A stretch of 64,000 nt of DNA from Marinomonas profundi (lineage in GTDB: Bacteria > Pseudomonadota > Gammaproteobacteria > Pseudomonadales > Marinomonadaceae). The stretch is from assembly GCF_020694005.1 (NCBI RefSeq), contig NZ_CP073013.1, forward strand, positions 3,172,578 through 3,236,577. The letters are read 5' to 3'. Made by a program: the position numbers and the translations under genes. Shown piece after piece: positions 1-64,000 of the stretch. The notes beneath the pieces were generated by a model. That model worked only from the letters and a program-made list of their open reading frames with translations. It was not told the DNA's origin and did not search any database. How positions within the stretch are numbered: position 1 is the stretch's first letter; each line of letters begins with the position of its first letter.

Positions 1-384
<384 letters not shown>

Positions 385-406
385 CCCGTCGACCTAGGAT
401 GTTTTT

Positions 407-2791
407 ATGAAAATTAGTGAGAATTGGCTAAGAGAGTGGGTCAATCCAGACATCAGTAGCGATGATTTGGTGGCTCAGATAACCCTAGCTGGCCTTGAAG
501 TAGATGAGGTCTTGCCTGTTGCCTCTGATTTTTCGGGTGTGGTGGTGGGTGACATTATAAGTGCAGAACCTCATCCAAACGCTGACAAGCTGCAGGTTTG
601 CCAAGTGTCTGATGGTTCTGAGGTTTTTCAAGTGGTCTGTGGTGCGCCCAATGCGCGTCCTGGTATCAAGATTCCTTTTGCTAAAATTGGCGCTGTGTTG
701 GGTGCGGATTTTAAAATCAAGAAGGCGAAACTGCGTCAGGTCGAATCTTTCGGCATGTTGTGCTCTGCGTCTGAATTGGGTTTGAGTGATGATCACGACG
801 GTATTATGGAGTTGCCTGTTGTTGCTAAAGCCGGTGAAGACTTTCGGGCTTTTTTAGGGCTTGATGATCAAATCATTGATGTGGATTTAACGCCTAACCG
901 TAGTGACTGTTTAAGTATTGCTGGCTTGGCGCGTGAAGTTGGCGTTTTAAATAAGACTGACGTGACGCCGGTTAAGGTGACGCCTGCGGATGTTACGATT
1001 GATGACGCTTTTCCTGTTCGCGTTGATGCGAAGCAAGCTTGTCCTCGTTATCTTGGGCGAGTGATTCGTGGTGTCAATATAAAAGCGCAATCTCCCTTGT
1101 GGATGGTTGAGAAGCTTCGTCGCAGTGGCATTCGTTCTATTGATCCAGTTGTCGATATCACCAACTATGTGATGCTTGAGTTGGGTCAGCCAATGCATGC
1201 GTTTGACTTGGCCAACCTATCAGGTTCTGTTGTTGTTCGTATGGCGAATGAGGGTGAAAAAATTGTCTTGTTAGATGGGCAGGAAATTTCACTTCGTGAA
1301 GACACTATGGTCATTGCAGACGAAAAAGCACCACTGGCTATTGCGGGTGTGATGGGCGGTGAAGGGTCTGGTGTTAACGCTGAAACTCAAGATATCTTTC
1401 TTGAAAGTGCATTTTTTGCGCCGCTTGCATTAGCCGGTAAAGCGCGCTCATATGGCTTGCATACCGACTCGTCTCATCGTTTTGAGCGTGGTGTAGATGC
1501 CACGCTACAAGAGCGAGCCATTGAAAGAGCGACCGCGCTGGTTGTAGAAATAGCGGGCGGTCAAGTTGGTCCTATTACGCATGCGGTTAATGAGGCTTCT
1601 TTGCCTGAAGCGGCAGTGGTAACTCTGCGCCGTAAAAAGCTCGATCAGTATTTGGCCATGTCTATCGATAAAGACTTGGTGACGGATATTTTAACGCGTC
1701 TTGGTTTGCAGATGGTTGAAATCACTGACGAGGCTTGGACGACAAAAGCGCCATCGCATCGGTTTGATATTGCGATAGAAGCAGACTTGATTGAAGAAGT
1801 GGCGCGTATCTATGGTTATGACAACCTTCCTTCGTCTATGCCTCAAGCCGCGGTGAATTTCACGCCTTTATCTGAGACAAAAGCCCAGATCCAAGTATTG
1901 CGTTCTATCTTGGTCTCACAGGGGTATCAGGAAGCGGTGACTTACAGCTTTATAGATCCTAACTTGAGTAAACAATTTCTATCGAAAATTGAGCCCATTC
2001 CATTGGCGAACCCTATTTCAGCCGATATGGGGGTAATGCGTCCAAGTTTGGTGCCGGGATTGGTTAAAGCGTATCTTTATAATCAAAATCGTCAGCAGTC
2101 ACGTGTGCGTTTGTTTGAAACGGGCCGTCGCTTCATTGGCTCAGTTGATGCGTTGGCAGATTTAGATCAGCAACAGCAAGTGGCTGGCCTTATAGCGGGG
2201 ACTCGTCATCCTGAAGCTTGGTATCACGGTAGCGAGAAGGTCGATTTTTATGATCTAAAGGCGCACGTTGAAGCCTTGTTTGCTTTGAATGATGGCGGTA
2301 AACCAACTTATGAGCGTTCTGAGTGTGAGTTTTTGCATCCTGGGCGCTCAGCAGACCTCTTTTTAGAGGGGCAGTTTGTTGGGTTGATGGGGGAGTTGCA
2401 TCCGCAACTGTCAAAGGCGTTAGGCGTGAATCAACCTATCTATGTATTTGATATTGCATTGAGTGCGGTGTTGAATGCGACCTTGCCTGAATATGAGGTG
2501 GTGTCTCGCTTCCCAGAGGTGCGTCGTGACCTGGCGTTACTGGTTGACCGCTCTGTGCCAGTAAGTGCCTTGGAGAAAGTTATTTCTGCAACGGCTGGTG
2601 AGGCGCTTAAAAATGTCTTGGTTTTTGATGTTTATCAGGGCCAAGGCATTGATGACACGAAAAAAAGTGTCGCTTTGGGCTTGACGTGGCAGCATCCTTC
2701 ACACACTCTTAGTGATGAAGAAGTGAACAACTCTGTCGAGCAAACTGTTGCAGCTTTGTCTGAGCAGTTAGGAGCCGTTGTAAGGGGGTAG
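407..2791 (+). CDS. pheT: Phenylalanine-tRNA ligase beta subunit
   Basis: Beta subunit of phenylalanyl-tRNA synthetase, 794 aa, the normal bacterial length. Visible parts in order: N-terminal OB-type tRNA-binding domain (about residues 40-150, containing [15 protein letters not shown]), B3/4 editing region (about 210-390, with [19 protein letters not shown]), B5 domain (about 400-475), class II-like core, and the C-terminal anticodon-binding FDX-ACB domain (about 700-793, with [15 protein letters not shown]). An AGGAT ribosome-binding site precedes the ATG. It lies 22 bases after pheS and 4 bases before ihfA, so the three are very probably one transcript. Nothing unusual is seen. Confidence 0.98.
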
Positions 2792-2795
2792 ATTT

Positions 2796-3092
2796 ATGGG
2801 ATCGTTGACAAAAGCGGACCTTGCTGAAAACTTAGTTGACTCGATTGGTCTAAGCAAAAAAGACGCAAAAGATCTTGTTGAAGGTTTTTTTGATGTCGTG
2901 CGTCATTCGTTGATAGAGAGACAGCAAGTTAAGTTGTCGGGCTTTGGTAATTTTGAAGTGCGCGAAAAGAGTCAGCGCCCTGGTCGAAACCCTAAAACGG
3001 GAGAGGAAATCCCTATTACGGCGCGAACGGTTGTTACTTTTCGACCTGGGCAAAAGCTTAAGTCAAAAGTAGAAGACTATATGCAAGAATAG
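2796..3092 (+). CDS. ihfA: Integration host factor subunit alpha
   Basis: Alpha subunit of the heterodimeric DNA-bending protein IHF, which shapes nucleoid, promoter and recombination complexes. It is 98 aa, the family length. The N-terminal helical dimerisation part carries [10 protein letters not shown]; the beta-arm has the conserved PGRNPKTGE stretch whose Pro intercalates into the minor groove, followed by the [13 protein letters not shown] signature typical of IHF-alpha. The gene begins 4 bases after the pheT stop and its GGGGG ribosome-binding site lies inside the pheT 3' end, implying translational coupling. A strong terminator follows. Confidence 0.97.
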
Positions 3093-3110
3093 CGTTATTG
3101 CTATCTGTTT

Positions 3111-3140
3111 AAAAAGCCACCTTTTGAGGTGGCTTTTTTA
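3111..3140 (+). terminator. Rho-independent terminator after ihfA
   Basis: Perfect hairpin with arms AAAAAGCCACC and GGTGGCTTTTTT around a TTTTGA loop. It lies 18 bases after the ihfA stop and closes the pheST-ihfA operon. Confidence 0.93.
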
Positions 3141-3503
<363 letters not shown>

Positions 3504-3517
3504 AAATTTGAAGATTT

Positions 3518-3593
3518 GCCGCTATAGCTCAGTTGGTAGAGCATCTGACTTGTAATCAGAGGGTCCCGAGTTCGACTCTTGGTGGCGGCACCA
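3518..3593 (+). tRNA. tRNA-Thr (TGT), copy 1
   Basis: 76-nt cloverleaf with acceptor GCCGCTA, anticodon loop CTTGTAA (anticodon TGT) and encoded CCA. The anticodon stem is TCTGA/TCAGA, whereas the three later copies have CCTGA/TCAGG, a compensated pair change. Confidence 0.96.
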
Positions 3594-3656
3594 GATTTGG
3601 TCAAAGTCTTGATCTTTTAAAGATCAAGATCAAAAAAAGATTTTGCTTTTATAAAG

Positions 3657-3732
3657 GCCGCTATAGCTCAGTTGGTAGAGCACCTGACTTGTAATCAGGG
3701 GGTCCCGAGTTCGACTCTTGGTGGCGGCACCA
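3657..3732 (+). tRNA. tRNA-Thr (TGT), copy 2
   Basis: 76-nt cloverleaf, anticodon loop CTTGTAA, encoded CCA. The 63-base spacer before it holds a GATCTTT/AAAGATC inverted repeat (about 3611-3627). Confidence 0.96.
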
Positions 3733-3772
3733 CTTCTTAGGGAGTGAGTGAAGGTAAACTGCGTTATGTAAG

Positions 3773-3848
3773 GCCGCTATAGCTCAGTTGGTAGAGCACC
3801 TGACTTGTAATCAGGGGGTCCCGAGTTCGACTCTTGGTGGCGGCACCA
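3773..3848 (+). tRNA. tRNA-Thr (TGT), copy 3
   Basis: 76-nt cloverleaf identical in sequence to copy 2 as far as I can read; anticodon TGT, encoded CCA. Confidence 0.96.
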
Positions 3849-3891
3849 TTACTTCCTTTGGGTTGTAATGTAAAATTTGATTTAGCGTTTA

Positions 3892-3967
3892 GCCGCTATA
3901 GCTCAGCTGGTAGAGCACCTGACTTGTAATCAGGGGGTCCCGAGTTCGACTCTTGGTGGCGGCACCA
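3892..3967 (+). tRNA. tRNA-Thr (TGT), copy 4
   Basis: 76-nt cloverleaf with anticodon TGT and encoded CCA. It differs from copies 2 and 3 by one D-loop base (AGCTGG instead of AGTTGG). Confidence 0.96.
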
Positions 3968-4009
3968 CTTACTTAATAAAGTAAGATTGGAGAATGTTAA
4001 GCAAGCATT

Positions 4010-4085
4010 GGGTGTGTAGCTCAGTTGGGAGAGCGTCGCCCTTACAAGGCGAATGTCGGGGGTTCGAACCCCTCCACACCCACCA
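4010..4085 (+). tRNA. tRNA-Val (TAC), copy 1
   Basis: 76-nt cloverleaf: acceptor GGGTGTG/CACACCC, D stem GCTC/GAGC, anticodon loop CTTACAA (anticodon TAC), T arm GGGGG-TTCGAAC-CCCTC, encoded CCA. It begins the Val/Asp amplified part of the array. Confidence 0.96.
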
Positions 4086-4136
4086 TCTTACCGATGTAAA
4101 AGGTACGTCTGCTGGGACGAAAAATACACTTGTGTT

Positions 4137-4213
4137 GGAGTGGTAGTTCAGTTGGTTAGAATACCTGCCTGTCACGCAGGGGGTCGCGGGTTCGAGTCCC
4201 GTCCATTCCGCCA
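4137..4213 (+). tRNA. tRNA-Asp (GTC), copy 1
   Basis: 77-nt cloverleaf, acceptor GGAGTGG/CCATTCC, anticodon loop CTGTCAC (anticodon GTC), T-loop TTCGAGT, encoded CCA. Very close to the E. coli tRNA-Asp sequence. Confidence 0.96.
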
Positions 4214-4261
4214 TTTACTTTTGATAGAGTAAATAGGTTAAAGAAATACCATCATTGCGAT

Positions 4262-4337
4262 GGGTGTGTAGCTCAGTTGGGAGAGCGTCGCCCTTACAAG
4301 GCGAATGTCGGGGGTTCGAACCCCTCCACACCCACCA
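4262..4337 (+). tRNA. tRNA-Val (TAC), copy 2
   Basis: Identical to Val copy 1, 252 bases downstream, with the same flanking spacers, so it is part of a tandem duplication. Confidence 0.96.
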
Positions 4338-4387
4338 TCTTACCGATGTAAAAGGTGCGTCTGCTGGGACGAAAAATACACCGTGTT

Positions 4388-4464
4388 GGAGTGGTAGTTC
4401 AGTTGGTTAGAATACCTGCCTGTCACGCAGGGGGTCGCGGGTTCGAGTCCCGTCCATTCCGCCA
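4388..4464 (+). tRNA. tRNA-Asp (GTC), copy 2
   Basis: Identical to Asp copy 1; 251 bases downstream of it. Confidence 0.96.
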
Positions 4465-4512
4465 TTTACTTTTGATAGAGTAAATAGGTTAAAGAAATAC
4501 CATCATTGCGAT

Positions 4513-4588
4513 GGGTGTGTAGCTCAGTTGGGAGAGCGTCGCCCTTACAAGGCGAATGTCGGGGGTTCGAACCCCTCCACACCCACCA
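4513..4588 (+). tRNA. tRNA-Val (TAC), copy 3
   Basis: Identical to Val copies 1 and 2; 251 bases after copy 2. Confidence 0.96.
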
Positions 4589-4639
4589 TCTTACCGATGT
4601 AAAAGGTACGTCTGCTGGGACGAAAAATACACTTGTGTT

Positions 4640-4716
4640 GGAGTGGTAGTTCAGTTGGTTAGAATACCTGCCTGTCACGCAGGGGGTCGCGGGTTCGAGT
4701 CCCGTCCATTCCGCCA
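4640..4716 (+). tRNA. tRNA-Asp (GTC), copy 3
   Basis: Identical to the other Asp copies. Its downstream flank is the spacer that elsewhere follows tRNA-Val, which marks a recombination joint. Confidence 0.96.
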
Positions 4717-4766
4717 TCTTACCGATGTAAAAGGTACGTCTGCTGAGACGAAAAATACACAGTGTT

Positions 4767-4843
4767 GGAGTGGTAGTTCAGTTGGTTAGAATACCTGCCT
4801 GTCACGCAGGGGGTCGCGGGTTCGAGTCCCGTCCATTCCGCCA
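4767..4843 (+). tRNA. tRNA-Asp (GTC), copy 4
   Basis: Identical Asp copy lying only 127 bases after copy 3, with no Val gene between them. Confidence 0.96.
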
Positions 4844-4892
4844 TTTACTTTTGATAGAGTAAATAGGCTAAAGAAATACCCATCATTACGAT

Positions 4893-4965
4893 GGGTGTGT
4901 AGCTCAGTTGGAGAACTTAGTTCTTACAAGGTGCTAGATGCCGAGGGTTAGAAAACATCCTCATT
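4893..4965 (+). pseudogene. Decayed tRNA-Val (TAC)
   Basis: The first 19 bases (GGGTGTGTAGCTCAGTTGG) match the intact tRNA-Val. After that the D stem partner is shifted (GAGAAC), the anticodon stem no longer pairs although TTCTTACAAG is still recognisable, the T arm is AGGGTTAGAAAACATCCT, and the acceptor partner CACACCC and CCA are gone. It occupies the position where a Val gene is expected between Asp copy 4 and Val copy 4. No functional cloverleaf can be drawn. Confidence 0.85.
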
Positions 4966-4987
4966 GTTAAGATGTGAAAGCGTTATT

Positions 4988-5063
4988 GGGTGTGTAGCTC
5001 AGTTGGGAGAGCGTCGCCCTTACAAGGCGAATGTCGGGGGTTCGAACCCCTCCACACCCACCA
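4988..5063 (+). tRNA. tRNA-Val (TAC), copy 4
   Basis: Intact copy identical to Val copies 1-3, immediately after the decayed copy; the spacer on its 5' side is unlike the repeated spacer. Confidence 0.96.
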
Positions 5064-5095
5064 CTGATAGAAAGTGGTTAAAAATCTATGAAAAC

Positions 5096-5172
5096 GGAGT
5101 GGTAGTTCAGTTGGTTAGAATACCTGCCTGTCACGCAGGGGGTCGCGGGTTCGAGTCCCGTCCATTCCGCCA
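5096..5172 (+). tRNA. tRNA-Asp (GTC), copy 5
   Basis: Intact last gene of the array, identical to the other Asp copies; the 32-base spacer before it differs from the repeated Val-Asp spacer. Confidence 0.96.
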
Positions 5173-5599
5173 TTTACTTACTGATTAAAAGTAAGCATCA
5201 AGTAGTAATAGCCTCAATTATATAGATTATTCATTTCTTAATTTTCACCTATCTGCAAAGCGTATTTCGAGTACCTAGTGCTTCGGCATCCTGTTGCTTC
5301 ATGTCTCCAAACTTTCCATTGATTATCTAGTTATTTATTTTTTAACGCCTCCTTGTTCTCTGCCGTTTTGCCTTTTGCTCATTCTACCTAATCTTCTGCT
5401 AGTTTTTATTGCTAGTTGCGCCTCATCGTGCGTGCTTTGCTGACTATTTTTATTTTTTGGTACGCTATTTTGTTAATAGGGTATTGCGCAAGAAATACTT
5501 ACTGGTAATATCAGATCATGTGCTTCTATACTTGAAGCGTATAAGTGACTTAATGATCAACAATAAAATTTCCAATAAAAATAACAATGGAGCTTATTT
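5173..5599. other. AT-rich gene-free stretch between the tRNA array and fadL
   Basis: No supported gene. A weak inverted repeat (CTTACT...AGTAAG, 5177-5194) follows the last tRNA and may end the transcript, but it has no T-run. The rest should carry the fadL promoter; I cannot identify a specific operator in it. Confidence 0.4.
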
Positions 5600-6928
5600 A
5601 TGACTACCTCAAAATTTTTGTTTAGAGCAAGCTTGGTTGCCGCCTCTGTGGCGGCAGCGTCTACTGCCTATTCGGCGGGTTTTGCTTTAAATGATCACAG
5701 TGCTACCGCTTCTGGTAAAGCCTTAGGCGGTGTTGCCGCTTCGAATGAGGATATCTCTGCCAGCTTCTGGAACCCCGCACTGTTTGTTAACGCCAAAGAA
5801 ACCACTGTCTATGTGTCGGGTGCTTACGTCATGCCAAGTATGGACGTGACAGTAAATTCTGCTAAGGATGCTACTCCAACTAGTCCATCTGTACTTGGTG
5901 GACCTAAGGATTTAACTGCTGATGGGGCAACGCAAGATTCCGTTGATAATACCTTGGTGCCAGCTTTTTATTTTGCAAAACCGCTTTCTGATAAAACAGT
6001 AGCAGGCATTTCTTTGAATGTGCCGTTCGGTTTGTCTGGTGACTATGGGCAAGATTGGGCTGGTCGCTTTCACGCCACAGAAACGGCAATTCAGGATATA
6101 GCACTGAGCTTTGCGTTGGCGCATCGCGTCAATAATTGGGCATCGGTCGGTGCGAGTGTGCAAATTCATAAAGCAGAAGTTGTATTGGAGTCGGCTGTTG
6201 GTACAACTACAACTTTAGCTGGAGGAGAAGGGATTGGCCGTATAGAGGCAGATGATACCAGTTACGGTTATAGTTTGGGTGTGGCGCTAGAGCCAAGAAA
6301 AGGCACTCGTTTGGGTTTGGGTTATCGCAGTGAAGTAGATTTTGATTTTAAAGGTGATGTGAAGTATACAGATGTGTCTGCAGGGTTAGCTGGTGCTGCT
6401 AATCTAGTTAATGCCGATGTCAGTGATTCAATTACATTTCCATCAGTAATTACCTTGAGTCTTGAGCAAGATCTAACACCTAAGTTGATGCTAGGTTTGA
6501 CCGCTATTCGTACCGGCTGGGGAGCTATGGATGGTATCAATATTGATTTTGATAGTGAGCAAGACAATTCAGAACTTACTTTTGGTTTTGAAGATCAGTG
6601 GATGTATTCTGCTGGTTTGACGTATGCACATTCTGATAAGTTGACGCTAAGAACAGGCGTGGCCATGGATAATTCGCCAGTAACCGATAAATATCGTTCA
6701 GCTCGTACCCCAGATGGCGACCGTAAATGGATTTCTGTTGGCGGAACTTACGACTTTAACGACATGACGTCGGCGACTTTTGCTTTCACACATGTAATGA
6801 TCGAGGATGTGTCTGTTAATCGTAATTTCACGGCTAGTGGTCAAGAAGACGCTTCTCGTGGCACGTTAGATGCTGATTATAAGTCATCAGCTAATGTCGT
6901 TTCAGTTGCGATGAACATGGCATTCTAA
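5600..6928 (+). CDS. FadL-family outer membrane long-chain fatty acid / hydrocarbon transporter
   Basis: Predicted 14-strand beta-barrel porin of the FadL/OmpP1/TodX family, which moves hydrophobic substrates such as long-chain fatty acids across the outer membrane. It is 442 aa. The N-terminal signal peptide (about residues 1-26) should be cleaved after AYS-A, leaving GFALNDHSATASGKALGG, the family's N-terminal plug/hatch signature with the NPA(L) box (SFWNPALF) shortly after. The chain ends in Phe, as required for barrel assembly. TGGAGC precedes the ATG. It is a single-gene unit with its own terminator. The true substrate cannot be read from the sequence. Confidence 0.9.
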   Translation: MTTSKFLFRASLVAASVAAASTAYSAGFALNDHSATASGKALGGVAASNEDISASFWNPALFVNAKETTVYVSGAYVMPSMDVTVNSAKDATPTSPSVLGGPKDLTADGATQDSVDNTLVPAFYFAKPLSDKTVAGISLNVPFGLSGDYGQDWAGRFHATETAIQDIALSFALAHRVNNWASVGASVQIHKAEVVLESAVGTTTTLAGGEGIGRIEADDTSYGYSLGVALEPRKGTRLGLGYRSEVDFDFKGDVKYTDVSAGLAGAANLVNADVSDSITFPSVITLSLEQDLTPKLMLGLTAIRTGWGAMDGINIDFDSEQDNSELTFGFEDQWMYSAGLTYAHSDKLTLRTGVAMDNSPVTDKYRSARTPDGDRKWISVGGTYDFNDMTSATFAFTHVMIEDVSVNRNFTASGQEDASRGTLDADYKSSANVVSVAMNMAF

Positions 6929-6951
6929 ATTATTTCTGATTATTAAGCTGT

Positions 6952-6991
6952 AAAAAAGCCGACGTTCAATCAATTGAACGTCGGCTTTTTT
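6952..6991 (+). terminator. Terminator after the FadL-family gene
   Basis: Perfect inverted repeat with arms GCCGACGTTCAAT (6958-6970) and ATTGAACGTCGGC (6973-6985) flanked by A6 and T6, so it can work in both directions. Confidence 0.93.
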
Positions 6992-7006
6992 GTGTCTGAA
7001 ATACTT

Positions 7007-7039
7007 CTAATGCACCATGCGCAGTTCTTTGGCTTTAGT
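7007..7039 (-). pseudogene. 3'-terminal remnant of an EAL-domain gene
   Basis: Read on the minus strand this encodes TKAKELRMVH followed by TAG. The intact GGDEF/EAL gene at 9972-12221 ends AKAKELRMVY followed by TAA. The two share 21 identical bases (CACCATGCGCAGTTCTTTGGC on the plus strand at 7013-7033 and the matching stretch near 9980), then differ at synonymous positions. It therefore looks like the tail of a diverged homologue whose body was lost; the IS-containing block begins right beside it. Confidence 0.7.
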
Positions 7040-7048
7040 TGTAGGTCA

Positions 7049-8482
7049 TATATGGACTCCTCTGGGGATGCAACGATAGCATCCCTATTTTTTAATAAAG
7101 AATCATGCGTACTCCACTTGTTTATTAACAATACTTATCAACGGTCATAACAAACTTGCGTTAGCTTTCGTATATTCGGTCTTATTATGGAGAGCTACTC
7201 CAGACCTTAACGGCTTTATTCGCCGTGTAAACCAAACGCCTTATCGGAATTATGGCTTCAAGAGCCGCTGACCTACTCAGGTTTCATTTGGTTTGCTTGC
7301 TAGCTGTTCATTCCGTTCAATCTATATTGCTAACTGCCTAGGTTGGTACTTTCTCTATTTACTGGCTTATTGAACATCATCGTTACTGTGCGACAGGTTG
7401 ACGATATTCAAGCCCACTTTTCAGCATGGCTGTCGCCATTCTGACCAGTTTGTTGGCGACGGCCACTATGGTTTTATTAAACCCTTTCGTGCTGAGTAGT
7501 TGCCTTATCCAACAACTCAAGCCGTCTGTTTTTTCTTTAACATGAATGACCAAAGATCGGGCCCCGTTAATAATGAGCGTACGCAGATACGTATCGCCTC
7601 GCTTGGTAATCCCGCCGATGGTGACCTTACCGCCACTGCCACTGTGCGCGGGTACAAGGCCTATGCTGGCACTGGCATCTCGGCCACGTCTGAAGCACTC
7701 AGCCGAACCGAACTTAGCATACATCATGCTGGCTCCGAGCCAAGCGACACCGGGCAGTTGAACAAGCCGTTGGCAGGCGTCAATCTGTTTCGCTATCGTT
7801 TTAATCTCATCGGTCACTTCTGCCATCAGCATGATCACATGTCTAAGTTGCTCTAACAGTCTAAATATTATCCTGCGTGCAACGACGGTCATTTCATTTT
7901 CAGCATCTTCAAGCGTAATAGGCACTTGCTTAAGGAGCTTACTGATTCCTACCGCAAAGTTAACCCCATATTCACGGCCAAAACCGCGAAGGCGATTGGC
8001 AATTTGGTTTCGTTCTTTCTTATAGCCTTCGCGGAATTTATGTAATGTAGCAATATCTTGCTGCTCTAATGTACGGATCTGAACGCAGTGTAACTGCTGG
8101 CTTCTACTCGCCTCATAAATACTCATGGCATCATTTTTATCATTCTTATTACCCACTCGGTATTTTGCGGCAATATGAGGAGGAATTAGGCCCACTTTAT
8201 GGCCTGATGCCGTGAAGTGTCTAGCCCAATGATGTGCTGAACCACACGCTTCCATATAGATCGCTGCATCAGGGTACTGGGCAATGATGAGACACATCTT
8301 CTTCGCTGTGACTTCTTTATTTAACTTGGCTTTACCAGCTTGGTTGAAGACAGCAACTTGGAAAACTTCTTTCGCTAAATCGATACAAATTGTCGTATTA
8401 TTATTCATGGTATGGCTCCTTTGGTTTGGTCGCCCCCCAATTTACCGAAATTCAGCTGAATTGGGGAGGAGTCCATACCATT
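7049..8482 (-). mobile_element. IS110-family element, IS1111 group
   Basis: About 1.43 kb. A 12-bp subterminal inverted repeat, TATGGACTCCTC at 7051-7062 and GAGGAGTCCATA at 8466-8477, brackets one transposase gene on the minus strand. Short subterminal repeats are the hallmark of the IS1111 group, unlike the IS110 group. A long non-coding segment (7063-7382) lies downstream of the transposase, where IS1111 elements are expected to carry their guide RNA. The outer flanks (GTAGGTCA at 7041-7048, GATTAGCCGAGG from about 8483) rejoin to resemble the dispersed repeat near 27803-27835, so the element split such a repeat. Exact outer bases are uncertain by a few positions. Confidence 0.85.
7383..8408 (-). 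CDS. IS110-family transposase (IS1111 group)
   Basis: 341-aa DEDD recombinase that moves the surrounding element. The N-terminal RuvC-like domain shows D10 (CIDLAKEVF), E53 (YMEACGSAHHWAR, a signature of the IS1111 group) and D90/D93 (NKNDKNDA). A helical middle follows, then the C-terminal Transposase_20 domain with LPGVAWLGA and the Ser-containing GLVPAHSGSGGK (about residue 250), which supplies the nucleophile in this family. Length is normal and the frame is intact, so it may be active. Several overlapping frames on the other strand are shadows. Confidence 0.93.
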   Translation of the reverse strand: MNNNTTICIDLAKEVFQVAVFNQAGKAKLNKEVTAKKMCLIIAQYPDAAIYMEACGSAHHWARHFTASGHKVGLIPPHIAAKYRVGNKNDKNDAMSIYEASRSQQLHCVQIRTLEQQDIATLHKFREGYKKERNQIANRLRGFGREYGVNFAVGISKLLKQVPITLEDAENEMTVVARRIIFRLLEQLRHVIMLMAEVTDEIKTIAKQIDACQRLVQLPGVAWLGASMMYAKFGSAECFRRGRDASASIGLVPAHSGSGGKVTIGGITKRGDTYLRTLIINGARSLVIHVKEKTDGLSCWIRQLLSTKGFNKTIVAVANKLVRMATAMLKSGLEYRQPVAQ

Positions 8483-8589
8483 GGATTAGCCGAGGAACGA
8501 GGCGTGATCTAACGTTTATGAAGCAATCTGTTACACGCCTGATTACGGTCGTACCTCCCTCATCAGGCCTACAAAACCTATCCAACTGT
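8483..8589. repeat. Dispersed palindromic repeat pieces between the two insertion sequences
   Basis: 8483-8510 (GATTAGCCGAGGAACGAGGC onward) is the reverse complement of the repeat around 27803-27830. 8536-8575 (CGCCTGATTACGGTCGTACC...ATCAGGCCTAC) is the reverse complement of the 3' module of the tandem repeats at 55260-55300. These are the flanks into which the two elements inserted. Confidence 0.75.
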
Positions 8590-8625
8590 AGATACCATCT
8601 CTCCTAACCAGCCTCAAGTTTTTAT

Positions 8626-9612
8626 TTAACTAACTTGAGGCTGATATTCTGCTTGATTCTTAACAACACCAAAACATATTTGTGACAACTTTCTCATCGC
8701 TGCACCTAGCGCCTGCATTTTTGTTTTGCCTTGTGCTAGTAATCTCGTTTTTTGAGCTTTTATATCAGGATTATGTTGTCCTGCCGCGACTGCAGCCATA
8801 TACAATTTCGCTCTGATATAACCAGGTCCTTCCTTACTCAAGGATGTTTTTCCTGCCCGTTTGCCAGATTCGTTGTGCTTGGGGATCAGGCCTAAATAAG
8901 AAGCTAATTGTTTCGCGCTCTTAAACCGCTTACACGCCAGTAAGCAAACCATTATTCGGGATGTTACTTCACCAACACCGTTTATACTTTCAAGTAATTG
9001 GCGGTTCTTTTTTAATTGAGGGTGCCTGTCAATATGCTCATCAATTTCATTCTTGAGTTTATCAATTTCAGCCTTTAATACCGCTATCATATCTTTGAGT
9101 GATTGAGCGACTCGAGCTGATGCGTCTGAAAACTCTGCTGCTTCATAACGGTTTTCTTCACGCTGCAAATCTTTTTCTAACGCTTCAAGTCTACGCACCA
9201 TTGCCTTTAACTCTCTTGCTTCTACAGGCTCTGGCTGCCAACTTGAAAGTGAATATTGTTGGTCATGACCATAGCGAGCGAGCATTGTGGCGTCTGATTT
9301 ATCAGTCTTATGAACTAGCCCTAATGAGTTTGCATATTGTTTTGCTTTTCCTGGATTTACATGTAAAAGAGTAAATCCTTGTTCATATAAAAAATACATT
9401 AAAGGTTCGCTATAAATGCCAGTAGGCTCTGTCGTAATAACAATATTCTGAGCTTCTAACCCCGTATTCTTTACTAACCAATTAACTAATTCTTGATAGC
9501 CTTGTGTTGTGTTCTTTAATACCTTAGTTTTTAGCTTATTTTTGACCACATCGCGTAGAAAGCTAACATCTAACTTTTCTTTACCTATATCAATGCCAAT
9601 AAAAGCTTTCAT
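8626..9612 (-). CDS. IS110-family transposase (bridge-RNA-type recombinase), copy 1
   Basis: 328 aa. RuvC-like DEDD domain with D8 (GIDIGKEKLDV), E62 (TTEPTGIYSEP) and D104/D107 (HKTDKSDATMLARYG); a coiled-coil segment at about 130-205 rich in Glu and Lys; and the C-terminal Tnp domain with LLESINGVGEVTSR and the putative catalytic Ser in PKHNESGKRAG (S249). Identical in protein sequence to the copy at 54209-55195. The frame is complete. It should excise and insert the element with the help of the RNA encoded just upstream. Confidence 0.95.
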   Translation of the reverse strand: MKAFIGIDIGKEKLDVSFLRDVVKNKLKTKVLKNTTQGYQELVNWLVKNTGLEAQNIVITTEPTGIYSEPLMYFLYEQGFTLLHVNPGKAKQYANSLGLVHKTDKSDATMLARYGHDQQYSLSSWQPEPVEARELKAMVRRLEALEKDLQREENRYEAAEFSDASARVAQSLKDMIAVLKAEIDKLKNEIDEHIDRHPQLKKNRQLLESINGVGEVTSRIMVCLLACKRFKSAKQLASYLGLIPKHNESGKRAGKTSLSKEGPGYIRAKLYMAAVAAGQHNPDIKAQKTRLLAQGKTKMQALGAAMRKLSQICFGVVKNQAEYQPQVS

Positions 9613-9620
9613 CTCTATCT

Positions 9621-9784
9621 ACTCCCCTTGTACATGCAGCATCACCCTTACTTGGGGTGCTAGGATACCATTCAGTTTAATGGAGGTTAGGAAATCAGGG
9701 CTCAATCTACAAAATAGCATCTTTGTGCTCAGGTCGCGCACGAGCTCACCGATTTCCCGATGTGATAAGTGTTAGCTAAACACT
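9621..9784 (-). ncRNA. Putative bridge RNA of the IS110 element, copy 1
   Basis: Same sequence as 54037-54200 on the opposite strand. The target-binding loop corresponds to 9700-9745 and the donor-binding loop to 9627-9671. The reasoning is given under copy 2. Boundaries of the transcript are inferred. Confidence 0.7.
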
Positions 9785-9801
9785 CATCAAGAAGAGATAC
9801 A

Positions 9802-9912
9802 AGGTCGCGCCTTCAGGCCGACAAAAACCTGATCACACCAAACCAAACCCCTTGACGCGCTAAAGCACGATAAGATCAACGGAATTCGTTTAGCGACAAC
9901 CTCTTTCGCAAG
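9802..9912. repeat. Dispersed repeat, left flank of IS110 copy 1
   Basis: 9815-9912 aligns with about 27695-27785 at high identity, including the shared core CTTGACGCGCTAAAGCACGA and CGGAATTCGTTTA. The element inserted at the GCGCGACCT end of this repeat (9802-9810 on the minus strand). No reading frame is supported between here and 9971. Confidence 0.75.
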
Positions 9913-9971
9913 AATGACGACGCTGGATTTTAGTTATTTACCCAGCACAGCGGGGAATTTACCCTAGGAGA

Positions 9972-12221
9972 TTAATACACCATGCGCAGTTCTTTGGCCT
10001 TGGCGTTGTCTTTCGAAGTCCAGTCGGACAAAGGTGAAGGTTTGGCGAAATAGTAGCCTTGTAGCGTATGACAGCCCAGTGCAGCGAGTAAATTTGCTTG
10101 CTCTTTGGTTTCGATGCCTTCGGCAATAACGGTCATGCCGAGTGAGTCAGCCAATTGTATAGTGGATTTTACAATGTCTACATGACGCTGGTCACCTGGC
10201 AGAGGAGAAACAAAGCGGCGATCGATTTTAAGAATATTGGCAGGAATATCGACCAGTTGCCCCAGCGAAGCCTGTCCAGTACCGAAGTCGTCAATGGCGA
10301 TGGAATAGCCATATTGTGACAAGCTTCTTAAGCGTTTGTGAATGAGTGGGTGAGTCATGACTGGACTGGTTTCTGTTATTTCCAGTTCTAGCATGCTGCC
10401 TAGCCAAGGATTGTCTGCAATCAGCGTCATGAGTAGAGCAAAGAAGGCATCGTTCATCAGCTCTTGTCCTGCCAGATTGAATGCGATGGGAGTACGAATG
10501 TGCTCTTCGTGCCATTCACTCAGTGTATCAACCAGCTCCCGAACCAAGTTCTCAGCAAGCAGTGGCAGTAGGCCTAATGTTTCAGCAATTTTAATAAAAG
10601 TGGTAGGCGGGACAAATTTGCCCTCATTTTGCCATCGAGCGAGGGCCTCGAACGAGCAAATCTGCCCGTTTGGTTTTACTTGAGGTTGTAGCCAAATACT
10701 GATTTGCTTGTTTTTGATCGCTGTGCTGAGTTTAAGCCCCAGTTTGTGCTCTTCTATCAGCTTGTTCTCAAGATGGTGATTGTAATAGGAAAAGCGGTCT
10801 GTGTTGGTGGCGTATTCTAATGCCATTTCGCAGTGTTCTAGCAGTTCTTCGGCTGTTTTTCCGTCTGTATGGTAGTAGGCAACGCCTACTTGATAGTCCA
10901 TATTTAATCGCTTGCCATCAACACTAATTTGGCTGGGTAATACAGAATGAATCAGCGTAGACAGGTTTTTTTGAATCAGATAAGCCTGACTTAAAGGGAC
11001 AAAGCAAGCAAACTTAACGCCGCGTAACCGACCTACAATGGCTTGGTTCGACAATTTGGCTTGCAGAGTCTTAGCAAAGTTGAGGATGACTTTGTTGGCG
11101 TTGTCCTTGCCGTACTGTTTGTTAAGCAGTTTAAACTGGCTAATGCGAATAATAAACATAGCGCCAGTGAGATGATTATCCTGTGCGGTAATTTTCTCGT
11201 TTACCTGACGACAAAAATGCCTATGGTTAGGAAGCAAGGTGAGTAGGTCAAAGTGAGCTAGGCGGCTATTAGTTTGCTGACTGGTTTCCAGCTCCTGCTG
11301 TATGGCTTTTAGTTGTGTGGTGTTTTGTAGGTGTAAGACGTAATGGCCGTGCTGGGTTAATGATGCGCGACGCACACTGATGTGGACGTTTTCTTGATTC
11401 TTTAGCGTGCATTCTGCGGTGTTGGACTGCCAGAAAAGCTTTCCTCCACCTTCTAGGGGCGATAGCCAATCAATCATTCTTGTTTCTGAAAACGGGTATT
11501 TTTCGTCCCCAAGAAGATTGCGAGCCAGTTGATTGGCTTTAAGAATGCCACCCCGTTGGTCGCATAATAATGTAGGGGTTCCGGTATGCTCAAAAAACTC
11601 TTCGTATAAGGCGTAATTATCATTTAGCTTTTTATAAAGTTGTTGCATGTGCGCTGTGTTGTTTTCCAGCGTCTTGATAATGCGAGATACCGCGAGCGGT
11701 AAGCCAATATTGAGGGTAACAAAGGTGAGTAGTTGAAAGTAAAACGATGGGGTGATGTCCATCTGATCGCGGTATAAGTTATCACTTGTTATTAAGTAAA
11801 AGGGGTACAAATTAACCAGCATGGCGGCTAGCGACGCTTTAAAATTGAATAATAAGCGAGTAATAAGCGGCAATGAATACAGAGAAATAAGAGCGTATTT
11901 TTCGGCATGGAATTCGTTACTCAGCACTAACAGCAAAAAACTGGTGGTGATCAGTGTCAGCAGAAATAAAACCGCTGTTGTCTGTGGGTGTTTATTGCAT
12001 AAATAAAGCAAGCCTATAAGAAGGCAAAGGTAGGCTGTGTTGATACTTAAAAAAGCCAATCCGCTGGGAGAAAAGAAATAATGGATTTCGGATACGGCAA
12101 AAATACACAGTGTGAGCGCGAGTAAAATTCTCAGGGCGCTTTGTTGAAAGGCTTTTTCATCTCCTCTGGCCACAAGATCAGAGTCAGTCAAAAAAAATTT
12201 TTTAAGAAAAACAATAAACAT
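9972..12221 (-). CDS. Membrane GGDEF/EAL protein, probable c-di-GMP phosphodiesterase
   Basis: 749 aa. The N-terminal third has about five membrane segments (roughly residues 27-180), followed by a PAS-like domain (about 200-310, EEFFEHTGTPTLLCDQRGG). The GGDEF domain (about 325-480) is degenerate: the signature position reads GRLRGVKF, so cyclase activity is unlikely. The EAL domain (about 500-740) keeps the catalytic set: FEALARW, FNLAGQEL, EITE, AIDDFGTGQASL, LKID, AEGIET and LQGYYFAKP. It therefore probably hydrolyses c-di-GMP at the inner membrane. It is transcribed alone toward the IS island; a remnant of a homologous 3' end lies at 7007-7039. The PAS or membrane domain may sense an unknown signal. 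Confidence 0.9.
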   Translation of the reverse strand: MFIVFLKKFFLTDSDLVARGDEKAFQQSALRILLALTLCIFAVSEIHYFFSPSGLAFLSINTAYLCLLIGLLYLCNKHPQTTAVLFLLTLITTSFLLLVLSNEFHAEKYALISLYSLPLITRLLFNFKASLAAMLVNLYPFYLITSDNLYRDQMDITPSFYFQLLTFVTLNIGLPLAVSRIIKTLENNTAHMQQLYKKLNDNYALYEEFFEHTGTPTLLCDQRGGILKANQLARNLLGDEKYPFSETRMIDWLSPLEGGGKLFWQSNTAECTLKNQENVHISVRRASLTQHGHYVLHLQNTTQLKAIQQELETSQQTNSRLAHFDLLTLLPNHRHFCRQVNEKITAQDNHLTGAMFIIRISQFKLLNKQYGKDNANKVILNFAKTLQAKLSNQAIVGRLRGVKFACFVPLSQAYLIQKNLSTLIHSVLPSQISVDGKRLNMDYQVGVAYYHTDGKTAEELLEHCEMALEYATNTDRFSYYNHHLENKLIEEHKLGLKLSTAIKNKQISIWLQPQVKPNGQICSFEALARWQNEGKFVPPTTFIKIAETLGLLPLLAENLVRELVDTLSEWHEEHIRTPIAFNLAGQELMNDAFFALLMTLIADNPWLGSMLELEITETSPVMTHPLIHKRLRSLSQYGYSIAIDDFGTGQASLGQLVDIPANILKIDRRFVSPLPGDQRHVDIVKSTIQLADSLGMTVIAEGIETKEQANLLAALGCHTLQGYYFAKPSPLSDWTSKDNAKAKELRMVY

Positions 12222-12330
12222 TAATTAACTTCATAATGCGAAAAAATAAGCCGTACCTATTTACAGCTCGGGATAACAGTACCTAAAAAGCATTAATTTG
12301 ACTACGCCCGTTTTTAACTTTACATAAAAA

Positions 12331-13437
12331 TTAGAGATTAATTTGTCTTAAATGGTTATCCCACTGAATACGTGCGTGTTTTTTAACCACCTTTGTGTGG
12401 TTTTTAATCGGGTTGCTTTTCAATTGAACGCCGGTTCCGCTGGTTAATAAAAATTCATAGGGGCGATCCGTTGCAACCAAGCCACAAACATCGCGGCAAT
12501 TTTCGACTCCCAAGAAGGTTTTGGAATGTGCATGCCAATAGGCGACTAGGCCGCCTCTTGGGGTGCTAATGGCAAGCACATCGCCTGTTTTGTCAAAGCA
12601 GACACTGCCACAATATTGTTTAAAGCGCACTCTAATGTCTTCCGGTATAGGCAGGTATTCCAATGTTGGCTGATCAACACGGGATAGGGCAACCAGTGGC
12701 ACTTGATCCCAGATATCTCCCTGATACTGAAAGCCTAAAGCAACGATGCCTTGCGGATTCACGTCAAGGTGGCGAATGCTGAGCTGGTGTAGTGCATTAT
12801 TATGAGAGACCTGATTAAGCACCTGACCGTCTTTTAGAGAAAGGTAGGTTACGTTAGGTTGCATTGTATCGAGGTTTAAAACGTTTCTGTCTTCGTCTGG
12901 GTGGGTCATCATTCCGCCATTGGCAATGACGAGTACCTGTTCATTTAAAAAAACAGACTCGTGGGGACCAATGCCATTACTGCTAAAAGACTGCACAATA
13001 TTGCCTGTTGGCCAGTCGCGTATAAAAATTTTCCCCGCGCCGGTTGGGTAGTGACTTTCTTGGGTGATAAGGCGTTTGCCGTCTTCAGTAAAAAGGGCGT
13101 GGCCATAAAAATGATGGTCTTTGCTTGGCTTAATACGTTTTATTTTTTGATTGCTTGAGACGTCAAAGAAATCCATAAAAAAGCCAGGTCTTCTGCTAAC
13201 AATACCGACAATGCTTTGGTTGGGATGAACCACCGGCGCGTGGGCGCGGTTAGTCAGTGGCGCCGTCCAAATAATGTCGCCTTGATCGTCAAAAAGAGCA
13301 AAAAAGTGAGCTTGTTTGCTAAGCGAATAGGCTGAGGCGTACAGTATTTGGCCTGTTTTCTGTTGGCTAAGCGCGCCCCAAGATGGCGCTGTGATAAGTG
13401 CGCCACTTAACGTTAAAAAAGACCGTCTAGATAGCAT
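12331..13437 (-). CDS. DUF1513 protein, putative periplasmic member of an iron operon
   Basis: 368 aa with an N-terminal twin-arginine-like signal (SRRSFLTLSGA, residues 3-13), so it is probably exported folded. The rest resembles the DUF1513 family, whose members look like beta-propellers; short repeating blades ending in hydrophobic-G-D patterns are visible, but I cannot count them reliably. It is the last gene of the imelysin operon, starting 2 bases after the preceding stop. The conserved neighbourhood (imelysin, di-haem oxidoreductase, imelysin, DUF1513) suggests a role in iron acquisition in the periplasm; its biochemical function is not known. Confidence 0.82.
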   Translation of the reverse strand: MLSRRSFLTLSGALITAPSWGALSQQKTGQILYASAYSLSKQAHFFALFDDQGDIIWTAPLTNRAHAPVVHPNQSIVGIVSRRPGFFMDFFDVSSNQKIKRIKPSKDHHFYGHALFTEDGKRLITQESHYPTGAGKIFIRDWPTGNIVQSFSSNGIGPHESVFLNEQVLVIANGGMMTHPDEDRNVLNLDTMQPNVTYLSLKDGQVLNQVSHNNALHQLSIRHLDVNPQGIVALGFQYQGDIWDQVPLVALSRVDQPTLEYLPIPEDIRVRFKQYCGSVCFDKTGDVLAISTPRGGLVAYWHAHSKTFLGVENCRDVCGLVATDRPYEFLLTSGTGVQLKSNPIKNHTKVVKKHARIQWDNHLRQINL

Positions 13438-13439
13438 GG

Positions 13440-14498
13440 TTAGTCTCCATCTCTGCTGTTAAAGCCAATTTTAAAGCCCAGTTGAGTGACAAGACTAGAC
13501 AAGGTGGATTGGCTGTTGGAGAGGGATTTTACGAGTGGTTGCGCAAGTATGACGCGTTCGTCTTGAGCGTACGGGCCATGGAAGAAGTCGCTTGGTAGTT
13601 GTAGCGCTAATTTAATATTTTGTATTAGCTGTTGCTCTAATTGTTCCGCAAGGTCGGCATTGTTTTGTTTAGCAATATCAAATAAAGACGGCGAACCTGC
13701 GTGGTAAATTTCTCGATAGGACTGTAAGTTTCTTTGTATGGCGTTAAGCGACAAATCGCTGCGATAGAATTCGGCAAGCTTGAGACTTTCTTGGCCATTA
13801 TAACCAATCGGGGTTTCAATTTTGGCGTCTTTCACCGCTGACATATGTTCAATCCATTGTTGTAAAAATTGCTCTAAAGCCACTTTTTCAGGATCAAACC
13901 CTACGCCTTCTTCTTCAAATACCCAATCTTGCACTGTGCTTTCTTGCCATTGTTTTAAGACGTTGGCTGCACTTTGAGCATGATGTGTGGTGACTTTTTC
14001 AAGTAAATGGCAATGGCTTGCCGATTGCGTTGGGCTAAAATCCGGGTGATAAAGTAGGCTTTCGATGGCGGTTAGGCCTCTGACGGCGATGCTAGCGGAG
14101 GCCCAAAACTGAGGGGCATCTAGCAAGGATGGCTCGCCTTGTGCCAGCGCTCTCAATTGACGTTGAGTAACGCCTTTTTTATCCGGCCAGTACTCAAACG
14201 CGTAATAACGCATAAAATAGGTAACCGGGCCAAAATTAAGCCACTGTATTTGCTGCCAATCTAATGCATTGGTTTTAAAGGCGTTTTGTGCGGCGACCAA
14301 TGTTTGTTGTGACGGTGCAGAGCAAAGCGCGGAGCTGCGTTCTTCCAACGATTGCGATGACGCGGAATAGGCTTGATAGCGTTGCGTGACAACCTCTGAG
14401 GCAATGCTGTTTAAAGGGGCTTCCCATTGGCCGGCCGAGACGAATAAAGGGCTTGCTGCACTAATGGCGAAGGCTATTAATCTGGGGAAATAGGTCAT
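13440..14498 (-). CDS. Imelysin-family protein (second of the operon)
   Basis: 352 aa with a signal peptide (about residues 1-22, cleavage near VSA-G). Imelysin-like helical protein, presumed periplasmic. The GxHxxE motif of classical imelysins is replaced here by GLTAIESLLY (near residue 141), which keeps the Glu but lacks the His, so metal binding must differ from the first imelysin. Its start codon overlaps the stop of the di-haem gene by one base (TAATG), implying translational coupling. Imelysins are linked to periplasmic iron handling; the name peptidase M75 is historical and protease activity should not be assumed. Confidence 0.85.
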   Translation of the reverse strand: MTYFPRLIAFAISAASPLFVSAGQWEAPLNSIASEVVTQRYQAYSASSQSLEERSSALCSAPSQQTLVAAQNAFKTNALDWQQIQWLNFGPVTYFMRYYAFEYWPDKKGVTQRQLRALAQGEPSLLDAPQFWASASIAVRGLTAIESLLYHPDFSPTQSASHCHLLEKVTTHHAQSAANVLKQWQESTVQDWVFEEEGVGFDPEKVALEQFLQQWIEHMSAVKDAKIETPIGYNGQESLKLAEFYRSDLSLNAIQRNLQSYREIYHAGSPSLFDIAKQNNADLAEQLEQQLIQNIKLALQLPSDFFHGPYAQDERVILAQPLVKSLSNSQSTLSSLVTQLGFKIGFNSRDGD

Positions 14499-15898
14499 TA
14501 AAGAGACTCCAAAAAGTAGATGAGTTTGTTGCGTTGTTGTTTGTTGAGTTTTTTATAATAGGCTTGGCTCGGTTTGGCTTCGCCACCGTGCCATAGAATG
14601 GCTTCTTCGATGGTCCGAGCTCGGCCATCGTGTAAAAAACCTACTCTGCCAGAGACTTTCTCCGATAAGCCAATTCCCCATAATGGGGCGGTACGCCATT
14701 CTCTTGGGCTTGCAGACGCACTAGGAAATCCACTGGCGAGCTCTGGCCCCATATCGTGTAACAGCATGTCGGTAAAAGGGTAAAAAGTACGATTGTTTAA
14801 TACCGTAAAATTTGAATCATTGCCTGTTTGCATTTTGGGCGTATGGCAACGGGCACAGCCGCCTTCATCAAAAAAGCGTTTACCCGCTAAAAAGTGGTTG
14901 TGGGTCAAATTACGCATGGCGGGCGGGGATGATAATAAGACAAAAAGGTCGACTAGCCTCGCTTGCTGTTGATCGACTTCCAAATGGTCTAAATGGGCGC
15001 TGTTACCATTCGGGCTTGCTAGGCAGTCGCGTTGTAACAGACTGCAATCCCCTGATGGCGCAGGGTTCAAGGGCGTTGATAACCCCAAGTCGGTATTAAA
15101 TGCCGACTGATTTTGCGCACGAATATTGGCCACGGAGGCTTTGTAGCCAAAACGGCCAATGACTTTTTGTTTGTCTTGGTAAATCCAATTGACTCGACCA
15201 CTAATGCCATCGTTATTTCTATCATCTGGATCGGCATTGGCCATAATACTTGTATTAGTAATATTGTCTAAAAGACCCATGCCAACCAGAGCGGGTGATA
15301 CCAACATGGTAAACCCCGTGTCGTCATCAAAGTCTCCGTAATTCAACTTTGTCCAATGCAAATTGGGCTTTCTTAATTTGACCTCGGTGCCATCGGCTAA
15401 TGTTTCTAGGTGCGTACTGTATGAAAGGCGGTAATCGCCCTCAGGCAAAATGCCCGGCGAACTTTGCCCTTGAAACTGATGCCCATAAATTTTATCGCCA
15501 ATATTGGGATAAATAAAATGGCTAGCGCGATGTGCGTTTTTATCTTGTTTACCAAGACGAACCATAAAAGACGGCACGGATGCCCCCTTTATATTCGCCT
15601 CGGGTGCATGACCTCGGCCATTATTTACGTGACAACTATTGCAAGAACGAGCATTAAACAGTGGCCCTAAGCCATCACTGGCGGTGGTTGAAGAAGGGGA
15701 TGGCACCCAAAATTTCTGAAAAATACCTTCACCGATATAAAAGTCAAGTTTGTCTTTGGTATCAATGCCTACCAGTGGCGTTGAATAATCATTGGCCATC
15801 GCAAGGTGCTGAAAACAAAAAAAGCCAGCAAAGGCGCTAGCGATTATAAAACGATTTTTTTTTACGTTTACTGTCATAAATAGACAAATACCATTCAT
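14498..15898 (-). CDS. Di-haem c-type oxidoreductase (DHOR/DUF1111 family)
   Basis: 466 aa, with two haem-attachment motifs: CNSCH (residues 86-90) and CARCH (348-352). This matches the family of di-haem oxidoreductases related to bacterial cytochrome c peroxidases and found beside imelysins. A signal peptide (FIIASAFAGFFCFQHLAMA) sends it to the periplasm. Two starts are possible, at 15898 and 15877; the second gives a more typical signal peptide and neither has a strong ribosome-binding site. A 16-bp hairpin lies directly upstream. In this operon it may change the redox state of iron during uptake, which is inference from neighbourhood. Confidence 0.88.
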   Translation of the reverse strand: MNGICLFMTVNVKKNRFIIASAFAGFFCFQHLAMANDYSTPLVGIDTKDKLDFYIGEGIFQKFWVPSPSSTTASDGLGPLFNARSCNSCHVNNGRGHAPEANIKGASVPSFMVRLGKQDKNAHRASHFIYPNIGDKIYGHQFQGQSSPGILPEGDYRLSYSTHLETLADGTEVKLRKPNLHWTKLNYGDFDDDTGFTMLVSPALVGMGLLDNITNTSIMANADPDDRNNDGISGRVNWIYQDKQKVIGRFGYKASVANIRAQNQSAFNTDLGLSTPLNPAPSGDCSLLQRDCLASPNGNSAHLDHLEVDQQQARLVDLFVLLSSPPAMRNLTHNHFLAGKRFFDEGGCARCHTPKMQTGNDSNFTVLNNRTFYPFTDMLLHDMGPELASGFPSASASPREWRTAPLWGIGLSEKVSGRVGFLHDGRARTIEEAILWHGGEAKPSQAYYKKLNKQQRNKLIYFLESL

Positions 15899-15900
15899 TT

Positions 15901-15946
15901 ACCATGCGAGACCTTGGCAAAATATTGCTGCAAGGTCTCGCATGGT
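15901..15946 (-). promoter_or_regulatory. Large intercistronic hairpin
   Basis: Perfect 16-bp inverted repeat, ACCATGCGAGACCTTG (15901-15916) and CAAGGTCTCGCATGGT (15931-15946), with a 14-base loop that can pair further (GCAA/TTGC). It sits between the first imelysin and the di-haem gene and ends 2 bases before the upstream start codon. No T-run follows on the minus strand, so it is not a simple terminator. mRNA processing, stability or control of downstream translation are possible. Confidence 0.75.
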
Positions 15947-16012
15947 GGGCTCTTGACTCCCTGTTTTGTCGGTGGCGTCATTCCTCTTGTGAATAGACGA
16001 TTTATTTGCCGA

Positions 16013-17305
16013 TTAAAAGACCGCGCTTGGATTGTCCAAGCTGTCGGAGCCTTCAAGCGCAATGCCTTGAAGATTCAAAAGGTGAATAATGTCTTCTGTA
16101 GTACGGGTTTCATTGACTAATGAATCAACGAAGTTTTGCACCAATTGATTGCCTTTGGTGTTGTTCATGGCAATTAAAACATCAAAGGTTTGGCCTTGTT
16201 TTGCCGCGTCGACCATGGCTTGGGCGGCGGCTTCTGTGGCATTCAATTTCTGCTTCATCTGCGTATCTAACTGTGGATTTTGTTTCGCCACGAGATGAGA
16301 CAAAGACGCGCCTTTTACCCAGCTGCCATCTACCCGTTGATATTCACCTAGGTACGCATTTTTGATGCCTTTAGCATCATAATAATGAGACCAGTGTGTG
16401 TTATCAGAGAAACAGTCGTGTTCTTCCTCTGGGTCGTGAAGCATCAAGCCAAGCTTGGTTCTTTCACCCCCTAATTCACCGTACGCCAAACTTCCCATAC
16501 CGGTAAGAATAGTAGAAAGGCCTTGTTCTGGTGTTTGTTCTAATAAAGCGATACGAGCAGCGCCGCCTTGCTTCCAGTTGTTTGCCATTTCTTCTAGGTC
16601 AGAAATCAGTAAATCGGTTGCAGCGACTAGATAATCACCACGACGGTCACAGTTGCCATTGGTGCAATTGTTGAGGTCGAAATCGCTAGCAGGGCGCTCG
16701 CCAGCGCCAGGGTTAGTACCGTTTAGGTCTTGCCCCCATAGTAAAAACTCGATGGCGTGGTAGCCACTTGCGACATTGGCTTCAACACCATCGGCTTCTT
16801 GCAGTTTTTCAGCGATAAGTTCAGGCGTAATATGGCTGGTGTTGACCGTTTCGCCGCCAATAATCAGTTTTTTTGAGGCTATTACGTTGGCGGTATAAAG
16901 CGCGTTTAAATCCGACTCTGAACCATAGCTATCCATGGCAACATAATCGATTAAACCTTCATCCAGTGGCCAAGCGTTTACCTTTCCTTCCCAATCATCA
17001 ACGATGGCATTACCAAAACGGTATACTTCGCTTTGTTGATACGGAACGCGAGCCGCAATCCAAGCAGTTTTAGCTGCGGCTAGATTGGCTTCGGTTGGTG
17101 TTTCGAGAAAAATGGCAATAGCTGAGCGCAGTGTTTGAGCCGTTGCTAATGAATCGCCATAGACTGCTTCGGCAATGTCTGCATAATGCACCACAACTGA
17201 ATTTTCTGTCACCGCGGTTGTCGTGTTTTTTACGTTGTCAGTACTGCAGGCCGTTAGCATTGCACCAGCAAGACACACTGCGATGGGGGTTAATAATCGT
17301 TTCAT
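16013..17305 (-). CDS. Imelysin-family iron-regulated lipoprotein
   Basis: 430 aa from the chosen ATG at 17305, which has a GGAGCG ribosome-binding site and gives a lipoprotein signal (MKRLLTPIAVCLAGAMLTAC); the longer frame from 17365 would run over the Fur box. The imelysin motif GxHxxE is present as GYHAIEFLLWG (about residue 155). It is the first gene of a four-gene operon on the minus strand. Imelysin proteins of this type are periplasmic or lipid-anchored and iron-regulated. Together with the di-haem oxidoreductase they probably take part in iron uptake; the exact reaction is unknown. Confidence 0.88.
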   Translation of the reverse strand: MKRLLTPIAVCLAGAMLTACSTDNVKNTTTAVTENSVVVHYADIAEAVYGDSLATAQTLRSAIAIFLETPTEANLAAAKTAWIAARVPYQQSEVYRFGNAIVDDWEGKVNAWPLDEGLIDYVAMDSYGSESDLNALYTANVIASKKLIIGGETVNTSHITPELIAEKLQEADGVEANVASGYHAIEFLLWGQDLNGTNPGAGERPASDFDLNNCTNGNCDRRGDYLVAATDLLISDLEEMANNWKQGGAARIALLEQTPEQGLSTILTGMGSLAYGELGGERTKLGLMLHDPEEEHDCFSDNTHWSHYYDAKGIKNAYLGEYQRVDGSWVKGASLSHLVAKQNPQLDTQMKQKLNATEAAAQAMVDAAKQGQTFDVLIAMNNTKGNQLVQNFVDSLVNETRTTEDIIHLLNLQGIALEGSDSLDNPSAVF

Positions 17306-17347
17306 TTTGGACGCTCCACTATTGTTATGTGGCAACATAGTATTAGA

Positions 17348-17366
17348 AATGAAAATGATTATCAAA
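17348..17366 (-). promoter_or_regulatory. Fur box for the imelysin operon
   Basis: AATGAAAATGATTATCAAA on the plus strand closely matches the 19-bp Fur consensus (GATAATGATAATCATTATC as overlapping NAT repeats). It lies 43-61 bases upstream of the chosen start at 17305, a normal operator position. This supports repression by Fur with iron. Confidence 0.75.
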
Positions 17367-17385
17367 GGTATATTTTACAGGTTAT

Positions 17386-17552
17386 TGACAGTAACGCTAA
17401 CCACCCTCTAGACAGTAACGCTAGCCGCTCTCTAATTTATGGCCTTGCTGATTGTTGCTGTGCTGATTGTTACACTGATTAACGGCTAGATTCATCATTG
17501 CTAGATTAATAACGATTAGGCCAACAGCGATTAGATCACAGCGGTTAGGCTG
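17386..17552. repeat. Degenerate short direct repeats
   Basis: ACAGTAACGCTA occurs twice 25 bases apart (about 17388 and 17413), each followed by CC and CTCTA. Farther along, units such as GCTGATTGTT, GCTAGATT and GCGATTAG recur in a loose pattern. No gene is supported. These look like decayed tandem repeats between the convergently placed operon promoter and the 3' end of the next gene. Confidence 0.5.
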
Positions 17553-18137
17553 CTAGTGGCTACATTGGTAATGAAATCTGCTGCTGGCGGTATCTTGAAG
17601 ACTGTACTCGCAGGCGGTATTTCTTAATAAGCTGCGCCCTTCCCAAGAGACGCTCATACTGATGGGTGATTTGTTTTTATAGCTAGGAATAAAGCGGTAA
17701 GCCGCGACAACTTCTATCGAGCTGTTTGCGCCTAACTGAATAGACTGCCCGACCAAACGCTGGCGTGTTTCTGTGTTGTACAGCGTGTAATCTGTCGTGT
17801 ATTCCTGATCGCCATTTTCATGCGAAAAATTTAACCAAATTTTACGATAGGTTTGTGGTTCGGCTGTTGGGTTGTTGAAGCGTAGTTTTGTATAGATAAC
17901 TTGAGAGCGAGACAGGCTAGCTTGAGCATTTTGGCTGACTTTTAGATAGGAGGAATCCGTGTCCTGCCATGGCATATTGGTACCAAAGGAAGCATCGACA
18001 ATTTGAATGTCCTCTTTGGCAAAGAAGGCCTCTGCGTACTGAATGAGATCTTTTGCTGGCGCGTATAAAGCCAAGGCAATCACACCTAGAAATGCAAACT
18101 TATGAATATTGTGAGTAGGGCTTATTAGCTTAAACAT
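17553..18137 (-). CDS. Unknown membrane-anchored protein
   Basis: I do not recognise this gene. From the ATG at 18137 (AAAGGA seven bases before it) it is 195 aa; the longer frame to 18254 would run through a 36-bp dyad and is less likely. One hydrophobic segment near the N-terminus (FAFLGVIALALYAPA) looks like a signal anchor. The remainder is a predicted beta-rich extracytoplasmic domain with YRKIWLNFSHENGD and VSWEGRS, and two Cys near the C-terminus (C and C in CEYSLQDTASSRFHYQC) that could form a disulfide. It stands alone on the minus strand, divergent from the flavoprotein gene. Confidence 0.65.
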   Translation of the reverse strand: MFKLISPTHNIHKFAFLGVIALALYAPAKDLIQYAEAFFAKEDIQIVDASFGTNMPWQDTDSSYLKVSQNAQASLSRSQVIYTKLRFNNPTAEPQTYRKIWLNFSHENGDQEYTTDYTLYNTETRQRLVGQSIQLGANSSIEVVAAYRFIPSYKNKSPISMSVSWEGRSLLRNTACEYSLQDTASSRFHYQCSH

Positions 18138-18161
18138 ATCCACATCCTTTAAAGTATCTTT

Positions 18162-18197
18162 ACTGTTTATTTGTACAGTACTGTATAAATAAACAGT
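18162..18197. promoter_or_regulatory. 36-bp dyad, putative operator
   Basis: The 18-base half ACTGTTTATTTGTACAGT is followed directly by ACTGTATAAATAAACAGT, its reverse complement with a single mismatch. The centre TACAGTACTGTA is a perfect palindrome. It lies 25-60 bases upstream of the chosen start at 18137, where a TetR-type or similar dimeric repressor would overlap the promoter. No regulator gene is adjacent. Confidence 0.65.
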
Positions 18198-18451
18198 CTT
18201 TTTGTACAGGCTATTTTTTAAAAAAGTTTGCATTTGGGAAAAAAATTTAAGCACTGATCTGTTTAAGGCTTTTTCGAAGATTTATAAAATAATGTTTGAT
18301 TTTATCTAGTTGACTGAATTAAAAGGGAATATATGTGATTCCCACAGCCTTCTTAACGGTTTCTGTGGACAAGATTTGCCAAGTTCTTTTTTGCTTTTAT
18401 TTGATACGAAATCGACCTGATTCGATGGCAATAAACAGATCAGACATTATA

Positions 18452-19660
18452 ATGCAGCCACTAATAGGTGATGAGGTGGTTGTGGATAAAGTGGATGTGA
18501 TCGTAATTGGCGCTGGTGCTTCTGGTTTGATGTGTGCGGCAACGGCGGCCTATCGAGGGAAAAAAGTGCTGCTATTGGATCATGCCAATAAAGCAGGCAA
18601 GAAAATTTTGATGTCTGGCGGCGGTCGTTGCAACTTTACTAACATGGACGCTGCCCCTAAACACTTTCTATCAGATAACCCGTATTTTTGTATTTCTGCG
18701 TTAAATCGATTTTCCCCTCAGGACTTTGTTGATCTAGTGGATCGTCACGGTTTGGAGTATGTCGAGAAAACCCCAGGACAGTTATTTTGCGAGCATTCGG
18801 CCAAGGATATTTTGGCGATTTTATTGACCGAACTAGACTGGTCTGGCGCAGAACTAAAACTCAATACGAAAGTCCACGATATTGAGTTCCAAGACAAACA
18901 GACAGTGCTTAAAACTAGTCAAGGGGAGTTTGCGTGTGAGTCTCTTGTGGTTGCTACGGGGGGCTTGTCGATTCCCACCATGGGAGCCACCGGGTTGGGT
19001 TATGACATCGCCAAGCAAGTTGGGCACAGCCTCTTGCCGACTCGTGCGAGCTTGGTGCCGATTACCGTACAGCCTGATCGAAAAGGGCAGCTGGCGGCGC
19101 TATCAGGTATAGCGTGTGACGTTAGTGCGACGGCCAATGGCGTCACGTTTCAAGAACCAATGCTGTTTACTCATCGCGGCGTGAGTGGCCCGGCGATTCT
19201 GCAAATAACGAACTTTTGGCAGCCTGGCGAGGCGCTAAGCATTAACATTTCCCCGACATTATCATTAAAAGACTTATTCGATATTCGTCAAAATACACCG
19301 AAAAAAAGCTACGAAGGCATTTTATCAGCCCTATTGCCAAAACGTTTGGTTGAGCTTATTAAAGTGGATTTTCCTTGGTTAACAGAACGCAGTGCGCAAA
19401 CATCCAATGAACAGGTTGAATGCCTATTTCAGTATCTAGCGAACTTCGATATCTCGCCTAATGGCACCGAAGGTTACCGCACGGCTGAAGTGACACTGGG
19501 TGGTGTCAATACCAACGAAGTGTCATCGAAAACCTTTGAATCACAAAAACAAACCGGCCTGTACTTTATCGGTGAAGTGCTTGATGTCACCGGTTGGCTT
19601 GGCGGTTACAACTTCCAGTGGGCTTGGGCAAGCGGATATTGTGCAGGCCTACATGTTTAA
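18452..19660 (+). CDS. NAD(P)/FAD-dependent oxidoreductase, BaiN/HI0933 family
   Basis: Flavoprotein of the HI0933/YhiN family. A Rossmann dinucleotide motif (DVIVIGAGASGLMCA) near the N-terminus is followed by the family signature KILMSGGGRCNFTN, and the C-terminus has the typical GGVNTNEVSSKTFES and GLYFIGEVLDVTGWLGGYNFQWAWASG. Reported members of the family reduce small organics; the substrate here cannot be told. The start is unclear: ATG at 18425 or 18452, or GTG at 18482 with GAGGTGG before it, would all fit; homologues have only a few residues before the Rossmann motif, so the earlier upstream start at 18335 is unlikely. Confidence 0.88.
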   Translation: MQPLIGDEVVVDKVDVIVIGAGASGLMCAATAAYRGKKVLLLDHANKAGKKILMSGGGRCNFTNMDAAPKHFLSDNPYFCISALNRFSPQDFVDLVDRHGLEYVEKTPGQLFCEHSAKDILAILLTELDWSGAELKLNTKVHDIEFQDKQTVLKTSQGEFACESLVVATGGLSIPTMGATGLGYDIAKQVGHSLLPTRASLVPITVQPDRKGQLAALSGIACDVSATANGVTFQEPMLFTHRGVSGPAILQITNFWQPGEALSINISPTLSLKDLFDIRQNTPKKSYEGILSALLPKRLVELIKVDFPWLTERSAQTSNEQVECLFQYLANFDISPNGTEGYRTAEVTLGGVNTNEVSSKTFESQKQTGLYFIGEVLDVTGWLGGYNFQWAWASGYCAGLHV

Positions 19661-19664
19661 GGCC

Positions 19665-19710
19665 GGTGCGAATAAATCTACATGCTGAGGCAAGAGAATT
19701 TATTCGCACC
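19665..19710 (+). terminator. Inverted repeat after the flavoprotein gene
   Basis: Perfect 13-bp arms GGTGCGAATAAAT (19665-19677) and ATTTATTCGCACC (19698-19710) around a 20-base loop. It begins four bases after the stop codon. There is only a short T-poor tail, so it may stabilise the 3' end rather than terminate efficiently. Confidence 0.5.
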
Positions 19711-19952
19711 TTCCTTAAGTACTTACGATGCGTTGTTAGTTGTATTCATCCTCTCATCTCATCGGTACGGGGCGATTGACCATTGCTTCACCGGCCTGAT
19801 TGGCCATATATCAACTACTACAACATTCCGCTTCGTCTAACATATTCATATATGGTGAACTAACAACGGCCGCGACAAATTCATCAGCAGCATTGTAATG
19901 ATGCGCTGAACTCCGTCCTTATAAAATACCCCAAATTGAGAGTTGAAAAAAA
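19711..19952. other. Gene-free stretch with an 11-bp terminal inverted repeat
   Basis: CGTTGTTAGTT at 19731-19741 and AACTAACAACG at 19858-19868 form inverted ends of a 138-bp block. This could be a small non-autonomous element or chance; I see no second copy in the window. No reading frame is supported. Confidence 0.35.
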
Positions 19953-19967
19953 TGGAACTTTGTTCCA
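19953..19967. promoter_or_regulatory. IclR-type operator-like palindrome
   Basis: TGGAACTTTGTTCCA is a perfect 6-bp dyad with a 3-base centre, of the general form bound by IclR/KdgR-family regulators of sugar-acid genes. It lies 137 bases upstream of dgoK. No IclR gene is found in the window, so the regulator would be encoded elsewhere. Confidence 0.5.
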
Positions 19968-20103
19968 TCATTGTGTCTTCTTTGACGAAACAGGCGTGTT
20001 TGATGGCAAATGCTAGTCATTTATTGGGCGAGCGGGAATCCATGAATGCTTTCGTTAGACGCAATCGAAGCATAAAAAATTATTATATGTCGGAGCAAGA
20101 ATC

Positions 20104-21063
20104 ATGATTGATAACCCCGCGAGCTTTATTGCCGTTGATTGGGGAACCACCAATTTACGTGCTTTTTTGATGAATCAGGAGGGTCAAATTCAAGCGCAGC
20201 GTGACAGTGATCAAGGCATGTTAACGCTCGGTTCGGCTGAATTTGAAAGCGTCTTATCGGATTTATTGGGAGATTGGTTAACCCCAGATTTGCCTATTTA
20301 TATGGCTGGCATGGTAGGCAGTCGAGGCGGGTGGCAAGAAGTGCCTTATTTGCCTTGTCCTATTCACTTAGACGATTTGTCTGAACACCTTTTTTGGATG
20401 ACCACAAAATTACCAAACAAGGTGGCGATTGTGCCGGGGTTACAAGGTACTGGGGTGGCTGGGCTGCTGGATGTGATGCGTGGTGAAGAAACGCAATTAC
20501 TCGGTGCGCTTGATTGGTTAGAAGAGCAAGGCCGAGCGGATGAATCGCCAGTATTTTGCTTGCCGGGCACTCATTGCAAATGGGTACAAGTCAAACGTGG
20601 CGAAGTGACGCAGTTTTCCACTTCTATTACAGGGGAGTTATTTGCGCGTTTGAATGACGAATCCAGTTTGGTAAAGGGCTTGCCTAAATCGGCTCAGCTT
20701 AACGAAGAAGCGTTTAATAAAGGTGTTTTAGCGAGCCAGCAAACGGGTGGTATTTTGCATCATTTATTTAGCGCTCGTAGCCGCTTTGTGTGTGGCGAGT
20801 TGGCGGCCGATGAAGTGCGAGACTATTTGTCTGGTGTGGTGATCGGTCATGATGTGAATGATATTTTATCCACATTGACGATACCAACAAGCCCGGTTCT
20901 GATTATTGGTAGCCAAGCGTTAAGTGCTCGGTATGCGTTGGCCCTGTCTTCGAGAAACCTTGCCGGTGAATTCTTGGCCGCCAATGAAGCCAGTATTCGT
21001 GGTTTAAAACGCTTGGCGAATCGTCAGGCTAGGTCGGAACATCATCCGGCAATAGGAGCGTAA
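20104..21063 (+). CDS. dgoK: 2-dehydro-3-deoxygalactonokinase
   Basis: Phosphorylates 2-keto-3-deoxygalactonate (KDGal) with ATP to the 6-phosphate in the De Ley-Doudoroff galactose pathway. It is 319 aa. The N-terminal phosphate-binding motif of the actin-like fold is visible as AVDWGTTNLRAF (residues 9-20), and the family stretches YMAGMVGSRGGW (substrate loop) and CLPGTHCKWV follow. It is the first of three closely spaced genes; the aldolase that uses its product starts 4 bases after its stop. The IclR-like site upstream suggests induction by a sugar acid. Confidence 0.93.
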   Translation: MIDNPASFIAVDWGTTNLRAFLMNQEGQIQAQRDSDQGMLTLGSAEFESVLSDLLGDWLTPDLPIYMAGMVGSRGGWQEVPYLPCPIHLDDLSEHLFWMTTKLPNKVAIVPGLQGTGVAGLLDVMRGEETQLLGALDWLEEQGRADESPVFCLPGTHCKWVQVKRGEVTQFSTSITGELFARLNDESSLVKGLPKSAQLNEEAFNKGVLASQQTGGILHHLFSARSRFVCGELAADEVRDYLSGVVIGHDVNDILSTLTIPTSPVLIIGSQALSARYALALSSRNLAGEFLAANEASIRGLKRLANRQARSEHHPAIGA

Positions 21064-21067
21064 TAAT

Positions 21068-21703
21068 ATGAAACATTCTTTTGATGCCTTTATGCAGGAA
21101 TTCCCCATGGTTGCCATTCTTCGCGGCGTCAAGCCAGATGAAGTGGTTGAGCATGCTCAAGTATTGATTGAGACGGGTTTTCGATTGATCGAAGTGCCGC
21201 TTAATTCACCGGATGCCTTTACCAGTATACGTACTCTGCAAGACAAATTTGGTGAACAAGTCTTGATTGGCGCGGGCACGGTGTTGACCATGGCGCAATT
21301 GACCGAGTTGGTCGCCACTGGCGCAAAATTAATGGTGTGTCCACATACCGACGTAGAGTTGATTAAAGCGGCAAAAGTAGCGGGTTTGTATGCCATGCCA
21401 GGCTTCTTTACCGCGAGTGAAGCCTTTGCAGCATTACATGCCGGTGCGGATGCGGTAAAACTGTTTCCTGCGGAGGCCTTGCCAACCATTAATGTAGTCA
21501 AAGCCTTGGGCGCGGTGATTCCAGCGGAGACCTGGTTGTGTCCCGTTGGAGGCGTGACGCCAGATAATGTGGCAGATTACTTAAACGTCGGTGCTCGTGG
21601 TTTTGGTTTGGGATCGGCCCTGTACAAAAAAGGCCAATCGGTTGAGACAACGAAAGCCAATGCTGAAGCCTTTATGGCGGCTTGGAAGACTTATCAGAAA
21701 TAG
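21068..21703 (+). CDS. dgoA: 2-dehydro-3-deoxy-6-phosphogalactonate aldolase
   Basis: Class I aldolase splitting KDPGal into pyruvate and glyceraldehyde 3-phosphate. It is 211 aa, with the KDPG/KDPGal aldolase signatures: VAILRGV, the general-base Glu in FRLIEVPLNSP (about residue 41), GAGTVLT, and the Schiff-base Lys in ADAVKLFPAE (about residue 128). The LNSP instead of the LRTP seen in KDPG aldolases favours the galactonate enzyme. It is a single-domain aldolase, not fused to the dehydratase. Confidence 0.93.
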   Translation: MKHSFDAFMQEFPMVAILRGVKPDEVVEHAQVLIETGFRLIEVPLNSPDAFTSIRTLQDKFGEQVLIGAGTVLTMAQLTELVATGAKLMVCPHTDVELIKAAKVAGLYAMPGFFTASEAFAALHAGADAVKLFPAEALPTINVVKALGAVIPAETWLCPVGGVTPDNVADYLNVGARGFGLGSALYKKGQSVETTKANAEAFMAAWKTYQK

Positions 21704-21743
21704 CGTTCTTTAAGCAGACAAGACAAGTGGGAGAATAAAAATA

Positions 21744-22622
21744 ATGAAACAAATCAGCATCCAACGCCATCAGTTGGCGGAAGGGCCTTTTTGGAGTCAA
21801 TCCGAGCAAGCTTTGTACTGGGTGGATATTCCGGCCTGCCAAGTGTGGCGCTGGCATCAAGCGTCCAATGACTATCAGCATTGGACTTTGCCGAAAAAAG
21901 TCTCCGCCGTATTCACCACACAAAGCGATCGTTTATTGGTGGCGTTGGCGGATTCCGTTGCTTATTTAGATAAAACAACCGGTGAGCTAGAACACTTGTG
22001 CGATTTGGATAGCGATATTACGGGTAATCGTAGTAACGATGCAAAATGCGATCCTAATGGCGATCTTTGGGTTGGCACAATGGACGATGCAGAAGAGCAA
22101 GCATCAGGTCGTTTATGGAAGGTGACGCCAGCAGGTAAAAAAACCTTAATGCTAGAAAATGTAGGCATTGCCAATACCTTGGCGTGGGACGAACCCCGTG
22201 GTCGCTTTTATTTTGGCGATTCCATGACGCGCAAAGTGCACGCTTTTCCGTATCCAGAATTTTATGACGTGCGTAACCAAAAGGCATTTTTTGAAGTAAA
22301 GCAAGGCATCGGCGCCGATGGCTCTTGTATCGATTCGGAGGGCTGCCTTTGGAATGCTAACTGGGATGGGGCTCGTGTTGTGCGTTACAACCCAGAAGGT
22401 GAAGTGTTGCACACCATTGAACTGCCTTTCGCTAAGCCAACCAGCTGCGTGTTTGGTGGGCCTGATGGTAATACATTATTTATCACTTCCGCCAGCGTGG
22501 CGACCAGTGAAGATGAATTAACAGCAAACCCTTTGTCTGGGCATGTGATTGCCATCGATTTGAAAGCCGCATTGGGTCTGGACGTCACGGGTGAGCCAAG
22601 TCAGCCTTTTGCAGGAGCATAG
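21744..22622 (+). CDS. SMP-30/gluconolactonase-family lactonase
   Basis: 292-aa six-bladed propeller of the SMP-30/LRE family. Metal-ligand positions are recognisable: the N-terminal Glu in AEGPFWS, the Asn in GIANTLAWDEP and the Asp in FYFGDSM; the NRSNDAKCDPNGDLWVGTM stretch is the family signature. In this context it should open galactonolactone to galactonate, feeding the kinase and aldolase upstream in the operon. The dehydrogenase and galactonate dehydratase that complete the route are not in the window. Confidence 0.88.
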   Translation: MKQISIQRHQLAEGPFWSQSEQALYWVDIPACQVWRWHQASNDYQHWTLPKKVSAVFTTQSDRLLVALADSVAYLDKTTGELEHLCDLDSDITGNRSNDAKCDPNGDLWVGTMDDAEEQASGRLWKVTPAGKKTLMLENVGIANTLAWDEPRGRFYFGDSMTRKVHAFPYPEFYDVRNQKAFFEVKQGIGADGSCIDSEGCLWNANWDGARVVRYNPEGEVLHTIELPFAKPTSCVFGGPDGNTLFITSASVATSEDELTANPLSGHVIAIDLKAALGLDVTGEPSQPFAGA

Positions 22623-22625
22623 AAT

Positions 22626-22727
22626 ATGAAACTAGGTGTGTATTATTACCCAGAGCATTGGCCAAAAAGTCGTTGGCAAGAAGATGCTCAACATATGCGA
22701 CGTATTGGTATTTTCATGGATTGAAGG
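22626..22727 (+). pseudogene. N-terminal fragment of a GH42 beta-galactosidase
   Basis: The frame begins 3 bases after the lactonase stop and reads [20 protein letters not shown] and on to MRRIGI, the highly conserved N-terminus of glycoside hydrolase family 42 enzymes. After about residue 30 the similarity ends and a stop follows. From about 22710 another frame reads [20 protein letters not shown] before a stop and terminator; it resembles the C-terminus of some other gene. A deletion that removed nearly all of the GH42 gene and fused it to a downstream 3' end is the simplest reading. Confidence 0.75.
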
Positions 22728-22767
22728 AGCTCTTGGAATACCGGCAAGTATATTCCCAAATCACCAG

Positions 22768-22825
22768 ATGACTTTTTTAATAAAGTCATTTAAGCCAGTT
22801 CAAGTGATGTTGAGCTGGCTTTTTT
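22768..22825 (+). terminator. Two consecutive hairpins ending the dgo operon
   Basis: First hairpin ATGACTTT (22768-22775) with AAAGTCAT (22782-22789). Second AAGCCAGTTCAA (22792-22803) with TTGAGCTGGCTT (22810-22821), one mismatch, followed by a T-run. The second is a good intrinsic terminator. Confidence 0.82.
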
Positions 22826-22976
22826 ATGCTTTCAATTCTGTGTCTTAGAATGAAAGCATTTTTATAACAATGAGTTAAAAGGTGTGGTGATTAATGAAAG
22901 TTATTCTCAAATGATTGCTAGTTTGTTTTAATATGTTATATCATAACGTTTTATTTTTGTTGTGGATAATACGGAT

Positions 22977-24533
22977 ATGATGGTGGTGCCTGCTTTGAAA
23001 CGAATATTCTCATGTGTGTTGGCCGTTGGTGCCTTATTTGGTGTGACGGTGTCGGCTCAGCCTACGCAGTCTAATACGGTGTCGATCAGTGCTGCGTTTG
23101 AATTTACCAGTTTAGATCCGTCTAAAAATGGTTTTGTGTATAGTCGCATGCAGGTTTTGGAAACGCTGTTGGATGCAAATGAAAGTGGTTTGTTAATGCC
23201 GGCTTTAGCGGATCGCTGGGACGTGAGTGACGACGCAAAAACTTGGTCTTTTCATTTGCGTGATGGGGTGCGATTTCATGATGGGCGTTTGATGGACGCC
23301 GATTCGGTGGTGAACAGTCTTGCGATTGCGCAGGTGAAACATGGTGCGTTGCGTAATGCGCCCATTGAAAGTATTCGAGCGTTAGACAAGAGCACGGTAG
23401 TGATTCGCTTGTCACGTCCTTACACTCTGTTAGGGGCGGTGTTGGCGAATTATGCCAATGGTATTTTGTCCCCCGACGCCTATGGTAAAGACGGCGAGGT
23501 GTTGGCTTTGTCTGCGACTGGGCCGTATCAACTTTATCAATTTGCGCCACCTCATAAACTTGTGGTCGAAAAATTTGAGGGTTATTGGGGCAAAAAAGCC
23601 AGTATTCCTTATGCGAGCTATTTGACTGGGCATCGTGCTGAAAGCCGTGTATTACAAGCTCGAAGCGGTCAAGTCGATATTGTGTTTGGTTTAGATCCTG
23701 CCAGTTTACCTTCTTTAAAGCGTCTGCCTAATCTAGCGCTGTATTCCAATGCGATTCCTCGCACCATTGTTTTGAAGCTGAACAGCGGCCATCGATTTTT
23801 AAACGATGTGCGAGCTCGACAAGCCTTGAGTTTGGCAATCAATAGGCAAGGCATTGCAAAAGGTATTTTGCGCGTTCCAGGTTCAGAAACAGAGCAATTG
23901 TTGCCTGCTTCCATGTCGAATTGGCATTTGAACAATGTCACCAATGAAACAGAAGCGACCGCTGGCACGGCAGAATCTTTGTTGGCCTCGTTAGGGTGGA
24001 AGAAAAATGCCAAAGGCATATTGGAAAAAGAAGGCGAGGAATTTCATTTAACGATGATGACTTATGCCGATAGACCAGAGCTGACAACCGTGGCGACGGC
24101 CATTCAGGCGCAATGGCAAGCCATTGGTGTTAGCACCAAGGTTGAAGTGACAAATTCCAGTGCGATTCCAATGGGTCATCAGGATGGCTCTTTAGAAGTG
24201 GCTTTGATCTCACGAAATTACGGTTTTATTGCCGATCCACTGGGTGTGATGTTGTCGGATTTTGGTGTGCATGGCGGTGGCGATTGGGGGGCAATGAATT
24301 GGAATAATAAGGCCATAACAGCTGATTTGACGGTGCTAGAGGAAACCTCAAACCCGGTGAAATACAAGGCAACAGCACAGCGTAGTGCGCAGATTATTTT
24401 TGCTGAGCGGCCAATGATTCCTGTTTCCTTCTATGTTCAGCAAACGTCGGTGAATAAGCGTGTAAAAGGCTTCCGCTTTGATCCTTTTGAACGCAGTTAC
24501 TTCCTCAATGAAATGGAGTTTGTCAAACCATGA
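22977..24533 (+). CDS. ABC transporter substrate-binding protein, peptide/nickel (SBP family 5) type
   Basis: About 518 aa from the ATG at 22977; a GTG at 22962 is the alternative. It has a signal peptide (RIFSCVLAVGALFGVTVSA) and is periplasmic. Family 5 features are visible: FEFTSLDPSKNGFVYSRMQV, LADRWDVSDDAKTWSFHLRDGVRFHDG and GPYQLYQFAPP. Members bind peptides, nickel chelates, metal-opine complexes or glycosides; I cannot say which. It starts a four-gene importer operon in which every junction overlaps by ATGA. A GTTAT-ATC-ATAAC palindrome (22935-22947) lies just upstream and may be an operator. Confidence 0.88.
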   Translation: MMVVPALKRIFSCVLAVGALFGVTVSAQPTQSNTVSISAAFEFTSLDPSKNGFVYSRMQVLETLLDANESGLLMPALADRWDVSDDAKTWSFHLRDGVRFHDGRLMDADSVVNSLAIAQVKHGALRNAPIESIRALDKSTVVIRLSRPYTLLGAVLANYANGILSPDAYGKDGEVLALSATGPYQLYQFAPPHKLVVEKFEGYWGKKASIPYASYLTGHRAESRVLQARSGQVDIVFGLDPASLPSLKRLPNLALYSNAIPRTIVLKLNSGHRFLNDVRARQALSLAINRQGIAKGILRVPGSETEQLLPASMSNWHLNNVTNETEATAGTAESLLASLGWKKNAKGILEKEGEEFHLTMMTYADRPELTTVATAIQAQWQAIGVSTKVEVTNSSAIPMGHQDGSLEVALISRNYGFIADPLGVMLSDFGVHGGGDWGAMNWNNKAITADLTVLEETSNPVKYKATAQRSAQIIFAERPMIPVSFYVQQTSVNKRVKGFRFDPFERSYFLNEMEFVKP

Positions 24534-25465
24534 AGGCCATGCTGTTAAAACGCGCACTGCAATTGGTGACCGTGGTTTGGGGCGTTGGCACCCTGACTTT
24601 TATTCTGATGCGCTCTTTGCCAGGAGACATGGCGTATCGCATTGCGGCGAGTCGTTATGGTCAAGACAATGTGAATGCGCAAGCGGCGGCTTTGGTGCGC
24701 GAAGAATTGAATTTAGATCAAGGTGCATTCGCGGCCTATTGGCAGTGGTTAGTGGATCTGCTGCAGTTTAAATTAGGCCATTCTTTAGTCAGTGGTTTGC
24801 CGGTGGCGGACGCGATCCAGCACATGTTGGGGCACTCTGTATTGTTGGCCTTGGCAGGCTTGCTGGTGTCGGTGTTGATTGCTGTGCCTTTGGGTTTACT
24901 CAGTGCGTGGCGGGGCAACCCACTTGATTCGGTGTTGATGGGGTTGTCAAGCCTGATACGGGCCATGCCTGTGTTTGTGTTGGGCGTGTTATTCATCTTG
25001 CTGTTTGCGCTGCATTGGAATTGGTTTCCTGTCGCAGGCTTTGGCACCCCCGCGCATTTGGTGTTGCCAGCGTTGACGCTTGCCCTGAGTTTGGCGGCGG
25101 TCTCTAATCGAGTGGTAAGAGACTCGGCTAAACAGGTGTTTCGCGCGGCTTTTTATCAGTTTTCTAGGGTCAAAGGTCTGTCTGCTTGGCAGACGTTTAG
25201 GCGCCATGGTGCGCGCAATATTGCGGTGCCTGTGGTGGCGTTTTTTGGTATTCAGCTAGTCAGTATGATTGAAGGGATTGTGATGATTGAGTCGTTGTTT
25301 TCTTGGCCGGGGATTGGTCATGGTTTGGCTCACGCGATTTTTGCTCGTGATATTCCTGTTATTCAGGGAGCGGCATTGGTGATGGGGGTTTTGTTTGTTG
25401 CCTTGAATACCTTGGTGGACATGCTGTGTTTATGGATTGACCCAAGAGGAGTAAGAGAAGCATGA
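24530..25465 (+). CDS. ABC transporter permease, DppB/NikB type
   Basis: 311-aa inner-membrane permease. The DppB/NikB N-terminus is clear (LKRALQLVTVVWGVGTLTFILMRSLPGDMA), about six hydrophobic segments follow, and the EAA-type loop that docks the ATPase is seen around VKGLSAWQTFRRHGARNI. The signature MIEGIVMIESLFSWPGIGHGLAHAI follows. Its start overlaps the binding-protein stop by ATGA and its stop overlaps the next permease. Confidence 0.93.
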   Translation: MKAMLLKRALQLVTVVWGVGTLTFILMRSLPGDMAYRIAASRYGQDNVNAQAAALVREELNLDQGAFAAYWQWLVDLLQFKLGHSLVSGLPVADAIQHMLGHSVLLALAGLLVSVLIAVPLGLLSAWRGNPLDSVLMGLSSLIRAMPVFVLGVLFILLFALHWNWFPVAGFGTPAHLVLPALTLALSLAAVSNRVVRDSAKQVFRAAFYQFSRVKGLSAWQTFRRHGARNIAVPVVAFFGIQLVSMIEGIVMIESLFSWPGIGHGLAHAIFARDIPVIQGAALVMGVLFVALNTLVDMLCLWIDPRGVREA

Positions 25466-26250
25466 GGCTAACAATGACAACAACACAATGGGCTGGCTTA
25501 TGTGTGTTAGCGGCTTTATTGGTGTTTGCTTTTTCGGGTATGGCTTTCTCACCTTACAGTTTGTCTGAACAAGATTTAAACGCGGTCTTAGATCCGCCTT
25601 CTATGGCGCATTGGCTGGGCACGGATCACTTTGGTCGCAGTGTGTTGACGCGTATGGCGCATGCGGTCGGCTTGTCTTTTGCCTTGGGAATGTTGTGTGT
25701 GGTGACGTCTTCTTTGTTGGGAACGGCGTTAGGGGTTTGGGCGGTGTGGGGCGGTAAAAAGGTCGATCATACACTGGGTGTGGTGGTGAATATTTTGCTC
25801 GCCTTGCCAGGGTTAGTGGTGGTGCTTTTGTTTGCTGCTATTGTGCCTGGGTCATTTTGGATCTTGTATATTGCGATTTCCCTAGTGCAATGGGTGGAAT
25901 ATTTTCGTGTGGTACGAGCGGTTACGCAAAATGTGATTCAAAGCCCTGCAAGACAATCTTCTCAGATGATGGGGTTTGGGCGTTGGTATCAGTTTAAGCG
26001 GCATATTTGGCCGGCTATTTTACCTTCTGTTTTCACCTTGGCCGCTTTCGGTGGCGCGAATGCGATTTTAACCATGGCGTCGCTGGGGTTTGTGTATGTG
26101 GGCATTCAGCCGCCTTTGGCGGAGTTAGGGTTAATGACCGTTGAGTTGTTTCCTTTTTACAGTGATGCGCCTTGGTTGCTGGCTCAGCCTCTGGTGATGA
26201 TCGCCTTGATGGTGTTTGGATTTCATTTATTGGCAGGGAAACGAGTATGA
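25462..26250 (+). CDS. ABC transporter permease, DppC/NikC type
   Basis: 262-aa inner-membrane permease with the DppC/NikC signature HWLGTDHFGRSVLTRM (about residues 50-65) and an EAA-type loop (MMGFGRWYQFKRHIWPAILP). It is somewhat shorter than typical DppC at the N-terminus. It overlaps the preceding and following genes by four bases each, which supports a coupled transporter. Confidence 0.93.
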   Translation: MRLTMTTTQWAGLCVLAALLVFAFSGMAFSPYSLSEQDLNAVLDPPSMAHWLGTDHFGRSVLTRMAHAVGLSFALGMLCVVTSSLLGTALGVWAVWGGKKVDHTLGVVVNILLALPGLVVVLLFAAIVPGSFWILYIAISLVQWVEYFRVVRAVTQNVIQSPARQSSQMMGFGRWYQFKRHIWPAILPSVFTLAAFGGANAILTMASLGFVYVGIQPPLAELGLMTVELFPFYSDAPWLLAQPLVMIALMVFGFHLLAGKRV

Positions 26251-27635
26251 GTGTATTGCTGAAATTAACCGAGGTAGCGGTTTATGTGGGTGACACTTGT
26301 TTGCTGGAGCCGATTTCATTAGAGCTAAAACAAGCTCAACCGCTGACCATTTTAGGGCAAACGGGCTCGGGTAAAAGCCTGCTGGCGCAAGCCATTATGG
26401 GGTTATTGCCTGAGACGTTAACGCTTCAGGGCAAGATTGAAGTATTTGGTAAGGTGTTGTCGCTTAAAGAGCGTCAGGCCTTGTGGGGGCGTGAATTGGT
26501 AATGTTGCCTCAGGAGCCTTGGCATGCGCTGGATCCTCTGATGAAGGGCGTCGATCAGGTCGCTGAAGTCTATCAATATGTACAAGGTCAGTCTCCCCAT
26601 GACGCCTTGTCTCTTGCTGAGCAAGATTTGCAGCAGGTTGGCTTAGCTGATAGCGCTCAGAAGCGACCCGGTCAGTTATCGGGCGGCATGGCGCAGCGTC
26701 TCGCCATTTCGGCCGCGACGGCAGGTGGTGCCCATGTGATTTTGGCGGATGAGCCGACAAAGGGGCTGGATGTTTCTCGCCGCGACGGTATTGTGCGGTT
26801 GCTGCAATCTCGGTCAACACTGGGCAGTTTGCTGACCATTACCCATGATGTTGCCATTGCTCGCCAGTTGGGCGGTAAGCTGATGGTGATGAAGAAAGGG
26901 CGGTTGATAGAAGAGGGGGAGGCCGATCAAATCTTGGATTTCCCTCAAGACCCTTATACTCAGGAGCTGATTGCAGCCGAGCCAAAGTCTTGGCCGCATG
27001 TTGCTCTGTCTGCTGTCGATAAGGCCGCCGAAACCGTGCTAATGACAGAAAACCTAGCTATTGAGCGAGGTGGACGAAGCCTGTTTACAGGTCTGTCTTT
27101 TTCAATCAAAAAAGGCGAAGTGGTTGGTGTGGTCGGCGACAGTGGCTGTGGCAAGTCTTCGCTGGGTGACGCCTTGCTGAATCTGTTGCCTGTGTCCGCT
27201 GGTAAGGTCATTCGGTTCGACGATACGGCTAAACCACATCAATGGCTAAAGTTGTATCAAGACCCGCCATCGGCTTTTACGCCAAGTGTGTCATTAGGCA
27301 CCTTACTAAGGGATTTGACGCGCTTGCATAACATAGCCCAAGCGCGGATTGCCCCTTTGATGGCGAGATTGAATTTGCCGGAAGAGATTCTTCAACGTAG
27401 CTGTTTGGCGGTTTCTGGTGGGGAATTGCAGCGTTTTGCTATTTTGCGAGCCTTGCTTTTAGACCCTGTGTTCTTGTTTGCGGATGAGCCGACTTCGCGT
27501 TTGGACCCTATTACCGCCAAAGACGTGACAAACTTGTTAGTCGAATTGGCGAGAGAAACGGGCTGTGCTGTGCTTTTGGTAAGCCATGACCCAGATCTGG
27601 TAAGCAAAACCTGCGATCAAGTCATCACGCTTTAG
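26247..27635 (+). CDS. Fused double ATP-binding protein of a peptide/nickel-type importer
   Basis: 463 aa from the ATG overlapping the permease stop (ATGA). Two complete ABC domains lie in one chain, equivalent to DppD+DppF. Domain 1: Walker A GQTGSGKS, signature LSGGMAQRLAI, Walker B VILADEPTKGLD. Domain 2: Walker A GDSGCGKSS, signature VSGGELQRFAI, Walker B FLFADEPTSRLDP. Both halves look competent; the second is shorter. The fused form is typical of compact metal or opine importers of this family, though I cannot assign a substrate. Confidence 0.92.
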   Translation: MSVLLKLTEVAVYVGDTCLLEPISLELKQAQPLTILGQTGSGKSLLAQAIMGLLPETLTLQGKIEVFGKVLSLKERQALWGRELVMLPQEPWHALDPLMKGVDQVAEVYQYVQGQSPHDALSLAEQDLQQVGLADSAQKRPGQLSGGMAQRLAISAATAGGAHVILADEPTKGLDVSRRDGIVRLLQSRSTLGSLLTITHDVAIARQLGGKLMVMKKGRLIEEGEADQILDFPQDPYTQELIAAEPKSWPHVALSAVDKAAETVLMTENLAIERGGRSLFTGLSFSIKKGEVVGVVGDSGCGKSSLGDALLNLLPVSAGKVIRFDDTAKPHQWLKLYQDPPSAFTPSVSLGTLLRDLTRLHNIAQARIAPLMARLNLPEEILQRSCLAVSGGELQRFAILRALLLDPVFLFADEPTSRLDPITAKDVTNLLVELARETGCAVLLVSHDPDLVSKTCDQVITL

Positions 27636-27655
27636 CTCAGTCACCGTGCACATCC

Positions 27656-27835
27656 TGCAATGGGTTGATTTATATTGGTTTTTGTCGGCCTTTAGGCCGT
27701 CAAAAGCCCGATAACACCAAAACCCTTGACGCGCTAAAGCACGACAAAATCGACGGAATTCGTTTAACGACACCCTGCTTCTAGGCTGTCGTTAAACGTC
27801 AGATCACGCCTCGTTCCTCGGCTAATCTGATCTAC
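27656..27835. repeat. Dispersed palindromic repeat, intact copy
   Basis: Starts CCTGCAATGGGTTGAT like the tandem repeats at 53916 and 55313, contains CTTGACGCGCTAAAGCACGA as at 9845-9870, and ends with the GATCACGCCTCGTTCCTCGG block found inverted at 8483-8510. The halves GTCGTTAAACG and CGTTTAACGAC (about 27766-27799) form an inverted repeat. It contains no element and appears to be an uninterrupted member of the family. From 27836 to 28028 I see only short direct repeats (TAATGGTGAT, TAGGACTT) and the next gene's leader. Confidence 0.7.
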
Positions 27836-28028
27836 AACTTAATGTTAATGATGGTTTAATGCTAATGGTGATTAATGGTGATTAATGGTGCAAATAAGTA
27901 AAAGCATCGGAGAAATCCGGCTTTGTGTTTAACTTTTGTATCGCCTGTGGTCTAATTTTTTCAGATGCTTCTTTTATTAGAATTTTTTACTAGGACTTCT
28001 TAATTAGGACTTTTATTAGGGTAATGTT

Positions 28029-28280
28029 ATGTCACTAAAAAGCTCGTTTTGTGTCACTTTTGTTGGTGCCGCTGCCATTTTGGCTTCCAGTCACACGTTA
28101 GCATACGATGATTATTGTACGCCGAAGTTAAATAAATATTTGAGCAATGTGCAAAAAACCGTTGATTCCAAATATGTTTCACAACGACAAAAAGACGTTG
28201 CGCAAAAGGTTTTAGATAGAGTGAAGTCCAGCCGAGATGAGACGGGCGATTGTGTGCTTGTCGACAAATTGCTGCCGTAA
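28029..28280 (+). CDS. Small secreted protein of unknown function
   Basis: 83 aa. A signal peptide (residues 1-25, cleavage near TLA-Y) leaves a roughly 58-residue mature protein that is mostly charged and helical (YLSNVQKTVDSKYVSQRQKD) and has two Cys (in DDYCTP and GDCVLV) that could pair. I do not recognise a family. It has its own terminator, shared with the convergent leuA. Confidence 0.7.
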   Translation: MSLKSSFCVTFVGAAAILASSHTLAYDDYCTPKLNKYLSNVQKTVDSKYVSQRQKDVAQKVLDRVKSSRDETGDCVLVDKLLP

Positions 28281-28312
28281 TGACGCGTTATTGAAACCGA
28301 CAAAAAGAAGGC

Positions 28313-28351
28313 AAAAAAAACCGAAAACCACCATGATTTTCGGTTTTTTTT
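28313..28351. terminator. Bidirectional terminator between the small secreted protein and leuA
   Basis: Perfect arms A8-CCGAAAA (28313-28327) and TTTTCGG-T8 (28337-28351). A- and T-runs on both sides let it serve both converging genes. Confidence 0.92.
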
Positions 28352-28373
28352 CGTCTGCTGGAAGGTAAGGGTA

Positions 28374-30062
28374 TTACGCGACAGCAGCGTCTTTATTTTC
28401 CGCAATTTTCTGGTTTACCGTGGCCAATAAAGCCTGAATAGAAGCGGAGACGATGTCGTTGTCAATCGCAACACCGTTGTAACGATCGCCATCTATATTG
28501 GCTTGAACATAGGCAATGGCTTGAGAATCGCTACCCACCGTCAAGGCATGTTCTTGATACTGAATGATGTCCACACGCATATTGAAGTGTTTGCCTAGCG
28601 CTTCACTGAAAGCGGACAAAGCACCGTTGCCATGGCCCGTTATTTTAGTGTTTGAGCTATGGCTAATCAGTTCCGCGTGAACGGTATCAACATCGTCTTT
28701 GGCAAGGTCGTATTTGCCCAATTTATAAGGCGTATTGCCTGTCATAAAGCTTGCTTCGAACAAGTTTTTCATGGATTCAGCATCCACCACGCCACCGTCC
28801 TTTTCAGCAAACTGCTGGACGATTGGGCTGAATTCGACTTGTAGCCAACGCGGCAACGCCAAGCCATATTCTTGCTCAAGGGTATAAGCCACACCGCCTT
28901 TACCGGATTGACTGTTGACGCGAATGACTTCCTGATAGCTGCGACCCACATCACGAGGGTCAATAGGCAAGTAGGCCACGTCCCAAGGTTTGTCGTCGGT
29001 TTGGTTCGCCAAGCACTTTTTAATGGCGTCTTGATGAGAGCCAGAGAAAGCGGTAAACACCAATTCGCCTGCGTATGGGTGACGCGGGTGAACTTGTAGC
29101 AAGGTGCAAGCTTGAACCACGCTTATGATGCGGTCCATGTCGCCTAACGCTAACTCTGGATCAATGCCTTGGCTGTAGATGTTCATCGCCATAGTGACGA
29201 TGTCCATGTTGCCGGTGCGCTCGCCGTTGCCTAGCAAGGTGCCTTCGATACGGTCTGCACCCGCCATAACGCCCAATTCTGCCGCGGCGACACCACAACC
29301 TCGGTCGTTGTGAGTGTGCAAACTGACGATCATGCTGTCGCGCTGTTTAACGTGGCGACAGAAGTATTCAATCTGATCTGCGTAACAGTTAGGTGTAGAA
29401 ACCTCGACCGTTGCAGGCAAATTGATGATGATTTTGTTGTCTGGCGTCGGTTGCCAAATATCGGCAACAGCATCCACGACTTCAACCGCGTAGTCGATTT
29501 CTGTGCCGGTAAAGCTTTCTGGAGAATACTGGAAGACCCATTCGGTTTCTGGGTGCTGTTCAGCGTGCTCTTTTACGCATTTTGCGCCGTTCACTGCGAT
29601 TTGCTTAATGCCTTCTTTGTCCATGCGGAACACTTGCTCGCGCTGAGTGGTCGAGGTTGAGTTGTAAACATGGACAATGGCTTTTTTGGCGCCTTTTAAC
29701 GATTCATAAGTGCGAGCAATCAATTCTGGGCGAGCTTGTGTCAGTACTTGAATGTAGACATCGTCTGGCACTTGGTTTTCTTCGATCAACCAACGCACAA
29801 AGTCGAAGTCCAATTGAGAGGCCGCAGGGAAGCCCACTTCAATTTCTTTAAAACCCACATCAACCAGTAGGGCGAAAAATTGTTTCTTTTGTTCCACCGT
29901 CATTGGTTCTACTAAGGCTTGGTTGCCATCGCGCAGATCAACACTAGACCAAATCGGCGCTTTAGTGATGGTGTTGTCAGGCCAAGTGCGGTTTTCAATA
30001 GCGACAGGCTTGAATGGCGTATATTTTTTATGATTAAACAGGGAGTGGTCAAAAGAGGTCAT
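28374..30062 (-). CDS. leuA: 2-isopropylmalate synthase
   Basis: Condenses acetyl-CoA with 2-oxoisovalerate, the first committed step of leucine synthesis. It is 562 aa, the long LeuA type. The HMGL-like TIM barrel begins with WSSVDLRDGNQALVEPM (metal-binding Asp in DLRDGNQ), and the metal His pair is in SLHTHNDRGCGVAAAE; the C-terminal LeuA allosteric domain, which senses leucine, covers about residues 430-550. It stands alone, divergent from an Lrp-type regulator across a 194-base gap. I looked for a leucine-rich leader peptide and found none. Confidence 0.96.
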   Translation of the reverse strand: MTSFDHSLFNHKKYTPFKPVAIENRTWPDNTITKAPIWSSVDLRDGNQALVEPMTVEQKKQFFALLVDVGFKEIEVGFPAASQLDFDFVRWLIEENQVPDDVYIQVLTQARPELIARTYESLKGAKKAIVHVYNSTSTTQREQVFRMDKEGIKQIAVNGAKCVKEHAEQHPETEWVFQYSPESFTGTEIDYAVEVVDAVADIWQPTPDNKIIINLPATVEVSTPNCYADQIEYFCRHVKQRDSMIVSLHTHNDRGCGVAAAELGVMAGADRIEGTLLGNGERTGNMDIVTMAMNIYSQGIDPELALGDMDRIISVVQACTLLQVHPRHPYAGELVFTAFSGSHQDAIKKCLANQTDDKPWDVAYLPIDPRDVGRSYQEVIRVNSQSGKGGVAYTLEQEYGLALPRWLQVEFSPIVQQFAEKDGGVVDAESMKNLFEASFMTGNTPYKLGKYDLAKDDVDTVHAELISHSSNTKITGHGNGALSAFSEALGKHFNMRVDIIQYQEHALTVGSDSQAIAYVQANIDGDRYNGVAIDNDIVSASIQALLATVNQKIAENKDAAVA

Positions 30063-30213
30063 GATCTTTCCTTTCTTCGTCTATTAGAGCGGGTAAGCTC
30101 TGGTTGTTATCTTATTCACTTGGTTTAGTGACTCTTTATGTGGTTATCATAACGAATTTTATTGAGTAAAAGATTGCGTTTTTTACTGGAAATTGCAAGT
30201 GAAATGGCATTAT

Positions 30214-30223
30214 ATTGCGCAAT
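30214..30223. promoter_or_regulatory. ATTGCGCAAT palindrome in the leuA-lrp intergenic region
   Basis: Perfect 10-bp palindrome 33-43 bases upstream of the Lrp-family start. Lrp/AsnC proteins often bind such AT-flanked dyads to control themselves and a divergent gene; this one is a candidate only. Confidence 0.35.
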
Positions 30224-30256
30224 GAGTGTTAATATTAGCAATATGAGGCGGTTATA

Positions 30257-30730
30257 ATGGGGTTTGATAAGATTGATTTGAGAATCTTGCGAGAATTACA
30301 GCAAGATTCTAGCTTAACCAACCAAGAATTAGCAGATCGCGTTGGGCTTTCGGCATCGCCCTGTTTGCGACGTGTTAAAGCGTTAGAAGAAAGTGGCATA
30401 ATAGACCGCAGCGTTACCTTGTTGAATCAAAATAAACTGGGGTTAAAACTGACGGCGTTTATCCAAATTAGTATGGATCGCCATACGCCAGACCGCTTTG
30501 AAGTGTTTGAGTCTTTGCTGGAGTCGTATCCAGAAGTGAAGTCTTGTAACTTGGTCACAGGGCAATCTGCGGATTACTTATTAGAAGTGGTGGTGGAAGA
30601 CATGGATAAATATCAGGAGTTTCTGCTTGGGCGGTTGACGCGGATTCCTGGTGTGACGGGGGTTCATTCTAGTTTTTTATTGCGCAGAATTATCAATCGG
30701 ACGGCTTTGCCTTTGGATCATTTGATTTAG
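30257..30730 (+). CDS. Lrp/AsnC-family transcriptional regulator
   Basis: 157 aa. An N-terminal winged helix-turn-helix (DLRILRELQQDSSLTNQELADRVGLSASPCLRRVKALEESG) is followed by the RAM ligand-binding and oligomerisation domain (about 70-150, LVTGQSADYLLEVVVEDMDKYQEF). The family senses amino acids. Divergent placement from leuA makes control of leucine synthesis plausible. Which Lrp subtype (Lrp itself, BkdR-like or other) cannot be decided here. Confidence 0.9.
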   Translation: MGFDKIDLRILRELQQDSSLTNQELADRVGLSASPCLRRVKALEESGIIDRSVTLLNQNKLGLKLTAFIQISMDRHTPDRFEVFESLLESYPEVKSCNLVTGQSADYLLEVVVEDMDKYQEFLLGRLTRIPGVTGVHSSFLLRRIINRTALPLDHLI

Positions 30731-30847
30731 GCTTATTTCCTTATTTAGCGTTGATATTTTAGCTTTTGACCAGATTAATGAGTGTTATACTATTACAAAA
30801 GTTTCACTGGGTAGTTAACGTAAAAAATCCCTAATAGAGAAGATGTG

Positions 30848-31462
30848 ATGAGCGATTTGACAATTAAGCGTCGAGTGATGATCCCCGTGAGGGCGGGCGA
30901 CGTGATGGCCGAATTTATTTCCTTTAATGGCGATGATTCTGGCAAAGAACATATCGGGATATTTTTTGAAGGCAAGCAAAAACAAGCCACTGAATATGTG
31001 CCGCTGGTGCGTCTGCATTCCGAGTGTTTGACGGGGGATGTGTTTGGCTCGGGTCGTTGTGACTGTGGTGAGCAGCTGGATGAAGCGATTGACCGCATCA
31101 ATGAAGAAGGCGGTTACATTCTGTATTTGCGCCAAGAGGGCCGAGGTATTGGCTTGTATGCCAAGTTAGAGGCTTATGCTCTGCAAGATCAGGGCTATGA
31201 TACCTACCAAGCGAACGAAATGTTACACCTGCCAGACGATGGGCGTGATTTTGGTGTCGCAGCAAAAATGCTACAAGCCCTTGGCGTTACAAAAGTACGT
31301 CTGCTAACCAACAACCCAGATAAAGCACAACAACTGGCCGATAACGGAATTGATGTCGCCGAATTGGTGCCCACCAAAGTGCACGTCAATCAGCATAACC
31401 GTCAGTATTTAGAAACCAAAGCCAAGCGAAAATTTCATACACTGAAATTTGACCCAATCTAG
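30848..31462 (+). CDS. ribA: GTP cyclohydrolase II
   Basis: First step of riboflavin synthesis: opens GTP to the diaminopyrimidinone with loss of formate and pyrophosphate. It is 204 aa from the ATG at 30848 (a GTG one codon earlier is less likely). The zinc-site cysteines are in [17 protein letters not shown], and the catalytic/GTP region is [11 protein letters not shown]. It is the stand-alone RibA form, not fused to RibB. A terminator follows. Confidence 0.95.
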
Positions 31463-31513
31463 CGATCGGTTTGCTTGCTCGCCATGCGCAGATGCGTTTA
31501 ACGAGCACAATAA

Positions 31514-31548
31514 AAAGGCGCCTAATCAGCGCCTTTGTTGTTTGTGTG
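31514..31548 (+). terminator. Terminator after ribA, first copy of a 35-bp direct repeat
   Basis: Hairpin AAAGGCGC-CTAATCA-GCGCCTTT followed by TGTTGTTTGTGTG. All 35 bases recur at 34072-34106 in the same orientation. The T-run is interrupted, so strength is moderate. Confidence 0.75.
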
Positions 31549-31558
31549 ATTGGATATT

Positions 31559-31942
31559 TTAGGGCTTAGCAAGCGCTGCAATAATTTCCCCCACCATTTT
31601 TCTTTTCTCTGGTGGAAGTGACATGAATATTTCAATTGACTGTCTTTCCGCCGGTGTCATTTTAATATCCCAGCGTTTGTGCTGTTGCCGTACTGATCCT
31701 GATAACTTCTCCCCAAACCTTAGCCAGTGCGGATCAACATCCAGCCATTCGGCAATGATCTGCAAACGGTCTTGTGTTGGAATGGCTTCGCCATTAAGCC
31801 AACGTCGTACTGCTTGGACAGATATAGGGTTTCCCCAGTAACGTTGATTGAACTCTCGTTCAAGTACGACTGGTCTAGTCTTGTATCCAGCGTTAAGCAT
31901 GGACTCTTGTAAACGTTTACTAAAACTATTGGCTTCGCTCAT
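31559..31942 (-). CDS. XRE-like helix-turn-helix regulator
   Basis: 127 aa. The central part contains an HTH reading SVQAVRRWLNGEAIPTQDRL, then LQIIAEWLDVDPHWLRFGE, as in small phage-type or plasmid-type repressors. The C-terminal half (about 95-127) is a short helical tail. It is divergent from the acyltransferase gene; a phage-style operator lies in the 117-base gap. It may regulate itself and the acyltransferase. The wide flanks are duplicated terminators, suggesting the pair arrived as a unit. Confidence 0.8.
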   Translation of the reverse strand: MSEANSFSKRLQESMLNAGYKTRPVVLEREFNQRYWGNPISVQAVRRWLNGEAIPTQDRLQIIAEWLDVDPHWLRFGEKLSGSVRQQHKRWDIKMTPAERQSIEIFMSLPPEKRKMVGEIIAALAKP

Positions 31943-31993
31943 GTAACAAGAAGTTAAATGAAAAAAACAACAAGATTGGAAATTGTGTGGTTA

Positions 31994-32020
31994 AAAAAAG
32001 TAACATGTAGTTACTTTTTT
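31994..32020. promoter_or_regulatory. Operator-like dyad between the HTH regulator and the acyltransferase
   Basis: AAAAAAGTAAC (31994-32004), spacer ATGTA, GTTACTTTTTT (32010-32020): a perfect 11-bp dyad. GTAAC-N5-GTTAC is the kind of half-site pair bound by Cro/CI-like HTH dimers. It lies 52 bases upstream of the regulator start and 40 upstream of the acyltransferase start. Confidence 0.65.
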
Positions 32021-32059
32021 GGTTAAACTTGCGGTTCATTTTTAAGGACCGAATTTAGC

Positions 32060-34030
32060 ATGAAAGCTTTTTCCCCTCTGATGCCCTATCGACAGGATAT
32101 TAACGGCTTGCGAGCCTGGTCGGTGATAGCGGTTTTGCTTTTCCATTTTAACGTGCTGGGTTTTCATGCTGGCTTTATTGGTGTGGATGTATTTTTTGTC
32201 ATTTCTGGCTTTTTGATGACCTCGATTGTGGTTAAAGGGTTGGAGAAAGGTGATTTTTCAATTTGGACATTTTACCTTGCCCGTATAAGGCGCATTGTGC
32301 CTGCTCTTATGGTGTTGATTTTGGTGCTCTTGGCGTTGGGCTGGTTTTGGTTGCCTACTGTGGATTATCAGACGCTGGGTGCGCAGTCGGCTTATGCATT
32401 AAGCTTTTTGTCGAACATTCATTACTAGCGCTCGGCAGGCTACTTTGATGCTGGGGCGCATGAAAAGTGGTTATTGCACACTTGGTCTTTAGGGGTTGAG
32501 TTTCAGTTTTATGTGTTATTTCCTCTTTTTGTGATGCTGTTGTGGAAGCTAAAGGCTAATGCGAAAGTGGTTGTTTGGGGATTAGGCGCGGCGTTTTTGG
32601 CCTCTTTACTACTGAGTGTCGTGGCGAGTAGCTGGAAACCTGTTGCGGCTTTTTACCTGTTACCGACCCGTGGTTGGGAATTGGCAGCGGGCGGTTTGGT
32701 GTTTTTAGTGAGTCGCAATAGCGCTTATTTTTTACGCTTTTCAAAGCTGTTACTTTGGCTTGGTTCTGCATTATTGATTGTTTCTATGTTTTTGATCGAC
32801 AGTGACTTTTCTTGGCCTTCGGGCTGGGCTTTGTTGCCAGTGCTTGGTGCATCGTGTTTGCTTTTGGCGCAATCAAACTCCGTTCTTTTGCATAACCCTT
32901 TAACACAATGGTTGGGCGATCGGTCTTACTCCTTGTACTTGTGGCATTGGCCCTTGGTGGTCGCTTTATATTTTGCAGGGCTACAACAAGAATGGCTCTG
33001 GGTGACAGGCGCCTTTTCGCTGAGTTTGCTGGTGGGGCATTTGTCCTATTTATTTGTAGAGACACCAACACGGATTTATTTGTCGTCGTCGAGTTTTATT
33101 AAGCAAGTGATTGTTCTGGCGTTGGTTGGATTGGTTATTGGGCTAATGGCTGTTAGTGTCCGATTGTTTAGCTTTGTAAATAGATTGCCAGCAGCGGTGG
33201 AAATTATTGCAGGAGAAAGTACGAATAGAAACCCAAGGCAAGATCAATGTATGGGCGTTAGTGATAAAGAGAATCGTCCAGTGGATTGTTTTTTTAATGA
33301 TTTGGACCTTGCTGTGATCTCTATTGGCGATAGTCATAACAGTGCAACATTTACAGCATTAGGTGTTGCCGCTGAAAAATCAAATTTAAATGCAATGCAC
33401 TGGGCTAAAGGTTCGTGTCCATTACTTAAAGGAGCAAAATATCAAAATCGTGAGCCGGGATGTCATGAGTTTAATGAAAAGATTTTTGCAAGATTGAATG
33501 GTTCATTTGAAAATATACCAGTAGTTTTGACGAGTCGGCTAACTCGAGCGCTTGTTGGTGGTAATGAAGAGGGTGTAAATGCTCAAGGCAGGCCACAAAT
33601 ATATTTTACTAAGGAAGTCAGTAATGGATTTAGTCCTGCTTTTCAGGCCGAGTTCAGAAAATCATTAATCGAAACTAGCTGTTTACTTGTAAAAAAAAGG
33701 CCTGTTTACCTAGTTCGTCCCATACCAGAAATAGCTATTAATGTGCCAGCAACTCTTGCAAGAAACATGCTTTTTGGGCGTGGTGACGATGACATTAAAA
33801 TCACGTTAGCAGACTATCATCAGCGTAATAAATTGGTCTGGGATGCGCAGGATCAAGCGGCTCAGCAGTGCGGTGTGAAAATTCTCGATCCGTTGCCTTA
33901 TCTGTGCGATGACGAGTATTGCTATGGGTCGCGTGATGGTCGTCCGTTGTATTATGACGATGACCATTTAAGTGAGTACGGTAATAAGTTTTTGGTACCA
34001 ATGTTTGAACAGGTGTTTAAAGACCAATAG
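32060..34030 (+). pseudogene. OafA/YrhL-type acyltransferase with SGNH domain, interrupted by an amber codon
   Basis: Frame of 656 codons broken only by TAG at 32426-32428. The first 122 codons start RQDINGLRAWSVIAVLLFHF, the acyltransferase-3 N-terminus with its catalytic-region His; after the stop the frame goes on RSAGYFDAGAHEKWLLHTWS. In homologues this point reads HYWRSAGYF, so TGG (Trp) became TAG. The membrane domain (about ten segments) is followed by a C-terminal SGNH hydrolase-like domain with ISIGDSH and the D-x-x-H part YYDDDHLSEYGNK. Intact homologues acetylate O-antigen or other surface sugars. The SGNH part (about 33180-33800) is visibly more AT-rich than the rest. The segment from 32474 is not a separate gene. 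Confidence 0.85.
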
Positions 34031-34071
34031 CACAGGGTATTGATTAATAATTGATGTAGAGTGAAAACAAT

Positions 34072-34106
34072 AAAGGCGCCTAATCAGCGCCTTTGTTGTT
34101 TGTGTG
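34072..34106 (+). terminator. Terminator after the acyltransferase, second copy of the 35-bp direct repeat
   Basis: Same 35 bases as 31514-31548. The hairpin AAAGGCGC/GCGCCTTT ends the acyltransferase transcript and lies just after the convergent helicase gene's 3' end. Confidence 0.75.
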
Positions 34107-34122
34107 GTTTACGACGCCAGCG

Positions 34123-35328
34123 CTATTTTTTGCTTGGCGCGGGTTTTTTCTTTTTCTTCTTGCTGCTGGGTGAGCGTGCTTTGGTTTTGGCTTCCAGTCC
34201 TTCGATACGGCCAAATTTAATGTTGGCTTGCATGAAGCGTTGAATTTTTTCGATCATGGGGAGGTCGTTAATATCGATTAACGAGATGCAGTCGCCCGGT
34301 GCGCCTTCTCGTGAGGCACGTCCAGCGCGGTGAATGTATGAGTCTGCTTTGCGCGGTAGGCGAAGGTTAATCACGGTGTTAATTTCTGGAAGGTCTATAC
34401 CACGGGATGCAACGTCTGTTGCGACCAGGACTTGCAAGCGGCCACGTTTCATTTGTTTCATGTGTTCACTGCGGTCGCCTTGTTTCATTTCGCCATGCAA
34501 GCCGTCGCACATTAAGCCCATGTTACGAACGCGCTGTACCCAAACATCGACGTGCTCACGGTTGGACACGAAGAGCACGGCTTGTTGAACGCGTTCTTGT
34601 GTTAGTAGGTGTTTTAGTACCGCTTCTTTGTGTTCTTCGCTGTCTACTCGGTAAGCGATTTGACGAATTTGGCTGGGTACGGTACGAGATGATTCTCCGA
34701 GGCGAATTTGTTGTGTTTCGCTATTCAGTAGGGCGCTGGCAAAACGGCCCATTTTTTCGCCTTCTAAGGTGGCGGAAAACATCAAGGTTTGGTGTTCTTG
34801 GGGTAATTCTTTGGCAATGCGGTTAATGGCGCTAACAAAGCCCATGTCTAGCATGCGGTCGGCTTCGTCGATAACAAAGTAAGATACGTCGGTTAAATCT
34901 AGCCAGCGTTTATCATCGAGTTCAACCAATCGGCCTGGAGTCGCCACTAGAATGTCGCAGGGCTCGCTAAGTTGCTGTTGCTGCATACCATAAGGCGTGC
35001 CACCAATAATAAGGTGTGATTGAATGCGAGTGTGTTGTGTGAGCTGTTCTACCACATTAAAAATCTGGCGTGCTAGTTCTCGGCTTGGGGCCAATATCAA
35101 GACTTTAGGCGCGGTTGTGGACTGTTCGTCACGGTCAATAATGTGTTGGATGGCTGGCGCACAAAAGGCGATGGTTTTTCCTGTGCCTGTTGGGGCGGTT
35201 GCCAGTAGGTCTGAGCCGTCTAGGGCAATCGGAATCGCTTGTTCTTGGATCTCTGTTGGGGTTTCAAAACCAAGATCGCTAATGGCTTTTTCTATGGTGA
35301 AATCCAAATCTAATTCAGCAAATGACAT
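34123..35328 (-). CDS. srmB: DEAD-box ATP-dependent RNA helicase, SrmB-like
   Basis: About 401 aa from the ATG at 35328, which has AGAG upstream and matches the usual start (MSFAELDLD). Motifs in order: Q motif (GFETPTEIQEQAIP), I ATAPTGTGKT, Ia PSRELA, Ib TPGR, II DEAD (VIDEADRMLDMGF), III SAT, IV-V (VLFVSNR, VATDVASRGID), VI HRAGRASR. The Lys-rich tail (KKKKKKPAPSKK) probably binds RNA. The order of residues is closest to SrmB, which acts early in 50S ribosome assembly; RhlE or another DEAD member is possible. Confidence 0.87.
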   Translation of the reverse strand: MSFAELDLDFTIEKAISDLGFETPTEIQEQAIPIALDGSDLLATAPTGTGKTIAFCAPAIQHIIDRDEQSTTAPKVLILAPSRELARQIFNVVEQLTQHTRIQSHLIIGGTPYGMQQQQLSEPCDILVATPGRLVELDDKRWLDLTDVSYFVIDEADRMLDMGFVSAINRIAKELPQEHQTLMFSATLEGEKMGRFASALLNSETQQIRLGESSRTVPSQIRQIAYRVDSEEHKEAVLKHLLTQERVQQAVLFVSNREHVDVWVQRVRNMGLMCDGLHGEMKQGDRSEHMKQMKRGRLQVLVATDVASRGIDLPEINTVINLRLPRKADSYIHRAGRASREGAPGDCISLIDINDLPMIEKIQRFMQANIKFGRIEGLEAKTKARSPSSKKKKKKPAPSKK

Positions 35329-35558
35329 GTAAACTCTCTGTAGCGGGATACGTGGTACGGCCATTTTTGAATGTCATAAAATAACTCTGAATGTCATAAC
35401 GAATATGGACGTGTAACCACTATAATGGACTGTATTCCTGCTATGATACCTTGTTTTTTGAGCTTTCGAAATCGAAACCTCAAAAGCCGATGGGATAAGT
35501 TAGACGCTTGGTGTGCTTTGCTCTAAAATACCAAAAAATATTGATAAGAAGACACCTT

Positions 35559-36119
35559 ATGCTGCTATCAGATGAATTGGTCACCGCTCAAACAATGGCC
35601 TGGGTAAACGAGTTTATTGTGGCGCTTAATGTTTGCCCTTTTGCTAAGCGCGAAGTAGAACGAGACAGTGTGCGTTGTGTGGTGCTGAGATCAAAAAAAA
35701 TTGATGTGGCGCTTGAGGAGTTGATGGCGGAAGTTCAGTGGTTAGATGAACAGCCAGACACGGAGACGACCTTGTTGATTTTTCCAACCTTGTTTAAAGA
35801 TTTTCATCACTATTTAGACTTTGTAGAAACCGCGGAAAACCTGATGTTTGATCAAGGTTGTGAAGGGGTGTATCAGTTAGCGACGTTTCACCCTGATTAT
35901 TGTTTTTCAGGCGCCGAAGCGGACGATGTCTCTAATTACACCAACCGTTCGCCTTATCCGATGCTGCATCTTTTACGAGAGGCCAGTGTCGATAAGGCCA
36001 TCGAGTTTTATGGTGATACCGCTGAGATACCGAATCAAAATATTGAAAAAATGGAAACGCTTGGGAAGTCTAAGTTAGACGCTATGTTTGCTACTTGCAT
36101 GAAGGCAAAAAACGACTGA
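35559..36119 (+). CDS. DUF1415 family protein
   Basis: 186 aa from the ATG at 35559, chosen because the start MLLSDELVTAQTMAWVNEFIVALNVCPFAKRE matches the family N-terminus and AGAAG precedes it. Conserved points include NVCPFAKRE and the central TTLLIFPTLFKDFHHYLDFVE and the later HPDYCFSGAEADDVSNYTNRSPYP. Its function is unknown. It ends one base before a frame leading into cvfB and may be cotranscribed with it. Confidence 0.82.
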   Translation: MLLSDELVTAQTMAWVNEFIVALNVCPFAKREVERDSVRCVVLRSKKIDVALEELMAEVQWLDEQPDTETTLLIFPTLFKDFHHYLDFVETAENLMFDQGCEGVYQLATFHPDYCFSGAEADDVSNYTNRSPYPMLHLLREASVDKAIEFYGDTAEIPNQNIEKMETLGKSKLDAMFATCMKAKND

Positions 36120-36198
36120 CTTGAGATTTAAAAATATCTGTATTGCGCTTATGAATGAAGTGCGTATAGTGCGAAAAAAACTGCTTGCCGGAGAACTC

Positions 36199-37032
36199 AT
36201 GGCTACACAAATTGGGCGCTTAAATACATTAAGAGTCGTTAAAGAAAAAGATTTCGGTGTGTATTTAGACGCCGATCAATTGGGTGAGATTTTACTGCCT
36301 AAGCGTTATGTGCCAAAAGGCGTGACGGTAGGCGATGAGGTAGAAGTCTTTGTTTACTTGGATTCAGACGATAAATTAATTTCTACTACGGAATTTCCTA
36401 AGGCTCAAGTTGGGGAGTTTGCGGCGTTAACCTCGATAGCGGTCAATCAGGTTGGGGCGTTTTTTGACTGGGGGTTGCCAAAAGATTTGTTGGTGCCTTT
36501 TAGTCAGCAGAAAAACCGTGTGGAGGAAGGCGAAACTCATTTGCTTTTTATCTACTTGGATAATATTACCAATCGTATCGTGGCGACCACTAAAGTAGAC
36601 GCTTTGCTTAATCGTGAAGAAGCACCTTATCGAGTGGGCGATAAAGTCTCTATTATCATTGGTGACAAAACCAATATTGGTTTTAAATGTGTCATAGATA
36701 ATCGCTTTTGGGGGGTGTTGTTTTTCGAAGATGCTTTTAGACAGCTTCGTAAAGGTGAAAAGACGATTGGCTTTATTAAGCAGATGCGCGAAGACGGTAA
36801 GATCGATTTAAGCTTACAAGAAGTCGGTTACAAGAAAGTGCGCAATATACTAGACGATATTTTAGAGTATTTGGATGCTCATGGTGGCGAGTCGCCATTG
36901 ACCGACAAAGCCTCGCCAGAAGCCATTTATGCTGTGTTTAAAGTCAGTAAAGCCACCTATAAGAAGGCTTTGGGCGCGCTTTATAAAGAGAAAAAGATTC
37001 TGCTCACTAAAGAAAAGATTTCTAAAATTTAG
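36199..37032 (+). CDS. cvfB: S1-like RNA-binding protein, CvfB family
   Basis: 277 aa from the ATG at 36199, preceded by GGAG; the in-frame extension to 36121 lacks family similarity. The tandem OB/S1-like domains can be followed (IGRLNTLRVVKEKDFGVYLDA at 3-23, then the S1 repeats with GAFFDWGLPKDLLVPFSQ and GFIKQMREDGKIDLSL), and a C-terminal winged-helix part (KASPEAIYAVFKVSKATYKKALGALYKEKKI). CvfB proteins bind RNA and affect virulence gene expression in Gram-positives; here it is a housekeeping RNA-binding candidate. Confidence 0.9.
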   Translation: MATQIGRLNTLRVVKEKDFGVYLDADQLGEILLPKRYVPKGVTVGDEVEVFVYLDSDDKLISTTEFPKAQVGEFAALTSIAVNQVGAFFDWGLPKDLLVPFSQQKNRVEEGETHLLFIYLDNITNRIVATTKVDALLNREEAPYRVGDKVSIIIGDKTNIGFKCVIDNRFWGVLFFEDAFRQLRKGEKTIGFIKQMREDGKIDLSLQEVGYKKVRNILDDILEYLDAHGGESPLTDKASPEAIYAVFKVSKATYKKALGALYKEKKILLTKEKISKI

Positions 37033-37053
37033 CTTTTATTAGTGGATGGGAAG

Positions 37054-37085
37054 AGCTGCTAAGGAAGACTTAGCAGCTTTTTTTT
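37054..37085. terminator. Terminator shared by cvfB and panE
   Basis: AGCTGCTAAG (37054-37063), loop GAAGA, CTTAGCAGCT (37069-37078), then a T-run on the plus strand. It overlaps the last codons and stop of panE on the other strand. Confidence 0.88.
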
Positions 37086-38006
37086 GACCTCTTCACGCTG
37101 TTCTGCAAAGGCAACACCTTCATAAAGCAAACGCTGTACCGGTAGCTCGATAGGGCTGTTATCAAGCAAAAAACCAGAAATAAAACTGTTTTCCGTTTGG
37201 CGTTGTAAGCGTATGTCTTCGTGCATGGAAGACCGGTTTAGTCGCGTCAGTTGAGCAATCGTATTGACTCTGTTTTTTAGATTGTCTGATGTTAGGTGCT
37301 GGCTTTCTGGGGCGTAACTGAATTGCGGGTGAGTGAATACGCTGGCTAATTCGCTCAAGGTGGCGTTAATTAAGGGTTTGAATTCTTCGTTTAAAATATC
37401 GCCGTTATGGATATTAAAAATGGCGGTGATGGGGTTAATAACCGCGTTTACCGCCAATTTTTCTATCATTCGCTGTCGAATGTTGATCACTGTCATGCTT
37501 TCAATAGGAAACACTTTAGCGGGTGTTGAAGGTCGCCATTCGCCGAAGTAACTGTCGCCTAAGCCGGTATGTTTAATGTGGTTTACTTCTACTTTTAATA
37601 CGCCTTCGCTGGTGGTGCCGGCCCAGAGTGTTTGCGTGTCTAATAAAATGCTCTGGAGCGCTTCTTGGGCGCCTATGCCGTTGCATAAGCAGGCAACGTC
37701 TGCCTCAGGTGTGATGTTAGCGGCGACTTGGGCAAAGGCGTTTTTTAGGTCAAAAGATTTTGTACAGATTAAGACCTTGTCATATTGTTCTGTTAATTCT
37801 TCTGCCTTGAGGCTGTTGATCTTATGCTTTGATATTGAAACCTGCTGTTGACCGGTTTCATCGGTAAGAGACTCTAAGGTGATTTTTTTGCCGGGGCTTT
37901 CAGAGCGGTACACTAGATGGACTTTATGGCCGAGCTTTTCTAGCTTACAAGCCCAAAATAGACCGATAGCGCCAGCGCCGATGATTAACCAAGGCGAATT
38001 CTTCAT
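37059..38006 (-). CDS. panE: 2-dehydropantoate 2-reductase family protein
   Basis: NADPH-dependent reduction of ketopantoate to pantoate in the pantothenate pathway is the expected reaction. It is 315 aa. The Rossmann motif LIIGAGAIGLFWA is at residues 7-19, CTKSFDL (the catalytic-domain Lys) follows about residue 82, and the C-terminal helical domain has KLAVNAVINPITAIFN with the expected Lys and Asn. The family includes other ketoacid reductases, so the assignment is good but not absolute. It is convergent with cvfB and divergent from yajQ across 83 bases. Confidence 0.87.
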   Translation of the reverse strand: MKNSPWLIIGAGAIGLFWACKLEKLGHKVHLVYRSESPGKKITLESLTDETGQQQVSISKHKINSLKAEELTEQYDKVLICTKSFDLKNAFAQVAANITPEADVACLCNGIGAQEALQSILLDTQTLWAGTTSEGVLKVEVNHIKHTGLGDSYFGEWRPSTPAKVFPIESMTVINIRQRMIEKLAVNAVINPITAIFNIHNGDILNEEFKPLINATLSELASVFTHPQFSYAPESQHLTSDNLKNRVNTIAQLTRLNRSSMHEDIRLQRQTENSFISGFLLDNSPIELPVQRLLYEGVAFAEQREEVKKKLLSLP

Positions 38007-38089
38007 AATAGGTTTCCATTAGGTGTTTTATTTCAATCCCTGTTATTATCGCGCCAAAATACATTATTGGAAATGCTAAGGAGCAGAAA

Positions 38090-38575
38090 ATGCCATCATT
38101 TGACGTAGTATCTGAGCTAAATTGGCACGAAGTCAGCAATGCTGTGGACCAAGCTAACAGAGAAATTACCACGCGTTATGACTTTAAGGGCGTAAAAGCA
38201 CATTACGAAATTAAAGATAAAACCAGTGTAGTGATGGAAGCGGAGGCTGAGCCTCAACTTCGTCAGATGTCTGATATTCTAAACCAAAAATTGGTCGGAC
38301 GTGGAATTGATTTGAAAAGTTTGGAAAAAGAGGATGTTGTGAAAGGCAATATGCGCGCTTCTCAAGCCGTCAAAATGAAAGAAGGCCTTGAGACAGATGA
38401 AGCGAAAAAGATTGTGAAAATGATCAAAGAAAGCAAAATCAAAGTGCAAGCGCAAATCCAAGGGGATCAGCTTCGCGTCACGGGTAAAAAACGTGATGAG
38501 TTGCAGCAGGTTATGGCGCTTTTGCGCAGTGCTGATTTGGCGCAACCTGTGCAGTTCACAAACTTTAGAGATTAA
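38090..38575 (+). CDS. yajQ: YajQ-family nucleotide-binding protein
   Basis: 161 aa, two ferredoxin-like folds. The N-terminus PSFDVVSELNWHEVSNAVDQANREI and TRYDFKGVKA, and the middle IKESKIKVQAQIQGDQLRVTGKKRDELQQVMALLR, are family signatures. Some homologues bind c-di-GMP and act with a LysR regulator, others only nucleotides; which applies here is unknown. AAGGAG precedes the start. Confidence 0.94.
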   Translation: MPSFDVVSELNWHEVSNAVDQANREITTRYDFKGVKAHYEIKDKTSVVMEAEAEPQLRQMSDILNQKLVGRGIDLKSLEKEDVVKGNMRASQAVKMKEGLETDEAKKIVKMIKESKIKVQAQIQGDQLRVTGKKRDELQQVMALLRSADLAQPVQFTNFRD

Positions 38576-38592
38576 TCTCTTAGGTAAATACC

Positions 38593-38648
38593 CCGCAGCT
38601 TGCTGCGTAAATAATGACACACTGACATCTCGCCCTTTGGGGCGGGTT
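38593..38648. terminator. Weak hairpins between yajQ and the ATL gene
   Basis: CGCAGCTTGCTGCG (about 38594-38607) and CGCCC-TTTG-GGGCG (about 38630-38643) are short hairpins in the convergent gap, the second with a T-rich tail. They may terminate either gene. Confidence 0.4.
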
Positions 38649-38654
38649 GTTTAT

Positions 38655-38960
38655 TTATTTTCTCGTAGATTTCTCATTGACGGTGAGTTTGTTCCCGACA
38701 ATGACCCAGCCTTCTTGTTTCAGTCGAGCTTTCTGTCTTAGATAGGCATCTGTATTTTCGGCGAAACTGATTCGGCGTTGTGAATTGACTACTCGGTGCC
38801 AAGGCAGCTTGGTGTCTTTGGGGAGGTTTTTCATCAGCTGGCCAATTTGTCGAGCATAGCCTGGAAATCCTGCTTGTTTTGCTAATTCGCCATAGGCGAT
38901 GCATTCTCCTTGCGGAAGCGCATCTAAAATAAGAAATACTTGGGATTTAAAGTGTGTCAT
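38655..38960 (-). CDS. MGMT-related alkyltransferase-like (ATL) protein
   Basis: 101 aa from the ATG at 38960, the normal length for ATL proteins. The active-site motif of O6-methylguanine methyltransferases (PCHRV) reads PWHRVV here, so the acceptor Cys is replaced by Trp and no alkyl transfer is possible. ATL proteins bind O6-alkylguanine and recruit nucleotide excision repair. The DNA-binding HTH (YGELAKQAGFPGYARQIGQLM) is intact. The longer frame reaching 39014 runs into a duplicated 27-base upstream sequence and is not real. Confidence 0.88.
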   Translation of the reverse strand: MTHFKSQVFLILDALPQGECIAYGELAKQAGFPGYARQIGQLMKNLPKDTKLPWHRVVNSQRRISFAENTDAYLRQKARLKQEGWVIVGNKLTVNEKSTRK

Positions 38961-38961
38961 T

Positions 38962-39015
38962 GCTTGATTAGTCAATATTTTGCCTACAGCTTGATTAGTG
39001 AATATTTTGCCCATA
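38962..39015. repeat. 27-bp tandem duplication upstream of the ATL gene
   Basis: GCTTGATTAGTCAATATTTT (38962 on) recurs as GCTTGATTAGTGAATATTTT (38989 on), period 27 with few differences. It lies directly 5' of the ATL start codon and so changes the spacing of its promoter or leader. Confidence 0.75.
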
Positions 39016-39061
39016 GATAGTCGTATAAGTTGAATTCCAGTTTAAAACAGAGAAGGTGATC

Positions 39062-39532
39062 ATGAGATTTGCTCTTTTACTATTTATTTTAGTGCCTATT
39101 GTTGAAATGACTGTCTTGATACAAGTTGGCAGTAAAATAGGCAGCTTGGCAACCGTCGGTTTGGTCTTCCTGACCGCTATTGTAGGGGTTGCTTTGATCC
39201 GTAAGCAAGGCTTAGCAACATCGTTAAAAGCGCAAGAGAAAATGGGTCGCGGTGAGTTGCCCGCTGCCGAAGTGGCTGAAGGGGTGATGCTGATGTTTGC
39301 TGGTCTATGTCTACTTATTCCTGGTTTTGTCACCGACGCGATGGGCGCTTTGTTATTGGTTCCGCCACTTAGAAAACTCTTTGCTGCGGGGCTGGTGGTT
39401 AAGTTTGTCAGCTCAATGATGGCGCGTGGCTCACAGTGGCGAGGCGGCCCTCGTCGCCCATCGGATCGAGAGGGCGATATTATTGAAGGTGAGTTTGTTG
39501 ATGATGACAAGGATTTGATAGACAAAAAATGA
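39062..39532 (+). CDS. fxsA: FxsA family membrane protein
   Basis: 156 aa from the ATG at 39062, with AGAAGG before it. FxsA is a small inner-membrane protein known in E. coli for suppressing F-plasmid exclusion of phage T7 when overproduced. The signature LLFILVPIVEMTVLIQVGSKIG begins the protein; a second hydrophobic region (MLMFAGLCLLIPGFVTDAMGALLLVPPLR) follows, and the tail is acidic. The genomic position just upstream of groES is widely seen in gammaproteobacteria. Confidence 0.9.
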   Translation: MRFALLLFILVPIVEMTVLIQVGSKIGSLATVGLVFLTAIVGVALIRKQGLATSLKAQEKMGRGELPAAEVAEGVMLMFAGLCLLIPGFVTDAMGALLLVPPLRKLFAAGLVVKFVSSMMARGSQWRGGPRRPSDREGDIIEGEFVDDDKDLIDKK

Positions 39533-39623
39533 GATCTTTGCCCAACCACTTTAGTGAAAGCGCGAAAAAGAGTGAAAGAGTGAAAGAAAAGTGAGCGAAA
39601 GCGCAAAAAAAAACACTGGCTGG

Positions 39624-39651
39624 GTTGAAAAACGAATTACTAGCCGTATAT
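39624..39651 (+). promoter_or_regulatory. Candidate sigma-32 heat-shock promoter for groESL
   Basis: GTTGAAA (39624-39630), 13-base spacer, CCGTATAT (39644-39651) resembles the sigma-32 consensus CTTGAAA / CCCCATNT. It lies about 88 bases before groES. Confidence 0.5.
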
Positions 39652-39666
39652 AAAAGTCGATAGAGA

Positions 39667-39711
39667 TTCTCGTTTATAAAACGAGAAAAAGTCCTGCCAG
39701 GGGCGTCCTGG
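39667..39711 (+). promoter_or_regulatory. Two hairpins in the groES leader
   Basis: TTCTCGTTT-ATA-AAACGAGAA (39667-39687, perfect 9-bp stem) and CCAGG-GGCGT-CCTGG (39697-39711). They lie between the candidate promoter and the ribosome-binding site GGAG and could influence stability or translation of groES mRNA. Confidence 0.5.
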
Positions 39712-39738
39712 TATTGTTTTAATTGGAGAAAATGATTG

Positions 39739-40029
39739 ATGAATATTCGTCCTTTGCACGATCGTGTCGTTGTTCGCCGTAAAGAAGAAGAGACAACAAC
39801 CGCATCTGGTATCGTACTGCCTGGATCTGCTACAGAAAAGCCTACTCAAGGCGAGGTTTTGGCTGTGGGCACTGGTCGTATTCAATCTAATGGCGATGTA
39901 CAAGCATTGGCTGTTAGCGTTGGTGACACTGTGTTGTTTGGTCAATACTCTGGTCAGACAGTGAAAATCAATGGTGAAGAACTGCTTATCATGAAAGAAG
40001 ACGAGATCTATGGCGTGGTTGAAGCCTAA
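39739..40029 (+). CDS. groES: Co-chaperonin GroES
   Basis: 96-aa lid of the GroEL folding chamber. The ATG at 39739 is preferred over a TTG one codon earlier, with GGAG upstream. Signatures: [18 protein letters not shown] at the start, the mobile loop [17 protein letters not shown], and [10 protein letters not shown]. It is first of the groES-groEL operon, 58 bases before groEL. Confidence 0.97.
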
Positions 40030-40066
40030 TCCGTTTTGTAGTTCGTATTCTATTTGTAACATTTAA

Positions 40067-41731
<1,665 letters not shown>

Positions 41732-41758
41732 TCCAACCCTAACCCATTGATATAAAAG

Positions 41759-41788
41759 AAAACCTCGCTATTTTGCGGGGTTTTTTTT
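41759..41788 (+). terminator. Terminator after groEL
   Basis: AAAACCTCGC (41759-41768), loop TATTTT, GCGGGGTTTT plus more T. One wobble pair in the stem. Confidence 0.9.
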
Positions 41789-41981
41789 GTACTGTTTATT
41801 GGTCAGTAAAAGCGTTCTCAGCAATTCTTGCCGTATCGGGTGGGGCATCTCTCGTTTGGTTTTTCGACTCTCACTGGTGTTAAGTGCAAACCATTGATTC
41901 TAAAGCTATTGATAAATGGTCATCGGTGTAAGATACTTGTGCGGATATTTATGTCCATTATTTGTCAATAAAGGGAAGCTT

Positions 41982-44201
41982 ATGCTCAGAAAAACCCTCA
42001 TCAGTATTGCTGTGTCAAGTGCACTGTATGTGTCCAGCAGTTACGCATTAGAGCTGGGCGAGTTAACCTCTCAATCAAATTTGGATGAACCGTATCGCGG
42101 TAGCATTGAGTTGTCCGATGTTGGTTCATTAACCGATAACGATATTTTGATACGCTTGGGCAGTGAGAGTGAGTTTAGGCAGGCCGGTTTTGCCCCGACT
42201 CGAGTGCTGTCTCAGTTGAAATTTGACATTGCACGTAATAATGGCAATTTGATTGTCGCGGTGTCATCAGAACAACCGTTGCGGGTGGATGAGCTGCGCT
42301 TTGTTTTGGCGGCGCGTTGGCCCAGTGGTCAGGTTGTGCGAGAGTATCAAACGCCGTTAAATCAATCTGCGTTGGTCAATAAGTCTCAAGCCGATGTGGT
42401 GCAGACGGCGCCTGTGTCTCGAACCTCCAGCGAAGCGGGTCGCGTTTTTCGTCAAGCGACTGTGGCCGCTGAAAAAATGCCTTCTAATGGGCGGCTGAAT
42501 GTGTCCAAGGGAAATACGCTTTGGTCGATCGCCGGTCAGAATAACCCCACCAATCAATTGACCATTTATCAGACGATGATGGCCATTCAGGCTCTTAATA
42601 AAGACGCTTTCTATTCCGATAACATCAACCTTTTGAAAGAAGGAGCGGTGCTGCGTTTGCCGACGCAGGAGCAAATAGCGCTCTTTAACCAGTCTATAGC
42701 AAAAGAAGAATTTCAGCGTCAGCATGATGCTTGGGTCGCGCTAAAAGGTAATGCGGGGCGTTCAGCTGTTTCTCAGGCGCAAATGAACACTCAAGCGAAG
42801 GCAAAAGGCGCGGCAGCAAACGCAGAGTCAGGTAGCGATAAGCTTACGCTGGCCTCAGGTCAAAGTATGCTTCCAGAAAATGCCGCAGGCTCGAATACGG
42901 GCGACGGTAAGGGGGGCGTAGACGCGTTGCAAAATGAATTATCGGCTACCCAAGAAACATTGGACAAAGAGCAACGGGAAAAGGCCGAGTTGTCCAGTCA
43001 GCTAGGTGATTTGAGTGAGCAGTTAGCGACGCTTGAGCAGTTGATTAGTTTGAAAGATAAACAGTTGGCCGATTTGCAACAGCAGTTTGCTAGCGCTCAG
43101 CAGGCACTGCAAGAGCAAAAAAATACCGTTGATCAGCTATTAGAAGCCGACCAAATACGTCGGGAAAAAGAGTTGGCCGAAGCGGATTCCTTGGTTAATA
43201 AGATTTTTGGTAACCCCATCGTCGTTTCCATTGGGGCGGTTGTTTTGCTGTTACTGGGTTTTTTAATTGGTTTGGTGATGCGCCGAGCTGGAAAAAAACA
43301 AGAGGAGCAAGATTCGCTAAAAAAGAATGAGTTCGACCTCTCTTCTGCGGCGGTTGTCGCCCCTGTGGCCGCTGTAGCGGCTGCAGATTATTTGGTTGAA
43401 GATGAGGTCGACGAAAAAACAGACGTGGATGAGGAAGACCCTTTCGCCTTTGATTTTGGCGGATCAGATGACGACTTTGACTCTTTTGATGCCGAGATAG
43501 CGTCAGCCGATTTGGTGGATCCTGATATCGAAGAAGATATCGATTTTCTGGAAGAGCAAGAAGACGTACTAGAAAGCGCTACAGATGAAAGTGCTGCTGA
43601 TGAAGATGTGACAGACGATGACTCGATAGAGGACATATTTGCCTCGTTTGGTGAGACCGATGATTTAGCAGAGAGTGCGGATGATTTAGTCAATGATCTA
43701 GAAACAGGCGCTGAAGGCGACGATATACCGACGATGGGGCCTGAGTCCATGGCGCCTAACGATTCCGCTGAAAAAGACGTCGAAGACATGACGGTAGAAA
43801 GCGAAGAGGAATCCTTTGTTTCTAGTTTGCTCAATGATGTCGAGCAGGATGATGTCGATGAAGCGTCTATTTTTAGTGGAACACCGGATGAGTCTTTGGC
43901 CAATGCGATTGAAGAAACATTGGCTGAAGCGCAAGACGAATCAGATGAAATGGATGTCCCCGCCTTTGGTGAAACGGAAGCTGCAGAGGACGAAGAAGTC
44001 AGTGATGATGAAGAAGAATTTGACTTCTTTGATGCCAGTGGTGACGAAGTTGCTACCAAGTTGGATTTGGCAAGAGCTTATATGGATATGGGCGATGAAG
44101 AAGGTGCACGGGTTATTCTGGACGATGTCATCGATTCAGGAAACGAAAAGCAAATCGCTGAAGCGCAGAATATGATGGAGCGAATGTTCCCAAGTGACTA
44201 A
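41982..44201 (+). CDS. fimV: FimV/HubP-like peptidoglycan-associated polar protein
   Basis: 739 aa from the ATG at 41982 (AAGGGAAG before it). Signal peptide about 1-23, then the FimV N-terminal domain (LELGELTSQSNLDEPYRGSIEL), a LysM-like peptidoglycan-binding segment (about 175-240, LNVSKGNTLWSIAGQNNP), a coiled coil (about 310-400), one membrane segment (IVVSIGAVVLLLLGFLIGLVMRR, about 415-437), a very acidic cytoplasmic region (about 460-680) and a C-terminal TPR-like domain (TKLDLARAYMDMGDEEGARVILDDVI). Homologues organise the cell pole, twitching or flagella. It overlaps truA by eight bases. Long serine-rich frames opposite the acidic region are shadows. Confidence 0.9.
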   Translation: MLRKTLISIAVSSALYVSSSYALELGELTSQSNLDEPYRGSIELSDVGSLTDNDILIRLGSESEFRQAGFAPTRVLSQLKFDIARNNGNLIVAVSSEQPLRVDELRFVLAARWPSGQVVREYQTPLNQSALVNKSQADVVQTAPVSRTSSEAGRVFRQATVAAEKMPSNGRLNVSKGNTLWSIAGQNNPTNQLTIYQTMMAIQALNKDAFYSDNINLLKEGAVLRLPTQEQIALFNQSIAKEEFQRQHDAWVALKGNAGRSAVSQAQMNTQAKAKGAAANAESGSDKLTLASGQSMLPENAAGSNTGDGKGGVDALQNELSATQETLDKEQREKAELSSQLGDLSEQLATLEQLISLKDKQLADLQQQFASAQQALQEQKNTVDQLLEADQIRREKELAEADSLVNKIFGNPIVVSIGAVVLLLLGFLIGLVMRRAGKKQEEQDSLKKNEFDLSSAAVVAPVAAVAAADYLVEDEVDEKTDVDEEDPFAFDFGGSDDDFDSFDAEIASADLVDPDIEEDIDFLEEQEDVLESATDESAADEDVTDDDSIEDIFASFGETDDLAESADDLVNDLETGAEGDDIPTMGPESMAPNDSAEKDVEDMTVESEEESFVSSLLNDVEQDDVDEASIFSGTPDESLANAIEETLAEAQDESDEMDVPAFGETEAAEDEEVSDDEEEFDFFDASGDEVATKLDLARAYMDMGDEEGARVILDDVIDSGNEKQIAEAQNMMERMFPSD

Positions 44202-45018
44202 AAAAGTAGTACTCGTTGTTGAATATAATGGCTCTGAATATAAGGGCTGGCAGGCACAAAAGTTTGGTATTCCAAGTGTTCAGGAGCGTTTAGAAAAAGC
44301 ATTATCAGTGATCGCAAACCACCCTGTCAGGGTGGTTTGTGCAGGTCGAACAGATTCCGGGGTGCATGCTAGCGCTCAAGTGGTTCACTTCGAGACAGAG
44401 GTTGAGCGTAATGAGCGAGCTTGGACCATCGGTGTTAATACTTACCTTCCAAGCGATATAACCGTGGTGGCTGCGCGTTATGTAGCGGAAGACTTCCATG
44501 CGCGTTTTAGTGCCATGAGTCGCCGTTATCGCTACGTGATTTATACCTCTGATTTTTGTCCAGCGATATTGGCTAAAGGGGTAACTTGGACTTATAAAAC
44601 ACTTGATGTAAGCGCGATGAAAGACGCCGCCAAGGTGTTTTTAGGGACTCATGATTTTTCTTCTTTTCGCGCGATTGGTTGCCAAGCCAATACTCCTATA
44701 CGAACGATTTTACATTTTGATGTACAGCAGCTGGGGCAATATATTGTCTTAGATGTTAGGGCGAATGCCTTTTTACATCATATGATTCGCAATTTTGCTG
44801 GGGTGCTGATATCAATTGGCGCGGGTGAAAAGCCCGTAGCGTGGGCAAAACAAACCTTAGAGGCAAAAGATCGTACTAAGGGCGGGATAACCGCGCCGCC
44901 GACAGGCTTGTATTTTGTGGACGCCCAATACCCTGATGTGTTTAATGTGCCTAAACGACCTTTAGGTCCTCATTTTTTACCTTATGTAGACGAGCCTCTT
45001 TATGCGCTGCCGAGTTAA
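44194..45018 (+). CDS. truA: tRNA pseudouridine synthase A (38-40)
   Basis: 274 aa; converts U38-U40 of many tRNAs to pseudouridine. Catalytic Asp in CAGRTDSGVHA (about residue 53), YRYVIYT, and FLHHMIRNFAGVLISIG are family signatures. It starts with GTG inside the fimV end, and its own end overlaps trpF by 17 bases. The order fimV-truA-trpF is conserved in gammaproteobacteria. Confidence 0.96.
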   Translation: MTKKVVLVVEYNGSEYKGWQAQKFGIPSVQERLEKALSVIANHPVRVVCAGRTDSGVHASAQVVHFETEVERNERAWTIGVNTYLPSDITVVAARYVAEDFHARFSAMSRRYRYVIYTSDFCPAILAKGVTWTYKTLDVSAMKDAAKVFLGTHDFSSFRAIGCQANTPIRTILHFDVQQLGQYIVLDVRANAFLHHMIRNFAGVLISIGAGEKPVAWAKQTLEAKDRTKGGITAPPTGLYFVDAQYPDVFNVPKRPLGPHFLPYVDEPLYALPS

Positions 45019-45619
45019 AATTTGCGGAATAACCAATCTAGACGATGCGTTGATGGCGTGTCGTCATGGTGCTGATGCATTGGGGTTTGTTTTTTACGCA
45101 AAAAGCCCAAGGTATATCACACCGGAAAGGGCGAATGCTATCGTGTCTCAGTTACCTCCGTTTGTTACTCCTGTTGCTTTGTTTGTCGACGCGGATGCGT
45201 CTCTGGTGGATGCTGTCATCAATGGCAGCGCCCGTTGGTCGATTCAATTTCACGGCAATGAGTCTGAGTCTGAATGCCTTTCTTATCAGCGTCCTTATAT
45301 GAAGGCGTTGAGAATACAGCAAGGGGATAATGTTGCGGCCTTGGTAGATCAATACCCCAGTGCCAGCGCTATGTTATTAGACGCCTATAAAGCGGGCGTT
45401 CCTGGTGGTACGGGTGAGGTGTTTGATTGGTCTGTGATTCCAGCGCTGCTGTCTAAGCCTATCGTATTAGCGGGAGGTTTGACGCCTTACAACGTTCAAC
45501 AGGCGGTGCAACAAGTTAGGCCTTATGCTGTTGATGTCAGTGGGGGTGTCGAGTTGTCTAAAGGTATTAAAAGCGAGCTTAAGGTTCGAGAATTTATTAG
45601 TGGAGCAAAATGTGAATAG
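45002..45619 (+). CDS. trpF: Phosphoribosylanthranilate isomerase
   Basis: Third step of tryptophan synthesis from anthranilate: Amadori rearrangement to CdRP. It is 205 aa. KICGIT near the N-terminus carries the catalytic Cys, IQFHGNE the middle strand, and AVDVSGGVE the Asp/phosphate-binding end. Its start lies inside truA and its stop overlaps trpB, so translation is coupled through trpF-B-A. Confidence 0.95.
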
Positions 45620-46823
45620 CACAGATATCAATCTAGAGTTACCCGATTCTCATGGTCGTTTTGGTCCCTATGGCGGCATATTTGTTTCTGAAACACTCAT
45701 GTCGGCTTTGGAAGACTTGGCTGAAATGTATGAGCGCTTGTCCAAAGACAGTGAGTTTCAGGCGGCGTTTGATTATGACTTGGCGCACTATGTTGGCCGT
45801 CCATCGCCTTTATATTTTGCCGAGCGATTAACCAAAAAAGCCGGTGGTGCGAAGATTTATTTAAAGCGTGAAGACTTAAACCACACCGGTGCTCATAAAA
45901 TCAACAATACGATTGGCCAGGCTTTGCTTGCCAAGCATATGGGTAAGCCAAATATTATTGCTGAAACCGGAGCGGGCCAACATGGTGTTGCATCGGCAAC
46001 CGTGGCGGCGCGTTTGGGCCTGAAATGTAAAGTGTTTATGGGGGCGGAAGATATTCGTCGCCAATCACTGAATGTTTACCGCATGAAGTTGCTTGGCGCG
46101 GAAGTGGTTTCGGTGGAATCAGGCACTAAAACATTGAAAGATGCCCTTAATGAAGCCATGCGCTATTGGGTAGGGAACGTAGACGATACTTTTTATATTA
46201 TCGGTACGGCGGCGGGCCCTCATCCTTATCCTAAGTTAGTGCGAGATTTTCAGTCAGTGATTGGTCGTGAGACGAAAGCGCAGTGTTTGGCGCAAGAAGG
46301 TCGCTTACCGGATGCCTTGGTGGCTTGTGTGGGTGGCGGATCCAATGCCATTGGCATGTTCCATCCGTTTATTAAAGACGAAGGTGTTGCTATGTATGGC
46401 GTCGAAGCGGGCGGTGATGGCATTGAAACGGGTCGTCATGCGGCGCCGTTAAATGCTGGTCGTCCAGGTGTCTTACACGGTAATCGTACTTATGTTATGG
46501 CGGACGATGATGGTCAGATTATGGGGACTCACTCTATTTCGGCCGGTTTGGATTACCCAGGGGTTGGCCCGGAGCACGCTTGGCTAAAAGATATTGGTCG
46601 CGCTCACTATGTGGCTATTAATGACGATGAAGCGATGGAAGGTTTTCGTGATCTAACGCGCTTGGAAGGCATAATGCCAGCGCTTGAATCCAGTCATGCC
46701 GTCGCTTACGGTATGAAATTAGCGGCCACTATGGCAAAAGATAAGATTGTCGTGATCAATCTTTCTGGTCGTGGTGATAAAGATATTCTTACCGTTGCAG
46801 AATTAGATGGGATCGAAGTATGA
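45612..46823 (+). CDS. trpB: Tryptophan synthase beta chain
   Basis: 403 aa from the GTG at 45612, which has TGGAG at a good distance and yields the usual N-terminus ([21 protein letters not shown]). PLP-dependent condensation of indole with serine. The PLP Lys is in [12 protein letters not shown], the phosphate loop is [10 protein letters not shown], and NLSGRGDKD is near the C-terminus. The longer frame from 45525 lies inside trpF and is not used. It overlaps trpA by ATGA. Confidence 0.96.
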
Positions 46824-47626
46824 GTCGCATTAAACAATGTTTTAAAAATTTAGAAAAATCTGGTAAAAAGGCGCTCATTCCGTATATTACCGCAGGCGAT
46901 CCTAGCCCTGATTATACTGTGACCTTGATGAATGCCTTGGTTAAGGCTGGAGCGGATGTTATTGAAATTGGCATGCCTTTTTCAGACCCAATGGCCGATG
47001 GCCCTGTCATTCAGTTGGCTTGTGAGCGGAGTTTGGCGGCGGGCACCAGTGTCAAAAAAGTACTGCAAATCATCACAGAATTTAGGCAGGGCGATAAAGA
47101 GACCCCCGTTGTTTTAATGGGCTATTTGAACCCCATCGAGTTTTTTGGTTATCAGGCTTTTTCAGATGCGGCAAAAGAAGCGGGTGTCGATGGTATTTTA
47201 TTAGTCGATCTGACTCCAGAAGAAGCGGTAGATGTAGTAGAATGCTTCCGAGAGAACGAAATCGACCTTATTTATTTGCTGTCACCGACGACGACACCTG
47301 ATCGCGCGAAGAAAATTTGTGATCTAGCGTCAGGCTATGTGTACTACGTTTCTGTAAAAGGAGTAACGGGGTCGGCGGAGCTGGATGTTGATAGCGTTAA
47401 GAAACATGTGGATTCATTACGCGCGATTACTACCTTACCTATTGGTGTTGGTTTTGGTATACGTGATGCAAAAACGGCCGCTGCGGTTAGTCAGTGCGCG
47501 GATGGGGTGATTGTTGGTAGTGTGTTGGTAAATGCCATCGCTGCAAATAAAGATCATCAAAAAGAATATATAGCGGACGCTTTGAGCGCTATTTTGTTAC
47601 CGATGCGTAATGAAATGGACGCTTAG
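46820..47626 (+). CDS. trpA: Tryptophan synthase alpha chain
   Basis: 268-aa TIM barrel releasing indole from indole-3-glycerol phosphate. Catalytic Glu and Asp are in [17 protein letters not shown]; phosphate-binding GVGFGIRD and [11 protein letters not shown] are present. Start overlaps the trpB stop. The earlier trp genes (trpE, G, D, C) are not in the window. Confidence 0.96.
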
Positions 47627-47656
47627 CGTCAGCCAACGAGAAATATGGAGAACAAC

Positions 47657-48523
47657 ATGAGTAGCTGGTTAGATAAATTTGTCCCTTCGATTGTGCGCAG
47701 TGAATCAAAGCGGAGTGCAGGCTCTGTGCCTGAAGGTCTTTGGAAAAAGTGTCCAAAATGTGAGAATGTTTTATACCGTCCAGAGCTAGAAAAAAACCTC
47801 GATGTTTGTCCTAAGTGTCAGCATCATCTTCGTGTTGGTGCGCGTCGTCGTTTGGATATTTTCTTGGATAAAGAAGGTCGTCATGAAATCGGCGCCCATC
47901 TTGAGCCTGAAGATAAATTAAAATTCAAAGATTCAAAACGTTATAAAGACCGTTTGGCTGATGCACAAAAAGCCACCGGTGAAAAAGATGCGTTAGTGGC
48001 AATGCAAGGCGCTTTGAATGGTTTGCCCGTAGTGGTGGTGGCGTTTGAATTTAGCTTCTTGGGTGGTTCCATGGGGGCTATTGTTGGTGAGCGTTTTATT
48101 CAAGCGGTTAATGTGTGTTTGGAAAAACGCATTCCGCTGGTGTGTTTTTCTGCCAGTGGTGGCGCGCGCATGCAAGAAGCGCTTATCTCCCTAATGCAGA
48201 TGGCGAAAACCAGTGCAGGTTTGGAGCGCATGAAGCAAGAAGGCATTCCTTATATTTCGGTAATGACGGATCCGGTTTTCGGCGGCGTATCGGCTTCTTT
48301 GGCCATGCTGGGCGACTTGAATGTGGCTGAGCCAAACGCGTTGATCGGTTTTGCTGGGCCGCGTGTTATTGAGCAAACCGTGCGTGAAAAACTGCCTGAA
48401 GGTTTCCAGCGTAGCGAATTTTTGCTGGATAAGGGCGCGTTAGATATGATTATCAAGCGTGATGAAATACGCGCTCGTTTGCACAATATTCTATCTTTGC
48501 TTACTGCCAATAAGGTTGCTTAA
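47657..48523 (+). CDS. accD: Acetyl-CoA carboxylase carboxyltransferase beta subunit
   Basis: 288 aa from the ATG at 47657 (GGAG five to nine bases before). Forms malonyl-CoA for fatty acid synthesis with AccA. The N-terminal zinc ribbon is CPKC...CPKC (about residues 32-54), followed by the crotonase-like carboxyltransferase core with [13 protein letters not shown] and [16 protein letters not shown]. An upstream ATG at 47645 adds four residues and is less likely. Confidence 0.96.
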
Positions 48524-48527
48524 TTAA

Positions 48528-49784
48528 ATGACGCATACGTCATTAGCGAGTTGGCTCTCATACATTGAGAGTCAACACCCCTCTGAAATAGCGCTGGGCT
48601 TAGACAGAGGGAATAAAGTATTCGCTAGACTGAATTTGTCTAGACCGAAAAAACAAGTCATCACGGTGGCTGGCACCAATGGCAAGGGTTCTACTTGTGC
48701 CATGTTGACCCAGTACCTCTGTTCTCAGCATCATTCTGTTGGTACTTATACCTCTCCGCATTTTCTTGATTTTAATGAGCGTATTGCGGTCAATAACGCG
48801 CCTTGTGACGATGGGCTTATCTGTCGTGCCTTTGAAGCGATTGAAGCAGCCCGAGAAGACATTCCGTTAACCTATTTTGAATTCAGCACCTTGGCGGCTT
48901 TGTGGGTTTTTGATCAGTCTGAGCTGGATTATTGGGTGCTTGAAGTCGGGTTGGGCGGACGTTTAGATTCGGTTAACATGGTCGATACTGACGTGGCGGT
49001 CGTCACCTCTATTGCCTTGGACCATATGGATTGGCTAGGCGATAACATTGATGTGATTGCGCGGGAAAAAACGGGTATAGCCAGACGCGATAAACTGCTG
49101 ATTAGCGGTGTGGTTAATCCACCCAATGGCATTGCAACCACGGCGGGTGAGATTGGTGCACAGTTGCGTCAAAAAGGCGTTGATTTTAGTTTTCAGCGCG
49201 AGAGCGATACTTGGTCATGGTCTGGTAATGGCATTCAATATGAAAACTTACCGATTCCTTCTTTGCCTTTGCAAAATGCCGCAACGGTCGTTGCTGTACT
49301 GGTTTACATGGGGCTCGCCCCTACTTCGGCTGACTTAATCACGCTGTTTAGTACGGCCCAGTTAACGGGGCGTTTCCAACAGGTTGCTTCTTCTCCTGAG
49401 GTATACATTGATGTGGCTCACAATCCGGAAGCCGCCATTGAGTTGGCTCAGCGCATAGGGTATTTACCCCGTCGTCCTATTGCGGTTTGTGGCATGTTAA
49501 AAGACAAGGACATTGCCAGTGTGATGGCGAGTCTTGCGGATCGTTTTTCAGCTTGGTTTTGTTGCGACTTGAAAGGCGCACGAGGGGCTCAAGCGGTTGA
49601 GCTCATGAAACATATTTCACAAGCCTCGTCCGATTCTGGTTTGCAAATGCAGGCTTTTCCTTCTGTTCGCGATGCGCTCAATGAGGCGTTATCTAAGGCA
49701 AAAGCAGAGCAGCGTGCGGTGATAGTGTTTGGCTCCTTCGTTACTGTTTCCGATTATTTGGCGCTGGGCCAATCAAAAGAGTAA
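48528..49784 (+). CDS. folC: Folylpolyglutamate synthase / dihydrofolate synthase
   Basis: 418 aa, ATP-dependent addition of glutamate to dihydropteroate and folates. Mur-ligase-type P-loop TVAGTNGKGSTCAML (about 45-60), YTSPHFLDFNERI, the omega-loop region LEVGLGGRLDSVN, LDHMDWLG, and DVAHNPEAAIEL are visible. Four bases after accD, three before the SPOR gene; one operon. Confidence 0.95.
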   Translation: MTHTSLASWLSYIESQHPSEIALGLDRGNKVFARLNLSRPKKQVITVAGTNGKGSTCAMLTQYLCSQHHSVGTYTSPHFLDFNERIAVNNAPCDDGLICRAFEAIEAAREDIPLTYFEFSTLAALWVFDQSELDYWVLEVGLGGRLDSVNMVDTDVAVVTSIALDHMDWLGDNIDVIAREKTGIARRDKLLISGVVNPPNGIATTAGEIGAQLRQKGVDFSFQRESDTWSWSGNGIQYENLPIPSLPLQNAATVVAVLVYMGLAPTSADLITLFSTAQLTGRFQQVASSPEVYIDVAHNPEAAIELAQRIGYLPRRPIAVCGMLKDKDIASVMASLADRFSAWFCCDLKGARGAQAVELMKHISQASSDSGLQMQAFPSVRDALNEALSKAKAEQRAVIVFGSFVTVSDYLALGQSKE

Positions 49785-49787
49785 TTT

Positions 49788-50387
49788 ATGATAGATAGAA
49801 CCCTAACCTACCGATTAATTGGTGCTGGCATCATGGTGTTGTCCGCCGCGATTATTTTACCGTTAATTTTGGATGGCGAGCGTCCTGCGGAGCTGGATGT
49901 TCAAGTTCACGTCACGTCACCCCCAGCCTTTCCTACGGTGGACATTGCTACTGTACAGCCAGTCGACAGCTTGCCTGTTGAGCCTTACCTGAGTGAAGGG
50001 GCATCGGCCGACAATATTCAACTGATTCCTGTTCCATCCTCTGCCACAGAGGTTGAGCGCCTTGATCAAGCGACATCTGACGTAACTGCGCAGGTTGAGA
50101 AAGCGGCGCCAGTTGAGAAAGCGGCGGTCGTTGAAAAAACGGCCCCAGTTGTTGTCGCCGATCGTTGGACATTGCAGATTGCGACATTCAAGAGTAAAGA
50201 CAATGCACATCGTTTGGTCGAGAAACTCAAAGCGGCCAATTACGCGGCTTATAGCGTGACGACTAACTCACTGTATAAGGTGTATGCTGGCCCTGAACTT
50301 AAACGAGAAGCCTCAGAAAAAATGCGCGAAGAGATTAAAAAGAAATTTAGCTTAACGGGAATTGTTATAAAATATTCAGTGAATTAA
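49788..50387 (+). CDS. SPOR-domain cell-division protein, DedD-like
   Basis: 199 aa. One N-terminal membrane segment (LIGAGIMVLSAAIILPLIL), a Pro/Val/Ala/Glu-rich periplasmic linker with short VEKAAPVEKAAVVEKTAP repeats (about 104-123), and a C-terminal SPOR domain (about 125-198, WTLQIATFKSKDNAHRLVEKLKAANY) that binds denuded septal glycan. This composition and position between folC and cvpA are those of DedD. Confidence 0.88.
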   Translation: MIDRTLTYRLIGAGIMVLSAAIILPLILDGERPAELDVQVHVTSPPAFPTVDIATVQPVDSLPVEPYLSEGASADNIQLIPVPSSATEVERLDQATSDVTAQVEKAAPVEKAAVVEKTAPVVVADRWTLQIATFKSKDNAHRLVEKLKAANYAAYSVTTNSLYKVYAGPELKREASEKMREEIKKKFSLTGIVIKYSVN

Positions 50388-50462
50388 CCGGTGGTTTGTG
50401 TTCTCAGTATTTGGAAAGTGTTGGTCATCTGTTAAACTGCGCAGCGATTTTTAGAGGTATTC

Positions 50463-50996
50463 ATGGAGCAAGTAAGTTCAATGTCGACTATTGATTGGTT
50501 GATCATTGCTGTGGTGATTCTTTCGACTCTGTTGAGTTTGAAAAGAGGCTTTGTGAAAGAGGTTTTATCTTTATTGACTTGGGTCGTTGCCTTTGTCGTG
50601 GCGGTAAAGTTCTCTGAGCAAATGCAAGCTCTGTTAGTTGAGCAGGTTCAAAACGACCAAATTCGCTACATCGTGGCGTTTATTTCGTTATTTGTCGCGT
50701 CGTTAGTGGTGGGTGCCTTAGTCAGTTTTTTGCTGGGCTCTTTGATTCAAGTAACCGGTTTATCAAGTACTGACAGAGTACTTGGCATGTTATTTGGCTT
50801 TGCTCGGGGGAGTCTGATTGTGGTGGCGTTCGTGGCTTTGTTAAGCTTGAGCCCTGCGATAGAAGAAACTGAATTTTGGAAAACGTCCCAGTTGATTCCT
50901 CAATTGGGACAGTTGAACGACTGGACGCGTGAGATGTTAGGCAAGAGCTCGGATCTGATGGATTCGACTCTCATTGACCGCGTTCTTGGTAATTAG
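50463..50996 (+). CDS. cvpA: CvpA family membrane protein
   Basis: 177 aa with four hydrophobic segments. DWLIIAVVILSTLLSLKRGFVKEVLSLLTWVVAFVVA is the CvpA signature. CvpA is needed for colicin V production in E. coli and for bile or envelope stress in others. The start at 50463 has GAGG five bases before; an ATG at 50481 is possible. It is followed after 73 bases by purF, the conserved order. Confidence 0.92.
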   Translation: MEQVSSMSTIDWLIIAVVILSTLLSLKRGFVKEVLSLLTWVVAFVVAVKFSEQMQALLVEQVQNDQIRYIVAFISLFVASLVVGALVSFLLGSLIQVTGLSSTDRVLGMLFGFARGSLIVVAFVALLSLSPAIEETEFWKTSQLIPQLGQLNDWTREMLGKSSDLMDSTLIDRVLGN

Positions 50997-51069
50997 CTGT
51001 CTAATTTGATGGCCAAATAGAAAAACTTTGCGGTGTTTGCCGCAATTCCCCAACACGAGGATCTAGAAC

Positions 51070-52578
51070 ATGTGTGGTATCGTTGGTGTCGTAGGCACGT
51101 CTGTGGTTAACCAAGCTATTTTTGATGCGTTAACCCTTCTTCAGCATCGTGGGCAAGATGCTGCGGGCATGGTTACTAGCCATAATGGACGATTATGCTT
51201 GCGCAAAGACAATGGTCCGGTGAGTGAGGTTTTTCGCACTCGCCATATGAAAAAACTGCACGGCAATATAGGTATTGGCCACGTCCGCTATCCGACGGCG
51301 GGCACATCTAGCTCAGCGGAAGCACAACCTTTCTATGTTAACTCTCCCTATGGTATTTCGCTTGCGCACAATGGTAATTTAACCAATACGGCTAAGCTTA
51401 AACAGGAAGTGTTTGAGTCGGATTTACGCCATATCAACACGACGTCAGATTCTGAAGTCTTGGTAAACGTATTGGCTCATGAGCTGCATGAAGAAGGCAA
51501 GTTGGTACCAACCCCTGAAGATATTTTCAATGCCCTAGAACGCGTTTATAAGCGTATTGAAGGCGGCTACGCGGTGGTCACCTTGATCACCGGGTATGGC
51601 ATTTTAGCTTTTCGCGACCCTGATGGCATTCGCCCATTGATCTACGGTTCTCGACAAACGGATACGGGTGTTGAGCACATGGTGGCGTCTGAAAGTGTGG
51701 CGCTTGATGCGGCTGGCTTTAAGGTTGAGCGTGATATTCAACCTGGTGAGGCAATCTTTTTTGACTTAAACCATAACGTTCACGTGCGCCAGTGCACACC
51801 GAAAAAAGTGGCTCGTCCATGTTTGTTTGAATACGTGTATTTTGCGCGTCCAGATACCGTAATCGACAGTATTTCTGTCTACAAAGCTCGTATTAATATG
51901 GGTGAGCGTCTGGCGGCTAAAATTCAGCGTGAATGGCAAGATCATGATATTGATGTGGTGATTCCTATTCCCGATACCAGCCGTACCGCCGCCTTGCAAA
52001 TTGCTCAGGCGTTGAATATTCCGTTCCGTGAGGGATTGGTAAAAAACCGTTACATTGGCCGTACTTTTATCATGCCAGGGCAAGCGGTGCGTAAGAAATC
52101 GGTGCGTCAGAAATTGAACCCAGTGCCTTTTGAGTTTAAAGACAAAACGGTGTTACTAGTGGATGATTCCATTGTTCGCGGTACAACGAGTAAAGAAATC
52201 ATTGAGATGGCAAGAGAAGCGGGCGCGAAGAAGGTATACATTGCGTCTGCGGCGCCTGAAGTGCGTTATCCGAATGTGTATGGTATTGATATGCCGGCGG
52301 CACACGAGCTTATTGCGCACAATCGTAGTGTCGATGAGATTTGCGAGTTGATTGGCGCGGATAAATTGATTTTTCAAGATCTACAAGATTTAATTGACGC
52401 TTGTATCGATGAAAAACATTCGGATGTTCGAGAGTTTGATACGTCTGTGTTTGATGCAAAATACATTACAGGTAACATTGATGCGGCTTATTTAGCCAAT
52501 ATCGAAGGCGCGCGTAATGATTTAAATAAAGCGGCGCTTGAAGACATGGAAAGCAACGATATGATGCATCCAATGTGA
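51070..52578 (+). CDS. purF: Amidophosphoribosyltransferase
   Basis: First committed step of purine synthesis (PRPP plus glutamine to phosphoribosylamine). 502 aa. The N-terminal nucleophile Cys follows Met directly (MCGIVG), the glutaminase domain has HVRYPTAG and [10 protein letters not shown], and the PRTase domain contains the PRPP loop [14 protein letters not shown]. The tail is acidic. A strong terminator follows, closing the cluster. Confidence 0.97.
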
Positions 52579-52607
52579 TCTCAGTCCGTATGCAGTGACA
52601 GATAAAG

Positions 52608-52642
52608 CTAAGCCAGGTCACGCCTGGCTTAGTTATTTTTTT
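52608..52642 (+). terminator. Terminator after purF
   Basis: CTAAGCCAGG (52608-52617), loop TCACG, CCTGGCTTAG (52623-52632), then a T-rich tail. Confidence 0.93.
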
Positions 52643-52708
52643 GGGTAGTTTTTTTGGATAAATGACTTTTTGATAGATGACTTTTAAAGAGTGGCTTGGA
52701 GTGAAGTA

Positions 52709-53884
52709 ATGGCTGATTATAAAGACGCAACGAATGCGATTCGTGCTGGTATTCGTCAAACACAAGAGCAAGAAAACAGCGAAGCCATTTTTATGACCTC
52801 GAGTTTTGCCTATAGCAGTGCAGAAGAAGCCGCAGGCAAATTTTCTGGTGAAGAAGAGGGTAATGTCTATTCCCGTTTTACCAATCCAACGGTAGCGCTG
52901 TTTGAGAAACGTTTAGCGACCCTAGAAAAAGGCGAAGCGGCGATTGCGACCAGTTCTGGTATGGCCGCCTTGATGACCTTGGCTTATAGCTTATTGAGCG
53001 CCGGTGATCGTGTTGTTTGCTCACGCAATATCTTTGGTTCGACGGTTAAGTTTTTTAACGCCTACACCACAAAATTTGGTGTGGAAGTGCTGTATGTGGA
53101 TGCCACCGATTACGCCGCATGGGAAGACGCGATTAACGACAATACGCGTTTTTGTTATTTCGAGACGCCATCCAATCCGCTTTATGAAGTCGTTGATGTT
53201 GCAAGAGTGGCGGCCTTGGCGCATGCCAAAGGTGCCTTGTTGTGTGTCGATACGGTCTTGGCCACGCCGGCGTTGCAGAACCCTTTAACGCAAGGGGCTG
53301 ATATTGTGATGCAGTCTGCTACCAAGTTTATTGACGGGCAAGGTCGCTGTTTAGGCGGCGCGTTAATTGCCAGTCAAGAGATCGTCGATGTGTTTACCGC
53401 CTTTATGCGCAGTGCGGGCCCATGCATGAGCCCATTCAACGCTTGGGTGTTGCTAAACGGTCTTGAGACCCTGTCTTTGCGGATGACAGCGCATTCCGCT
53501 AATGCGATGAAATTAGCTGAGTATTTAGAAGCGCACCCTAAAGTGCAGGCCGTAAACTACGGCGGCTTGCCAAGTCACAAATATCATGAATTGGCTAAGC
53601 AACAGCAAAAAGACTTTGGCGGTTTATTATCGTTTGAGGTGGAGGGTGGTCGTAAAGCGGCTTGGGCAGTCATTAACGCCACGAAATTGATGTCGATTAC
53701 AGGTAACCTAGGAGATACCAAAACCTTAGTGACGCACCCAGCGACCACGACGCATGGCCGTTTAACCGATGAAGAAAAAGCCAAAGCGGGTATTACCGAA
53801 GGCTTGATTCGCGTGTCTGTTGGCTTAGAAGACATCGATGATATTATTGCCGATGTTGAAGCTGCGCTGGCGCAATTATCCTAA
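52709..53884 (+). CDS. metZ: O-succinylhomoserine sulfhydrylase
   Basis: 391 aa from the ATG at 52709 (GGAG upstream). PLP enzyme making homocysteine directly from O-succinylhomoserine and sulfide. Signatures: YSRFTNPTVALFEKRLATLE, ATSSGMAAL, CYFETPSNPL, and the PLP Lys in MQSATKFIDGQGR. The IDGQGR sequence and the purF neighbourhood are typical of MetZ rather than MetB or MetC. I see no clear terminator before the repeats. Confidence 0.93.
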   Translation: MADYKDATNAIRAGIRQTQEQENSEAIFMTSSFAYSSAEEAAGKFSGEEEGNVYSRFTNPTVALFEKRLATLEKGEAAIATSSGMAALMTLAYSLLSAGDRVVCSRNIFGSTVKFFNAYTTKFGVEVLYVDATDYAAWEDAINDNTRFCYFETPSNPLYEVVDVARVAALAHAKGALLCVDTVLATPALQNPLTQGADIVMQSATKFIDGQGRCLGGALIASQEIVDVFTAFMRSAGPCMSPFNAWVLLNGLETLSLRMTAHSANAMKLAEYLEAHPKVQAVNYGGLPSHKYHELAKQQQKDFGGLLSFEVEGGRKAAWAVINATKLMSITGNLGDTKTLVTHPATTTHGRLTDEEKAKAGITEGLIRVSVGLEDIDDIIADVEAALAQLS

Positions 53885-53913
53885 TCTGTGATTGATATTT
53901 TATGACGTTATTT

Positions 53914-54019
53914 AGCCTGCAATTGATTGATCTATATTGTTTTTTTGTAGGTCGTGGCTTTAGCCCGACAAGGCGTAATTTGTCGTGGTGAGTTTTTTGT
54001 CGGCATAAATGCGCGACCT
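53914..54019. repeat. First unit of the tandem repeats, left part (interrupted by IS110 copy 2)
   Basis: Begins AGCCTGCAATTGATTGATCT. The part from about 53947 forms a long imperfect hairpin: GTAGGTCGTGGCTTTAGCCC pairs with the stretch ending GCATAAATGCGCGACCT. The element cut this unit after GCGCGACCT (54011-54019); the right part continues at 55232. Confidence 0.8.
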
Positions 54020-54036
54020 TGTATCTCTTCTTGATG

Positions 54037-54200
54037 AGTGTTTAGCTAACACTTATCACATCGGGAAATCGGTGAGCTCGTGCGCGACCTGAGCACAAAG
54101 ATGCTATTTTGTAGATTGAGCCCTGATTTCCTAACCTCCATTAAACTGAATGGTATCCTAGCACCCCAAGTAAGGGTGATGCTGCATGTACAAGGGGAGT
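54037..54200 (+). ncRNA. Putative bridge RNA of the IS110 element, copy 2
   Basis: Lies between the left end and the recombinase start, as in IS621-type elements. A 5' hairpin AGTGTT/AACACT is at 54037-54053. Loop 1, closed by GCTC (54076-54079) and GAGC (54118-54121), has TGCGCGACCT (54081-54090), equal to the left target, a hairpin AGCA/TGCT (54092-54105), and TGTAG (54110-54114), the complement of CTACA on the right of the target. Loop 2 has ATGGTATC (54150-54157), equal to the element's right end, a hairpin AGCA...TGCT (54160-54183), and TACAAG (54189-54194), complementary to CTTGTA at its left end. This is the order target loop then donor loop. Transcript limits are inferred. Confidence 0.75.
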
Positions 54201-54208
54201 AGATAGAG

Positions 54209-55195
54209 ATGAAAGCTTTTATTGGCATTGATATAGGTAAAGAAAAGTTAGATGTTAGCTTTCTACGCGATGTGGTCAAAAATAAGCTAAAAACTAAGGT
54301 ATTAAAGAACACAACACAAGGCTATCAAGAATTAGTTAATTGGTTAGTAAAGAATACGGGGTTAGAAGCTCAGAATATTGTTATTACGACAGAGCCTACT
54401 GGCATTTATAGCGAACCTTTAATGTATTTTTTATATGAACAAGGATTTACTCTTTTACATGTAAATCCAGGAAAAGCAAAACAATATGCAAACTCATTAG
54501 GGCTAGTTCATAAGACTGATAAATCAGACGCCACAATGCTCGCTCGCTATGGTCATGACCAACAATATTCACTTTCAAGTTGGCAGCCAGAGCCTGTAGA
54601 AGCAAGAGAGTTAAAGGCAATGGTGCGTAGACTTGAAGCGTTAGAAAAAGATTTGCAGCGTGAAGAAAACCGTTATGAAGCAGCAGAGTTTTCAGACGCA
54701 TCAGCTCGAGTCGCTCAATCACTCAAAGATATGATAGCGGTATTAAAGGCTGAAATTGATAAACTCAAGAATGAAATTGATGAGCATATTGACAGGCACC
54801 CTCAATTAAAAAAGAACCGCCAATTACTTGAAAGTATAAACGGTGTTGGTGAAGTAACATCCCGAATAATGGTTTGCTTACTGGCGTGTAAGCGGTTTAA
54901 GAGCGCGAAACAATTAGCTTCTTATTTAGGCCTGATCCCCAAGCACAACGAATCTGGCAAACGGGCAGGAAAAACATCCTTGAGTAAGGAAGGACCTGGT
55001 TATATCAGAGCGAAATTGTATATGGCTGCAGTCGCGGCAGGACAACATAATCCTGATATAAAAGCTCAAAAAACGAGATTACTAGCACAAGGCAAAACAA
55101 AAATGCAGGCGCTAGGTGCAGCGATGAGAAAGTTGTCACAAATATGTTTTGGTGTTGTTAAGAATCAAGCAGAATATCAGCCTCAAGTTAGTTAA
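54209..55195 (+). CDS. IS110-family transposase (bridge-RNA-type recombinase), copy 2
   Basis: 328 aa, identical in protein sequence to 8626-9612 on the other strand; motifs are as described there (D8, E62, D104/D107, S249). The start ATG has GGGGAG upstream, and that ribosome-binding site directly follows the last guide of the putative bridge RNA, so RNA and mRNA may share one transcript. A GCCTCAAGTT/AACTTGAGGC hairpin (about 55180-55210) overlaps the stop codon and may end transcription. Confidence 0.95.
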   Translation: MKAFIGIDIGKEKLDVSFLRDVVKNKLKTKVLKNTTQGYQELVNWLVKNTGLEAQNIVITTEPTGIYSEPLMYFLYEQGFTLLHVNPGKAKQYANSLGLVHKTDKSDATMLARYGHDQQYSLSSWQPEPVEARELKAMVRRLEALEKDLQREENRYEAAEFSDASARVAQSLKDMIAVLKAEIDKLKNEIDEHIDRHPQLKKNRQLLESINGVGEVTSRIMVCLLACKRFKSAKQLASYLGLIPKHNESGKRAGKTSLSKEGPGYIRAKLYMAAVAAGQHNPDIKAQKTRLLAQGKTKMQALGAAMRKLSQICFGVVKNQAEYQPQVS

Positions 55196-55231
55196 ATAAA
55201 AACTTGAGGCTGGTTAGGAGAGATGGTATCT

Positions 55232-55310
55232 ACATGGTTCTTTGTCGTACTTTAGCTTTGTAGGCCTGATGAGGGGAGGTACGACCGTAATCAGGCGTAT
55301 GACGTTATTT
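55232..55310. repeat. First unit of the tandem repeats, right part
   Basis: Continues ACATGGTTC... and contains the second palindrome: GGCCTGAT (55263-55270) with ATCAGGC (55290-55296) around GAGGTACGACC. It is 4-6 bases shorter than the equivalent part of unit 2. Confidence 0.8.
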
Positions 55311-55501
55311 AGCCTGCAATTGATTGATCTATATTGTTTTTTTTGTAGGTCGTGGCTTTAGCCCGACAAGGCGTAATTTGTCGTGGTGAGTTTTTTGTCG
55401 GCATAAATGCGTGACCTACATGGTTTTATGTAGGTCGTACTTTAGTTTTGTAGGCCTGATGAGGGGAGGTACGACCGTAATCAGGCGTATGACTTTATTT
55501 A
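55311..55501. repeat. Second unit of the tandem repeats (191 bp)
   Basis: Uninterrupted unit: first palindrome with outer arms GTAGGTCG and the GACCTAC end, then the GGCCTGAT/ATCAGGC palindrome. The target site here reads GCGTGACCTACA (55409-55420), one base different from the occupied sites. No reading frame is supported. Confidence 0.85.
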
Positions 55502-55654
55502 GCCTGCAATTGATTGATCTATATTGTTTTTTTTGTAGGTCGTGGCTTTAGCCCGACAAGGCGTAATTTGTCGTGGTGAGTTTTTTGTCGGCATAAATGC
55601 GCGACCTACATGGTTTTATGTAGGTCGTGGCTTTAGCGCGTCAAGGCCGACCTA
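55502..55654. repeat. Third, partial unit of the tandem repeats
   Basis: Starts AGCCTGCAATTGATTGATCT and runs through an intact GCGCGACCTACA (55599-55610). It ends in another palindrome form, GTAGGTCGTGGCTTTAGCGC...GACCTAC, that overlaps the TAG stop of the RND gene on the other strand. Confidence 0.8.
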
Positions 55655-58600
55655 CAGGTGATTGGGTTTGGTGTGATCAGCTTTTTCAGTTTCGTTTTGA
55701 TGGTGCTCATCTTCATGCTGGAAGGTTGCCGTTTGTAACGCTTCTAGCTGTTGTTTTTCCTTGCGACGCGCGCCCAATACCAATAAACAAGGCGTTAAAA
55801 TAAGGGTGAGCGGTGTGGCAAAGGTTAAGCCGCCAGCAATTGCTGTGGAAAGCTGTGTCCACCATTGAGCGGAAGGCGCGCCAATGCTGAACGATTGATG
55901 CACTAGATCAATGTTTAGCTGAAACACCATAGGCACCAAGCCGAGAATGGTGGTAATAGTAGTCAATATAACGGGTCTTAAACGCTGGACGCCAGTACGA
56001 ATAGCGGCTTCGCGCACCATTAAGCCTTGTTTTCGTAAGCCATTAAAAGTGTCGATTAAGACGATGTTGTTATTGACGACAATGCCCGCCAACGCAATAA
56101 CGCCAACCCCACTCATGACCACGCCAAAGGGTTGTCCTTTTGCCATGAGTCCAATCAGTACGCCCATAGTCGAAAAGATCACCGCACTTAAAATCAGCAA
56201 GCACTGGAAAAAATTATTGAATTGGGTGACAAGGATGATCGCCATAATAAAGAAAGCAACACCAAACGCCTTGAGCAGGAAGCTCATCGATTTTTGCTGC
56301 TCTTCGGTGTTGCCACGAAATTCGTAGCGGACGGATTTGTCTATGCCAGCCGCATCCAGTTTGGTTTTAATCGCCTTGATCACTTCATCGACAACAAGAC
56401 CATCTTTTACGTCAGCCTCAATGGCGATGGTTTTCTTGCCGTCGGTTCGATTGATCACGCCTTGTTTGGGGGCTGCATAGCGCTGAATAAAATTGCTCGC
56501 TGGGATGCTGCCTTGATTGGTGGGAATTTGCAGTTGGTCAAGTTGCTCCAAGCGGCGTTGATTCACGGGATAACGCAAGACGATGTCTATTTTGTCATCC
56601 GCCCCTGCTGGCAAAAAGTCGCTCAAGGTAATGCCTGTGGTGACCAGCTTGACCACATTGCCCAGACTATTGACGTCGACGCCGTAACGACTGGCCTCTG
56701 CACGATTGATATCAAGGCGCCATTCAATACCGGGCAAGGACCTATCATCGCTGACGGTGACGATTTCTTCTCTTGTTAATAGTTGCTTGCTGATCTCATC
56801 GGCGGCGAGATTGAGTGCTTCACTATAATTGGAGCTTAATTGCAGTTGAATATCGGCACCCGATTGTGGGCCGCCTTGCTCTTTTTCAGCACTGACTTCG
56901 ATGCCGGGAATCTGCTTAGTTCTTTCCCTAATACGATCCAAAATAACACTGGCGGATTCACGTTTATACCAATCGATAAACTCCATGCTGATGGCGCCTA
57001 TGCTGTCTGGCGCGGCATTGTTACCCGGTGTAGAGTAAGAGGTTGCGACAACGCTTTTTAATTCAGGCGTGCCAAGGATTTGCAGTTCAACTTGTCTGAC
57101 CAGCGCGTCTTTTTCATCAAGCGATAAATCGCCTCTGGCGCGTATGTCCAAATTGGCCGACTCCGGCTCAATATTAGGAAAGAACTCCACCCCTTTGCCA
57201 AAATGGCCATAGCTAACAAAAACGCTGATCAGCAAGGCAATGGTAAACAGCAACACCCACACAGGGTATTCCACTAACCGAGTCAGCATTCTGCCGTAGG
57301 CACCCGTTAGCCCGGTCAGCTCTCTTAGGTCCCCCGTTTCGGTCACCCGTAGCGCGTGCATAGTTTTTTCCGTGTAGGCGCCTTTTTTGCCAATAATCGA
57401 ACCTATGGTTGGTATGATGATTAAGGCCATAACGAGAGAAGAAGCGAGTGTCGCAATGATGGTGATTGGCATAAAACGCATAAATTCACCAACAATATCA
57501 GGCCAGAATAACAAGGGCATGAAAACCGCCAAAGTGGTGGCTGTGGAAGCGGTAATCGGCCACGCCATGCGTTTTGCGGCTTCGCTGTAGGCTTGTCTTT
57601 TAGAGGCGCCTTCGGCGAGTTTACGATCCGCGTATTCAGTGACCACAATCGCGCCGTCCACCAGCATGCCGACACTGAGAATTAAGGCGAAGAGTACCAC
57701 CATGTTGATGGTGTAGCCTTGCAAATCAAGAATGAGAATGCCCGCTAAAAACGCCCCCGGAATGGCCAGGCCAACCAGTAGCGCACTGCGGATACCAAGC
57801 GCCCAAACGATGACAATCATCACCAGCAAGGTGGCGGCTAAAACATTGTTAAACAGGTCATTAAGGGAGGTTTCTATGTCCGTGGATTTATCGCCCGTTA
57901 GATTGTATTCAACGCCGCTGGGCCATTGTTGGCTCTCGCTTTCGACAACCGTTTTGACGGCCGCAATGGTGTTAATAATATTGGCGCCTACACGTTTCGA
58001 TACTGCCAACGTAATGCTGCGCTTGCCTTCTACACGAGCATAACTGGTGGCGTCTTCAAAGGTTAATTCACCCGTGGCAATGTCGCCCAATAAGACGACT
58101 TGATCGCCATCGGCTTTGATGGGCAAGTTCATAATGTCTTCTTTGGTTTTCAGTAAGCCGGGGACTTTTAGTGAGAAGCGACCAGCGCCTGTGTCTAGGT
58201 TGCCAGCGGCGACCAAGCGGTTATTGCCAGAGACAAAATTCGCCACATCGGCCAGAGAAAGGTTGTAAGACTCAAGTTGCTCTGGGCGGATAATAATCTG
58301 TGCTTGTTGTTCTCTGTCACCACTGATGTTGGCTTCTAAAACGCCGTCAACGGCTTCAATCGCATCTTGCAGATTTTTTGCGGTACGGCTTAAGGTGGCA
58401 AAATCTACGTTACCTGATAAATTGACCCGTAGTACAGGGAAAGTAGATAGGTTTATTTCCGTGACTGTCGGTTCGTCGGCGTCGTCTGGCAATTCACTTT
58501 TGGCTCTGTCTACCTTGTCTTTGGTGTCGCTGATGGCTTGATCAATGTCCACCCCAGACAAAAACTCCAGCATAATAGAAGCATGACCTTCTGATGCGGT

Positions 58601-58849
58601 GGATTTAAGTTCTTTAAGTCCTTCTAATCCCTTCAGTTCTTTTTCTAGCGGATGCACCAACAAACTGTCAGCGTCTTCAGGCGAAATGCCTTCCAAGCTA
58701 ACCGACACATACGCCATGGGAATGGTAATGTCTGGGTCATTTTCTTTGGCGATTTCAATATAAGACACGGTTCCCAGCAGAAGTATGAGAACAAAGAGCA
58801 TCATGACGGTACGAGAGCGAGCTAAGGCGGCTTCAATCAATGCTTGCAT
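55652..58849 (-). CDS. RND-family efflux permease
   Basis: 1065-aa inner-membrane drug/proton antiporter of the AcrB/HAE-1 superfamily. N-terminal membrane helix (RTVMMLFVLILLLGTVSYIEI), two large periplasmic loops, twelve expected membrane segments, and the intramembrane motif SVGMLVDGAIVVTEYADR with the proton-relay Asp. GDxALL-type loops (GNVDF...GVLEANISGDREQQ) are also visible. It follows its adaptor gene by 15 bases in one operon; no outer-membrane channel is encoded nearby. The last residues (TKPNHL) and stop run into the repeat. Substrate unknown. Confidence 0.9.
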   Translation of the reverse strand: MQALIEAALARSRTVMMLFVLILLLGTVSYIEIAKENDPDITIPMAYVSVSLEGISPEDADSLLVHPLEKELKGLEGLKELKSTASEGHASIMLEFLSGVDIDQAISDTKDKVDRAKSELPDDADEPTVTEINLSTFPVLRVNLSGNVDFATLSRTAKNLQDAIEAVDGVLEANISGDREQQAQIIIRPEQLESYNLSLADVANFVSGNNRLVAAGNLDTGAGRFSLKVPGLLKTKEDIMNLPIKADGDQVVLLGDIATGELTFEDATSYARVEGKRSITLAVSKRVGANIINTIAAVKTVVESESQQWPSGVEYNLTGDKSTDIETSLNDLFNNVLAATLLVMIVIVWALGIRSALLVGLAIPGAFLAGILILDLQGYTINMVVLFALILSVGMLVDGAIVVTEYADRKLAEGASKRQAYSEAAKRMAWPITASTATTLAVFMPLLFWPDIVGEFMRFMPITIIATLASSLVMALIIIPTIGSIIGKKGAYTEKTMHALRVTETGDLRELTGLTGAYGRMLTRLVEYPVWVLLFTIALLISVFVSYGHFGKGVEFFPNIEPESANLDIRARGDLSLDEKDALVRQVELQILGTPELKSVVATSYSTPGNNAAPDSIGAISMEFIDWYKRESASVILDRIRERTKQIPGIEVSAEKEQGGPQSGADIQLQLSSNYSEALNLAADEISKQLLTREEIVTVSDDRSLPGIEWRLDINRAEASRYGVDVNSLGNVVKLVTTGITLSDFLPAGADDKIDIVLRYPVNQRRLEQLDQLQIPTNQGSIPASNFIQRYAAPKQGVINRTDGKKTIAIEADVKDGLVVDEVIKAIKTKLDAAGIDKSVRYEFRGNTEEQQKSMSFLLKAFGVAFFIMAIILVTQFNNFFQCLLILSAVIFSTMGVLIGLMAKGQPFGVVMSGVGVIALAGIVVNNNIVLIDTFNGLRKQGLMVREAAIRTGVQRLRPVILTTITTILGLVPMVFQLNIDLVHQSFSIGAPSAQWWTQLSTAIAGGLTFATPLTLILTPCLLVLGARRKEKQQLEALQTATFQHEDEHHQNETEKADHTKPNHL

Positions 58850-58864
58850 ATTCTGGCCTCCTTC

Positions 58865-59959
58865 TTAGTGTTGATAATGTGCGTCAACTTTATCGCCGAC
58901 AGACACAAAACCCTGTCCAACGGTAATAATGTTGACATTATTGGGAAGGCCGCGCACCCAGACCTGATCGCGCTCTGATTTGACAATGTCAACGGGCGTC
59001 ATCACAACCCTGTTGTCTAGGTCGATGGTTTTAATGGCGGTTCTGCCAGCATCATCTAGGGTGAGTAATGCGGCGGAAAACGCATGAGCTTTTTGCTCCT
59101 CTAAAATGAAATCGACGGCGGCCGTTAAGCCTGCTGGAATTTTATTGCCGGGATTATCCACTTGCATTTCAACCGTAATGGTGCGGCTAGATTCGTTTGC
59201 AGTGGCGCTGATATAAGACACAAAACCCTCTGCTTCATCGCCGGATTCAAGGCGAATATTACCCTGAGTGCCCAGTTTGATCTGTTGGATTTTATTTTGT
59301 GGAATGTTCACGCTGACTTTGATGGGGTTGATTGACACCAAGGTACCTAAAGTCGCACCAACGGCTAATACTTGTCCTTCTTGAACCGCTAAGCTGTTTA
59401 ATATGCCAGAGAAAGGGGCGGTAATGTTGGCGTTTTCTAAATCCACTAATAAAGCGCTTTGTGTCGCTCGCGCCGAGGCAAGATCGGTTTGTGCTTGGGC
59501 TAGATTTACTTTGGAGGATAAATTTTGCAGATTGAGTTTTTGGATGCCATCGAGTTCAAGCTGTTTCTGCTTGACCAACAAGTCCGCCTGCTCTATTTGC
59601 GCTTGCAAGGTACGAGTGTCTATTTGGGCAATGGTACGGCCTTTTTTAACAAATTGACCTTTTTCTATGGGCAGCTGAGTAATGCGCCCCTGATAACTGT
59701 TAATCAGCGCTAAGGTTTCGTCGGCAAGGGTTTTGCCGCTTAATGGCAAATGCATTTCAATGGATTGGGCGATTAGGGTTTTGGCTTGAACAGGATAGGC
59801 CAGTGCGCTTTCTGCTGTTGGTGATGAAACCGTGTTTTCTTGCGCTGTTGTCTTTGTTGGACTGACTGTGATGCCATTGCCTCCAACGACCATCCAGCTG
59901 ATGGCCAAGGCTGCCACCACCACCGCGGTGATTGGCCCGACTTTGCTTTTTAAATTCAT
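58865..59959 (-). CDS. RND efflux periplasmic adaptor (membrane fusion protein)
   Basis: 364 aa from the ATG at 59959 with GGGAGAT before it; a longer frame to 60097 lacks support. An N-terminal anchor (VGPITAVVVAALAISWMVVG) is followed by the barrel-sandwich (lipoyl) half-motifs GRITQLPIEKGQFVKKG and ITAPFSGILNSLAVQEGQVLAVG, an alpha-hairpin between them (about 110-165), and a beta-barrel. It links the RND permease to an outer-membrane channel. No regulator gene is adjacent; the 250-base gap to uup shows no clear operator. Confidence 0.9.
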   Translation of the reverse strand: MNLKSKVGPITAVVVAALAISWMVVGGNGITVSPTKTTAQENTVSSPTAESALAYPVQAKTLIAQSIEMHLPLSGKTLADETLALINSYQGRITQLPIEKGQFVKKGRTIAQIDTRTLQAQIEQADLLVKQKQLELDGIQKLNLQNLSSKVNLAQAQTDLASARATQSALLVDLENANITAPFSGILNSLAVQEGQVLAVGATLGTLVSINPIKVSVNIPQNKIQQIKLGTQGNIRLESGDEAEGFVSYISATANESSRTITVEMQVDNPGNKIPAGLTAAVDFILEEQKAHAFSAALLTLDDAGRTAIKTIDLDNRVVMTPVDIVKSERDQVWVRGLPNNVNIITVGQGFVSVGDKVDAHYQH

Positions 59960-60209
59960 TAAAATCTCCCTGAAAAAATGATTATTATTATGTTTTTTGA
60001 GAAATATACCGCGACTGTCGAGTCTTGTATATTCCCCAAAATAGCGCTCAAAGCAGTACGACGAAAAAGTATCAATATCGACACTAAAAAAGCGCACCTT
60101 TTTAAAGGCTGGTTTTTCTTTTTCTGATTTCAGTTCGGGTATTTGCTGAACCTTCGCTTAGAAGGATGATACTATACCGCCACAATTTTTTTACTTTATA
60201 TGGGTAGAT

Positions 60210-62141
60210 ATGAGTCTATTGTCGTTAGAACAGATCAGTGTTGCTTTTGGGCATAATCCGCTGCTGTCAAAAATCAGTTTTTCAGCCGAAGCTGGAGAGC
60301 GTGTTGCTATTATCGGTCGTAATGGTGCAGGTAAATCTACGCTATTAAAAGTCATTTCGGGCGAGCAAGTTGCCGATGAAGGCGTGGTTCGTCTTGAAGG
60401 TGGTATGACCATTGGACAGCTACCGCAAGAATTGCCCGATGCGAATGAAAAAACCGTTCGTGAAGTGGTCAGTGAAGGCGCGGGGCAAGCGCATTCTTTA
60501 ATGACGCGCTACTTCACGTTGCTAGAAGATTTCGAAAATGACCACGCCAATGAATTAAGTGATATTCAAACGGAGTTGGATCGAATTCAAGGTTGGGATT
60601 TAGAGCAACGTGTGAATCACATGATTCAGCGTTTGGCTTTACCGGCCGACAAGCTAATGTCTGAATTGTCTGGTGGTTGGCGTCGTCGCGTTATTTTGGC
60701 GCAGGCGTTGATCTCTAACCCAGATGTTTTGCTATTAGACGAGCCGACTAACCATTTGGACGTGCCGACCATTGAATGGATGGAGCAACAGCTTCAACAA
60801 TTCCGTGGTTTGATCTTGTTTATTACCCATGACCGTCGCTTCCTCGAAAAACTCGCCAATCGCATTATTGAGCTGGATCGCGGCAATTTGATTTCTTTTA
60901 GCGGCAATATTACCGCTTTTCTTGCCTTTAAAGAAAAAATGCTCGAAGAAGAAGAGCGTGCCAATGCCTTATTCGATAAGCGTTTGGCGGAAGAAGAAGT
61001 CTGGATTCGTCAAGGGATTAAAGCGCGCCGTACCCGTAACGAGGGCCGAGTTCGTGCCTTAAAAGCGTTACGTGAAGAACGCTCTGAGCGTATTAATCGT
61101 CAAGGCAATGCCAAAATGGCGATTGAGACCAAAGACAAGTCTGGCAAGCTGGTGGCAGAGTTCACCCAAGTGGGGCATTCTTTTGAAGACAAAGTCATTC
61201 TTCAACCCATGGATTTTGTGGTCAATCGCGGAGATCGTATCGGTCTGATTGGTCCAAACGGTTGTGGTAAGAGTACCTTCTTGAAAATCCTATTAGGCGA
61301 CCTTGAACCAACATCAGGCATCGTTCGTCAAGGTACTAAGCTTAATGTGGCGTATTTTGATCAGTTGCGTGAGCAGCTTGACCCAGAACAAACCGTGGCC
61401 GAAAACGTTGGCGAAGGCAAAGACGTTATTGAAATCAACGGTCAAAATAAACACGTGATTGGTTATTTGGGTGATTTCCTTTTTCCACCTGAGCGTGCTC
61501 GTACACCGGTAAAAGCCTTGTCTGGTGGTGAACGTAACCGTGTCTTGTTGGCGAAATTGTTTACTCGTCCGGCCAACCTGTTAATCATGGATGAGCCAAC
61601 CAACGATTTGGATGTAGAAACATTAGAGCTGCTCGAAGAGCTACTAATGAACTACGACGGCACCTTGTTATTGGTCAGCCATGACCGTGCTTTCCTTGAT
61701 AACGTGGTCACCAGTGTGATTGCTTTTGAAGGCGAAGGCCGCGTAAAAGAATACGTGGGTGGTTACCAAGATTGGATTCGTCAAGGTGGCAAATTCCCAA
61801 CGGAATCTACCTCGCAAACCGACGATGCGCCAAGCAAAAAGGAAAAAGCCAAAGCCGACGCCAAAAAAGCCGAAGAGGCAAAGCAGAAATCTTCTGTGCA
61901 AGCTAAGCCGAAAGCCAAGCTAAGTTATAAAATCCAGCGCGAATTTGACGATATGCCAACGACTCTTGCTAAGTTAGAGTCCGAAATCGCTGCTTTGCAT
62001 GTGACGACAAGCGCGCCAGATTTTTATACCGGTGATGCCGATAAGGTGCAAAAAACCTTGGCAAAGCTAGCGCACAAAGAAGAAGAGCTTGAAACCACCA
62101 TGGAGCGTTGGTTAGAGCTTGAAACGATGCAAAACGGATAA
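60210..62141 (+). CDS. uup: ABC-F family ATPase Uup
   Basis: 643-aa soluble protein with two ABC domains and no membrane part. Domain 1: GRNGAGKSTLL, SGGWRRRVILAQAL, LLLDEPTNHLD. Domain 2: GPNGCGKSTFL, SGGERNRVLLAKLF, LIMDEPTNDLD. The linker between them carries the arm of ABC-F proteins, with RLAEEEVWIRQGIKARRTRNEGRVRALKALR typical of Uup, and the C-terminal coiled-coil DNA-binding domain (about 550-640) is present. Uup binds DNA or ribosomes and limits precise excision of transposons in E. coli, which is of interest next to mobile elements. Confidence 0.93.
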   Translation: MSLLSLEQISVAFGHNPLLSKISFSAEAGERVAIIGRNGAGKSTLLKVISGEQVADEGVVRLEGGMTIGQLPQELPDANEKTVREVVSEGAGQAHSLMTRYFTLLEDFENDHANELSDIQTELDRIQGWDLEQRVNHMIQRLALPADKLMSELSGGWRRRVILAQALISNPDVLLLDEPTNHLDVPTIEWMEQQLQQFRGLILFITHDRRFLEKLANRIIELDRGNLISFSGNITAFLAFKEKMLEEEERANALFDKRLAEEEVWIRQGIKARRTRNEGRVRALKALREERSERINRQGNAKMAIETKDKSGKLVAEFTQVGHSFEDKVILQPMDFVVNRGDRIGLIGPNGCGKSTFLKILLGDLEPTSGIVRQGTKLNVAYFDQLREQLDPEQTVAENVGEGKDVIEINGQNKHVIGYLGDFLFPPERARTPVKALSGGERNRVLLAKLFTRPANLLIMDEPTNDLDVETLELLEELLMNYDGTLLLVSHDRAFLDNVVTSVIAFEGEGRVKEYVGGYQDWIRQGGKFPTESTSQTDDAPSKKEKAKADAKKAEEAKQKSSVQAKPKAKLSYKIQREFDDMPTTLAKLESEIAALHVTTSAPDFYTGDADKVQKTLAKLAHKEEELETTMERWLELETMQNG

Positions 62142-62162
62142 ACTGTGCAAAACGGGTAAAGT

Positions 62163-62771
62163 ATGACAAACAAAATAACACCAGTTTCATTTGTACCGCG
62201 CTTGTTTGGCGCGTTTGGGCAGTTTTTTAAATACATGGCGAGCGGCGATTACGCTGCTCGCTGTCAAGCTGCAGCCCAAGGCGAGCAATTCGCTTTTGAA
62301 GTGGAACCAAAAATCATTACAGAAGAGGTGGAAGTGATTCGTGAAATCGAAGTCGCTGCGCCTGTTTTGGACACGGTTAACGCTGACGGCGCACATCAAT
62401 TATTGCAACTGCTGCAACAGGAAGCGCGTTTTATCGACTTTATCCAAGAAAGCATTGATGATTACAGTGATGCGGATGTGGGTGCTGCCTCTCGCCAAAT
62501 TCACGCGGGTTGCGCGAAAGTATTGCAGCAACATTTTACTATTGATGTGGTGTCTCTCGACGTAGTGAACACCGCAGCGGAAAATAGCCGTGTGGAAGTG
62601 CCATCTGGCTACGATGCAAAGCAGATCAAGCTGGAAGGCCGTGTAAAAGGCGATGGTCCATACGCTGGCACGCTTATTCATCCCGGTTGGAAAGTGACCG
62701 AAACGCGCTTGCCAAAAGTTACTAATACGGAAAGCCTACATATTTTAGCGCCAGCTGAAGTCGAGGTATAA
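62163..62771 (+). CDS. DUF2760 family protein
   Basis: 202 aa. N-terminal FLFxxFxxFF-like helix (PRLFGAFGQFFKYMASGDYAARC), an acidic linker (ITEEVEVIREIEVAAP), then a compact domain with LLQLLQQEARFIDFIQESID and PYAGTLIHPGWKVTETRLPK, which match DUF2760. These proteins are encoded with non-canonical Hsp70s, as here, four bases ahead of one. The function is unknown; a dedicated partner or client of the Hsp70 is the best guess. Confidence 0.85.
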   Translation: MTNKITPVSFVPRLFGAFGQFFKYMASGDYAARCQAAAQGEQFAFEVEPKIITEEVEVIREIEVAAPVLDTVNADGAHQLLQLLQQEARFIDFIQESIDDYSDADVGAASRQIHAGCAKVLQQHFTIDVVSLDVVNTAAENSRVEVPSGYDAKQIKLEGRVKGDGPYAGTLIHPGWKVTETRLPKVTNTESLHILAPAEVEV

Positions 62772-62775
62772 ACCC

Positions 62776-64000
62776 ATGAGTCAATATTTTATTGGTATCG
62801 ACCTAGGTACCACCCATTCGGCTGTCTATTATTCGCTGTCCAGTCAGGCGAAATCTGAGGCGAAATCTGACGCGGATCAGTTTGGGCGTCTTCAGCAATT
62901 GGCGATTCCGCAGTTTATCGCCGCCGGTCAAGTGGATGCTCGTCCTTTGTTGCCTTCGTTTGTCTACTTTCCTCATAAAACCGAATTTTTAGAAAGCGAC
63001 TTGCTGTTGCCTTGGGGTAAAGCCTCTTCCATTGTAGGCCAGTTGGCGCGTGAATTGGGCGCGAAATCCTCAGGTCGATTGGTGCAAAGTGCCAAGAGCT
63101 GGTTGTGTCATGCTCGCGTCAGTGCTGATGAAGCGGTTTTGCCAGTAGACGTACTGGAAGAGGTGGAAAAAGTCTCTCCAGCACAGGTAACGGAAACCTT
63201 GTTGGCCTATTTAGTCAATGCGTGGGCCAATCAATTTCCGCAGGCGCCGATTGCTGAACAAACGGTTGTCATCACGGTGCCAGCGTCTTTTGACCCTGCG
63301 GCTCGTGCGATTACCGAGCAAGCGGCAGAAAAAGTCGGTCTGCGTGCGCGTTTGATCGAAGAGCCATTAGCGGCGTTCTACGCTTGGTTAAGTGATCAAC
63401 AAAACTGGACCGACAGTCTAGCCGTTAACGACCATATTTTGGTTGTTGATGTGGGCGGTGGTACGACGGATTTGTCATTAATCCAAGCGGTTGAGCAAGA
63501 GGGCGCTCTTGGCCTAGAACGCGTGGCAGTAGGGCGTCATATCTTACTTGGCGGCGACAATATGGATTTGACGTTGACCTATCATTTAGCGGCTCAATTG
63601 GCGCAAAACGGTACCAACCTTGAGCCTTGGCAAATTAGCGGTTTAACCCAAGCTTGTCGTGACGCAAAAGAGCGTTTGTTATCGAACGCAGATTTAGAGG
63701 AAGTAAGTGTTGTCGTTCCCAGTCGCGGTCGTAGTTTGTTTAACAACAGCATTAAGGCGGCGTTAACGCAAAACGACGTTCAACAGCTTTTGATTGATGG
63801 CTTCTTTCCACAAGTGGCGTTAGGTGAGCAAGCTCAGAAAAATGCACGCAGTGGCTTTAGTGCGATTAATTTGGATTACGAAGGTGATCCAGCGATTACG
63901 CGTCATATTAGTGAATTTTTGTCTCAGCACAAGGTGACGCCAAGCAAGGTTTTGCTAAACGGTGGCGTGTTTAACGCCAGTGTGATTCGCAGCATACTAG
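62776..64000 (+). CDS. Non-canonical Hsp70-family protein, 5' part
   Basis: Runs off the window after 408 codons. The start MSQYFIGIDLGTTHSAVYYS has the phosphate-1 loop of Hsp70/actin fold; phosphate-2 is at ILVVDVGGGTTDLSL (about residues 223-237), and the connect-2/adenosine stretch VLLNGGVFNA is near the end. It lacks long stretches typical of DnaK, and it follows a DUF2760 gene, so it belongs to the DUF2760-associated Hsp70 group, usually followed by another Hsp70-like gene. Its clients are not known. The reading frame is open at the window edge. Confidence 0.9.
   Translation, partial: MSQYFIGIDLGTTHSAVYYSLSSQAKSEAKSDADQFGRLQQLAIPQFIAAGQVDARPLLPSFVYFPHKTEFLESDLLLPWGKASSIVGQLARELGAKSSGRLVQSAKSWLCHARVSADEAVLPVDVLEEVEKVSPAQVTETLLAYLVNAWANQFPQAPIAEQTVVITVPASFDPAARAITEQAAEKVGLRARLIEEPLAAFYAWLSDQQNWTDSLAVNDHILVVDVGGGTTDLSLIQAVEQEGALGLERVAVGRHILLGGDNMDLTLTYHLAAQLAQNGTNLEPWQISGLTQACRDAKERLLSNADLEEVSVVVPSRGRSLFNNSIKAALTQNDVQQLLIDGFFPQVALGEQAQKNARSGFSAINLDYEGDPAITRHISEFLSQHKVTPSKVLLNGGVFNASVIRSIL

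What the first reader, a model, noticed from the sequence alone, without database searches (positions are those of the whole stretch)
54037..54200. A readable bridge RNA with target and donor guides in an IS110-type element
Loop 1 holds TGCGCGACCT, identical to the left target (54010-54019), and TGTAG, complementary to CTACA across the core and right target. Loop 2 holds ATGGTATC, identical to the element's right end (55223-55230), and TACAAG, complementary to CTTGTA at its left end (54018-54023). In both loops the two guides flank a hairpin closed by AGCA/TGCT. This is the layout described for IS621-type bridge RNAs (target loop, then donor loop, upstream of the recombinase). Seen: the matches and hairpins. 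Inference: transcription and function.
Basis: partly seen in the sequence, partly recalled or inferred. Interest (0 to 1): 0.8.

Follow-up and report, generated by a model that had tools for sequence, protein, structure and literature searches.

The report
IS621-type bridge RNA in Marinomonas
A small jumping gene of a marine bacterium carries an RNA whose two loops spell out where it lands and where its own ends are; it is a clear new example of the bridge-RNA system published in 2024, not a new kind of system.

Summary
Window 54018-55231 is an IS110-group insertion sequence, by inference of Marinomonas. Its recombinase has IS621 as best solved-structure hit, and its left end encodes a bridge RNA. 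Three identical copies occur in the genome, all at GCGCGAC|CT|ACA in REP-like repeats. Over 65 distinct loops of related elements, loop 1 matches the element's own left target; 0 of 20,000 re-pairings do as well. The circle junction would create a promoter (TTG, 17 nt, TATCTT), TTG being at that spacing in 26 of 31 right ends. One correction: the right donor guide is AT-(GT flipped out)-ACAAG pairing with CTTGTAT, not contiguous TACAAG. The features tested match the bridge RNAs of Durrant et al. and Hiraizumi et al. 2024. New member of a known kind; transcription and activity untested.

The parts
54018..55231 (+). IS110-group insertion sequence, core CT to core CT
   Evidence: three identical copies in the genome; ends shared with relatives
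54209..55195 (+). recombinase, 328 aa; D8, E62, D104, D107 and S249 line up with the IS621 DEDD and catalytic serine
   Evidence: Pfam PF01548 and PF02371; IS621 8wt6 E 5.9e-53; NF033542; residues; IS621 residues named in PMC11208158 (passages)
54026..54201 (+). bridge RNA, extent of the covariance-model match
   Evidence: 134.5 bits; structure covariation
54032..54058 (+). 5' stem-loop of the bridge RNA
   Evidence: fold; helices 1-2
54063..54132 (+). target-binding loop with its stems
   Evidence: fold; helices 3-6
54081..54090 (+). left target guide TGCGCGACCT (the part tested against relatives is 54082-54090)
54110..54114 (+). right target guide TGTAG
54144..54200 (+). donor-binding loop (approximate limits; outer stem not recovered)
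54150..54157 (+). left donor guide ATGGTATC
54186..54194 (+). right donor guide AT-GT-ACAAG, GT probably flipped out, pairing with CTTGTAT
   Evidence: IS621 structure text
54011..54019 (+). left target GCGCGAC plus core CT
54018..54024 (+). core plus right donor CTTGTAT
55223..55231 (+). left donor ATGGTAT plus core CT
55230..55234 (+). core plus right target CTACA
55204..55231 (+). -35 TTGAGG, 17-nt spacer and first five bases of the -10 (TATCT); completed to TATCTT only in the excised circle
53946..54019 (+). left part of the REP-like repeat unit into which the element is inserted; the same 80-nt stretch occurs uninterrupted at 55338-55417 and 55528-55607
55599..55610 (+). unoccupied perfect target site GCGCGACCTACA
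8590..9803 (-). second identical copy of the element; its bridge RNA is at 9620-9795

Best explanation
This is an IS110-group (IS621-like) insertion sequence with a bridge RNA in its left end. Excision as a circle joins right and left ends and completes a sigma-70-like promoter across the CT core, from which an RNA of roughly 175-190 nt would be made. Loop 1 pairs with the genomic target (left guide GCGCGACCT with the bottom strand, right guide TGTAG with the top strand), and loop 2 pairs with the element's own joined ends (ATGGTATC, and AT..ACAAG with a two-base flip-out). The DEDD-serine recombinase exchanges strands at CT and so inserts the circle into REP-like repeats ending GCGCGACCTACA. 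Shown here: sequence matches, conserved structure, guide-target tracking, multiple identical copies at matching sites, conserved promoter spacing. Inferred from IS621: excision as a circle, transcription, RNA binding, recombination.
For: Recombinase family and IS621 as best solved-structure hit. Three 100% identical copies, each at GCGCGAC|CT...CT|ACA in otherwise different flanks. A covariance model made without this element finds 3 of 3 copies in the genome. Left target in own loop 1: mean 8.03 of 9 against 5.99 for other elements' targets, 0 of 20,000 re-pairings. Right target positions 3-5 match the own guide in 26, 22, 23 of 50 against 14.6, 12.4, 12.8 expected. Donor guides: second base of left donor and left donor guide agree (T or C) in 54 of 56; right donor CTTGTATC goes with AT two bases before the (A/G)CAAG pairing block in 51 of 56, CTTGTGTC with AC in 7 of 8; the one CTTATATC (L050) goes with AT..ATAAG (counted from the table). 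Structure: 91.8% of cells paired, covariation score 0.771 against 0.208 shuffled, slid structures at most 0.125. TTG exactly 17 nt before TATCT in 26 of 31 unique right ends. Close Marinomonas copies: 13 of 13 left flanks GC[G/A]CGAC, 15 of 17 right flanks CTACA and 2 CTACC.
Against: No transcript or activity data. The right target guide matches only CTACA of the site here and only CTAC in many relatives. 18 of 65 loops do not rank their own target first, and L058, L076, L108 and L113 match at 6 of 9 or fewer. Right target position 6 shows no excess (14 of 50 against 13.4). The re-pairing tests ignore shared ancestry. In many distant relatives the left donor guide reads ACGGTAGCC against donor ACGGTATCT (14 of 56). 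The measure 'pairs with a change on both sides' is weakly separated from shuffles (35 against 31.2, 6 of 500 shuffles reach it). 9 of the 13 close left flanks are GCACGAC, one mismatch from guide GCGCGAC, compatible with a G-T wobble.
Confidence: 0.96

Rival explanations
1. The element inserts by protein recognition of the REP or by DNA homology, and the left-end RNA structure serves another role such as regulating the recombinase mRNA.
For: The RNA lies directly upstream of the gene, so leader regulation is possible; small RNAs are reported to regulate the ISPpu9 transposase (PMC8450116, title and start of abstract in the listing).
Against: Loop 1 differs between relatives and follows each element's own target, while the right guide is complementary, not identical, to the top strand. 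Of 24 transition mismatches between left guide and target, 16 are wobble-compatible for RNA on the bottom strand and 8 are not; 15 further mismatches are transversions (suggestive only).
Confidence: 0.03
2. The element and its RNA are no longer active and the guides are relics.
For: No expression data.
Against: Three copies are 100% identical over 1215 bases, the reading frame is open and the catalytic residues are present, which points to recent movement.
Confidence: 0.05

Closest known systems
IS621 and its bridge RNA (E. coli; PMC11208160, PMC11208158)
   Same: recombinase family and catalytic residues, RNA in the left end upstream of the gene, 5' stem-loop then target loop then donor loop, CT core, four guides, discontiguous right donor guide, promoter formed at the circle junction (here by sequence only), REP targets
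   Different: different target guide and REP type; recombinase well diverged from IS621 (alignment); donor-loop outer stem not recovered here
ISCro4 (PDB 9t56; hit listing and alignment only)
   Same: IS110-family transposase, second-best solved relative
   Different: its bridge RNA was not compared here
IS1111-group seekRNA elements (PMC11187229, passages only)
   Same: DEDD transposase with a guide RNA in a long non-coding end
   Different: RNA downstream of the gene and subterminal inverted repeats; the neighbour at 7051-8477 looks like this type, the element studied has its RNA upstream

Membership tests
IS110 group (IS621-like) with bridge RNA | DEDD RuvC-like domain PF01548 plus PF02371 with catalytic serine | tested here: met
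IS110 group (IS621-like) with bridge RNA | long non-coding left end upstream of the gene, short right end | tested here: met
   left end 191 nt, right end 36 nt with core
IS110 group (IS621-like) with bridge RNA | structured RNA: 5' stem-loop, target loop, donor loop | tested here: met
   the donor loop's inner hairpin is supported, its outer stem was not recovered in the consensus, and the three-pair helix that the model places inside the left donor guide has next to no covariation
IS110 group (IS621-like) with bridge RNA | target guides match the insertion site and covary with it | tested here: met
IS110 group (IS621-like) with bridge RNA | donor guides match the element's joined ends and covary | tested here: met
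   few donor variants exist, so the test is weaker than for targets
IS110 group (IS621-like) with bridge RNA | promoter reconstituted at the circle junction | tested here: met
   sequence and conserved spacing only
IS110 group (IS621-like) with bridge RNA | RNA transcribed, bound by recombinase, required for recombination | not testable with these tools
   needs RNA-seq and in vitro assay
IS1111 group | guide RNA downstream of the gene, in a long right end | tested here: not met
   the RNA is upstream and the right end is 36 nt
IS1111 group | subterminal inverted repeats of about 11-13 bp | not tested
   a search for short inverted repeats was run only on the neighbouring element

The most novel reading that the evidence does not exclude
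The guide is tuned to one REP subfamily through its 5'-most base and a tolerated G-T wobble: it uses GCGCGAC and GCACGAC REPs but not the far commoner [C/T]CGCGACCTACA REPs, although several of those have a better right-target match. If so, one genome gives a natural specificity test of a bridge RNA.
Probability: 0.35. Interest if true: 0.4.

Novelty: new member of a known kind. Interest (0 to 1): 0.27.

Why it matters
It adds a marine genus to a well-described RNA-guided recombination system and gives a clean natural case: identical copies at several REP sites, unoccupied perfect sites and near-match sites all in one genome. It adds a candidate recombinase and RNA pair with a GCGCGAC|CT|ACA target, but no new principle.

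Tried and rejected
Rfam at gathering thresholds gave only tRNAs in the window, so no curated family recognised the RNA; I built a model instead. The generic promoter scan found nothing on the + strand in 53850-55700, as expected for a promoter that forms only in the circle. For an orthologous empty site, the stretch after the upstream gene was read in 11 (L162-L172) of the 40 congeners with a match: other intergenic sequence, no obvious matching REP, so none was obtained; uninterrupted repeat units in the same window serve instead. The wobble asymmetry of left-guide mismatches (16 against 8) is only suggestive. Literature: 'Marinomonas' with 'IS110' gave 2 papers, neither about it by title; 'Marinomonas' does not occur in the held main text of PMC11208160. 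Whether this element is named in ISfinder was not testable. The covariance search of the window also gave a third, weak match (51475-51503, 11.7 bits, E 0.02), taken as chance.

Rows dropped: of 95 recombinase matches 83 had a left end recognised by a fixed motif, 78 a right end, 68 both. One search used 78 with a flank of at least 12 nt, 65 after removing identical loops; near-identical loops remain (e.g. L038, L039, L040, L071). One search used 50 with a right flank and a recognised right guide; L094, L107, L108 and L114 had none recognised, and a few were probably mislocated by the simple pattern (e.g. L057). Right donor guides were placed as the best match to the donor, which favours agreement in the first six bases. 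One search used only right ends of at least 30 nt. Alignment A2 used 30 of the 37 sequences listed and A3 used 18, chosen by length and to avoid near-duplicates; A3 left out the window element and its Marinomonas kin L038 on purpose. One search covered 41 of the loci then held. One search read the context of 30 of the 44 sites. One search covers close copies only (own genome, L038-L040, L071/L118, and all matches of G301 and G311); more distant elements of the genus have other guides (L012, L019) or were not read.

Full report
What is there. Window 54018-55231 is an insertion sequence bounded by CT cores. Its recombinase (54209-55195, 328 aa) matches Pfam PF01548 and PF02371 and, among solved structures, IS621 transposase best (E 5.9e-53) and ISCro4 next. 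D8, E62, D104, D107 and S249 line up with the IS621 DEDD and serine named in PMC11208158 (passages).

Checking the observation. Three copies of the element, 100% identical over 1215 bases, lie in the genome, two of them in this window (54018-55231 plus strand, 8590-9803 minus strand). All three left flanks end GCGCGAC before the CT core and all three right flanks begin ACA after it, while the surrounding sequence differs. The site in the window lies at the end of a REP-like inverted repeat; the flanks of the other two copies look alike. The genome has 4 further, uninterrupted GCGCGACCTACA sites and 40 with one mismatch; the same pattern read backwards, the control, gives 22 at up to one mismatch against 44.

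RNA structure. The strand 54030-54208 folds better than 197 of 200 shuffles. A covariance model from 18 relatives, without this element and its close kin, finds both window copies at 134.5 bits and all 3 copies in the genome. In 43 aligned matches (42 distinct), 91.8% of cells pair, and the covariation score is 0.771 against 0.208 for shuffles and at most 0.125 for slid structures; the number of pairs with a change on both sides is less telling (35 against 31.2; 6 of 500 shuffles reach it) (this alignment is fitted to the model). A MAFFT alignment of 30 not fitted to the model, with its own RNAalifold structure, gives 87.6% of cells paired and 0.729 against 0.239 shuffled and at most 0.171 slid. 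The donor loop's outer stem was not recovered.

Guide and target tracking. From 95 recombinase matches, 65 distinct loops with readable flanks were tested. The seven left-target bases plus core match the own loop at 8.03 of 9 on average, against 5.99 for other elements' targets; none of 20,000 re-pairings reached this (maximum 6.46). 47 of 65 rank their own target first, ties counted as first; L058, L076, L108 and L113 fit poorly. L058 has two bridge-RNA copies 232 nt apart, so its left flank is its own sequence. For the right target, positions 3, 4 and 5 match in 26, 22 and 23 of 50, against 14.6, 12.4 and 12.8 expected; positions 1 and 2 are nearly constant and position 6 shows no excess (14 against 13.4). 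Relatedness among elements is not corrected for.

Donor guides (tables). The second base of left donor and left donor guide agrees (T or C) in 54 of 56, but 14 of 56 have guide ACGGTAGCC for donor ACGGTATCT. For the right donor, CTTGTATC goes with AT two bases before the pairing block in 51 of 56, and CTTGTGTC with AC in 7 of 8; the one CTTATATC (L050) has AT-GT-ATAAG.

Promoter. In the excised circle the right end would supply TTGAGG and, 17 nt on, TATCT, and the left end the last T (TATCTT). TTG stands at exactly this spacing in 26 of 31 unique right ends and at any other spacing from 10 to 23 in at most 9. IS621 also reconstitutes a promoter at its junction (PMC11208160 section 5).

Close Marinomonas copies were examined: 13 left flanks, 4 GCGCGAC and 9 GCACGAC, some possibly the same site in two assemblies, each with guide GCGCGACCT in the same read; and 17 right flanks, 15 CTACA and 2 CTACC (in draft genomes the left and right ends lie on different contigs, so they are not paired). 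GCACGAC differs from the guide by one base that allows a G-T wobble. No unrelated site was seen.

A small extra. In the own genome 30 of the 40 one-mismatch sites are [C/T]CGCGACCTACA (counted from the list). None carries the element, although 8 of the 26 one-mismatch sites whose context was read are followed by AAAA and so fit the right guide TTTTGTAG better than the used sites. With 7 perfect sites, 3 of them used, the chance that 3 random insertions among these 37 sites all fall on perfect ones is about 0.005 (hand calculation). This suggests that the 5'-most target base matters, but three insertions are few and the repeat types differ elsewhere too.

Against what is known. The features tested match IS621-type bridge-RNA elements (PMC11208160: abstract, sections 5, 6, 7, 12 and passages read; PMC11208158: section 8 and passages; PMC11187229: passages). 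Insertion of IS elements into REPs is also known (PMC1525189, abstract). The verdict is a new member of a known kind; function is inferred, not shown.

Noticed in passing
window 7051-8477, gene 7383-8408 (-): A different IS110-family element beside the second copy: 341-aa transposase (NF033542, no solved-structure hit at E 0.001) with perfect 12-nt inverted repeats TATGGACTCCTC/GAGGAGTCCATA near its ends and 320 nt between gene and repeat on the downstream side, so IS1111-like; single copy in the genome. One window thus holds both groups.
   Followed up: partly
window 8530-8586: REP-like repeat of about 57 nt with 49 further matches in the genome, two of them in the 190-bp units beside the first copy.
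   Followed up: partly
window 55244-55637: Tandem 190-bp repeat units, each with a REP-like inverted repeat, next to the insertion; one unit has GCGTGACCTACA and one a perfect target.
   Followed up: partly
window 3427-5169: Array of 14 tRNA genes, several in near-identical tandem units of 119 and 251 bp.
   Followed up: no
L058 2087-2491: Halomonas beimenensis relative with two bridge-RNA left ends 232 nt apart, the upstream one followed by the start of the recombinase gene.
   Followed up: no
L011 1310-3938: Two copies of a relative only 1466 bp apart in the same orientation, with the same left guide and left targets that differ by one base.
   Followed up: no
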